A DNA stretch of 40,915 bases from Rhodospirillaceae bacterium (GTDB taxonomy: Bacteria; Pseudomonadota; Alphaproteobacteria; UBA7985). The stretch is from NCBI GenBank assembly GCA_002711265.1, contig PAGB01000035.1, positions 29,000 through 69,914 of the forward strand, in the 5' to 3' direction. Positions 1-40,915 of this stretch are shown here, one piece after another; the stretch's first letter is position 1, and each line of letters starts with the position of its first letter. Position numbers and translations under genes: made by a program. A model generated the notes under the pieces. The model had not been told where the DNA came from, did not search any database, and saw nothing but the letters and a program-made list of their open reading frames with translations.

Positions 1-127
1 CAGCCTCGATCTGCGCCTGCTCCTCATCCTCATCGCGGATGGTGGTGGCAATATCGGCGAAGACAGCGCCCATTTCCGAGCTCTGTTCGTCCTTGGTCCC
101 AAACAGGGATTTGACCAGTTCTTTCAT
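1..127 (-). CDS. Partial hypothetical protein (N-terminal 42 residues)
   Basis: The minus strand opens with an ATG at 125-127 and stays open to the left edge of the window, so only the first 42 residues are visible. They start MKELVKSLFG and are rich in acidic residues (a DEDEEQ stretch near residues 33-38). I do not recognise the family. It lies downstream of ilvD in the same direction, with a GC-rich stem-loop between them. No strong ribosome binding site precedes the ATG, so the start is uncertain. It could be a small soluble protein; no function can be assigned from this fragment. Confidence 0.5.
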   Translation of the reverse strand, partial: MKELVKSLFGTKDEQSSEMGAVFADIATTIRDEDEEQAQIEA

Positions 128-140
128 AACTCACATGGAA

Positions 141-174
141 CCGGGCCCGGCGCTCGCTGGCGCTGCGGGCCCGG
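141..174. terminator. GC-rich stem-loop downstream of ilvD
   Basis: CCGGGCCCG (141-149) pairs with CGGGCCCGG (166-174), with an inner GCGC/GCGC pair. It lies 36 bases past the ilvD stop codon. There is no U-run on the minus strand, so it is at best a weak or Rho-assisted terminator, or an mRNA 3' end stabiliser. Confidence 0.35.
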
Positions 175-209
175 CCCGTCTCTTTCTCTCTGCCGCTACA
201 GGACCGAAA

Positions 210-1937
210 TCAGATATCGGCGTAGACGTGGGTTTCGCCCTTGGCGCCGGGGTGACAGACCGCACCCTGCTCGGCTGAACCAACCGTTTGAGCGTAGCGC
301 CAGATCGCGCCGGCGTTGTAGTTGTGCGACTGCGGCTTCCAGTCGGCGCGGCGGCTTTCCAGTTCCTCATCGCTGAGATCAACCTCGATTGTCCCCGCGA
401 CGGCATCGATGGAGATGGTGTCACCGTTGCGGAGCAGGCCGATCGGGCCTCCGACCGCCGCTTCCGGGCCGACGTGGCCGATGCAGAAGCCGCGGGTCGC
501 GCCGGAGAAGCGGCCGTCGGTGATCAGTGCCACCTTGTCGCCGCGGCCCTGACCGTAGATCGCCGCCGTGGTCGACAGCATCTCGCGCATGCCCGGCCCA
601 CCTTTCGGGCCTTCGTTGCGGATGACCAGCACTTCGCCGTCTTCGTAGTCGCCCTTCTGCACGGCGGCGAAGCAGTCTTCTTCGCACTCAAACACGCGCG
701 CGGGGCCGGTGAACTGCTGCTTGGCCATGCCCGCAACCTTCACGATAGCGCCCTCTGGCGCGAGGTTGCCGCGCAGGCCGACAACACCACCGGTTGGCGT
801 GATCGGGTTGGAAACCGGGTAGACGATCTTGTTGCCCTCGGGGAAGGCAACGGCTTCGTGGTTCTCTCCGATGGTCTTGCCGGTGACCGTGATGCAGTCG
901 GTGTGGATGTAGCCGCCTTCGATCAGCGCCTTGATCACGATCGGCACGCCGCCGATCTCGAACAGGTCCTTGGCCACGTACTTACCGCCGGGCTTGAGGT
1001 CGGCGATGTAAGGCGTGTCGCGGAAGATGTCGCAGACGTCGTGCAAGTCGAAGTCGATCCCGCACTCGTGAGCAATGGCTGGCAGGTGCAGACCGGCGTT
1101 GGTCGACCCGCCGGTTGCCGCGACCACGCGGGCGGCGTTCTCCAGCGACTTGCGGTTGACGATGTCGCGCGGGCGCAGGTTCAGCCCGATCAGGTCCATC
1201 ACCGCCTCACCCGACTTGTGGGCGTAGGTGTCGCGGATCTCGTAAGGCGCCGGTGCGCCGGCCGAGTGCGGCAGGGCGAGGCCGATGGCCTCGGACACAC
1301 AGGCCATGGTGTTGGCGGTGAACTGCGCGCCGCAGGAGCCGGCCGAAGGGCAGGCCATACACTCGAGCAGGTGCAGATCTTCGTCGTTCATCGCACCGAC
1401 AGCGTGCTGGCCGACAGCCTCGAACAGATCCTGCACGGTCACGTCCCGGCCCTTGAACGAGCCGGGCAGGATCGACCCGCCGTAAAGGAAGACCGACGGC
1501 ACGTTGAGCCGCACCATGGCCATCATCATCCCGGGCAGCGACTTGTCACAGCCGGCCAGACCGACGAGACCGTCGTAGCAGTGCCCGCGCATGGTCAGCT
1601 CGACCGAGTCAGCGATGACTTCGCGCGAGACCAGCGAGGACTTCATGCCCTCGTGACCCATGGCGATGCCGTCGGTGACGGTGATGGTGGTAAACTCGCG
1701 CGGCGTACCCTGCGCCAGCTCGACCCCGCGCTTGACGACCTGCGCCTGACGCGAAAGTGAGATGTTACAGGGGGCGGCCTCGTTCCACGTGGTGGCAACG
1801 CCGATCAGCGGGCGGGCGATCTCATCGTCACCCAGCCCCATGGCGTGAAGGTAGGAACGGTGCGGCGCCCGCTCTGGCCCGACCGTGGTGTGACGGCTTG
1901 GCAGCTTCGATTTGTCGAATTTCTTTTCTGCGCCCAT
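210..1937 (-). CDS. ilvD: Dihydroxy-acid dehydratase
   Basis: Dehydrates 2,3-dihydroxy-3-methylbutanoate and the isoleucine counterpart to the 2-keto acids, the third common step of valine, leucine and isoleucine synthesis in the cytoplasm. The 575-residue protein is full length for the family. Three cysteines at the expected spacing can bind an Fe-S cluster: C57 (APCN), C130 (AGCDKSLPG) and C202 (CPSAGSCG). This arrangement resembles the plant/mycobacterial [2Fe-2S] class rather than the E. coli CPTCGSC type; that class assignment is inference. The late motif [10 protein letters not shown] is also present. The start [10 protein letters not shown] fits the family N-terminus. The gene diverges from bpt across a 189-base gap. 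The related sugar-acid dehydratases (Edd-like) are less likely given the overall match. Confidence 0.96.
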
Positions 1938-2126
1938 GACGACGGACGTCCTCCCGGAGATATTTCAAGACAGTGTGACACAGTTCTAAAGGCCCTTGGC
2001 GGGCTTGGCAATTGAACCCCGGCTGCATCTCGCCGTGTTTTTGACGCGGCCGTCGGTCAGGCAGTTGTCAGACTGCGCGGTCCTGCATCTTGACGGCAGG
2101 GATGAGAGCCGCCACTTCTCTAGGCC

Positions 2127-2885
2127 ATGTCGAGAGCCAACCAGAGCTTCCTGCGCACAGACTGGTCGCAGATCGAACGGGTGTTTTACATGACCGCGCC
2201 CGCGCCCTGCCCCTACCTGCCCCACCGGACCGAGCGCAAACTTATCACCGCACTGGATTTCGGCGACGACGAATCCTTCGATCAGCTCAGTTGGTCAGGC
2301 TTCCGCCGCAGCCACGAGATCGCCTACCGCCCGGCCTGCCCGTCCTGCAACGCCTGCAAGTCGGCCCGCATCGACGTTGCCCGGCACCGGCCCTCGCGGA
2401 CGCAGGCCAAGATCATGCGCCGTAATGCCGACCTGAGCCGCAGCGCACAGCCTGCCCGGTGCAGCACCGAGCACTGGACGCTGTTCGACGGCTACATCCG
2501 ACACCGCCACGGTGATTCGGAAATGGCGCTGATGACGCCCGATGACCTGCGCATGATGATCGAGCAGACCACAGTCGAGAGTGGCCTGCTGGAATGGCGC
2601 GATGCCGAGGGCAGTCTGCGCGCCTGCATGCTGTTCGACGTCATGGCCGACGGGTTTTCTGCGGTCTACTCGTTCTTCGACACCGAAGACACCCGCCGGT
2701 CGCTGGGTACCTTCTGCATTCTCGATTCCGTCGAGCACCTCGCCGATGTCGGGCTCTCCAAGCTCTATCTGGGCTACTGGATCGAAGGTTCGACCACCAT
2801 GGACTACAAGAACCGGTTTTCCGGCGTTGAAGTGCATGACAAGGGTCAGTGGCTGGCGGTTGCATCCGAACCCGGCACGTCCTAG
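2127..2885 (+). CDS. bpt: Aspartate/glutamate leucyltransferase (Ate1-like)
   Basis: Transfers leucine from Leu-tRNA to proteins with N-terminal Asp or Glu, making them ClpS/ClpAP substrates in the N-degron pathway. The protein has 252 residues, normal for bacterial Bpt. The N-terminal segment PCPYLPHRTERK and the cysteine pair in CPSCNACKSAR are typical of the Ate1/Bpt N-domain, and the C-terminal half has the GNAT-like segment with GYWIEGSTTMDYKNRF. The start at 2127 is kept because family members have about 20 residues before the CPYLP motif. It diverges from ilvD. The ClpS and ClpA genes that would act on its products lie 19-21 kb away in the same window. Confidence 0.93.
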   Translation: MSRANQSFLRTDWSQIERVFYMTAPAPCPYLPHRTERKLITALDFGDDESFDQLSWSGFRRSHEIAYRPACPSCNACKSARIDVARHRPSRTQAKIMRRNADLSRSAQPARCSTEHWTLFDGYIRHRHGDSEMALMTPDDLRMMIEQTTVESGLLEWRDAEGSLRACMLFDVMADGFSAVYSFFDTEDTRRSLGTFCILDSVEHLADVGLSKLYLGYWIEGSTTMDYKNRFSGVEVHDKGQWLAVASEPGTS

Positions 2886-2927
2886 TTCAAGGACGCAACA
2901 CGCTTTCGAATGACTTCAGGAAACCCC

Positions 2928-4430
2928 ATGCCCCGCGTTTTCAGCCCCCGCCGTTCTATCCTGGCCCTGTTCACCCTTCTGATGACAGCCGGATTGGGGA
3001 CCGCTGGTCTGGCCTATGGTGCCGGCGGTGGTGAGGGCAAGTATCTGCCCGGGGCCGAACTGAACCTGGTGTGGATCCTGCCCTTTGTCGGCATCCTGCT
3101 ATCGATCGCGTTCATGCCGCTGTTTCTGCCGCGTATCTGGCACCATCACTTCGGCAAGATATCGCTGGGTTGGGCCGTCGCCTTCCTGCTGCCGTGCATG
3201 ATCGTCTACGGCTGGGGGACGACCTCGTTCCTCGCGTGGGAGACCGTTGCGCACGAATACCTGCCGTTCATCATCCTGCTGTTCGCCCTGTTCACCATTT
3301 CCGGCGGGGTCCGGATAAAGGGCTCGCTGGTCGGCACGCCTGCGCTGAACACCGGCATTCTGGCCATTGGCACCGTGCTCGCTTCGTTCATGGGCACCAC
3401 GGGCGCCGCCATGCTGCTGATCCGGCCGCTTTGCCGGGCCAACGACCACCGCAAGCACCGCGTCCACACCATCGTCTTCTTCATCTTTCTGGTCGCCAAT
3501 ATCGGTGGCTCGCTGTCACCGCTGGGTGACCCGCCGCTGTTCCTCGGCTTCCTCAAGGGCGTGAGCTTCTTCTGGCCGACCACGGCGATGTTCTTCCCGA
3601 TGCTGATGCTGTCGGTGCTGCTGCTGGGGCTCTACTACATCGTCGACACCGTGCTGAGCCGCCGCGAAGGCGAGACCCTGCCGATGAACAACATCGAGAC
3701 CGGCAAGGAAGGCGAGCGCCTCGGGCTGGAGGGTAGCGTGAACCTGCTGCTGCTCGCCGGGGTGGTGCTGTTCGTCCTGTACTCCGGCTTTGCCGCTGAC
3801 CTGCCGGCGCCGCTGGGGACCGAGGCCTACTTCATGCTCTACGGGGTCGATATCAAGATCGCGAACCTGATCCGTGACTTCGGCCTGCTGGGGCTGGCGG
3901 GGCTGTCGCTGATCCTGACAGCGAACGAAAGCCGGAAGCTCAACGGCTTCACCTGGTTCCCGATCATCGAGGTCGCGACCCTATTCGCCGGTATCTTCAT
4001 GACCATCATTCCCGCGCTGGCGATCCTGCGCGCGGGCTCTGAGGGTGCGCTCGGCTGGGTCATCGACGGGGTAACGCGAGCCGACGGGACACCGCTGAAC
4101 GCGGCCTACTTCTGGGCGACGGGTATCCTGTCGAGCTTCCTCGATAACGCGCCGACCTATCTGGTGTTCTTCAACACCGCGGGCGGTGATCCGGAGCAAC
4201 TGATGGGTGAGCTTTCAGGCACCCTGCTGGCGATCTCTGCGGGCGCCGTGTTCATGGGGGCGGTGACCTACATCGGTAATGCGCCGAACTTTATGGTACG
4301 CTCGATCGCAGAAGACCGCGGGATCAAGATGCCGTCTTTCTTCGGTTACATGCTGTGGTCGTGCGGTATTCTGATGCCGCTGTTCGTCGTCGTGACCTTC
4401 CTGTTCTTCAACCCGCTCAACGGCGGCTGA
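2928..4430 (+). CDS. CitMHS/NhaD-like sodium:proton antiporter
   Basis: A polytopic inner-membrane transporter of about 500 residues with 11 or more hydrophobic segments. The family (ion transporter superfamily, annotated as citrate/sodium:proton antiporter, CitMHS_2-like) probably exchanges Na+ or a carboxylate for protons; the substrate cannot be read from sequence. Conserved-looking membrane motifs are GTTGAAMLLIRPL, GGSLSPLGDPPLFLGFL and SSFLDNAPTYL, the last two being the usual paired re-entrant motifs of this superfamily. I chose the ATG at 2928 because AGGA lies 7 bases upstream; an in-frame ATG at 2910 has no ribosome binding site. The N-terminus has a cleavable-looking signal (ALFTLLMTAGLGTAGLAYGAG). 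It follows bpt by 42 bases and may be cotranscribed. Confidence 0.82.
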   Translation: MPRVFSPRRSILALFTLLMTAGLGTAGLAYGAGGGEGKYLPGAELNLVWILPFVGILLSIAFMPLFLPRIWHHHFGKISLGWAVAFLLPCMIVYGWGTTSFLAWETVAHEYLPFIILLFALFTISGGVRIKGSLVGTPALNTGILAIGTVLASFMGTTGAAMLLIRPLCRANDHRKHRVHTIVFFIFLVANIGGSLSPLGDPPLFLGFLKGVSFFWPTTAMFFPMLMLSVLLLGLYYIVDTVLSRREGETLPMNNIETGKEGERLGLEGSVNLLLLAGVVLFVLYSGFAADLPAPLGTEAYFMLYGVDIKIANLIRDFGLLGLAGLSLILTANESRKLNGFTWFPIIEVATLFAGIFMTIIPALAILRAGSEGALGWVIDGVTRADGTPLNAAYFWATGILSSFLDNAPTYLVFFNTAGGDPEQLMGELSGTLLAISAGAVFMGAVTYIGNAPNFMVRSIAEDRGIKMPSFFGYMLWSCGILMPLFVVVTFLFFNPLNGG

Positions 4431-4473
4431 CCAAGGCAGCTGACCGAGGAGGCTTATCCGGATCTGAACGCGA

Positions 4474-4929
4474 TCAGACCTTGATGGCCGTGGTCTCTTT
4501 GATCACTTCCATCGACAGGCTTGAGGTCACGTTGAACAGGTTAATCCGCCCGATAAAGCGCTTGTAGAACAGGTCGAAGTCGCGCGTGCTCGCCACCCGT
4601 ACCTTCATGATGTAGTCGACGTCGCCGGTCAGCCGGTGGCACTCGAGGATCTCCGGCATTTCATTGACGATCTCGGTGAACCGGCCCAGCCAGTCGCTGG
4701 TGTGCTGGTCGGTGCGGATCGAGATGAAGAACGTCTCCGTCAGCCCGATTTTCTGGGCGTTTAGGATGGCGACTTCACGGTCGATGACGCCGGCCGCCTT
4801 GAGCTTTTTGATGCGGTTCCAGACCGGCGATTTGGTCGAACCTATCTGCCGCGCGATTTCTTCCAGCGGCAGCGTGGCATCGAGCTGGATCAACCGAAGA
4901 ATTTTCTGGTCAGTCTCGTCTAACTGCAT
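4474..4929 (-). CDS. Lrp/AsnC family transcriptional regulator
   Basis: A 151-residue DNA-binding regulator, standard for Lrp/AsnC. The N-terminal winged helix-turn-helix (about residues 1-60) carries LDETDQKILRLIQLDA and SKSPVWNRIKKLKAAGVI; the C-terminal RAM ligand-binding domain follows, with ECHRLTGDVDYIMKV. The ATG at 4929 has GAGGAAA 4 bases upstream and matches the family start, so it was preferred to the upstream 4944 start. It is divergent from metZ across a 159-base gap and may regulate it or itself; Lrp-type proteins commonly respond to amino acids. Convergent with the antiporter gene. Confidence 0.94.
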   Translation of the reverse strand: MQLDETDQKILRLIQLDATLPLEEIARQIGSTKSPVWNRIKKLKAAGVIDREVAILNAQKIGLTETFFISIRTDQHTSDWLGRFTEIVNEMPEILECHRLTGDVDYIMKVRVASTRDFDLFYKRFIGRINLFNVTSSLSMEVIKETTAIKV

Positions 4930-5026
4930 CTGATTTCCTCGCAATTCTGTTTTGGAAAGATTTTTTCATCGCCAAACTGCAAACAGCAGAAATACAGCCG
5001 AAATTTCGCTTTTTTGTGGGAAATTA

Positions 5027-5077
5027 GCGCCTCAGGCCTAAGGTACCGAAATCACGGCGCAAGCCAAGCGATTTCGG
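5027..5077 (+). promoter_or_regulatory. Candidate H-type pseudoknot in the metZ leader
   Basis: GCGCC (5027-5031) can pair with GGCGC (5056-5060), and CCGAAATC inside the loop (5046-5053) can pair with GATTTCGG (5070-5077). The two helices interleave, giving an H-type pseudoknot with a 14-base loop 1, a 2-base junction and a 9-base loop 3. Helix 2 ends 11 bases before the metZ ATG, over the place where a Shine-Dalgarno would be. The topology resembles SAM-II, which often precedes met genes in alphaproteobacteria, but I do not see the SAM-II conserved bases. Seen: the pairing. Inferred: a regulatory role. Confidence 0.4.
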
Positions 5078-5088
5078 ACATTCCACCC

Positions 5089-6294
5089 ATGCTTGATCAC
5101 CCCGCCCGCTCCCGCTGGTCGGTCCAGACGCAATTGGTTCACGACGGCCTCGACCGCTCCGGCTTCGGGGAGACGGCTGAAGCGCTGTACCTGACCTCAG
5201 GCTATGTTTACGAGAGCGCCGAGCAGGCCGCCGACCGCTTCAGCGGCGAAGATGAGGGCTATATCTACTCACGCTACGGCAATCCGACCGTCAGCCTGTT
5301 CGAACGTCGGCTGGCCGCGCTGGAAGGCACCGAGCGCTGCGTTGCGCTGTCCAGCGGGATGGCCGCCATGTACGCCGCCCTCGCCTGCCAGCTGCGGGCG
5401 GGCGATCACGTCGTTGCATCGCGGGCGCTGTTCGGCTCGTGCCTGCAGGTCATCACCAGCCTGCTGCCCCGGCACGGCATCACCTACACCCTTGTCGACG
5501 GAACCGACCTCTCCGCGTGGGAGGCGGCTGTTAAGCCGCAGACGCGTGTGTTCTTCTGCGAAACCCCGGCCAATCCGACCCTTGCGCTGGTGGATATCGC
5601 GGCCGTCGGCGCCATTGCGCGGGCAGCAGGGGTCTGCTTCGTGGTCGACAACGCCTTCGCCTCACCTGCCGTCCAGCGCGCCGCGCCGCGGGGTGCCGAC
5701 GTGGTTACCTACTCGGCGACCAAGCATATTGATGGTCAGGGACGGTGTCTGGGCGGCGCCGTCTGCTGCTCGGAAGCTTTCTACGAGGAACATCTGCAGT
5801 TCTTCGTCCGCCACACCGGGCCGAGCCTCAGCCCCTTCAACGCGTGGACGCTGGCAAAGTCGCTGGAGACCCTCGATCTGCGCGTGTCACAGATGGCGCG
5901 CAACGCCGCCACGATCGCCGGCTTCCTCGAAACCCACCCGGGCGTCGAGCGGGTGTCTTACCCCGGCCTGCCCAGCCACCCGCAGCACGCGCTTGCCGGG
6001 CAGCAGATGACCAGCGGCGGTACGCTGGTCGCGTTTCAGGTCCAGGGCGGCCAGCCCTCGGCCTTCCGCGCCATCGATGGCCTCAACCTGATCCGGATTT
6101 CAAACAATCTGGGAGACAGCAAATCCATGGTGACCCATCCGGCCACCACGACCCACCGCGTGCTGAGCGACGAGGAGCGCTGGTCGGTTGGCATCACCAA
6201 CAATCTGGTGCGTCTGAGCGTGGGGCTTGAGCTGGCCGAAGACCTGATCACCGACCTCGATCAGGCGCTGAACCGCGCACAGCGCGAAGGTTGA
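5089..6294 (+). CDS. metZ: O-succinylhomoserine sulfhydrylase
   Basis: PLP enzyme of the Cys/Met metabolism family that makes homocysteine from O-succinylhomoserine and sulfide in methionine synthesis. The 401-residue length is typical. The PLP lysine is K212 in YSATKHIDGQGR, the MetZ signature; other family landmarks are YSRYGNPT (60-67), LSSGMAAM (88-94) and ETPANPT (158-164). I chose the ATG at 5089, which gives the usual MetZ N-terminus; a TTG at 5014 in the same frame would run through the leader structure. Nearest relatives with different substrates are cystathionine gamma-synthase and MetY, but the KHIDGQGR form favours MetZ. Convergent with odhB, only 6 bases apart. Confidence 0.93.
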   Translation: MLDHPARSRWSVQTQLVHDGLDRSGFGETAEALYLTSGYVYESAEQAADRFSGEDEGYIYSRYGNPTVSLFERRLAALEGTERCVALSSGMAAMYAALACQLRAGDHVVASRALFGSCLQVITSLLPRHGITYTLVDGTDLSAWEAAVKPQTRVFFCETPANPTLALVDIAAVGAIARAAGVCFVVDNAFASPAVQRAAPRGADVVTYSATKHIDGQGRCLGGAVCCSEAFYEEHLQFFVRHTGPSLSPFNAWTLAKSLETLDLRVSQMARNAATIAGFLETHPGVERVSYPGLPSHPQHALAGQQMTSGGTLVAFQVQGGQPSAFRAIDGLNLIRISNNLGDSKSMVTHPATTTHRVLSDEERWSVGITNNLVRLSVGLELAEDLITDLDQALNRAQREG

Positions 6295-6300
6295 CCGCGA

Positions 6301-7497
6301 CTAGACCTCGAACAGCATCCGGCTGGGGTCTTCGATGTTCTCCTTAACCTTCACCAGGAAGGTCACCGCCTCGCGGCCATCGATGATGCGATGGTCGTAG
6401 GACAGGGCCAGATACATCATCGGCCGGATCACCACTTCACCGTTCACTGCAACCGGGCGCTCTTCGATCCGGTGCATGCCCAGGATCGCGCTCTGCGGCT
6501 GGTTCAGGATCGGGGTCGACAGCATGGAGCCGTAAATCCCGCCGTTGGAGATGGTGAAGGTGCCGCCCGACATTTCCGCCATGGACAGCTTGCCGTCGCG
6601 TGCACGCTTGCCGAAATCGGCGATGGTGGACTCGATCTGGGCAAAGCCCATACGGTCTGCGTCACGGATTACCGGCACCACCAGCCCGTTCTCGGTGCCG
6701 ACGGCCACACCAATGTTGTAGTAGTTCTTGTAGATCAGGTCGGTGCCGTAAATCTCTGCGTTCACGGCCGGCAGCTCCTGCAGCGCCGCGATACAAGCCT
6801 TGGCGAAGAACGACATGAAGCCGAGCTTGATGCCGTACTTTTTCACGAAGGCATCCTGATGGCTCTTCCGCAGCGCCATGACCGCTGACATGTCGACATC
6901 GTTGAAGGTCGTGAGCATGGCCGCGGTGTTTTGGGCCTCCTTGAGCCGCCGCGCGATGGTCTGGCGCAGGCGCGACATAGGCACGATTTCTTCGGGGCCG
7001 CCGGGCTTACGGGGTGGCAGAGCGCCACCCTTGGCGTCACTGGCGGGCGCAGCCGCTGCAGACGAGGGGCTACCGCCGCCGTGGCCTTCGGGCCAGATGC
7101 CTTCCGCTGCGGCCTTGAGGGCATCTTCGGGCATGAGCCGGGTGGCTTTGGCCGCGGGTGCTGGCGCGGGCGCGGGCGCGGGTGCAGGCGCAGATGCAGA
7201 TGCAGGCTTGGCCTCTGCCGTTGGCGCAGGCGCGGCTTCGGCCTTCGCCGCAGGGGCGTCGCCAGCCTCCATCATGCCCAGGACAGCACCGACCTCGACC
7301 GTTGCACCGTTATCGACGCTGATCGCGGCGATGGTGCCGTTGGCGGGCGCAGGCACTTCGAGGGTTACCTTGTCGGTCTCCAGCTCCACCAGCGGCTCAT
7401 CCACGGCCACCGCTTCCCCCGGCTTCTTCAGCCATTGCGCAACGGTCGCTTCAGTCACGGACTCGCCCAGAACCGGGACAACAATCTCTACAGCCAT
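6301..7497 (-). CDS. odhB: 2-oxoglutarate dehydrogenase E2 (dihydrolipoyl succinyltransferase)
   Basis: Core subunit of the 2-oxoglutarate dehydrogenase complex; moves the succinyl group from E1 to CoA. The 398-residue protein has a lipoyl domain (1-76, lipoyl lysine K43 in ETDKVTLE), an Ala/Pro-rich linker, and a catalytic acyltransferase domain (about 168-398) with H369 and D373 in SYDHRIIDG. The E3-binding domain expected between them is degenerate: only a short stretch at 119-142 resembles it, followed by Gly/Ser/Ala-rich sequence. The start at 7497 has AGGAAG 8 bases upstream and begins right at the lipoyl domain. It follows odhA by 28 bases. No lpd gene follows; metZ abuts convergently. 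Confidence 0.95.
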
Positions 7498-7525
7498 GCG
7501 CTGTCTTCCTTCTGTTTCGAGCCGA

Positions 7526-10450
7526 TCAGCGTCGCTTGATCGGACCGGTGAGTGCCTCTTCAACCAAGGCAGCTTGTTGTTTCTTGTGCAGGGAGTTGGA
7601 CCCGGTCGCCGGCGATGCCGCCGCAGTCCGGCCCGCGTATCCCGCGCGACCTGCCGGGGCGTTGATCTGCTCCAGCACGTCTTCGATATACGGGTCAACG
7701 TGGGTCCATGCGCCCATGTTCTTCGGCTCTTCCTGGCACCAGACGAATTCGCAATGCTTGAAGGCCTCGAGCTCTTCGCTCAGCGCGATGCTCGGGAAGG
7801 GATAGAGCTGCTCGATCCGCATCAGGTGTACGTCGTCCAGCCCCTGCGCCTCACGGGCTTCGAGCAGGTCGTAGTAGACCTTGCCCGAGCACAGCACGAC
7901 GCGCTTTGCCGCCTTCTGCAGCTTCTTGTCGTAGGACCGATCTTCGAGCAACACCCGGTGGAAGGTCGAACCGTTCATGAAGTCCGCCTTGGACGACACG
8001 CAGCGCTTATGACGGAGCAGCGATTTCGGCGTCATCAGCACCAGCGGCTTGCGGAAATCCCGGCGCAGCTGGCGACGGAGAATGTGGAAGTAGTTCGCAG
8101 GCGTGGTGCAGTTTGCGACCTGCCAGTTATCCTCGCCGCACATCTGCAGATAGCGTTCGAGGCGGGCCGACGAGTGCTCGGGGCCCTGCCCCTCGTAGCC
8201 GTGGGGCAGCAGCATCACCAGACCGGACATCCGCAGCCACTTGGCTTCGGCCGAGGAAATGAACTGATCGATGATGATCTGGGCACCGTTGGAGAAATCG
8301 CCGAATTGCGCTTCCCACAGCGTCAGCGCCTTGGGCTCGGCGGTCGAATAGCCGTATTCAAAGCCCAGAACCCCCAGCTCGGACAGCGGAGAGTCGATGA
8401 TCTCCAGTCGTGCCTGATCGGCTGACAGCGTGGTCAGCGGGGTGTGGGTCGCCTCTGTGTTCTGGTCGGTCAGCACGGCATGACGCTGGGTAAAGGTTCC
8501 GCGGCGAACGTCCTGCCCGGAGAAGCGGATCGGTGCACCCTCCATCAGCAGCGAGCCAAAGGCCATGGCCTCGGCCGTCGCCCAGTCAAAGCCCTCACCG
8601 CTGTCAAACATCTTGCTCTTGGCGTCCATGAGGCGGACGACCTTGCTGTTCGGGTTGAAGTCTTCAGGGATACCGGGGAGCGCCTTTGCCAGCGCATCGA
8701 ACTGCTCGGTCGACAGCCCGGTCTTGGCGCGGCGCGGCCCCTTTTCGGCGGGCTTGAGCCCTTCCCAGGCGCCACCGAGCCAGTCGGCGCTGTTCGGCTT
8801 GTAGAACTGCGCGACTTCGAATTCATCGGCCATCAGCGCCTGAAATTCGCTGACCATCTGCTGGCTTTCTTCGGCCGGCACGAGGCCCTCGGCGGCCAGC
8901 TTGTCAGCGTAGAGCGCGCGTGTCGGGCGCTGCGCCTTGATCTGCCTGTACATCAGCGGCTGGGTGAACGCTGGCTCGTCGCCCTCGTTGTGTCCGAAGC
9001 GGCGGTAGCAGAACATGTCGATCACCACGTCCTGCTGAAACTCCTGCCGGAATTCGGTCGCGATGCGCGCGATGTGAACCACGGCCTCCGGATCATCGCC
9101 GTTGACGTGGAAAATCGGCGCCTCGATCGCCTTGGCGATGTCGGTGCAGTACGGCCCCGGACGGGCATTCACCGGATTGGTGGTGAAGCCGATCTGGTTG
9201 TTGATGACGAAGTTAATCACGCCGCCGGTGCGGTAGCCCTTCAGCCCCGTCAGATCGAGCACTTCGGGCACCAGCCCCTGCCCCGCAAAAGCAGCATCAC
9301 CGTGGATCAGGATCGGCATCACCTTGGTGCGATCCCTGTCGGCGAGCCGGTCCTGCTTGGCGCGGGCCTTACCCACGACCACCGGGTTGACGGCTTCGAG
9401 GTGAGAAGGATTGGGGTTGAGCGACAGGTGCACGGTCTCACCGTCGAATACACGGTCTGCGGAGGTGCCCAAATGGTACTTTACGTCACCCGACGCGTTG
9501 ATGTCGTCGGGGAAGGCAAAGCCGCCGAGAAACTCATTCAGAATCGCCCGAAACGGCTTCTGCATGAAGTTTGCCAGCACGTTCAACCGCCCGCGGTGTG
9601 CCATGCCTAGCACCACTTCCTTCAGCCCCAGTTGCGAGCCGCGCTTGAGGATCTGCTCAAGCGCCGGGATCATGGTCTCGCCGCCGTCCAGCCCGAAGCG
9701 CTTGGTCCCCGGAAACTTCTTGTCGAGGAAGTTCTCGAAACCTTCGGCGTGGGTCAGGCGTTCGAGGATGGCCTTCTTCCCCATTTCGGTGAAGTCGGTC
9801 TTGTTTTCGATCGCCTCGATACGCTCCTGCACCCAGGCCTTCTGCGCCGGGTCGGTGATGTGCATGAACTCGACCCCGATGCTCCCGCAGTAGGTCGCGC
9901 GGCAACGGTCCAGGATCTGCTGCACCGTGGCGTACTCGCCCAGCCCCAGCACATTGTTGATGTAGACCTCGCGGTCCATGTCCGCGGCGCCGAAACCATA
10001 GGTCTCGGGGTTCAGCTCTTCGTGGGTCAGCCGCTCCTTGAGACCCAGCGGGTCGAGGTCAGCGATCAGGTGTCCCCGGATTCGGTAGGCGCGGATCATC
10101 ATCAGCGCGCTGACCGAGTCCTGTGTGGCGCGCTTGGCCGCCTCACCGTCGAGGGCCGGACCGGCCGCAGCCGCTCCCTTTTCTGCGGCTTTGGCGGCAG
10201 CGTCTGCGTTCGCTACGCCCACAATGCGGGTGTCGCGTGCGCGCCAGCTCGGGCCCTGAAAATCACCCAGCAGCGCGGCTTCATTGTCGCTCAGCGAGGC
10301 AAAGAAGGTCTGCCAGTTGTCGTCAACGGACTGCAGATTTTCGTGATATCGCGCGAACAATTCGGCGATGTAGGGCGCGTTCGCCCCGGTCAGCGCGGAA
10401 AGGGGATCGTCGTGAAAGGCTGCTTCCCCAGCCTGGTCCAGCGGTGCCAT
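7526..10450 (-). CDS. odhA: 2-oxoglutarate dehydrogenase E1
   Basis: Thiamine diphosphate-dependent decarboxylase of the TCA cycle; converts 2-oxoglutarate and lipoyl-E2 to succinyl-E2 and CO2. The 974-residue length matches the family. The N-terminal segment (about 22-50) is the usual E1 N-terminal region with [19 protein letters not shown]-domain landmarks are [14 protein letters not shown], the [10 protein letters not shown] stretch and [16 protein letters not shown]; the C-terminal domain contains [21 protein letters not shown]. The ATG at 10450 is preceded by a modest GGGA site. It is the first gene of an odhAB operon and has a long leader with a terminator-like hairpin (10550-10603). 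Confidence 0.97.
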
Positions 10451-10897
10451 GTTTTTCCCGTCTCATTTCCCGACCCGCCAGCCTGCTGCCGCCTGCGGGT
10501 TTGAGTATCACGTATGCTGTAGTCCTTAGGTGTACGCCCAAGTCCCCTGAAAGAAAAGCGCCACTCCGTGGCTGAAATGCGACCACTGCACGGACAAAGG
10601 CGCATGGCTGCGTGACGGTTCAGAGACCAGTCTGCATCCGTGAGTCGCGAATCGAGTCGAATATTATCAGACCTTCAACCAGCTCATTCGCAATAAATCT
10701 TACTTATGCGCGGGCCAGACAGAGATTCATGGAAAATCATGGGCTTAGCCTGCCCTCCGGCCTGCAATTGCTCTATGCCAGTCTCCCCGGTGTGCTTGGA
10801 ACCACCCGCTCGCATTTCCGCGCAGGTCATGTTCCATTCTCGCCCGATTTGAATGCCTGATTTGACAGAAGCCTCACTGGATTTTGAGGAACGAGGA
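10451..10897. other. Divergent intergenic region, odhA / serine hydrolase
   Basis: No convincing gene in these 447 bases. The left part must hold the odhA leader and promoter (minus strand), including the hairpin described separately. The right part is less GC-rich around 10640-10710 and should hold the promoter of the lipoprotein gene. A direct repeat TCATGG-aaaa-TCATGG lies near 10729-10745. I see no tRNA or clear -35/-10 pair. Confidence 0.5.
10550..10603 (-). promoter_or_regulatory. odhA: Terminator-like hairpin in the odhA leader
   Basis: Read on the minus strand, GCGCC (10603-10599) pairs with GGCGC (10562-10558), with an inner CCGTG/CACGG helix, and is followed directly by TTTTCTTTC (10557-10549). 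A compact alternative hairpin, GCCAC-GGA-GTGGC (10572-10560), competes with the inner helix. It ends about 100 bases before the odhA start, so it could attenuate odhA or end a short upstream transcript. Confidence 0.35.
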
Positions 10898-12040
10898 ATG
10901 CGACACTTTTTCAAAACGGCGCTGACCGCTTCAGCAGCTGCGATGACCGTGCTGTTGATCGGCTGTGAAGCCACCGGTCCGGCCAGCTCCAAAGTTGGCC
11001 GGCTGTTTATCGAGAGCCACTTCAACGAGGACGGCACCTACGCGGCCCTCCCCGCTTCATCTGCGCCCCGGCCCTTCGACGAAGACAGACTGGAAAATGA
11101 CATCGATCTGGTGTCCTTCCTTCGGCGCAATTCCGTGCACAGCCTGATTGTGTCCGAGGGCGACGACGTCATGCTGGAGACTTACCTGCATGGCCACGAC
11201 CCGGAAACGCTGTGGAACGCCCATGGCATTTCCACCACGATGGTGTCCGCCGCCGTCGGCGTGGCGCTCAAGGAAGGCCGGATCAAGTCGGTCGACCAGT
11301 ACATTTCGCTGGACCTGCCGCAATTCGGCGGGTCGGGCATCACCTGGCGCCATCTGCTCACCATGACCGCCAATCTCGACTACACCGAGGCCCCGCACCT
11401 GCTGAAGTCAAAGACCGTTCAGCTGTTTTCAGCGGACGATTTCAGCGCGTTGATCGACGAACCATCGCTGGATGAGTCGTTCGAGCCCGGCACGCGTTTC
11501 CACTACAGCTCGCTGGTTGCACAGATCATGGCCGAAGGTCTGGAAGCCGTTTACGAGCAACCGCTGCAGGACATCATCACCGATAAGATCTGGCACCCCA
11601 TGGGCGCCGGCGAAGCCGCGCAGTGGGATATTGCCGATGCCACGCAGCAGGTCCGGGCAGGCTATGGACTGCACATGACCGCGCGCGACCTGTGGCGCCT
11701 CGGGCGGTTCATGACGATCGAAATCGAAGACCACGTCGGCCCGGACTTCGTCGCTGAGATGCGCGGCCCGGTCGCCGGTCGCGGGCGCTTTTTCCGCCGC
11801 GCTGAATCGCGGCTGGTGTCACCGGACTGGGGCTATGGCTACGGCAGCTGGTTCGTGCGCTTCCCCCTCAACGGCGAGATGGTGGCGGGCTATGGCTCGA
11901 TCGGCTTCGGCGGTCAGACCCTGCTGCACATCCCCCGCTACGACATGACCATCGCGGTTCAGGCCCGGGTTGTGCCACGCGATGGCCGGGTGAACTTCAT
12001 CAAGTCGGTGCTGGAGCACGTGCTCAACCTCGAAGGCTGA
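10898..12040 (+). CDS. Beta-lactamase-family serine hydrolase lipoprotein, altered active site
   Basis: Lipoprotein of 380 residues with a signal peptide and lipobox LLIGC (Cys near residue 25), so probably membrane-anchored in the periplasm. The rest resembles the penicillin-binding-like serine hydrolases (beta-lactamase/esterase/6-aminohexanoate-oligomer hydrolase group): the SxxK region is at 112-115, the YxN-like motif is Y203 (HYSS), and GFGGQTLLHIP near the end matches the third motif. The SxxK lysine is replaced: residues 112-115 read S-T-T-M. The ATG at 10898 has GAGGA 7 bases upstream and starts the signal peptide, so it was preferred to 10853. The gene lies between sucD and odhA on the opposite strand, interrupting the TCA block. 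Substrate unknown. Confidence 0.8.
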   Translation: MRHFFKTALTASAAAMTVLLIGCEATGPASSKVGRLFIESHFNEDGTYAALPASSAPRPFDEDRLENDIDLVSFLRRNSVHSLIVSEGDDVMLETYLHGHDPETLWNAHGISTTMVSAAVGVALKEGRIKSVDQYISLDLPQFGGSGITWRHLLTMTANLDYTEAPHLLKSKTVQLFSADDFSALIDEPSLDESFEPGTRFHYSSLVAQIMAEGLEAVYEQPLQDIITDKIWHPMGAGEAAQWDIADATQQVRAGYGLHMTARDLWRLGRFMTIEIEDHVGPDFVAEMRGPVAGRGRFFRRAESRLVSPDWGYGYGSWFVRFPLNGEMVAGYGSIGFGGQTLLHIPRYDMTIAVQARVVPRDGRVNFIKSVLEHVLNLEG

Positions 12041-12113
12041 GCCGCTTTCGGCTCGGGTGCCGGGGCGGGCCGCGCGTGCTGCGCAAGCACGTTGCTTAAG
12101 CCCCTGAAACGAC

Positions 12114-12147
12114 AAAGGCGGCGCCGGTTCCCCGGCAGCCGCCTTTT
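12114..12147. terminator. Bidirectional intrinsic terminator between serine hydrolase and sucD
   Basis: AAAGGCGGC (12114-12122) pairs with GCCGCCTTT (12138-12146), with a nested GCCGG/CCGGC. It is flanked by A bases on the left and TTTTCTC on the right, placed between two convergent genes. It best serves the plus-strand hydrolase gene. A smaller hairpin CGTGCT-GCGCA-AGCACG precedes it near 12074-12090. Confidence 0.75.
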
Positions 12148-12200
12148 CTCTGTTCGGATGCACACCCTAAAGGGTGGCAGAGGGGTAGGCCGGGTTGGCC

Positions 12201-13073
12201 TCAGCCCATGGCCTCCAGCATCGCTTCACCCAGCCCGGCCGGGCTGTCGGCGACAACAAATCCGGCCGAACGCATGGCTTCGATCTTCGAGCCTGCATCG
12301 CCCTTGCCCCCGGCAATGATGGCACCGGCGTGGCCCATGCGCTTGCCCCGAGGGGCAGACACACCCGCGATAAAGCCGGCGATCGGCTTCTTTTTGGCGT
12401 GCGAAGCGTAAAAGGCTGCGGCTTCTTCCTCCGCGGAGCCACCGATCTCGCCGATCATGATGATACCCTGGGTTTCATCGTCTTCGAGGAACAGCTCGAG
12501 GCAGTCTATGAAGTTGGTGCCGTTGACGGGGTCACCTCCGATGCCGATGCAGGTTGACTGGCCCAGACCGGTCGCCGTGGTCTGCGCCACCGCCTCATAG
12601 GTCAGCGTGCCCGAGCGGGAGACGATCCCGATCTTGCCGCGCTGGTGAATATGTCCGGGCATGATCCCGATCTTGCAGGCACCGGGGGTGATGATACCGG
12701 GGCAGTTAGGCCCGATCAGCCGGGTTTTGGAGCCATCCAGCGCGCGCTTGACCCGCACCATATCCAGCACCGGAATACCTTCGGTGATGCAGACTACAAG
12801 CTCGATCTCGGCGTCGATCGCCTCGAGGATGGAGTCAGCTGCAAACGGGGGCGGTACGTAGATGACCGAAGCGTTGGCCTCGGTCGCGTGGCGGGCTTCG
12901 GCGACGGTGTTAAACACCGGCAGGTCGAGGTGGGTCTGCCCCCCCTTCCCCGGTGTCACGCCCCCGACGACCTGCGTGCCGTAGGCCAGCGCCTGTTCAG
13001 AATGGAAGGTGCCCTGGGCGCCTGTGAAACCCTGCGTGATCACGCGGGTGTTCTGATCGACGAGAACTGCCAT
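12201..13073 (-). CDS. sucD: Succinyl-CoA synthetase, alpha subunit
   Basis: CoA-binding, phosphohistidine-bearing subunit of succinyl-CoA synthetase (TCA cycle substrate-level phosphorylation). 290 residues, standard. The N-terminal CoA-binding Rossmann domain begins [32 protein letters not shown] is the mid-protein loop; the active-site histidine lies in [11 protein letters not shown] near residue 246. It begins 2 bases after the sucC stop codon, so translation is coupled. The gene ends facing the serine-hydrolase gene. Confidence 0.97.
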
Positions 13074-13075
13074 GG

Positions 13076-14278
13076 TTACGCGGCCTCCCTGACGGCGCGG
13101 GTGATCTTTTCGGCAGCATCGCCGAGGTTGTCAGCGGGGATGATGGTCAGGCCTGAGTCGGCCATGATCGCCTTGCCCTTCTCGACGTTGGTGCCTTCGA
13201 GCCGAACCACGAGGGGCACGGCAAGGCTGGTCTCGCGCGCCGCTGCGACCACACCGCTGGCGATGATATCGCACTTCATGATCCCGCCGAAGATGTTGAC
13301 GAGAATGCCCTTCACGTTGGGGTCGGACAGGATGATCTTGAACGCTGCCGTCACCCGCTCTTCGGTGGCACCGCCGCCAACATCGAGGAAGTTGGCGGGC
13401 TCGGAGCCGTAGAGCTTGATGATGTCCATGGTCGCCATGGCCAGACCGGCCCCGTTGACCATGCAGCCGATTTCACCGTCGAGTTTGACGTAGTTGAGGT
13501 CCCAGGCGGCAGCTTCGCGTTCGGAGGCGTCTTCCTCGTCTTCATCGCGTAGCTCGTCGAGGGCCTTGTGACGAAACAGCGCGTTATCGTCGAAGCCTAC
13601 CTTGGCATCCAGCGCCAGCAGCTCACCGTCGCCCGTCACCACCAGCGGGTTGATCTCCACCATGGCGCAGTCGAGGTCGATGAAGGCCTTGTAGAGCCCC
13701 ATCAGGAACCGGGTTGCCGACTTGACCTGCGCACCTTCCAGCCCGAGGCCGAAGGCGATCGAGCGGGCGTGATGCCCCTGAATGCCGGTTGCCGGGTCGA
13801 TGTCGACCTGCATGATCTTTTCCGGGGTTTCCTCGGCCACGGTTTCAATGTCCATGCCGCCTTCGGTCGAGGCCACGATGGTCACGCGCGAGGTAGCGCG
13901 GTCGACCAGCAGCGACAGGTAAAGCTCTCGCGCAATATCGCAGCCCGCTTCGACGTAGAGCCGCTTGACCTCTTTGCCCTCAGGGCCGGTCTGCTTGGTC
14001 ACCAACGTGTTGCCGAGCATGAAGCGCGCTGCTTCTTCAACCGCTTCGACGGACTTGACCACGCGGACACCGCCGCCGGTCACACGCTCGGGGTCATTGA
14101 CGAAGTGGCCCGCACCGCGGCCACCGGCGTGGATCTGCGATTTGACGACGTAGACCGGGCCACCGAGCTTTTCGGCGGCCGCGACGGCGTCTTCAGGGGT
14201 AAAAGCCACGGCGCCGTCGAGCACGGCAACGCCGTAGTCTCTGAGCAGTGCTTTGCCCTGATATTCGTGGATATTCAT
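13076..14278 (-). CDS. sucC: Succinyl-CoA synthetase, beta subunit
   Basis: Nucleotide-binding ATP-grasp subunit that pairs with SucD. 400 residues. The N-terminus [17 protein letters not shown] is the family signature; [14 protein letters not shown] is the ATP-grasp substrate loop; [21 protein letters not shown] and [17 protein letters not shown] are the usual motifs. A small acidic insert ([17 protein letters not shown]) sits after [12 protein letters not shown], as commonly seen in the alphaproteobacterial form. sucC starts the sucCD unit after a 278-base gap from kefB. Confidence 0.97.
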
Positions 14279-14556
14279 GGTGAGGAAGGCTCCCTGTCCT
14301 GCGTCTTTCCACCCCCATCCGGCGCAGGAACGGCGGGGGGCGGCGCTCGCGGACGCGTCGCGTCTTGAGCACCGGAAGTCGCGGTCACAATACGCCCGTG
14401 TTTGGGTGGGTCAATGCGCCTTCCCTGCCTAGCGGTGTCGCGCCAGCGGCATGCAGCCAGCCGGACGAGGCCGCGTCACGCACGGCCCGCAGGCCGATAC
14501 AGCAACAGCCGCTCGAAAGGTCGCGGGCGGACAGGCGGACAGCGGATCGGGGGAGG
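14279..14556. other. sucC: Intergenic region between kefB-like gene and sucC
   Basis: These 278 bases are GC-rich and hold no convincing gene. They should contain the sucCD promoter and the 3' end of the kefFB transcript. I see no clear intrinsic terminator after kefB (14557), so read-through into sucC is possible. Confidence 0.45.
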
Positions 14557-16515
14557 CTAGCGCTCGTCGGCGTTGCCGCTGCCTTGCCAGCCCTCAGGCC
14601 GGCCGCCTTGGCCTGACTTCTGATCCTCGACCAGCAGGTTGGCGAGGTCTTCGGTCGCTTGACGCACCCGTTCGATGCGTTCCTTCTCGCCGATGCCCTG
14701 CTCCTCCATCCTCGCCCAGTCACGCATCAGCGCAATGTCGTAGGTTTCGAAACGCTGGGCGGCCTGCCGTGCGGCGAACGGACGGGTGCCGAGGAATTCG
14801 AGCGCGCGCTGGCTCATCTGCACCGCGCCTTCGAAGGTTTCGCGCACCACCTCGTCGGCCCCGGCTTTAAGCAGGGTCATGGCATCCCGGCGCTCGCGGG
14901 CGCGGGCTACGATGCGCAGATGGGGGAAATGCCGTCGAGCCAGTTCGACGATCTCCAGCGTCTTATCGCTGTTGTCGATGGCAACGATCAGCACGCGCGC
15001 CGACCCTGCCCCGGCGCTTTCCAGCAGTTCAAGGCGGGACGCGTCGCCGTAGAAGGCCCGGTGGCCAAAGCGGCGCATCAGGTCGATCTGGTCGGGGTCA
15101 TGATCGAGAACCGTGGCCGACACACCCAGCCCCTGCAGCATGCGGATGATGATGGTTCCCATACGGCCGAAACCGGCGACGATAACCGGGTTGCCCTCGT
15201 CGTAGACATCGTCAGCCGATGGATTGGATCGGGACTGCGAGGCAGGCTGCAGCACGCGCTCGTTGAAGATCACCAGCATGGGGGTGAGCAGCATCGAAAG
15301 CGCCACTACCAGCGTGAAGCGGTCGGTCAGTTCACGTGGCAGAACGTCCTCGGCGATCATGAAACCGAACAGGACAAAGGCAAACTCGCCGCCCTGCGCC
15401 AGCAGCAGTGCCATGGTGAAGCGGCTGCTCAGGTCCAGCCGCGCGACGGTGGCAAGCCCGAAGATGATCACGGCCTTGAGCACAACCAGCCCCGCGAGCA
15501 GACCAAAGATCACCAGCGGCTCACCGAACAGGGTGTTGAAATTGATCTGTGCACCGACAGTGATGAAGAACAGGCCGAGCAGCAGGCCCTTGAAGGGCTC
15601 GATATCGCTCTCCAGCTCGTGGCGGTATTCGCTGTCGGCCAGCACCACGCCGGCGATGAAGGTGCCCAGCGCCGCCGACAGGCCAATGGCCCCCATCAGG
15701 AAGGCAATGCCAACGACGATCAGCAGCGCAACGGCGGTAAACAGCTCGCGGATGTGGGTGCGGGCGATGACCCGGAACAGCGGGCGGATGGCGTAGCGCC
15801 CGCCGAAGATAATGGCGATGATGACCCCGATCGAGACACCGGCCTGCCCCCAAGCCGACAGGTTCTGAGTCAGGTCGAAAATAGCCTCTTCGCCGCCGTG
15901 ACCGCCTGCGCCGTGACCACTCGCATCGTGACCACCCGCATCGTGACCAGCCCCAGAGCTGCCGCTGTGACCCTCCCCACCCGCGAGGCCGAAGCCCCCT
16001 GGGTGCGCAAGGAAGGGGAGCACGGCAAGGATGGGGATGACCGCGATATCCTGGAACAGCAACACGGAAAAGGAGTTCTGACCGGCGGGTGTCGCCATCT
16101 GGCCCTTCTCATTCAGGGTCTGCAGCACAATCGCCGTCGAAGACAGGGCCAGTGCAAGCCCGAGCGCCAGCGCCATACGCCAGTCCAGCCCGAACACCTG
16201 CCCCAGCCCCCACATGGCTGCCGCTGTGACCAGCACCTGTGCGCCGCCGATACCGATGATCGGCACCCGCAGCCGCCACAGTTTCTTCGGCTCCAGTTCG
16301 AGGCCAACAAGGAACAGCATCATCACCACGCCAAATTCGGCAATGTGGGAGATCTGAACGGCGTCGGCGCCCAGCCAGCGCAGCACGGGCGCAATGGCCA
16401 CCCCGGCGACGAGATAGCCCAGCACGGACCCCAGACCCAGGCGTTGGAACAGCGGCACGATAATGACGGCAGCGCCCAGAAACAGCGTCGCGAGGAACAG
16501 GAACGAGGTGGTCAC
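14557..16515 (-). CDS. KefB-type CPA2 potassium/proton antiporter
   Basis: Inner-membrane monovalent cation:proton antiporter-2 with a C-terminal RCK domain, the architecture of glutathione-gated K+ efflux proteins (KefB/KefC). 652 residues. The membrane domain (1-420) has multiple helices and LSSTAIVLQTL; the RCK/TrkA-N domain (about 442-560) starts with the nucleotide-binding GFGRMG. A loop at residues 183-208 carries a five-residue GHDAG-like repeat with five histidines (H183, H191, H196, H201, H206). It starts with GTG, overlapping the kefF-like stop by four bases, so the two are translationally coupled. Ion specificity and glutathione gating are inferred from the family and partner only. 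Confidence 0.88.
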   Translation of the reverse strand: MTTSFLFLATLFLGAAVIIVPLFQRLGLGSVLGYLVAGVAIAPVLRWLGADAVQISHIAEFGVVMMLFLVGLELEPKKLWRLRVPIIGIGGAQVLVTAAAMWGLGQVFGLDWRMALALGLALALSSTAIVLQTLNEKGQMATPAGQNSFSVLLFQDIAVIPILAVLPFLAHPGGFGLAGGEGHSGSSGAGHDAGGHDASGHGAGGHGGEEAIFDLTQNLSAWGQAGVSIGVIIAIIFGGRYAIRPLFRVIARTHIRELFTAVALLIVVGIAFLMGAIGLSAALGTFIAGVVLADSEYRHELESDIEPFKGLLLGLFFITVGAQINFNTLFGEPLVIFGLLAGLVVLKAVIIFGLATVARLDLSSRFTMALLLAQGGEFAFVLFGFMIAEDVLPRELTDRFTLVVALSMLLTPMLVIFNERVLQPASQSRSNPSADDVYDEGNPVIVAGFGRMGTIIIRMLQGLGVSATVLDHDPDQIDLMRRFGHRAFYGDASRLELLESAGAGSARVLIVAIDNSDKTLEIVELARRHFPHLRIVARARERRDAMTLLKAGADEVVRETFEGAVQMSQRALEFLGTRPFAARQAAQRFETYDIALMRDWARMEEQGIGEKERIERVRQATEDLANLLVEDQKSGQGGRPEGWQGSGNADER

Positions 16516-17075
16516 TGTGCAGCCCCCTCCCCGCCGGTGCGGCGCGCAAGCAGGTGTCTGAGGGTTTGCACGTAACCCTCCCCGGCCGCTTTCAGAGCCT
16601 CGGGCTCGATCCGGTCGGCGTCATAGACGACCACGGGTTTCTCGTAGGTCATGCTGCACAGGTTGGCCGTGGCCTCGAAGGGCAGCAGCAGGGTCTCGAC
16701 CGGGAATTTATTGTAGCCGTCGGGACGGTAGTTTTCTTCTTGGGAGGCGGCTGTGGTCACGGTCAGCAGCGACTTGCCGGCCAGCGCCTTTCCCTCGGTG
16801 CCGTAAGCCCAGTTGTGCTCCAGAACGACGTCCAGATACTCCTTGAGCAGTGCCGGAGAAGAGTACCAGTAGAAGGGGTGCTGCAGCACAATGACGTCGG
16901 CAGCCTCCCAGGCCGCCTGCTCGACCCCAACATCGACGTTGAAGTCAGGATAGAGATCGTAGAGGCGACGGACTTCGATATCCGGTTCGCCCTCGATCCG
17001 ATTGAGCAGGCTTGCCCCGGCACTTGATCCGTCTTCGTCGGGATGGGCGAACAGAATTAGGGCTTTGGGCGGCAT
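16512..17075 (-). CDS. KefF/KefG-like NAD(P)H-quinone oxidoreductase
   Basis: A 187-residue flavodoxin-fold protein of the NQO/KefF group, which in enterobacteria binds Kef antiporters and activates them while reducing quinones. Landmarks: ALILFAHPDEDGSSAG at the N-terminus (FMN-binding), QHPFYWYSSPALLKEYLD (76-93 region) and the LAGKSLLTVTTAA strand. The ATG at 17075 has GAGGAG 6 bases upstream and was preferred over 17102. It directly precedes and overlaps the antiporter gene, which supports an ancillary role. A free-standing azoreductase or quinone reductase role cannot be excluded. Confidence 0.86.
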   Translation of the reverse strand: MPPKALILFAHPDEDGSSAGASLLNRIEGEPDIEVRRLYDLYPDFNVDVGVEQAAWEAADVIVLQHPFYWYSSPALLKEYLDVVLEHNWAYGTEGKALAGKSLLTVTTAASQEENYRPDGYNKFPVETLLLPFEATANLCSMTYEKPVVVYDADRIEPEALKAAGEGYVQTLRHLLARRTGGEGAAQ

Positions 17076-17160
17076 GATGGCTCCTCGGTTGGAAGCGCAC
17101 ATGCAAGCCCAGGCTCAGCCGGTCCGTCCGTTAACCGGTCCGGCAGCGCGTCAACCAGAC

Positions 17161-17200
17161 TGAGCCGGTGGCTCAGGCCGGGTCGCACCGGACCGGCTCA
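17161..17200. terminator. mdh: Stem-loop just past the mdh stop
   Basis: TGAGCCGGT (17161-17169) pairs with ACCGGCTCA (17192-17200), 4 bases beyond the mdh stop codon (17204). No U-run follows on the minus strand, so it is a 3'-end structure or partial terminator between mdh and the kefF-like gene. Confidence 0.4.
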
Positions 17201-17203
17201 ATC

Positions 17204-18166
<963 letters not shown>

Positions 18167-18171
18167 TCATG

Positions 18172-18204
18172 GCCGGTTCAGGACGGGGGTTGGCCCGAAC
18201 CGGC
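18172..18204 (-). promoter_or_regulatory. mdh: Stem-loop in the mdh leader
   Basis: GCCGGTTC (18172-18179) is a perfect inverted repeat of GAACCGGC (18197-18204), ending 18 bases before the mdh ATG on the minus strand. It may affect mdh translation or mRNA stability, or be an operator. No family match. Confidence 0.35.
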
Positions 18205-18468
18205 GTATTCTTGTTCATCCACGACCTGACTAGAGCGCCGCCCGTGCCGACGCAAGCCACCCTGAGGACGACCGTGGTTTGCATCTGACAACTGCGAAAT
18301 GGCGTGAGCCTCGCAAAATTTCACCGCGACCCGATCAACACAAATTGGATCTCGACGCTACAATTTACCCTCGAACTCCGATTCACAAATTATGCCAAAA
18401 AAAAGATTATATGTTTTTCAGATAGTTAAAGCATTTTTAATCAGATTTGTGTTTTCGAGTCGTTGGCA

Positions 18469-18485
18469 TTGGCACTGCAGTTGCG
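18469..18485 (+). promoter_or_regulatory. Sigma-54 (RpoN)-type promoter
   Basis: TTGGCACTGCAGTTGCG contains the -24 GG (18471-18472) and -12 GC (18483-18484) with exactly 10 bases between them, and matches TGGCAC-N5-TTGC in full. Transcription would start near 18496. AT-rich DNA lies upstream, as is common where an enhancer-binding activator and IHF act; the activator sites are not identified. Confidence 0.7.
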
Positions 18486-18495
18486 TATCATCCTG

Positions 18496-18596
18496 TTATC
18501 TCGGGTGGATCGCAGTTTTCAGCGACAGCCTTTGATTATTTGATCCCTCTTCTTGCAGCCTCCTGGAGGTGCGTTCGCCGCACCTCCTTTTTTTTT
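18496..18596 (+). ncRNA. Probable sigma-54-dependent small RNA, about 100 nt
   Basis: A promoter (18469-18485) and a strong intrinsic terminator (18565-18596) on the same strand bracket about 100 bases with no ORF. The predicted RNA has a 5' region that can fold (TCGC/GCGA around 18510-18526, or GGATC 18507-18511 with GATCC 18542-18546), a pyrimidine-rich single-stranded stretch (about 18545-18564, with CCTCTTCTT and CCTCCT, able to pair with Shine-Dalgarno-like GGAGG), then the terminator. It does not match a family I recognise. Alternative: an attenuated leader of ridA, whose start is 67 bases after the U-run. Confidence 0.62.
18565..18596 (+). terminator. Intrinsic terminator of the small RNA
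   Basis: GGAGGTGCG (18565-18573) pairs perfectly with CGCACCTCC (18579-18587) over a 5-base loop, followed by nine T (18588-18596). It points only to the right because there is no A-run on its left. No protein gene ends here on the plus strand. Confidence 0.9.
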
Positions 18597-18663
18597 GCGC
18601 TGAAGCGCCGGGCGCTCTACCACTGACAGCCAGAGCAATCATTGAGCGATAAGGAGACCGGCC

Positions 18664-19128
18664 ATGGCTGGCACCATCGACGCGCGCCTGCGCGACCTCG
18701 GCATTACCCTTCCAGACGCCCCCGCCCCCGTGGCCAACTACGTACCCGCGGTGCGGACCGGTAATCTGCTGTTCATCTCGGGGCAGGTCGCCATGGTCAA
18801 TGGAAAGCCCGAAGCGGGCCGCCTCGGTGAGACAATGGAAGTCGAAGCCGGTGCCGAGGCGGCGCGCGCCAGCGGGCTGTCGATCATTGCCCAGTTGGCA
18901 AAGGCACTCGACGGCGACCTCGACCGCGTGGTGCGGATCGTCAAGCTGGTGGGATTTGTGAACTGTACCCCGGATTTTGTCGACCAGCCGCGGGTGATCA
19001 ACGGCGCGTCTGACTTGATGGTCGAAGTCTTCGGCGACAAAGGTCGCCATGCGCGTTCTGCGGTGGCCTCTCCCTCCCTGCCGCTGGGGGTGCCGGTAGA
19101 GGTGGAAGCCATCGTCGAGGTCGAGTGA
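18664..19128 (+). CDS. RidA/YjgF-family protein
   Basis: Small 154-residue Rid-family protein; the archetype hydrolyses reactive enamine/imine intermediates made by PLP enzymes and works as a cytosolic homotrimer. It has the carboxylate-binding arginine R131 (HARSAVA) with E146 at the spacing seen in RidA, LLFISGQVA (35-43) and the VPVEVEAIVEV C-terminus. Its length places it in the longer YjgF-like subgroup, so enamine deaminase activity is likely but not certain. AAGGAG lies 7-12 bases upstream of the ATG. The stop overlaps the nth start by one base. Confidence 0.87.
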   Translation: MAGTIDARLRDLGITLPDAPAPVANYVPAVRTGNLLFISGQVAMVNGKPEAGRLGETMEVEAGAEAARASGLSIIAQLAKALDGDLDRVVRIVKLVGFVNCTPDFVDQPRVINGASDLMVEVFGDKGRHARSAVASPSLPLGVPVEVEAIVEVE

Positions 19129-19805
19129 TGTCGAGCGCGCCGGCGGTCGGTGCGCGCCAGCGCGTGCTCCGGCCCGAGCAGATCGAGGCTGTCTTCGATG
19201 TTTTCAGGGGGATCGAACCCGAACCCCGCGGAGAGCTCGACTACGTCAACGCCTACACACTGCTGGTCGCGGTAGCGCTGTCTGCGCAAGCAACAGATGT
19301 CTCGGTCAATGCGGCCACAAAGGCCGTGTTCGAGCAGGTGACCACGCCGGCGCAGATGCTGGCCCTGGGTGAGGAACGCCTGAAGGGCTTCATCAAGACC
19401 ATCGGGCTCTATAACGCAAAGGCCGCGAACGTGATTAAGGCCGCACAGATCCTCGTCAACGAGCACGGCGGTGATGTGCCCGAGGACCGCGCAGCGCTGG
19501 AGGCCCTGCCCGGCGTCGGCCGCAAAACCGCAAACGTGGTGCTGCAAATGTACTGGGGTCACCCGACCATCGCCGTGGACACCCACGTCTTCAGGGTCTC
19601 CAACCGCATGGGACTGGCGCCGGGCAAGACCCCCGAAAAGGTTGAAGACGGGCTGAACCGCCGCGTACCCGATGCCTTCAAAAACCATGCACACCACTGG
19701 CTGATCTTGCATGGGCGTTACCTGTGCAAGGCGCGCAAGCCGGAGTGCTGGCGCTGCCCGGTCAAGGACTGGTGCTGCTTCAAGGGCAAGACACCAGAGC
19801 CCTGA
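19128..19805 (+). CDS. nth: Endonuclease III
   Basis: DNA glycosylase/AP lyase for oxidised pyrimidines in base excision repair. 225 residues. Helix-hairpin-helix with the catalytic lysine: LPGVGRKTANVV (K133); catalytic aspartate D151 in VDTHVFRVSNR; a [4Fe-4S] cluster loop C200-x6-C207-x2-C210-x5-C216. The ATG at 19128 overlaps the ridA-like stop (TGATG), with GAGG 7 bases upstream; a GTG three bases earlier is the alternative. Cotranscribed with the RidA gene. Confidence 0.96.
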   Translation: MSSAPAVGARQRVLRPEQIEAVFDVFRGIEPEPRGELDYVNAYTLLVAVALSAQATDVSVNAATKAVFEQVTTPAQMLALGEERLKGFIKTIGLYNAKAANVIKAAQILVNEHGGDVPEDRAALEALPGVGRKTANVVLQMYWGHPTIAVDTHVFRVSNRMGLAPGKTPEKVEDGLNRRVPDAFKNHAHHWLILHGRYLCKARKPECWRCPVKDWCCFKGKTPEP

Positions 19806-19858
19806 AGCACCCGCTGACGGCGACCGTCGACAGACGCACGGCAGAGTGTGGCGCGCTC

Positions 19859-19888
19859 GGGCCTTGGCCGCTTCGCGGCCTTCGGCCC
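19859..19888. repeat. nth: GC-rich palindrome / stem-loop after nth
   Basis: GGCCGC (19866-19871) pairs with GCGGCC (19875-19880) over TTC, extended by GGGCC/GGCCC across small bulges. No U-run, so a REP-like palindrome or 3' mRNA stabiliser is more likely than a classical terminator. Confidence 0.5.
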
Positions 19889-19972
19889 TCCCACGCGCAG
19901 TTAAACCGACACACCGGCTTCGCCCGGCGTGACTTCTCTTGTTGTTGCTATCCAAAGACCGCGCTTACAGGT

Positions 19973-19989
19973 CCTTCGACCGGCTCAGG
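19973..19989. repeat. REP-like CCTTCGA/CTCAGG element
   Basis: CCTTCGACCGGCTCAGG resembles a short interspersed sequence (CCTTCGACAGGCTCAGG type) that is common in intergenic regions of many proteobacteria. Recognised from memory; only one copy is in this window, so repetition in this genome is not shown. Confidence 0.45.
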
Positions 19990-20117
19990 ATAAACTCCGC
20001 CATGTTGGGCCTAAAGGAAATGAGCTCGCTAACAATTGAGGCTTGTTTCTGCCCTGCCGGCCCACACATCACCTATGAGCCGCTACCCCCTGCGCATGTA
20101 AAGGATCGCCTCTCCCT

Positions 20118-21287
20118 ATGACCACTCCTGACGCGCGCCTGCAGATTCGGACCATCTCCAGCCTGTCCGAGGTCAGCGCCGAAGCCTGGGACGCCTGTGC
20201 CGGGCAGTCCAACCCCTTCGTAAAGCACGGTTTTCTCTCCGCCCTTGAAGACAGCGGATCCGCAGATGCCGCATCAGGCTGGGCCGGCCAGCACGTGCTG
20301 CTGGAGGAGGCAGAGAGCGGCGCGCTGCTCGGCACCGTACCGCTCTACGTCAAGAGCCACTCCTACGGCGAATACGTTTTTGACTGGGGCTGGGCCGACG
20401 CCTACGAGCGGGCGGGCGGACGCTACTATCCCAAGGCCCAGGTCTGCGTCCCCTTTACCCCCGCAACCGGGCCGCGCCTGCTTCTCGGCGATACCGCCGA
20501 CGCCGACACCCAGCGCATTCTCGGCGAGGCCATCGTCTCCGTCGCCCGTCAGCTTGAATTGTCCGGACTGCATCTGACTTTTCCGGAGAAGGCTGAATTC
20601 GACGCCCTGGGCGAGCTCGATGCGTTTGAGCAGCGGCTGGGCCTGCAGTACCACTGGCACAATGCTGACTACAGCAGCTTCGACGATTTTCTCGGTGCTC
20701 TGAACAGCCGCAAGCGCAAGGCGATCCGCAAGGAGCGCCGCGAAGTCGCCGCGCTCAATATCGACATCCGTACGCTCAGCGGGTCCGAGATGACTGAAGC
20801 GCTCTGGGATGCCTTCTTCGATTTCTATCTCAACACCTCGGACCGGAAGTGGGGACAGGCCTACCTGACCCGAACGTTCTTCTCCCTGCTCTCGGAACGC
20901 TGCGCCGAGGACGTGGTCATGGTCATGGCCTTCGAAGGCGGGCAGCCCGTCGCCGGCGCGCTCAATTTCCGTGGTGGAGACACGCTCTACGGCCGCAACT
21001 GGGGCTGTTCGGAAGACCACAAGTTTCTGCACTTCGAGGCCTGCTACTACCGCGCCATCGACTACGCGATCGAGCACGGACTGACGCGGGTCGAAGCCGG
21101 GGCACAGGGCCAGCACAAGGTGCAGCGCGGCTACCTGCCGACCCCCACCTATTCCCTGCACTGGATCGCCGACCCAGCGCTGCAGCGCCCGGTGGCAAAC
21201 TTTGTCCGGCATGAACGCGAGCAGGTCGAACACCAGATCGAGGCCATGCGCGTGCACGACAATCCCTATCGCAAGGCCGAAATCTGA
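20118..21287 (+). CDS. FemAB-like/GNAT acyltransferase (DUF482 family)
   Basis: 389-residue cytoplasmic protein of the FemAB-like 'peptidogalycan biosynthesis' group (COG3146/PF04339), which has the GNAT fold used by aminoacyl and acyl transferases. Visible features: NPFVKHGFLSALEDSG near the N-terminus, PLYVKSHSYGEYVFDWGWADAY, an RKRKAIRKERREV basic stretch near 195-208, and GRNWGCSEDHKFLHFEACYY followed by GAQGQHKVQRGYLP. The substrate is unknown; no partner gene is adjacent. Convergent with clpA. Confidence 0.85.
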   Translation: MTTPDARLQIRTISSLSEVSAEAWDACAGQSNPFVKHGFLSALEDSGSADAASGWAGQHVLLEEAESGALLGTVPLYVKSHSYGEYVFDWGWADAYERAGGRYYPKAQVCVPFTPATGPRLLLGDTADADTQRILGEAIVSVARQLELSGLHLTFPEKAEFDALGELDAFEQRLGLQYHWHNADYSSFDDFLGALNSRKRKAIRKERREVAALNIDIRTLSGSEMTEALWDAFFDFYLNTSDRKWGQAYLTRTFFSLLSERCAEDVVMVMAFEGGQPVAGALNFRGGDTLYGRNWGCSEDHKFLHFEACYYRAIDYAIEHGLTRVEAGAQGQHKVQRGYLPTPTYSLHWIADPALQRPVANFVRHEREQVEHQIEAMRVHDNPYRKAEI

Positions 21288-21344
21288 CCAGCGGCAAAGG
21301 GTTTCAGCCGATGGTCTTCAGATCAGCCCGCTGGTTTCGGGGCC

Positions 21345-23648
21345 TCAGACGGTCTCGCTGTCGTCCGGGGCGGGCAGCTTGGCAACCTCACCAATGGCAG
21401 ACGACGGGAAGGTGAACTCAAAGTCTTCGCCGTTCCAGTCGATCAGCACCGATCCCCCGCTCTGCAGGCGGCCAAACAGCAGCTCATCGGCGAGCAGCTT
21501 CTTGATCTTGTCCTGGATCACGCGGGCCAGTGGCCGCGCACCCATCAGACGGTCGTAGCCCTGATCGCCCAGCTCGTTGCGGGCAGCGTCAGTCAGGCGG
21601 ATGGTGACCGAGCGATCCGAGAGCTGGTTTTCGAGCTGCAGGATGAACTTCTCGACCACGCGGCCAATCACCTCTTTGCTCAGCGCAGCAAAAGGGATCA
21701 CCGCGTCCAGCCGGTTGCGGAACTCAGGCGTGAACAGGCGCTTGATCGCCTCGGCGTCCTCACCTTCCTTGACGCTGGAGCCGAACCCGATCGCCGCCTT
21801 GGACATCTCGGACGCACCGGCGTTGGTGGTCATGATTACCACCACGTTGCGGAAGTTGACTGACTTGCCGTTGGCGTCGGTGAGTTTGCCGTGGTCCATG
21901 ACCTGCAGCAGAATGTTGAACAGATCCGGGTGCGCCTTCTCAATCTCGTCGAGCAGCAGCACGCAATGAGGCTGCTGATCCACAGCGTCGGTCAGCAGAC
22001 CCCCCTGATCAAAGCCGACGTAGCCGGGCGGCGCGCCGATCAGGCGGGAAACCGTGTGCCGCTCCATGTACTCGGACATGTCAAAGCGGATCAGCTCGAC
22101 GCCCATGGTGTGGGCCAGTTGCTTGGCGACCTCGGTCTTGCCCACCCCGGTCGGGCCGGAGAAAAGAAAGGCGCCGATTGGTTTTTCTGGCTCGCGCAGC
22201 CCGGCACGGGACAGCTTCATCGCCGTGGACAGGGCGTCGATGGCCTCATCCTGACCGTAGACCAGACGCTTGAGGTCACGCTCGAGCGTGAGCAGCATTT
22301 CCTTGTCGTCCTTGTTGACGGTCTTGGGCGGGATGCGGGCGATCTTTGAGACGATGGCCTCGATCTCCTTCACGCCGACGGTCTTCTTGCGCTTGGAAGG
22401 CGGCGCCAACTTGGTCGCGGCCCCGGCCTCGTCGAGCACGTCGATGGCCTTGTCGGGCAGCTTGCGGTCCCCGATGTAGCGGTTCGAGAGCTCGACCGCC
22501 GTGCGGATTGCTTCGCTGGTGTAGCGGATGCCGTGGTGTTCCTCGTAGGAAGGCTTGAGCCCACGCAGGATCTTGACCGCATCGTCGACCGACGGCTCGT
22601 TAACGTCGATTTTCTGGAACCGGCGCACCAGCGCACGGTCCTTTTCAAAGTACGAACGGTATTCCTTGTAGGTGGTCGAGCCTATGGTACGCAGCTCACC
22701 CCCGGCCAGCGCCGGCTTGAGCAGGTTGGAGGCGTCCATGGCCCCGCCTGAGGTCGCACCGGCACCGATCACCGTATGGATTTCGTCGATGAACAGAATG
22801 GCGCCTTCGAAGGCGTTGATTTCCTCGATCACGGCCTTGAGCCGTTCCTCGAAGTCACCGCGGTAGCGCGTCCCGGCCAGCAGCGCGCCCATATCCAGCG
22901 AGAAAATGGTCGCGTCCTTGAGGATGTCCGGCACTTCGCTGTCGACGATCTTCTTGGCCAGCCCTTCGGCGATGGCGGTCTTACCCACGCCGGGGTCACC
23001 GACGTAGAGCGGGTTGTTCTTGGTCCGACGGCACAGCACCTGGATGGTGCGCTCGACTTCGAGGTCGCGGCCGATCAGCGGGTCGATCTTGCCCTCGCCT
23101 GCCCGGGCGTTGAGGTTGCGGCAGTATTTGTCCAGCGCCTTAGCGCCGCCCTCGCCTGCTGCCTCGTCCTCATCCTGATCAGCGCCGCGCACGCTGCGGC
23201 TCTCGGACAGGTCCTTGTTCTTGGCGATCCCGTGGGAGACGAACTGCACCGCATCCAGCCGTGACATGCCCCGCTCCTGCAGGAAATAGACGGCGAAGCT
23301 TTCCCGCTCCTGGAACAGCGAAATCAGCACATTGGCCCCCGTGGCCTGCCCCCGGCCCGAGCCCTGCACGTGCAGAATGGCGCGCTCGAAGGCTCGCTGG
23401 AACGACATCGTTGGCCGCGGATCGGAGCCGTCGTCCCGGACCAGATCATCGAGTTCATTGCGCAGGAAGGTTTCCACCGTTTCGGTCAGCTCATCGATAT
23501 CGACGTCGCATGCCCGCAGCACTCTCTGGGCGTCCGGGTCTTCAAGCAGGGCAAACAGCAGGTGCTCCAGCGTGCAGAACTCATGGTTCAGTTCAGCGGC
23601 GGAGGCCAGCGCCCGGCGGAGGGTTTCTTCAAGCTCTGTGGAGAGCAT
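21345..23648 (-). CDS. clpA: ATP-dependent Clp protease ATP-binding subunit ClpA
   Basis: AAA+ unfoldase that delivers proteins to ClpP. 767 residues. N-domain (1-140) with two repeats ([21 protein letters not shown]); D1 with Walker A GDPGVGKT (217-224) and FIDEIH Walker B; D2 with Walker A GPTGVGKT (497-504). The ATG at 23648 has AGGA 6 bases upstream and matches the family start. It lies 11 bases after clpS, its adaptor. clpP is not adjacent. Confidence 0.97.
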
Positions 23649-23659
23649 TTGCGATCCTA

Positions 23660-24025
23660 TCAATCATCTTTTTCGAGCGTGCACTGCAATGGATGTTGGT
23701 GCTTCCGGGCGTAATCCACAACCTGTGTCACCTTAGTTTCTGCAACTTCGAAGGTGTAAACGCCGCAAACACCGACACCTTGCTGGTGCACGTGAAGCAT
23801 GACCTGGGTCGCGGATTGAGCGTTCATATTGAAAAAACGCTCGAGCACATCGACCACAAATTCCATAGGTGTGTAGTCATCGTTCAGCAGCAAGACCTTG
23901 TACATGCTCGGCTTTTTGGTCTTGGGCTTGGCTTCGAGCACGGTCGCCCCGCCCGGGTTGCCGGGCTCATCGTCTTTGCGCGGGGGCTCAGCGGGTTCGT
24001 CGTTGGCAAAGATCGTCAGCGACAT
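23660..24025 (-). CDS. clpS: ClpS N-end rule adaptor
   Basis: Adaptor that binds proteins with N-terminal Leu, Phe, Tyr or Trp and hands them to ClpA. 121 residues with a 40-residue Pro/acidic N-terminal extension. The binding pocket residues N48, D49, D50 ([13 protein letters not shown]) and H80 (MLHVHQQG) are present. The ATG at 24025 (MSLTIFAND) has AGGA 5 bases upstream; an upstream GTG would add residues. It precedes clpA in the same transcription unit. Together with bpt, this marks an N-degron pathway. Confidence 0.96.
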
Positions 24026-24486
24026 TTGGTCCTGATCCAGAATGGTGTTCACGTTGCAGTCACTATGCGGCGTACCGCAGCCTCTGTTAAGGGTCGATGG
24101 GGCCACCGGGCGCTCGGCGTTCTACCAAAGCGGACACCGCCGCTCTATGCAAGGCCGCTGGTTTCAAGCCTGACGGTTGCAAGGCCGCCGCAGGCAGTGC
24201 CCCGCCCGAATTGAGATGGTTGAGGGTGACCGCAGATTCAATGCCCGTCGAGCCATGAACCGCGGATTCAGTGACGCAGCCCCCGACCGGGCTCAAAGAA
24301 ACCGAACGGCGCAGAGCTCAGAGGGGCCGAAGGGCGAAGGGTGATGGGCGGCAGGGGGTCAGGCCCATCACCCTTCTGATTCCCCATGGCGCAGGGCCTG
24401 CCGCTTGCCATGGCAGGCACCACAGCACGGGAAATTCTGGGGTTTCGGAAAATAAAGAGAAAGGGTTGCCGTGAGGTGAGGCCGGG
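24026..24486. other. 461-base intergenic region upstream of clpS
   Basis: No gene stands out. Contains the clpS promoter region (minus strand), a repeated 11-mer TGCAAGGCCGC near 24148 and 24178, a near-repeat ACCGC(A/G)GATTCA, and the 14-base inverted repeat at 24336-24376. Confidence 0.5.
24336..24376. repeat. 14-base perfect inverted repeat
   Basis: GAAGGGTGATGGGC (24336-24349) is repeated inverted as GCCCATCACCCTTC (24363-24376) with a 13-base loop. No U-run on either strand. It lies between clpS and the small exported protein gene, whose minus-strand transcript would run into it. Confidence 0.6.
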
Positions 24487-24834
24487 TCAGCCCTTGTCCT
24501 GCGAATTGAGGATCGCAAGGGTTACCGCCTCGCCTACCTTTCCGATTTCGAGAATCACCTGGATCGTACCGTCGCCCATTTGCCGATAGGCCGAAACAAC
24601 GACACCATCTCGGCCCGCGCAAGACACCTCGAGGCTCTTGCGGTCCTCAGCCAGCGCCGACGAACAGACGATCTCGCCGTAGCGGGTCGCAACCGCAAAG
24701 CTGTTGCCCTGCGCCTGTGCGATCGGCAGCGAAGCCAGCACCAGCACCTGCAGGCCGAGGATCACCCCGAGGGTCAGCAGGAGCGGCCGCCGCAGCGGTC
24801 CCTGTGCGATTGGAGTGGCATTGAACTTTGGCAT
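24487..24834 (-). CDS. Small exported protein of unknown function
   Basis: 115-residue protein with a basic N-terminus and a hydrophobic segment (LLLTLGVILGLQVLVLASL) ending in AQAQG, a likely Sec signal peptide. The mature part is about 75 residues with two cysteines (IVCSS and VSCAGRD) that could form a disulfide, and a C-terminal DGTIQVILEIGKVGEAVTLA stretch. GGAG lies 9 bases before the ATG at 24834; a start further up would put the signal after a long soluble tail. No family recognised. Divergent from the two-component system across 239 bases. Confidence 0.6.
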   Translation of the reverse strand: MPKFNATPIAQGPLRRPLLLTLGVILGLQVLVLASLPIAQAQGNSFAVATRYGEIVCSSALAEDRKSLEVSCAGRDGVVVSAYRQMGDGTIQVILEIGKVGEAVTLAILNSQDKG

Positions 24835-24991
24835 TGAAGGATCTCCGAAGCTGATCGGCCTAGGGTGGTCAGGGTCCGCAGACCGGGGGTCTGGGCTTGA
24901 GTGACGGCTGCGTTTCATCGCTCAGACTATATGCGCTCCTGCCCCCAAAGGTGTGTCAGAAGCCCCGAAAAATTGAAACAGACTAGCTCGC

Positions 24992-25011
24992 TTTGTTTCA
25001 GTTTGTTTCAG
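24992..25011 (+). promoter_or_regulatory. Tandem 10-base repeats before the two-component operon
   Basis: TTTGTTTCAG occurs twice in tandem (24992-25001 and 25002-25011). An inverted copy of its core, TGAAACA, is at 24974-24980. Tandem sites with 10-11 base phasing are typical of OmpR-family regulators, suggesting an autoregulatory site. An AT-rich -10-like stretch (ATAATAT, 25029-25035) follows. Confidence 0.5.
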
Positions 25012-25073
25012 GGGCATGGTAATATGGCATAATATGAGCGTACAGAGCTGAAAAACGACTGCGAGTGCGAACC

Positions 25074-25784
25074 ATGAGCGACGCCCAACATATAGCCATC
25101 CTCGACGATGATCCGGAAATCCGAAGCCTGCTGGAACAGAATTTGCGCGGCGCGGGTTTCGAGGTCTCGACAGCCTCTAATGGCCGTGACCTAAAGACCA
25201 TTCTGGAGCATCAGACCATCGACTTGATCGTGCTCGATCTGATGCTGCCCGGGGAAGACGGGCTGACCATTTGCCGTGAACTCCGTGCAGAATCCAACAT
25301 CCCGATCATCATGCTGACCGCCATGACCCACGAGGCGGACCGGATCATCGGTCTGGAAATGGGGGCCGATGACTACCTGACCAAGCCCTTTTCGCCGCGC
25401 GAGTTGGTGGCGCGGATCAAGGCCACCCTGCGCCGTCAGGGCATGGTGACAACGCAATCCGAAGACCGCCGCCGCACGGCCATGTTCGAGGGCTGGAAGC
25501 TGGACGTCGTGCGGCGCGAGTTGCGAGACCCCGACGACGTACTGGTCGACCTGACATCTGGCGAATTTGACCTGCTAGCAGCACTGATCGAGCGGCCAAA
25601 CCGGCTGATGACCCGTGACCTGCTGCTGGATATCACGAAGGGACGGCAGGCCGACGTCTTTGATCGGTCGATCGACATCACCATCTCGCGCCTGCGTCAG
25701 AAGATCGAGGAAGACCCAAAGAACCCGCAGTTCATCAAAACTGTTCGGGGCAAGGGCTACATCTTCTCGGCTGAAATCGGCTGA
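25074..25784 (+). CDS. OmpR-family response regulator
   Basis: 236-residue DNA-binding response regulator. Receiver domain (1-120) with acidic pocket D11/D12/D13, phosphoacceptor D55 (IVLDLMLPGEDG), T82 and K104 (LTKPFSPRE); winged-helix OmpR domain (about 135-236) with the closing RGKGYIFSAEI. ATG at 25074 chosen over GTG at 25065 because it gives the usual short N-terminus; the ribosome binding site is weak either way. It precedes the sensor kinase by 17 bases. The target is not shown by sequence. Confidence 0.94.
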   Translation: MSDAQHIAILDDDPEIRSLLEQNLRGAGFEVSTASNGRDLKTILEHQTIDLIVLDLMLPGEDGLTICRELRAESNIPIIMLTAMTHEADRIIGLEMGADDYLTKPFSPRELVARIKATLRRQGMVTTQSEDRRRTAMFEGWKLDVVRRELRDPDDVLVDLTSGEFDLLAALIERPNRLMTRDLLLDITKGRQADVFDRSIDITISRLRQKIEEDPKNPQFIKTVRGKGYIFSAEIG

Positions 25785-25801
25785 GACACCGGGGCCGAGG
25801 C

Positions 25802-27148
25802 ATGTTCCGCAACAGCAATTCGCTGGATCTGGCCCGGATGGTCCTGCTGGGGGTCATCGGCGTCAGCTGGTCAGTGGTCATTTCGGTCGGTGCTTTTCTG
25901 ATTGTGCAGGCCTACAGTGAAGAGATCAGCAAGGGGCCTCCCTTCGCCGATCAGGCCATGGCGGTCGCCGAAGCCCTTGAAAGCACGGCGCCTTCGCAGC
26001 GTGAACAGATCCGACGTGCCGTAACCTCGCGCTTCTTCGACATATCACTGGAACCAGGGGCGGCCCCCGCTTCGCCGGATAACTTCGAAGCCTCGCTACT
26101 AACCTTCCGGTTTCTGACCCAGAACGCCTTCCGCGGCGCGGACCGGCGGGCGCCCAAGGCCAGCGAGGTTGCCGGAATTCTGCTCGGGGTACGGGAACAG
26201 GGACCGGAAATCGACGCGCTTGAGATCCTGCTCTCCGACGGTACCCGCGTCAGCTTTCTGCTGCGCCGTCCCTTCCAGCGCCGCGATGACCTGTTGCAAC
26301 AGCTGTTTTTCCTGTTCCTGTTCGGCTCAGCGACCATCACCATCTCGATGATCGCCGTTTACCGGCTGGGTAACCCACTGGGTCGGTTCCAGGAAGCCAC
26401 CCTGCGACTGGCCGGTGACCTTGACGCCCCGCCGCTAGATGAGCGGCGTGGTGTGTCCGAGGTCAGGGCCGTGGCTAGAACCCTAAACGCCATGCAGGCC
26501 CGGTTGAAGAACTACCTCGCTGAGCGGACAACCATGCTCGCTGCCATCTCGCACGACATCCGCACCGGTCTGTTCCGGCTGCGCATGCGATCGGAGAAGA
26601 TCGACGATCCGGTCGAACGCGCAAAGGCGCTCGAAGACGCGGACGAAATGGCGGCGATCCTCGACGATATGCTGACCTTTGCCCGCTCGGACCAGAATGA
26701 CGTCGGCTTCGAAAGGCTGTCCCTGCCCTCTCTGCTGACCACGATCTGCGATAATCTGGTCGATCAGGACAAGGACGCCGTGTTCGAAAGCGGCGGGCGG
26801 ATGACCGTGATCGGTGATCCGACTTCGCTCAAGCGCGGCTTCCTCAACCTGATCGAAAACGCGACCAAATACGGCCTGCGCGCGCGGGTCTCGACCGAAC
26901 GACTGTCAGACGAAGGGCGGGTGCGGGTCACCATCGACGATGACGGCCCCGGCATCGCCGAGGAAGAGCGCGACCCAGTGTTCCGGCCCTTTGTCAGGCT
27001 GGAAGACTCCCGCAACCGAAAGACCGGCGGCACCGGTCTGGGTCTGGCTATCGTCAAGAAGGTCATGGACCGTCACGGCGCCACGATCCGGTTGGACGAG
27101 GCCCCCGGTGGCGGTCTGCGGGTTATGGTTGAAATGGACCTTGCCTAA
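25802..27148 (+). CDS. Sensor histidine kinase (EnvZ-like)
   Basis: 448-residue membrane kinase. TM1 about 13-37, periplasmic region about 40-160, TM2 about 168-187, HAMP linker (GNPLGRFQEATLRLA), dimerisation/phosphoacceptor H251 in SHDIRTGL, HATPase with N353 (NLIENATKYG), DDDGPGIAEEE and GGTGLGLAI. The H-box has Gly where most HisKA proteins have Pro after the Thr. Partner of the upstream response regulator. The stimulus is unknown. Convergent with the OmpA-like gene 12 bases away. Confidence 0.92.
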   Translation: MFRNSNSLDLARMVLLGVIGVSWSVVISVGAFLIVQAYSEEISKGPPFADQAMAVAEALESTAPSQREQIRRAVTSRFFDISLEPGAAPASPDNFEASLLTFRFLTQNAFRGADRRAPKASEVAGILLGVREQGPEIDALEILLSDGTRVSFLLRRPFQRRDDLLQQLFFLFLFGSATITISMIAVYRLGNPLGRFQEATLRLAGDLDAPPLDERRGVSEVRAVARTLNAMQARLKNYLAERTTMLAAISHDIRTGLFRLRMRSEKIDDPVERAKALEDADEMAAILDDMLTFARSDQNDVGFERLSLPSLLTTICDNLVDQDKDAVFESGGRMTVIGDPTSLKRGFLNLIENATKYGLRARVSTERLSDEGRVRVTIDDDGPGIAEEERDPVFRPFVRLEDSRNRKTGGTGLGLAIVKKVMDRHGATIRLDEAPGGGLRVMVEMDLA

Positions 27149-27159
27149 GGCAACGACCT

Positions 27160-28233
27160 TCAGTGGAAAGTGTTCAGGCCATCCGCAAACACCAGCCTGA
27201 ATCCAAGAAAGTGAGAGCGGCGCCAGTCACCTGCATCCAGCGCTGGCACGGCTGCGGCACGGCCGCCGCGGCGCAGGATGATCCGCGACGGGCTGACACC
27301 CTGCGCGATGAGCAGCGCCCGCATCTTTGACCCCATGAAGAAGCCAACATGATCAGGTGTCTCTTCGTCCTCGACCGGGCGTACGACGGCCAGCAGTTCC
27401 AGTTGGGCGTCAGGATGCTGCGCCTCCAGCATCTGCGCCAGTGCGGTCGTAGCGGCATTAGCCAGTCGGATATCCGTGAAGCTCACATCCCGGTCAAAGC
27501 CCACCAGCATGGCCGAGACGGCTTGAATCGTCTGGACTGAAATTTCAGGGCGGAGGTTTGAGGCACCCTGACCTTCGAGCATTTCAAATCTATCATCCGC
27601 AGCAGCAGGTGTGATCAGAATGTGGAGTAGGTTGCCCTCAATCAGCAGCCCGCCCACGCGATCCCGCTCGGTGGCAAGATCAGGATCAAGGTCGTAGGTG
27701 ACAGCCGGGTAGGACGCCGCGGCCAACTGAGCGCGGCTTGCACGCAGCTCGGTCTTCAGCGACTGCACCCGGGCCTCAAGATCCATGATCACCGCATCCC
27801 GTATCGAACCGGCATCGCGCAGTGAAGTCACGCTGGCGGAGTTAGCTTCGCGTTCAACCCGCGCTGTGCGTTGGCTCGGCCTCACCGCATCGGTGGTGAT
27901 GTTGGAGAGAACAAAGTGCAACGACAGTCGGGGGTGTCGTGCCTGCAATGTCGTCTCCAGCAGGCCAGCCGAAGCCGCATCAGGCACTAGCCCTTCAACC
28001 ACCACGTTGGCTGTGCGTCGGTCATAACGTGCGCTCAGCGGATAGCCTGCCAAAGGTTCCACGTCATGGATTGAGGTTTGAACTGCAGAGACGTTGAGGC
28101 TGATCCGCACCGCATTTATCAGGGCAATGGCCACCAGCGCGATCAGTACTACAGCGCCCAGCGCCACCAGAAAGGCGGTGACAGGACGACGCCCAAACTC
28201 CCAGCCTTTTCCCTGCTTTATGCTTGGACCCAC
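27160..28233 (-). CDS. Membrane-anchored OmpA-like protein, BON-like N-half
   Basis: 357-residue protein with one N-terminal membrane helix (about 18-44), a region of roughly 60-115 that resembles a BON-type beta-alpha repeat (NVVVEGLVPDAASAGLLETTL), a helical/coiled-coil stretch (about 118-175) and a C-terminal half (about 190-357) that follows the outline of an OmpA/MotB peptidoglycan-binding domain, ending SKMRALLIAQGVSPSRIIL. The usual NxxLSxxRA motif is only weakly kept, so this is a divergent member. It starts with GTG two bases after the stop of the 119-residue gene. Probably spans inner membrane to periplasm. Function not known. Confidence 0.6.
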   Translation of the reverse strand: MGPSIKQGKGWEFGRRPVTAFLVALGAVVLIALVAIALINAVRISLNVSAVQTSIHDVEPLAGYPLSARYDRRTANVVVEGLVPDAASAGLLETTLQARHPRLSLHFVLSNITTDAVRPSQRTARVEREANSASVTSLRDAGSIRDAVIMDLEARVQSLKTELRASRAQLAAASYPAVTYDLDPDLATERDRVGGLLIEGNLLHILITPAAADDRFEMLEGQGASNLRPEISVQTIQAVSAMLVGFDRDVSFTDIRLANAATTALAQMLEAQHPDAQLELLAVVRPVEDEETPDHVGFFMGSKMRALLIAQGVSPSRIILRRGGRAAAVPALDAGDWRRSHFLGFRLVFADGLNTFH

Positions 28234-28235
28234 GC

Positions 28236-28595
28236 TTATTTTCCGTCGGTAAGCATAACGTTGGAGAGATGTCGCAGCCCACGGTTCAGCAGGGCATCTC
28301 GTTCGCGGTCCCGGATCAGCTGCTGAGTATCACCGTTCAGGCTGGTGCCGAGCACATAAAGTTCATCGGCCAGACCACGTGGCGACGGCGTCAGCGCACC
28401 GTCCAAGCTTGCCGCGCGCCCCTCGTCCTGCGATGCCGGTCGGCGGAGATGGTCCAGCAACTCCCGGTTAAGTGCTGAAACGTCTAGCTCCGACACCGGC
28501 GTGACCGGGTCTTGTTCCGCGCGCACGCGCCCAAGATCTTTAGGCGTTGGTTGTTGCCACGCCAGTGTCGAGGCCTTGATTGGCTGTTCAGCCAT
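28236..28595 (-). CDS. Small hypothetical protein, first gene of a two-gene unit
   Basis: 119 residues, hydrophilic and without a signal peptide or membrane helix, so probably cytoplasmic. It starts MAEQPIKAST and is rich in Leu, Arg and Asp (RELLDHLRRPASQDEGRAA, residues about 44-62), with a helical C-terminal half ending LRHLSNVMLTDGK. The stop is two bases before the GTG start of the OmpA-like gene, so the two are likely one operon and perhaps act together. No family recognised. Confidence 0.6.
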   Translation of the reverse strand: MAEQPIKASTLAWQQPTPKDLGRVRAEQDPVTPVSELDVSALNRELLDHLRRPASQDEGRAASLDGALTPSPRGLADELYVLGTSLNGDTQQLIRDRERDALLNRGLRHLSNVMLTDGK

Positions 28596-28716
28596 AGCCC
28601 GTTCCTCAATTCATTCCATCAATATCGCGTCGACACCTCCTGAAGCTTTCTGCTCCTTTGTCCCGCACAGAAAGTTATGCGGGCGATGGGATACGACTTT
28701 AGGAAGGGTTGCAAAT

Positions 28717-28796
28717 CGGGGGCCAGTGGGCCGGATTTAGTCCGGCTGTGGTCGAAGAGGGTACCGCAGCCGAGGCTAGGCTAAGCGCTGCCCCCG
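28717..28796. other. Structured palindromic segment upstream of sapC
   Basis: An outer helix CGGGGGC (28717-28723) / GCCCCCG (28790-28796) encloses two hairpins that share bases: GCCGGA/TCCGGC (28730-28735/28741-28746) and GGCTGTGGT/ACCGCAGCC (28744-28752/28763-28771). The two are mutually exclusive, a feature seen in RNA switches but also arising by chance in GC-rich DNA. It lies 81 bases before the sapC ATG. No known riboswitch consensus recognised. Confidence 0.35.
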
Positions 28797-28877
28797 CAAG
28801 CTTGGTCTTGACCGGCGCTCACTCTGGCCGCAGGTAAGCACCGCACGCTTGCATTCACTAAGCCAAGGCCCACCCCC

Positions 28878-29606
28878 ATGAGCGCACTGCGCCAGCCTCC
28901 GCTGTATTCCAGCCCGATCCCGGTTTCAGCCAGTCGGCACCACAGCCTTTGCCTGCTGCCGGCCTTTAGCTTTGGCTACACCGGTGACGTGACTTCTCTA
29001 CCACTGGCGGCTGCGGAATTCCCTTCGGCGAGCCGAACCTATCCCATTGTTTTTACGCCACAATCTCCGTTTTCACCCGTGTGTATTCTGGGCATTCGAG
29101 ACTCTGGAAACCTATTCGTTGATGAAGCGGGTCAGTGGAATTCCGGGGCCTACTTACCTGCCTACGTCCGGCGCTTTCCCTTCCTGCTGATGGCCGATCC
29201 GGTCAGTGGTCGAATGGTCCTCGGCGTGGAAGAATCCAGCGGACGGCTGTCGTCGGACCAAGGCGACCGGTTGTTCGAACATCGCCAACCGACCCCGTTT
29301 CTGAACCAGACCCTATCGTTTTGCGCCGACTTCAACAGGCAATGGGACGAGAGCCTCGATATGGTGCGGGCCTTTTACGAGGCCGGGATCCTCATCGAAG
29401 AAGACAGCGAAGTTGAATTAAGCGAATCCCAGTCGCTTAAACTGGGCGGTTTTCTGATCGTTGATGAAACGCGACTGAACGACCTTGGCGACGACGTTTT
29501 CGCCCTTTGGCGGGCCCGAGGCTGGCTCCCCGCTCTTTACGCCCATCTTGCCTCTCGCCAAAATTGGGCCGATCTCGCCCGACGCCTCGGCCAGGGAGGC
29601 CGCTGA
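28878..29606 (+). CDS. SapC-family protein
   Basis: 242-residue protein of the SapC family (PF07277), common in proteobacteria and of unclear function; the name comes from a surface-array-associated Campylobacter protein. Typical features are PLYSSPIPVSASRHHSL at the N-terminus, the YPIVFTPQSPFSPVCILG strand, NSGAYLPAYVRRFPF (131-145 region) and FNRQWDESLDMVRAFYEAGIL. No clear signal peptide. It is followed 2 bases later by a flavin/PNPOx-fold gene in the same operon. Confidence 0.85.
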   Translation: MSALRQPPLYSSPIPVSASRHHSLCLLPAFSFGYTGDVTSLPLAAAEFPSASRTYPIVFTPQSPFSPVCILGIRDSGNLFVDEAGQWNSGAYLPAYVRRFPFLLMADPVSGRMVLGVEESSGRLSSDQGDRLFEHRQPTPFLNQTLSFCADFNRQWDESLDMVRAFYEAGILIEEDSEVELSESQSLKLGGFLIVDETRLNDLGDDVFALWRARGWLPALYAHLASRQNWADLARRLGQGGR

Positions 29607-29608
29607 CC

Positions 29609-30214
29609 ATGGCCCCCTCGCCTAAGCCCTTTGATGACCTGAAGCTGGCCCACGACGTGATCTGGAACGAGCTGCGCGAAGGTGCCGCCAAACCACGCAA
29701 TGCCTTCCACTGGGCGACGCTTTGCTACCTCGATGGCTTCACACCGGTGCCGCGCACCATCGTGCTGCGCGATATCGACCGCTCGGCCAAGCGCTTCGAG
29801 GTGCACACCGACGCGCGATCGCGCAAGGCGGCTGTCCTGCCCCGCGCCAAGCACGCCAGTCTGTCGTTCTACGAGCCCAAAAAGATGCTGCAGGTGACGG
29901 TGCTGGGCCGGGTCGAAATCCTCGATCCACGGGGGGCCGACACCGAGGCGGCCTGGTCCAGGTTGACCCTTTCGACCAAGGCCATCTACGCCAACCGCAT
30001 CGATCCCGGCACCGCCCTGCTGGAGCCAGAAAACACCACCGTTGCTGTCGATGATCTGACCGCAGAAGACCTGAGCCGGGCGCGCGCCAATTTCAGGGTT
30101 CTTCACCTGCAGGCCGATCGCCTCGAAGCGCTCAGCCTCGATGGCAATCATCGCCGGATGATCTACGACTACGGCCTTGCGGGGCAGCGTCGGGCGGCGT
30201 GGATCGCGCCCTGA
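29609..30214 (+). CDS. Pyridoxamine 5'-phosphate oxidase-fold flavoprotein
   Basis: 201-residue member of the FMN-binding split-barrel family, close to PNPOx/general stress FMN proteins. Features: ATLCYLDGFTPVPRTIVLRD (25-45), VHTDARSRKAAVL, ASLSFYEPKKMLQVTVLGRVEIL. The C-terminal PNPOx dimer motif of true PdxH is not obvious, so PdxH activity is uncertain. The ATG at 29609 has GGGAGG about 11 bases upstream and starts 2 bases after sapC, suggesting coupling. Confidence 0.78.
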   Translation: MAPSPKPFDDLKLAHDVIWNELREGAAKPRNAFHWATLCYLDGFTPVPRTIVLRDIDRSAKRFEVHTDARSRKAAVLPRAKHASLSFYEPKKMLQVTVLGRVEILDPRGADTEAAWSRLTLSTKAIYANRIDPGTALLEPENTTVAVDDLTAEDLSRARANFRVLHLQADRLEALSLDGNHRRMIYDYGLAGQRRAAWIAP

Positions 30215-30233
30215 TCTCGCCGGCGGATGACCC

Positions 30234-30833
30234 TTAGGGCCAGCCCAGCTCCTTCATATCTTCGTCGATGAACAGCAACTGGCAGGGGTTGGTGATCGAC
30301 TGCTCTTTAGCGGCGAGTTGGCAGGTGGCAAGGGCATCGCGCTGCACCTCGCTGGCCGTTCCCTGACCATGGACGAAGGCCCAGGCCTGCGCGCCGCCGG
30401 GCATGGGCTTGGTGACGGCGAAGGCCTTGGGTCCGAGCTGGCCGAGGTAGCGGCGGACATCGTCACGCAGTTCTTCGCTCGGTCGCCACGCGCCAGCCGC
30501 ACCGATGGCGGTGTTAGCGGCGGCATTGGCAGCTGCCAGGGCCGAAGCCGACTGTGCCGGAGCAGCGCCCGGCGCCAGCAGCGGTGCCGCATTTGTCGTC
30601 GGCACAGCCACCGCCGTGGTGGACAGCCCCAGCGTTTGCCGCGACAGGTCGCCTTCCTCGATCAGCATCACGTCCTTGCCGTCATCCCCGAAGTCGCCAA
30701 AGGGGCTGAACATGCTCAGCACCGAGCACCCACTCAACCCTAGACCCAGTCCAAGTACGATCAGCAGGGTCGCGCTGGTTCGACCCCAAGCGCCGGGTTT
30801 CATGCACTTGTGATCGGTATTTCGCTGCGCCAT
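30234..30833 (-). CDS. Lipoprotein with small C-terminal two-cysteine domain
   Basis: 199 residues. Signal peptide with lipobox LSGC, so an outer- or inner-membrane lipoprotein. An Ala-rich linker (about 75-110) leads to a folded C-terminal region with FAVTKPMPGGAQAWAFVHG and then two cysteines in ATCQLAAKEQ / NPCQLLFIDED. This C-terminal pattern recurs in the lipoprotein at 38774-39226. AGGAAG lies 6 bases before the ATG at 30833, so that start was preferred over 30854 and 30803. Divergent from the L,D-transpeptidase gene. No named family known to me. Confidence 0.7.
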   Translation of the reverse strand: MAQRNTDHKCMKPGAWGRTSATLLIVLGLGLGLSGCSVLSMFSPFGDFGDDGKDVMLIEEGDLSRQTLGLSTTAVAVPTTNAAPLLAPGAAPAQSASALAAANAAANTAIGAAGAWRPSEELRDDVRRYLGQLGPKAFAVTKPMPGGAQAWAFVHGQGTASEVQRDALATCQLAAKEQSITNPCQLLFIDEDMKELGWP

Positions 30834-30866
30834 AGCTGTCTTCCTGTTTCCCAATGCCCGCTAAGT

Positions 30867-30889
30867 TTGCTATACATACCCCATAGCAA
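30867..30889. promoter_or_regulatory. Operator-like inverted repeat in divergent promoter
   Basis: TTGCTAT-N9-ATAGCAA is a perfect 7-base inverted repeat in the 92-base AT-rich gap between the divergent lipoprotein and L,D-transpeptidase genes. It lies 34 bases before the lipoprotein ATG and 37 before the transpeptidase ATG, so one regulator could act on both. Confidence 0.45.
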
Positions 30890-30925
30890 GAAATAAAAAT
30901 TTTTATAAACATTTAAAATTATTTG

Positions 30926-32593
30926 ATGCCTATGGTTTTTGCATCGATTCGCCGCTTGGTCGGCGACCCGAGCGCCGGTGCCCGACATATTTCAGGTCTG
31001 GCCACTTGCCTCGGACTTTCATGCTGCCTTGGTCTCGTACCGTTGCAGACAGCCCCGGCCATCCCGCCACAAGCGGGCTATATCTCCGAACTCGCCGGGC
31101 CGCAGGCACTGCGCGCTGTGCTGAGCACGGCGCTTACGGCCGACCTGCGCACCTTTGGCGTGGACCGTGATGATCTGGAGCGGTTCTATGCCCAGCGCGA
31201 CTTTGCCCCGCTGTTCATCACCGACAGCGGCTGGCGACCGGACACCATTTCCACACTCACGCTGATGCAGGCAGCCGGGGCGCACGGGCTCAAGCCTGCC
31301 AACTACTGGGATGAAGGATTGGCTGACCTTGCCGGTGTCGAAGAGCCCGGGCGCATGCTGCACCAGGACCTGATGCTGACCGCAGCCACCCTGCGTTATG
31401 CCTCTGACATCTATAACGGGCGCTTCGCGAAATCACCGAAGCAGGATCCCGCCAGTCTCCTCGCTGGCTTTGACGATGGCAGCGAGGATCTGCCGGCCTT
31501 TCTGGCGGCGCTGGCGCCGAACAAGCCGGAATACCGGGGCCTGCAGGCCGTCCTCGCCAGCATGCGACAGGGCAGCGCCCTGCCCCTGCTCGGCATTGGT
31601 GAAGGACCGCTTCTGAGCCTTGGCACCCGTGATCCCACGGTGGTGCAGCTACGCCTGCACCTCGCCGCCACCGGCGACCTGCAGCTTGACAGCACGCACG
31701 ATGGGGGCAGCACGGGCGTCGAGGCCGACCGCTTTGACGCTGCGCTGGACACGGCCGTGCGCGCTTATCAGGCCCGTCATGGGCTGGTGGTCGACGGCAT
31801 CATTGGACGCAAATCCAAGGCCCGGATGAATGCTTCCCCCGAAGACCGCCTCGGGCTTGTGCTCGCCAATCTCGAACGGCTGCGCTGGGAAGAACGCCTG
31901 ATCAGCCACAAGCACGTGCGGGTGAACATCGCCAACTTCCAACTTGTCGCCCGCGAAGGTGAAGAAGACCGACTGTCCATGCCCGTGGTCGTCGGCCGCA
32001 ATTCCCGTCGTACCCCGGTCATCTCCGATCAGATCGTATCCCTGAAGTTCTCGCCTGATTGGACCGTACCCCGCTCAATCTTCGAGAAGGACTATCTGAG
32101 CAGCCTGCGCGCCGATCCAGGTTTCGCGATTGTGGAAGGCTTCGAAGTCTACAAGGACGGCGCGCTGATCAGCCCCTACCGCGTGCAGTGGCATGATCCG
32201 CGGATCTCACGGAAGGTGACCTTGCGCAAACCCCCCAGCAGTTACGGCCCGCTGGGCGGGGTCAGGTTTTCACTGACCAACGATATGGCGATTTTCCTCC
32301 ACGACACCCCGAGCACAAATCTGTTCGACCTCAGCCAGCGGGCGCATTCTTCGGGCTGCGTTCGGGTGGCAGAACCCGAAGCGCTGGCGGCCTATCTGCT
32401 TGAAGGCACGAACTGGGATGATCAGCGGATCAGCCGGGCCATGCTCGCGGGCTCGATCCAGATCGTAAAGCCGGTTGAGCCGGTACAGGTTTTCCTGTCC
32501 TACATGACCGCCTTTGTCGACGCCTATGGTCGCCTGCAACTGGTCAGCGATCCTTATGACCTCGATGAGGCGCTGATTAGCCGTCTGATGTGA
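30926..32593 (+). CDS. YcbB/LdtD-type L,D-transpeptidase
   Basis: Makes 3-3 peptidoglycan crosslinks, or attaches proteins, in the periplasm. About 555 residues: signal/anchor segment (residues 10-45), a long N-terminal scaffold, a peptidoglycan-binding-like region (VQLRLHLAATGDL ... AVRAYQARHGLVVDGIIG) near 235-300, and the YkuD catalytic domain with H474 and nucleophile C478 (HSSGCVRV). No ribosome binding site is obvious before the ATG at 30926; the ATG at 30932 or TTG at 30923 are possible. Divergent from the lipoprotein gene; followed by a MepK-like endopeptidase, echoing the ycbB-ycbK pair of enterobacteria. Confidence 0.9.
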   Translation: MPMVFASIRRLVGDPSAGARHISGLATCLGLSCCLGLVPLQTAPAIPPQAGYISELAGPQALRAVLSTALTADLRTFGVDRDDLERFYAQRDFAPLFITDSGWRPDTISTLTLMQAAGAHGLKPANYWDEGLADLAGVEEPGRMLHQDLMLTAATLRYASDIYNGRFAKSPKQDPASLLAGFDDGSEDLPAFLAALAPNKPEYRGLQAVLASMRQGSALPLLGIGEGPLLSLGTRDPTVVQLRLHLAATGDLQLDSTHDGGSTGVEADRFDAALDTAVRAYQARHGLVVDGIIGRKSKARMNASPEDRLGLVLANLERLRWEERLISHKHVRVNIANFQLVAREGEEDRLSMPVVVGRNSRRTPVISDQIVSLKFSPDWTVPRSIFEKDYLSSLRADPGFAIVEGFEVYKDGALISPYRVQWHDPRISRKVTLRKPPSSYGPLGGVRFSLTNDMAIFLHDTPSTNLFDLSQRAHSSGCVRVAEPEALAAYLLEGTNWDDQRISRAMLAGSIQIVKPVEPVQVFLSYMTAFVDAYGRLQLVSDPYDLDEALISRLM

Positions 32594-32797
32594 CTCGGGA
32601 AATGACCACGGTGAATTGGCTGCATTTCGACCACAATACCCGGGTACAACCGACTGTGAACTCGCCCTTTTGCATTGATTCGAAGATGATATGCACGTAA
32701 AGAGGGCCAGCTACACAGGGTTTAATTTCGCGCATTCATTTCCAGTATCAACCGCAAAGCGGGAGATTGGGGCGCGAACAAGGGATTCTTTACGGGG

Positions 32798-34045
32798 ATG
32801 CATTCGGTTCTGGATACGATTGCTGAGGCCATCGGGCGCAGCCGTTCTGCCTTCAGGAAGGCGAACCGGCGCCCGGGTCGGCGCGCAGCATTGCAGAGCT
32901 TTATCGCGTTAGGCGCGGCTGGCGGCGCGTACGGACTTTATCGGGGCACGAGGCTCGGCATCGCCGACCGGCTGGCCGGGACGGACCTCGGCTTTGACAA
33001 ACTACCCATGAACAAACTGATGCTCCAGCGCACCGGGCTGCTCGACCGGCTACCGGTGGAAGTGGTCGAGTACGAAGACCACGACCTTGACCTGCAGGAT
33101 CAGGATCCGAGCCTCGCCTTTGTCGACAAGGCTTCGGGAGAAGACCTCGACAGCATGCTCTCGTACCTGCTCGACCCCGTACAGCCCCCCATGGAATTTG
33201 CAGACAATATATCTGCTAGTGCCGCCTCCTCAACCAACCCTATTCCGCCTGTGATCCCAGCGCTGACGACGCCTGCGACGTCGACAAGCAATTCGGCCAT
33301 TGCTGCCGCTCCTTTGGTTCTCGCACCGTCGTCACGCGGATCGCTGCCCGCATCGCTTCCGACACCCCCGGTTATCCCGCAAATGCCGTCACGGCGTGGC
33401 GTGGCTGCAATTCCCCGACATGTCGCGCTGAACGATATGCCTCCTTCAACGCCGGAAATACCGCAGGGTTCCAGACGCTTGGACAACCTTGGCGACACCC
33501 AGCTCGCGGGGCTCTCACCGGCGGATACACCGCTGCATCTGGACCGCGCCAACGCCTCAGAGAAAACCCTGAGTATCGTCTCGACCCACACAGGCGAACA
33601 TCTACGAGTGCGCTTTGTTTCGGGTGGACGCTACGACGCCGGCGCTCTGGCAGAACTCAGCCATCTGATGCGTGACCACCGAAACGGGCAGGTACGGGAC
33701 ATCGACCGCGCCCTGTTTGATGCTGCATACGAGGTCGCCATGCGGACCACAGGCAGTGACCGGACCGTGCTGCATCTGGTGTCCGGCTACCGCTCGCCGG
33801 AGACAAACCGGCTGCTCCGCGAGCGGTCGGCCGGCGTCGCGAAGAATAGCTACCACGTCCGGGGGCGTGCCATGGACTTCTTCGTTGACGGCACCGAAAT
33901 CCGCGATGTCTATGTCGCCGCGCTGAAGTCGGGTGCGGGCGGGGTCGGCTACTACCCCAGCTCCAACTTCGTACACATCGACACCGGCCCGAGCCGCAGC
34001 TGGCCGGCACAATACAAGCCCTTCGCCTCGCAGTACCGGGCCTAG
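32798..34045 (+). CDS. MepK/YcbK-like peptidoglycan endopeptidase (DUF882), long N-region
   Basis: 415 residues; the catalytic DUF882/M15-like domain is only the last 150 or so (about 265-415). Zinc ligands match the family: H353 and D360 (HVRGRAMD) and H393 (VHID). MepK cleaves 3-3 crosslinks, so activity here is inferred by family. The first 240 residues hold a basic N-terminus with a twin Arg-type stretch (RRPGRRAALQSF) and a hydrophobic segment near 34-45 (FIALGAAGGAYGLY), then a Pro/Ser/Thr-rich low-complexity linker (about 130-220). This makes the protein about twice the usual length. It follows the L,D-transpeptidase by 204 bases. Confidence 0.85.
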   Translation: MHSVLDTIAEAIGRSRSAFRKANRRPGRRAALQSFIALGAAGGAYGLYRGTRLGIADRLAGTDLGFDKLPMNKLMLQRTGLLDRLPVEVVEYEDHDLDLQDQDPSLAFVDKASGEDLDSMLSYLLDPVQPPMEFADNISASAASSTNPIPPVIPALTTPATSTSNSAIAAAPLVLAPSSRGSLPASLPTPPVIPQMPSRRGVAAIPRHVALNDMPPSTPEIPQGSRRLDNLGDTQLAGLSPADTPLHLDRANASEKTLSIVSTHTGEHLRVRFVSGGRYDAGALAELSHLMRDHRNGQVRDIDRALFDAAYEVAMRTTGSDRTVLHLVSGYRSPETNRLLRERSAGVAKNSYHVRGRAMDFFVDGTEIRDVYVAALKSGAGGVGYYPSSNFVHIDTGPSRSWPAQYKPFASQYRA

Positions 34046-34135
34046 GCCCGCGCGACACCAATTGCCGCCCCGGTTTTACTTTGCCCGAAATTGCCGCTAA
34101 ACCCTGCGCGCAACGTCAATCAGGAAGGGTCCGGG

Positions 34136-34762
34136 GTGAGTCTCGAAACCTATCGCCAGTCGATCCGGGAAGGGAAGCGCGATGCCATCGTCGCTGCGGC
34201 CCAGCGGGTCTTTCTTGTACAAGGCTACCAAGGCGCAGCGATGGCCGGTATTGCCAAGGCTGCCGACGTATCGACGGCGACGCTGTACAAGCACTACGCC
34301 AATAAAGAGACCCTGTTCGAAGCCGTGGTCGCTGACCGAATTCGCAGCTTTGATACCGCCTTTCCCGCCAACAACGTCGACCCGAACCTTCCACTCGAAG
34401 AGGGCCTCAAGCTGATCTCGGCTAGTTTTGTTGAGCTGCTGCGCGATGAAGATACGCTCAACATTTTCCGGATTATCATCAGTGAAGTCAGCCGCTTTCC
34501 CGAGCTAAAGGACAAGATCTACACACTCGGGCGCAATCCCTTCCGTGCCAAGCTGATCTCTTTCCTACAGGAAAAGGTTGCTGCCGGGCAGCTCCCCAAT
34601 AAAAGCTTCTCGACCGCAGCGGAAAACTACATCGGTTTGCTCTCGTACTGGTTCATCTTCGCTAGGATTTTCAATCCCATGGCCCGGATCACAGATGAGC
34701 TGGCGGAAAGCATCATGAGCGAAGCTCGCGCTACCCTGATCGCCCGGCTAAAGGCCCTCTGA
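34136..34762 (+). CDS. TetR/AcrR family regulator
   Basis: 208-residue DNA-binding regulator. N-terminal helix-turn-helix (residues about 22-58) with GIAKAADVSTATLYKHYANKETLF, typical TetR form; the C-terminal ligand domain (TetR_C AefR-like in outline) carries NIFRIIISEVSRFPELKDK. I chose GTG at 34136 with AGGAAGGG 7 bases upstream; an ATG at 34091 would add 15 residues without a ribosome binding site. A direct repeat AATTGCCGC (34060-34068, 34089-34097) lies upstream. Ligand and targets unknown. Confidence 0.88.
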   Translation: MSLETYRQSIREGKRDAIVAAAQRVFLVQGYQGAAMAGIAKAADVSTATLYKHYANKETLFEAVVADRIRSFDTAFPANNVDPNLPLEEGLKLISASFVELLRDEDTLNIFRIIISEVSRFPELKDKIYTLGRNPFRAKLISFLQEKVAAGQLPNKSFSTAAENYIGLLSYWFIFARIFNPMARITDELAESIMSEARATLIARLKAL

Positions 34763-34787
34763 GCCCCCTAAGGCTGTCTGCAACAGC

Positions 34788-35282
34788 TCAGGGCAAATCG
34801 CTGAACCAGGGCCGGATCCGGTCTTCGAGATCGCTGTCTGCCACCTCGGTTTCTGGGGCAACCTTACCCGCAATGGACACGCCGGCCGCCCGCATTGGCT
34901 CCCGGTCGCCTGCGTGGCGCAACGGGTGCCAGTCGGGAATGTCCAGCCCCTGCTCGATGCGGATGTAGGCGCAGGTCGGTGGGAACAGATGCGGGCTCTC
35001 ACGCACGGTCTCAGGTGTCAGGACGATGCACTCTGGCACCACGGACTTGCGCCGCTCGTAGACGGCGCAGCCGCCATTTGCACAATCGTAACCGCGGCAG
35101 GCAACGTCGGTGATGTAGAGGCGCTCGTCGTCCTCGTCGATCAGCTTGACCAGGCAGCACTGACCACAGCCGTCACAGAGCGCTTCCCATTCGTCAGCGC
35201 CGAGGTCGTCCAACGGGCGATCAACCCAGAAGTCCGGGCGCAACGCCCCACTCTCCGGTCGCCACAGGGGCTTTGTGCTCAT
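34788..35282 (-). CDS. YcgN-family cysteine cluster protein
   Basis: 164-residue cytoplasmic protein of the YcgN/UPF0260 family, with clustered cysteines that suggest zinc or Fe-S binding: LCDGCGQCCL, ACRGYDCANGGCAVY, ECIVL and PPTCAYI. Length is usual. Function of the family is not known. It stands alone, convergent with the TetR gene and divergent from the alpha/beta hydrolase gene. Confidence 0.9.
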   Translation of the reverse strand: MSTKPLWRPESGALRPDFWVDRPLDDLGADEWEALCDGCGQCCLVKLIDEDDERLYITDVACRGYDCANGGCAVYERRKSVVPECIVLTPETVRESPHLFPPTCAYIRIEQGLDIPDWHPLRHAGDREPMRAAGVSIAGKVAPETEVADSDLEDRIRPWFSDLP

Positions 35283-35414
35283 CGTCTCAGATCCCGTTGC
35301 TCCACGATGCTTACGATATCGTCAGGGGCGCGGTTCAAGGTCAAGCCCAAGCCCACTGATTAAGGTTTGCCCGATTCCGGAATTCGCCTTGAACCCGGCG
35401 ACACGGACCATTAA

Positions 35415-35435
35415 CTAAAATTCAAAGCATTTTAG
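35415..35435. promoter_or_regulatory. Operator-like inverted repeat before alpha/beta hydrolase
   Basis: CTAAAAT-N7-ATTTTAG, a perfect 7-base inverted repeat in AT-rich sequence, ends 17 bases before the hydrolase ATG. Probably overlaps the promoter or the 5' leader. Confidence 0.45.
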
Positions 35436-35452
35436 TGTTTGGAGCTTGACTG

Positions 35453-36418
35453 ATGACGGATCCAACTGATCGGCTGAAAGCGCTGGCTCAGGAAGCTCAG
35501 GCCCGAGCGGATGATCTGCAGGAATGGTTCAATCCGGGCCTCGACGACATCCCAGTCGAAACCCTCAAGGCGCAATATTGCGACGAACGATCGAGCTTCG
35601 TGACCATCGATGGTTTGGACGTCCACTATCAGGATCTTGGACCAACCGACGCCGGGGTCGTCGATCGCCCACCGTTGTTACTGATCCATGGCCTGATGTC
35701 GTCGCTGCACTGCTGGTCTGAGTGGATTCCGAGCCTGAGCTGCAATCGCCGTGTGGTCGCACTGGATATCCCACCCTTTGCCATCACAGGGCCGCATCCT
35801 AAGGGAATGCTTGATGAAGAAACCTACATGAATTTTATGATGAAGTTTGTCGACGCTGTCGGCCTCGATGAGTTCATAACTGTGGGCAATTCACTGGGCG
35901 GATATCTATCCTGGCGGCTAGCGGCTGAAGCGCCCGGACGCGTTCGAGCGGTTGGCTTGCTCAATCCTGCGGGCGGAACCGACAAGCGACCGTTGGCGTT
36001 GTTTGCTTTCAAGATTCCCTTGGTACGACAGGCTTACCAGTCCATCACCCCAAAGGCAGCGGTTCTAGCCGGAACGGCAGCCCTTTTCGGCGACTCGCGT
36101 CGCTTGGATCCATCTTCGCTGCAACGGGTTCGCGATTTGATCCTGCGCGAAGGCACCCGCACCGCGATCCAGGAGAATCTTCGGTTCATGCAGATGCCAG
36201 ATCCAGCGCGGCTGGCCGAGGTCCGATGCCCCGTGTTTCTGCAGTGGGGTGAGGCAGACACCGTCCTACCCTTACGGGATAACCTGTCTGGATTTGCGGC
36301 GCAGGTCAGGGACTTACGCCTGCGCACCTACCCGGAAGTCGGACATATGCCGATGGAGGAGATACCAGCCCAGTCGCTCGCTGACTTTCAGTGGTTCCTA
36401 GACGAAATTGAGGCCTGA
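35453..36418 (+). CDS. Alpha/beta hydrolase
   Basis: 321-residue hydrolase of unknown substrate. Catalytic triad visible: S147 (VGNSLGGYLS nucleophile elbow), D269 (GEADTVLP) and H298 (GHMPMEE). LLLIHGLMSSLHCWSEWIP is the oxyanion-hole strand. No signal peptide, so cytoplasmic. GGAG lies 8 bases before the ATG. It is followed by the small membrane gene at 36506. Confidence 0.88.
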   Translation: MTDPTDRLKALAQEAQARADDLQEWFNPGLDDIPVETLKAQYCDERSSFVTIDGLDVHYQDLGPTDAGVVDRPPLLLIHGLMSSLHCWSEWIPSLSCNRRVVALDIPPFAITGPHPKGMLDEETYMNFMMKFVDAVGLDEFITVGNSLGGYLSWRLAAEAPGRVRAVGLLNPAGGTDKRPLALFAFKIPLVRQAYQSITPKAAVLAGTAALFGDSRRLDPSSLQRVRDLILREGTRTAIQENLRFMQMPDPARLAEVRCPVFLQWGEADTVLPLRDNLSGFAAQVRDLRLRTYPEVGHMPMEEIPAQSLADFQWFLDEIEA

Positions 36419-36505
36419 GTCCCAATCCCTCCCTTCCCCTCGGCAAAGATTGGTGAGATAGGTCGGGCAAAAGCAGGCTATGGCCGAGCGGCGAGGATTT
36501 TCAGA

Positions 36506-36748
36506 TTGGAACAGTTTGTTCAGTGGGGCATCGATTTTATGGTTGGTGTGTCCGATAACGTTCGCGCAATGGACGGCCGTCTTGCCTTCGCCGTTGGTGC
36601 AGTGAGCTGGTTTCTCGTCGAACAGGCCATTCGGCGATTGGCCGGCATCGCCCGGATCGCGATCCTCCTGGGCTTCCTAGGCGCCCTTGGATATGGCATC
36701 TGGCAGATCCTGCCGATGATACAGCAGGCCGCGCCCGCCGGGGGCTGA
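36506..36748 (+). CDS. Small two-helix membrane protein
   Basis: 80 residues with hydrophobic segments around residues 25-42 (LAFAVGAVSWFLVEQAI) and 47-66 (IARIAILLGFLGALGYGIWQ). It starts with TTG; GAGGA lies 8 bases upstream of it, and the next ATG (36539) would remove 11 residues. No family recognised. It follows the alpha/beta hydrolase by 87 bases and is immediately followed by an A-run. Confidence 0.55.
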   Translation: MEQFVQWGIDFMVGVSDNVRAMDGRLAFAVGAVSWFLVEQAIRRLAGIARIAILLGFLGALGYGIWQILPMIQQAAPAGG

Positions 36749-36915
36749 AAAAAAACCTTTCCGCATTATCCGAGTCTCCATCCGGTTTGGCATTGCCCTT
36801 GCCAAGTCTTGCTGTACTGACCCTGAGAGGGGGCGGGGCCGAACAGGTATCGCAGCTTGTCCAAACCTGAAAAGGACCAGAGCGCGTGACATCGGGAAAA
36901 CCGGGCACGTTGCAC

Positions 36916-36944
36916 AAAAAAAGAACCCCGCACGAAGGCGGGGT
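36916..36944 (-). terminator. Intrinsic terminator after the MipA gene
   Basis: On the minus strand ACCCCGC (36944-36938) pairs with GCGGGGT (36931-36925) over a 6-base loop, followed by TCTTTTTTT (36924-36916). It lies 49 bases past the MipA stop. Confidence 0.88.
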
Positions 36945-36992
36945 ACTTGGTCCAGGTTTGGAATTGAGGAACGAGCTATTTAGTCATGCGGA

Positions 36993-38213
36993 CTAAAAGC
37001 GATATATCAGACCAAGATTAGTAGAGAATTGTACGGCCTCGCCCAACTCATCGACCAAGGGGCTCGCCGCCGCCTGTTCGAGGAGCACTTTGACTTCAGA
37101 CGCGCCGTAAAGGCCGAAGTGGTCAGTCAGGAACAGTTTCAGCTCCCCTTTGACCCGCATGTCTTTCAGGCCAAACTGCTCGGCGGTGTATTCGGATACC
37201 CCGAGTTCTGCGGCATCCTCTGCCGAGACCTGAAATTTGTTGTCGAGCAGGCGCTTGTCCGCCCAAGACACAGCACCGGTGATTTTCATCGCCATGCGAT
37301 CGGTCAGTGGCTGTACCGACGACATGCCGACCTCCACGTCCCAGCCGCGCATGTCGCCGTAAACACCCAGATCCGTGTTCATGAATAGACCGAGTTCACG
37401 GATGTAGACATTTAGCCGCCCACCAAGGGTAACCGCTCCGGTCACTTCCTCGACCGAGCCAAGCACGTCTGCTTTCCGACGCGGCAAGCGATAGTCGATT
37501 GCCGCCGAAACCTCCGCATTGCGGGTTCCGAACAGATTCACGCCCAGACCACGGTCGTTGGACAGATAGATCCGATCACCGAGGCGAATATCAACGTAGG
37601 GATAGGCGAGAAAGATCTGCTCACCACTGCCGTCCCATGATGGCTCGTAGCTGCCTAACGATCCCATGTCACCGACCAGCTCGAAGGGCCTTGACTCACT
37701 GTCGAACACCAAGGCGTTCGGTCGCAGGCCAAACTCGGCACCATCCTCGTTAAAGACGGTTGCGCCACCCTGCGGACTGACCTGCACCTGTGCCTGCGCG
37801 GTGGTCACCGCGTCGGCTGGGGTGGCGAGGCTCGCCGGTTCAACGCTGATCAGGCCGTTGTTGGGGTCTTCAGCCAGCGCCGTTGTGCGGCCATCGTCGA
37901 GACCGCTGGCGCCCTGCGTGTCGTCGAAGAACGACCCCGGCGCGAAGAAGGCATCATCGGGGAAATCGCCTGCACCCAGCTTGGGCGAAGCGTAGAGCGG
38001 CTGGACGAGATCGTCCTGCCCCACCGGGCTGGCTTCGGCTTCGAGATAGACGGGCTGAACGGAGTAGGCGCCGGCCTGCTGTGCCAGTTGATCACCTTCG
38101 CTGGCCAGAGAGCCGCGCACGCTCTGCGACCACGCAGCGGACGGTGCGAGCGCAAGCGCTGCAAGGCACAGGGCGGCCTTTGTCCAGTGGTGAAAGCAGG
38201 CTCCGGGAGTCAT
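36993..38213 (-). CDS. MipA/OmpV-family outer membrane protein
   Basis: 406-residue outer membrane protein. Signal peptide to about residue 30 (ALCLAALALAPSAAWSQ). A long N-terminal region (30-155) rich in Asp, Ala and Gln is unusual for the family; the beta-barrel-like part (about 160-406) has the DYRLPRRKADVLGSVEEV strand pattern and a C-terminal aromatic residue (YRF). The family may serve as a scaffold or small-molecule channel; specific role unknown. ATG at 38213 was chosen because it begins the signal peptide directly; GTG at 38258 is the alternative. Followed by an intrinsic terminator. Confidence 0.82.
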   Translation of the reverse strand: MTPGACFHHWTKAALCLAALALAPSAAWSQSVRGSLASEGDQLAQQAGAYSVQPVYLEAEASPVGQDDLVQPLYASPKLGAGDFPDDAFFAPGSFFDDTQGASGLDDGRTTALAEDPNNGLISVEPASLATPADAVTTAQAQVQVSPQGGATVFNEDGAEFGLRPNALVFDSESRPFELVGDMGSLGSYEPSWDGSGEQIFLAYPYVDIRLGDRIYLSNDRGLGVNLFGTRNAEVSAAIDYRLPRRKADVLGSVEEVTGAVTLGGRLNVYIRELGLFMNTDLGVYGDMRGWDVEVGMSSVQPLTDRMAMKITGAVSWADKRLLDNKFQVSAEDAAELGVSEYTAEQFGLKDMRVKGELKLFLTDHFGLYGASEVKVLLEQAAASPLVDELGEAVQFSTNLGLIYRF

Positions 38214-38454
38214 GCTGGACGACAACCTCTGAATAATATTCTCAAATACGTGCGGCACGAACTCGCCGATGAAACAGGCTTTTTCCGCAACTTATGCGAT
38301 TTATTATCAGAATCGATACCACAGGCGAATCTCAGCGTAAACTGATTTTTAAGAGAGGCTTATGTAGTTTTTCACAAAGACAATCTGAGTGAAAACTCAG
38401 GTAACAAGCTGAAATTTCTGATTTGTGCCTTTTTTTCTCGAAGCCCTGCCATAT

Positions 38455-38468
38455 TTGAGTTAAGTCAA
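38455..38468. promoter_or_regulatory. FNR/FixK-like box
   Basis: TTGA-N6-TCAA (TTGAGTTAAGTCAA) fits the core of FNR/FixK/Dnr boxes, although the flanking T/A of the full TTGAT-N4-ATCAA consensus is missing. It lies 242 bases upstream of the MipA ATG and about 56 bases before the hairpin of the plus-strand terminator. Confidence 0.4.
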
Positions 38469-38523
38469 TTTTTAGGTAACGGGTTGTGACGTTCCCCCGA
38501 AAGCCCCACAGCCTGTTACTTTG

Positions 38524-38579
38524 GGCGGAGGGTGGTTCGCTTCATCAGAACCGAAACGCCCTCCGCCTCTTCTTTTTTT
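38524..38579 (+). terminator. Strong plus-strand intrinsic terminator with no upstream gene
   Basis: GGCGGAGGG (38524-38532) pairs with CCCTCCGCC (38559-38567), with an inner GGTTC/GAACC (38534-38538/38548-38552), followed by TCTTCTTTTTTT. Plus-strand transcripts from the 38.2-38.5 kb gap would end here, which points to a small RNA. Confidence 0.75.
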
Positions 38580-38652
38580 CCAACCCCATCCACGCCTGCC
38601 GGAACCGGTCTCGCGCTGCGCATGCGCCTCCCGCCATGGCTCCGGAACGACG

Positions 38653-38685
38653 ACAGCGCGCCCCGGATGAACCGAGGCGCGCTGT
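38653..38685. terminator. Stem-loop downstream of the small lipoprotein gene
   Basis: ACAGCGCGCC (38653-38662) pairs perfectly with GGCGCGCTGT (38676-38685). It is followed by TTGTGT on the plus strand only; on the minus strand, where the lipoprotein gene reads, no U-run follows. A weak terminator or 3' mRNA structure. Confidence 0.45.
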
Positions 38686-38773
38686 TTGTGTAGCAGCATG
38701 AGTTGACCGAGCGCCCTGCCCCGCTTCGGGCCGGTTGCTCTTTCCCGACGGCAGGGGCCACCGGGCAGGCGGG

Positions 38774-39226
38774 TCAATCCGCCTGTATTATCGGGACGCG
38801 CTGCGGCGGCCGGAATACGACCACCCCATCAACGTCATAAACCACGCAGCCCAGATCGCCGGGCTGCAGATCCTTTTCACATTCGGCAACGGCCTTGATC
38901 TTGGCGTCGTCCACGCTGGAGAACCCCTCCGCCACACCAAATGCACCCGAGGGCGAAATCGCAAACACCTTGTGCCGCGCATCCAGCTGGTACTGACCAA
39001 GGTAGTCCTGAGCCATCTGCGGGGTCACGTTGGGGTCGAGATCACGCACCAACTCGGTGTCATCTCGGAACAGACCGAGACTGGTGAAGAAGTTCATCAG
39101 AAAGCTGTCATCATCCCGACCATTGGCCGAGGTTACAGCCGCACATCCGCTCAGGATCACGACTGGCACTAAAGCCGCAAGGGTGCCAGCGCGGGCACCA
39201 ATCCACCTCAGGCGGCTTTGGATCAT
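38774..39226 (-). CDS. Small lipoprotein with two-cysteine C-terminal domain
   Basis: 150-residue lipoprotein with a signal peptide and lipobox LSGC (Cys about 28). The C-terminal region FAISPSGAFGVAEG ... AVAECEKD ... GCVVYDVDG shares the outline F-A-(V/I) ... G ... A-x2-C ... C-x5-D of the lipoprotein at 30234-30833. No named family known to me. Convergent with the MipA gene's upstream region and divergent from ribA. Confidence 0.72.
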   Translation of the reverse strand: MIQSRLRWIGARAGTLAALVPVVILSGCAAVTSANGRDDDSFLMNFFTSLGLFRDDTELVRDLDPNVTPQMAQDYLGQYQLDARHKVFAISPSGAFGVAEGFSSVDDAKIKAVAECEKDLQPGDLGCVVYDVDGVVVFRPPQRVPIIQAD

Positions 39227-39456
39227 CTTCGAGCCTCATATTATCGGTTCGGTGCTGAGAAATATTATTTCCGTCAGGAAACAATGGGCACCGCGATGGT
39301 AATGGACCTGCCCGACTTCCCGAACAAGATCCATCCCCTTTAATCGCTGGCGTTTTTGGCGGAGTTTGGGCAAGCGAGCCAGAGAGACTTGAATTATGCG
39401 GGTGAAGGGACCAGCCTAGAGCGTGTAATCACTTTTTTGACCGGAACCTGCGGCCG

Positions 39457-40686
39457 ATGATCTTGGAAAAGCAGTCCCTGAGCGCGCAAGACCAGAGAAT
39501 ACTTCGCGCGCTTGACCGCGCTGCGGGCGATTTACGGCGGGGCGAGGCCGTCTTTGTGTTCGATGGTTACAGCGGAGTCGCGGCCGGCTCGGATGGCGCC
39601 CGTCCGCCTGGTGATACCCCGGGCCTGCTGATCTTCAGCCTCGATCACGCCGACGCCGATACCCTTGCTCTGGTTCAGCAGCAGGGATCAACACCCGGTC
39701 AACTTCTGCTGACCGGCCCCCGAGCTCAAGCCCTTGGCCTCGCGAGCGACAAAGGCGCCGGTATCGCGGTGACGCTGCCCCCCAGCGCGTCGCTTGACTG
39801 GGCCATGTTCCTGGCCATTGCGAGCTGGGACGAGCGCGAGCGCCTCTCCCTCTCCCACCGCGGATTGGATGCCACCGGCAGCGCTGCGCTGCGACTGGCC
39901 AAGCTGGCGCCCTGCCTACCGGCCTTGCTGGCGCGGGAAGTAACGCTCGACGCCGCTGACGGGCTGCTCCCCGGCGTACTGCCGGTGCGGGCGCAAGATA
40001 CGGATCGCTTTCATCACCTGCAGGCGCTGTCGCTGCGCCGGCTTGGCACAACCCCGGTCCCACTCGAAGGACTGGGCACCGTGCAGTTCCACCTGTTCCG
40101 CAGCAGCGATGGCCATGAGGATCATCTCGCGGTCGAGGTCGGCGAGCGCCCCGCCCCCAAGCCGGCCGCTTCAGCCGCTAGCGAGGCAGCGCCCCTGGTC
40201 CGCTTGCACTCGGCCTGCCTGACAGGTGATATTTTTCATTCGCGCAAGTGCGATTGCGGGCAGCAGCTGAGCACCGCACTCAATGAAATGAAGGAGGCCG
40301 GGCACGGCATCCTGCTCTATCTCGCGCAGGAAGGCCGGAACATCGGTCTGAGCAACAAGCTGCGGGCCTACCTGCTGCAGGATGCGGGACTGGATACGGT
40401 CGAAGCGAACCGGGCGCTGGGCTACGCCGACGACGAGCGCGACTACGAGATTGCCGCCCGGATGCTGGAAGGGCTGGGCTACTCCAACGTGCGGCTCATG
40501 ACCAACAACCCGCACAAGATCGCGGCACTGGCCGAAGCGGGCGTGGCCGTGGATGAGCAGGTGCCGCTGATCGTCGGGGTCAGCACCGACAATCGCAAGT
40601 ACCTGCAAACCAAGGCGAAACGCTCCGGGCATATTTTGCCTGATACTGCGCTTGAGGCGCTCGAAGGCACGCTGAAAAAGAGCTGA
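39457..40686 (+). CDS. ribA: GTP cyclohydrolase II with degenerate RibB-like N-half
   Basis: Converts GTP to the first intermediate of riboflavin synthesis. 409 residues, about twice the length of a stand-alone RibA. The catalytic domain (about 200-400) has zinc ligands C254, C265 and C267 (SAC ... KCDCG), YLAQEGRNIGLSNK and the late GVSTDNRKYLQTKAKR. The first 200 residues resemble the layout of RibB (DHBP synthase), e.g. AAGDLRRGEAVFVFDG, but the acidic RibB catalytic cluster is not seen, so that half is probably inactive. The ATG at 39457 has no strong ribosome binding site. Confidence 0.92.
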   Translation: MILEKQSLSAQDQRILRALDRAAGDLRRGEAVFVFDGYSGVAAGSDGARPPGDTPGLLIFSLDHADADTLALVQQQGSTPGQLLLTGPRAQALGLASDKGAGIAVTLPPSASLDWAMFLAIASWDERERLSLSHRGLDATGSAALRLAKLAPCLPALLAREVTLDAADGLLPGVLPVRAQDTDRFHHLQALSLRRLGTTPVPLEGLGTVQFHLFRSSDGHEDHLAVEVGERPAPKPAASAASEAAPLVRLHSACLTGDIFHSRKCDCGQQLSTALNEMKEAGHGILLYLAQEGRNIGLSNKLRAYLLQDAGLDTVEANRALGYADDERDYEIAARMLEGLGYSNVRLMTNNPHKIAALAEAGVAVDEQVPLIVGVSTDNRKYLQTKAKRSGHILPDTALEALEGTLKKS

Positions 40687-40784
40687 CGCGGCGCCAGAGG
40701 GTGACGGGGTAGCGCTGGCAGGCCCTCCCTGCCTTGCGCATGGTTGCAGTGCAGGCTTCGGGGTCGTGAGGACAAAGCTAACGG

Positions 40785-40813
40785 TTGACGGCGGCGATCA
40801 GCCGACCTAATTT
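40785..40813 (+). promoter_or_regulatory. Sigma-70-type promoter of tRNA-Lys
   Basis: TTGACG (40785-40790), a 17-base spacer and TAATTT (40808-40813), giving a start near 40820, just before the tRNA. Confidence 0.65.
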
Positions 40814-40834
40814 CCGGCCACATCCAGCATGGCT

Positions 40835-40910
40835 GTGCCCTTAGCTCAGCTGGTAGAGCAGCTGACTTTTAATCAGCGGGTCGTAGGTTCGAATCCTACA
40901 GGGCACACCA
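40835..40910 (+). tRNA. tRNA-Lys (UUU)
   Basis: 76-base cloverleaf: acceptor GTGCCCT/AGGGCAC, D-arm with AGCTCAGCTGGTAGAGC, anticodon arm GCTGA-CTTTTAA-TCAGC (anticodon TTT), T-arm with GTTCGAATC, discriminator A and encoded CCA (40908-40910). Confidence 0.97.
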
Positions 40911-40915
40911 CTTTT

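Follow-up and report, generated by a model that had tools for sequence, protein, structure and literature searches.

The 509-base gap between the divergent genes mdh and ridA of an uncultured alphaproteobacterium very probably contains a stand-alone small RNA gene, about 101 nt long, transcribed from a sigma-54 promoter. Granted such an RNA, a LuxO-like response regulator encoded elsewhere in the genome is its probable, if far from assured, activator. We incline slightly towards a complete arrangement in which the RNA acts in trans, the LuxO-like protein binds a site around 210 nt upstream, IHF bends the intervening DNA and a linker within the RNA pairs with its targets; transcription, sigma-54 dependence, binding by the LuxO-like protein, the role of IHF and base pairing are each what we infer from sequence. 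The window is the whole 40,915 nt stretch analysed (Rhodospirillaceae bacterium, GCA_002711265.1, contig PAGB01000035.1, 29,000-69,914 of the forward strand), in the coordinates of which the features are:

17204-18154, minus strand: mdh, malate dehydrogenase, an open reading frame and divergent neighbour of the small RNA
18279-18291, no strand assigned: candidate LuxO-type upstream activating site TTGCATCTGACAA, about -217 to -205 from the predicted start, with a degenerate 3' half
18416-18428, plus strand: IHF-like site TTTCAGATAGTTA, about -80 to -68, between the activator site and the promoter
18469-18485, plus strand: predicted sigma-54 -24/-12 promoter TTGGCAC-N4-GTTGCG, TTGGCACTGCAGTTGCG, its GG and GC at N10 invariant in six genomes
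18496-18596, plus strand: predicted small RNA gene of about 101 nt, starting 12 nt after the GC element, with conservation resuming at about 18497
18498-18536, plus strand: predicted 5' stem-loop of the RNA
18547-18560, plus strand: C/U-rich linker CTCTTCTTGCAGCC, near-invariant and left single-stranded by the consensus fold, through which the RNA is likely to base-pair
18565-18596, plus strand: predicted intrinsic terminator, a 9-bp stem and nine T
18664-19128, plus strand: ridA-family gene, an open reading frame and downstream neighbour, with homologues in 32 of 41 genomes

The initial annotation had described a gap of 509 bases free of protein genes; this length is exact, and a check of the open reading frames revealed no credible protein gene inside it. 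A 12-codon frame running from GTG to TGA within the small RNA, open in five of the six genomes of the genus, was rejected, as it has no ribosome site, its amino acids vary and it is broken in G003. The reported GG-N10-GC promoter was likewise found in TTGGCACTGCAGTTGCG, with GG at 18471-18472 and GC at 18483-18484, and it differs from TGGCAC-N5-TTGCW at one position only, the last base being G. The -24/-12 motif alone is no rarer than chance, the window holding 22 sites of up to two mismatches where 21 would be expected; it is because they are conserved in all six genus genomes that the element and the small RNA together stand above chance. The genome also encodes rpoN, along with three enhancer-binding proteins.

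Conservation was assessed through a DNA search of 41 genomes, which at the sensitivity used matched the element in every one of the six genus members and in none of the other genomes. These six represent about two independent clades, and two of them are incomplete (G002, 72%; G003, 63%). Mean column identity reaches 0.91 in the -24/-12 block and 0.85 in both the RNA body and the terminator, whereas it is 0.62 in the 11 bases leading to the predicted start, none of which is an invariant column, 0.66 upstream and 0.69 in the gap preceding ridA. The promoter and the RNA of around 100 nt are hence conserved as two islands with an unconserved spacer in between, the pattern expected from a sigma-54 promoter and an RNA starting near 18497. 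Conservation in relatives sharing the mdh-ridA neighbourhood, on which the initial annotation had staked its proposal, therefore extends to all six genomes.

The terminator was also as originally described: its stem (18565-18587) has nine perfect pairs around a 5 nt loop and is followed by nine T (18588-18596), it operates on the plus strand only, and it scores better than shuffled sequences. The RNA as a whole folds more stably than shuffles (z = -3.2), and the consensus fold consists of the 5' stem-loop, the single-stranded C/U-rich linker and the terminator. A covariation search had been suggested as a check, and across the six genomes compensatory changes were found in both larger helices, three pairs in each having changed on both sides; these six pairs, comprising 14 cells, compare with 3.4 pairs and 5.6 cells in shuffles. 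Of the helix cells, 99% are able to pair, as against 90% in shuffles and 34-56% with slid partners. This constitutes good but not overwhelming support for the predicted helices, given that there are about two clades among the six genomes. The RNA is present in a single copy in the genome, and the earlier failure to recognise its family held up, in that no Rfam family matched it at threshold; Qrr was absent from the Rfam matches with E values up to 10, and from those of the other genomes too.

Outside the genus (g1), another family of its order, f3 (G007, G009 and G010), gave a weak match that immediately precedes ridA and shares its orientation; the divergent neighbour there is rplU in place of mdh. 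This f3 unit is well conserved and ends in a terminator, and shares CCUUYGAUUNUUUG with the genus RNA. The similarity outside the terminator is marginal when taken alone (p around 0.05); the position and orientation in front of ridA make homology likely, though not proven. The promoter of the f3 unit is of sigma-70 type, TTGACC-N17-TACTTA, with no GG-N10-GC, despite which these genomes encode a LuxO-like protein. Palindromes of the form TTGC-N6-GCAA lie about 96 nt before its -35, and in G009 also at 132 nt. No further relatives were evident in 385 genomes of the class: a class-wide search with the first model yielded only chance matches beyond the genus, the combined model only chance matches beyond the order, those checked never adjoining ridA or mdh, and a promoter-plus-core scan of named genomes gave four matches, all attributable to chance.

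These comparisons bear on three other accounts of the locus. Were the RNA transcribed by sigma-70 and the -24/-12 match fortuitous, the boxes overlapping that element in the window (TTGGCA-N17-TATCAT, 18463-18491) and the promoter of the f3 unit would both be explained; however, G001, G002 and G004 have not kept the hexamers while GG-N10-GC persists throughout, and conservation lapses between promoter and RNA, making this account quite improbable. A cis-acting role as a leader of ridA, with the sigma-54 promoter driving that gene and the terminator acting as a regulated attenuator, is distinctly unlikely. It would fit the recurrence of a terminator-ended unit ahead of ridA, and codirectional with it, in both the genus and f3 regardless of whether mdh or rplU lies opposite; nevertheless, the terminator arm has no conserved antiterminator partner, its perfect nine-pair stem is maintained through compensatory changes, and the 67 nt gap which follows holds a conserved block, TACCACT, which may be the -10 of ridA itself. 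It is the missing antiterminator and the promoter that ridA seems to possess that make this the weaker rival. Lastly, the top Rfam match is mmgR/suhB (RF00519), which aligns over the full model with 23.3 bits, but the gathering score is 41, the aligned letters are largely terminator, a match of equal weakness (23.6 bits) exists elsewhere in the same genome, and above-threshold members are found at other positions in genomes of two sister families. That the RNA is a diverged member of this alpha-r8 family is accordingly very hard to credit.

The three true enhancer-binding proteins of the genome (G000) are NtrC and NtrX, the genes for which lie close together, and the LuxO-like response regulator, a 547 aa protein on contig C57 that contains the GAFTGA motif. 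It matches the LuxO family NF041946 with 618.8 bits, the next family being 244 bits lower at 375, yet falls below the curated cut-off of 800 bits; it is LuxO-like, then, rather than Vibrio LuxO itself. Among PDB entries it matches Vibrio LuxO best (5ep0, 479.6 bits, with 321.5 for the next protein). Eleven residues are required for DNA binding by V. cholerae LuxO (PMC11407668), nine of which are identical in the LuxO-like protein, the exceptions being V420, replaced by I, and L429, replaced by R; the helix-turn-helix reads GGNIPKAAALLGISASTIYRKRQ. Few of the eleven are shared by NtrC of the same genome. The family and PDB matches, together with the contact residues, make a LuxO DNA specificity plausible.

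The Vibrio LuxO upstream site is TTGCAWWWTGCAA (PMC10162802). An exact TGCA-N3-TGCA lies upstream of the LuxO-like gene in eight of nine members of the order with a protein of this type, spanning families f1, f2 and f3, whereas about 0.005 per gene would be expected, as estimated from the length searched. Because of this excess, the LuxO-like proteins probably recognise the Vibrio-type palindrome and regulate their own genes. In G000 the palindrome (L117, contig C57) is around 160 nt before the luxO-like start, and the others are at L113, L114, L115, L116, L118, L120 and L121. The first of these (G006, contig C154) has an in-frame TAA in its luxO-like frame, which is intact in the relative G008, reflecting either a pseudogene or a sequencing error. 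The neighbourhood of the luxO-like gene contains no LuxU and no sensor kinase, and a weak suhB-like match in front of it, considered as a second small RNA, proved to be the terminator of a Bax1-I gene. LuxO-like proteins of type A were not found in the incomplete G002 and G003. Three genus genomes (G004, contig C6; G002, contig C22, L119; G005, contig C22) encode a second LuxO-like protein, a paralogue about 500 aa long, which recalls the LuxO/SypG pair of Vibrio fischeri.

The palindrome TTGCA-N3-TGCAA was chosen from the identity of the activator, ahead of any ranking, and in the 200 nt upstream it has 12 mismatches over the six genomes, the fewest of all 1024 palindromes of the form NNNNN-N3-NNNNN. 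This rank is a fairer measure than the column-shuffle p < 0.001, which ignores the clustering of conserved columns. There is a single such candidate, with one to three mismatches per genome to TTGCANNNTGCAA, and its distance to the -24 box stays at 190-191 nt throughout the six; one clade has GACAA or GGCAA as the 3' half, the other (three genomes) CGTAA. A conserved CTTGNC-N17/18-TAGNNA block at 18220-18262 on the minus strand is a probable mdh promoter, and the candidate site lies just beyond its -35, such that the box could act on mdh also, or instead. Between site and promoter, the IHF-like motif WATCARNNNNTTR has eight mismatches in total over all six genomes, equalled by 0.94% of letter-permuted motifs, so that activator site, bend and promoter would follow one another in the customary order.

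The same sigma-54 RNA might alternatively be activated by NtrC or NtrX and report nitrogen status in the manner of Pseudomonas NrsZ. Both ntrBC and ntrYX are present, NtrC being detected even in the incomplete G003, and alphaproteobacteria are known to have nitrogen control circuits that include small RNAs (PMC10746234). Set against this, the best NtrC-type site upstream of the promoter carries 34 mismatches over the six genomes and is no better than chance (p = 0.14), and nor does a CAA-N5-TTG site stand out; we regard nitrogen control as unlikely. Of the analogies initially drawn with Qrr, GlmY/GlmZ and NrsZ, it is the Qrr-like one, under a LuxO-like protein rather than NtrC, that the upstream DNA and the set of activators in the genome favour.

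Under control by the LuxO-like protein, that regulator would bind the TTGCA-N3-TGCAA-type site about 210 nt upstream, the DNA between site and promoter probably being bent by IHF, and would open the promoter at 18469-18485 for transcription of the RNA by sigma-54 RNA polymerase. The transcript would fold into the stem-loop, linker and terminator, and the linker would probably pair with mRNAs.

This resembles the LuxO-Qrr circuit of Vibrio in its sigma-54 promoter, its LuxO-type activator with a candidate upstream site, its small intergenic RNA ending in a terminator, and the LuxO box that also precedes the luxO-like gene. It differs in that the RNA is unrelated in sequence, lacking any Rfam Qrr match, and does not adjoin luxO; in that no LuxU or autoinducer receptor was identified here; and in that the host belongs to the Alphaproteobacteria, with one degenerate site rather than the two perfect LuxO sites of Vibrio fischeri qrr1 (PMC10162802). 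The RNA is not a member of the Qrr family, but may work like one. Resemblance to the NrsZ and NfiS nitrogen small RNAs of Pseudomonas, which are sigma-54-dependent and stand-alone, ends with those two properties, as neither an NtrC site nor an Rfam match was detected. GlmY/GlmZ, a sigma-54-driven small RNA system of enterobacteria, likewise has no Rfam match here, and no GlrR-type activator is among those seen. The mmgR/suhB RNAs, found in the same class of bacteria, have a similar 5' hairpin, C/U-rich linker and terminator, but differ by their 23.3 bits versus 41.

The initial annotation had proposed that the C/U-rich stretch could pair with ribosome binding sites. The stretch is indeed conserved, but complements of the seed were not enriched over the control in the six genomes, and the target search produced no conserved match at start codons. 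Duplex energies with the leaders of ridA, mdh and luxO-like were not consistently better than those of shuffles. By its architecture, a trans-acting base-pairing RNA is nonetheless most likely. With regard to the incoming signal, the ShkA-TacA pathway of Caulobacter is responsive to c-di-GMP (PMC7010744), and by analogy the LuxO-like proteins of alphaproteobacteria may receive signals other than quorum sensing.

LuxO-driven small RNAs are known from the Vibrionaceae, and a literature search found no LuxO-driven small RNA circuit for the Alphaproteobacteria. The chances seem to us evenly balanced that this class has a LuxO-type activator in control of a sigma-54 small RNA unrelated to Qrr, either as a module predating the Vibrionaceae in which the RNA was replaced, or through convergence. 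If so, this would supply a concrete candidate target for the LuxO-like activators of alphaproteobacteria, would mean that a switch of the Vibrio kind may operate well beyond Vibrio, and would allow one to ask whether the wiring of LuxO to small RNAs is older than Vibrio quorum sensing. According to PMC3616915, TacA and other activators of S. meliloti had as yet no known targets. The possible promoter swap at the same place in two families, between sigma-54 and sigma-70 types, would furthermore offer a testable case of small RNA rewiring.

Two further sigma-54-like sites were observed. At 36787-36802 the window holds a second perfect match to TTGGCAY-N5-TTGC, with no gene downstream on that strand, the terminator of a convergent gene after it and no evident small RNA following. 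Elsewhere in the genome (L083, contig C27, 6509), a perfect sigma-54 consensus directly precedes a small secreted-protein-like gene, which is another candidate member of the sigma-54 regulon.
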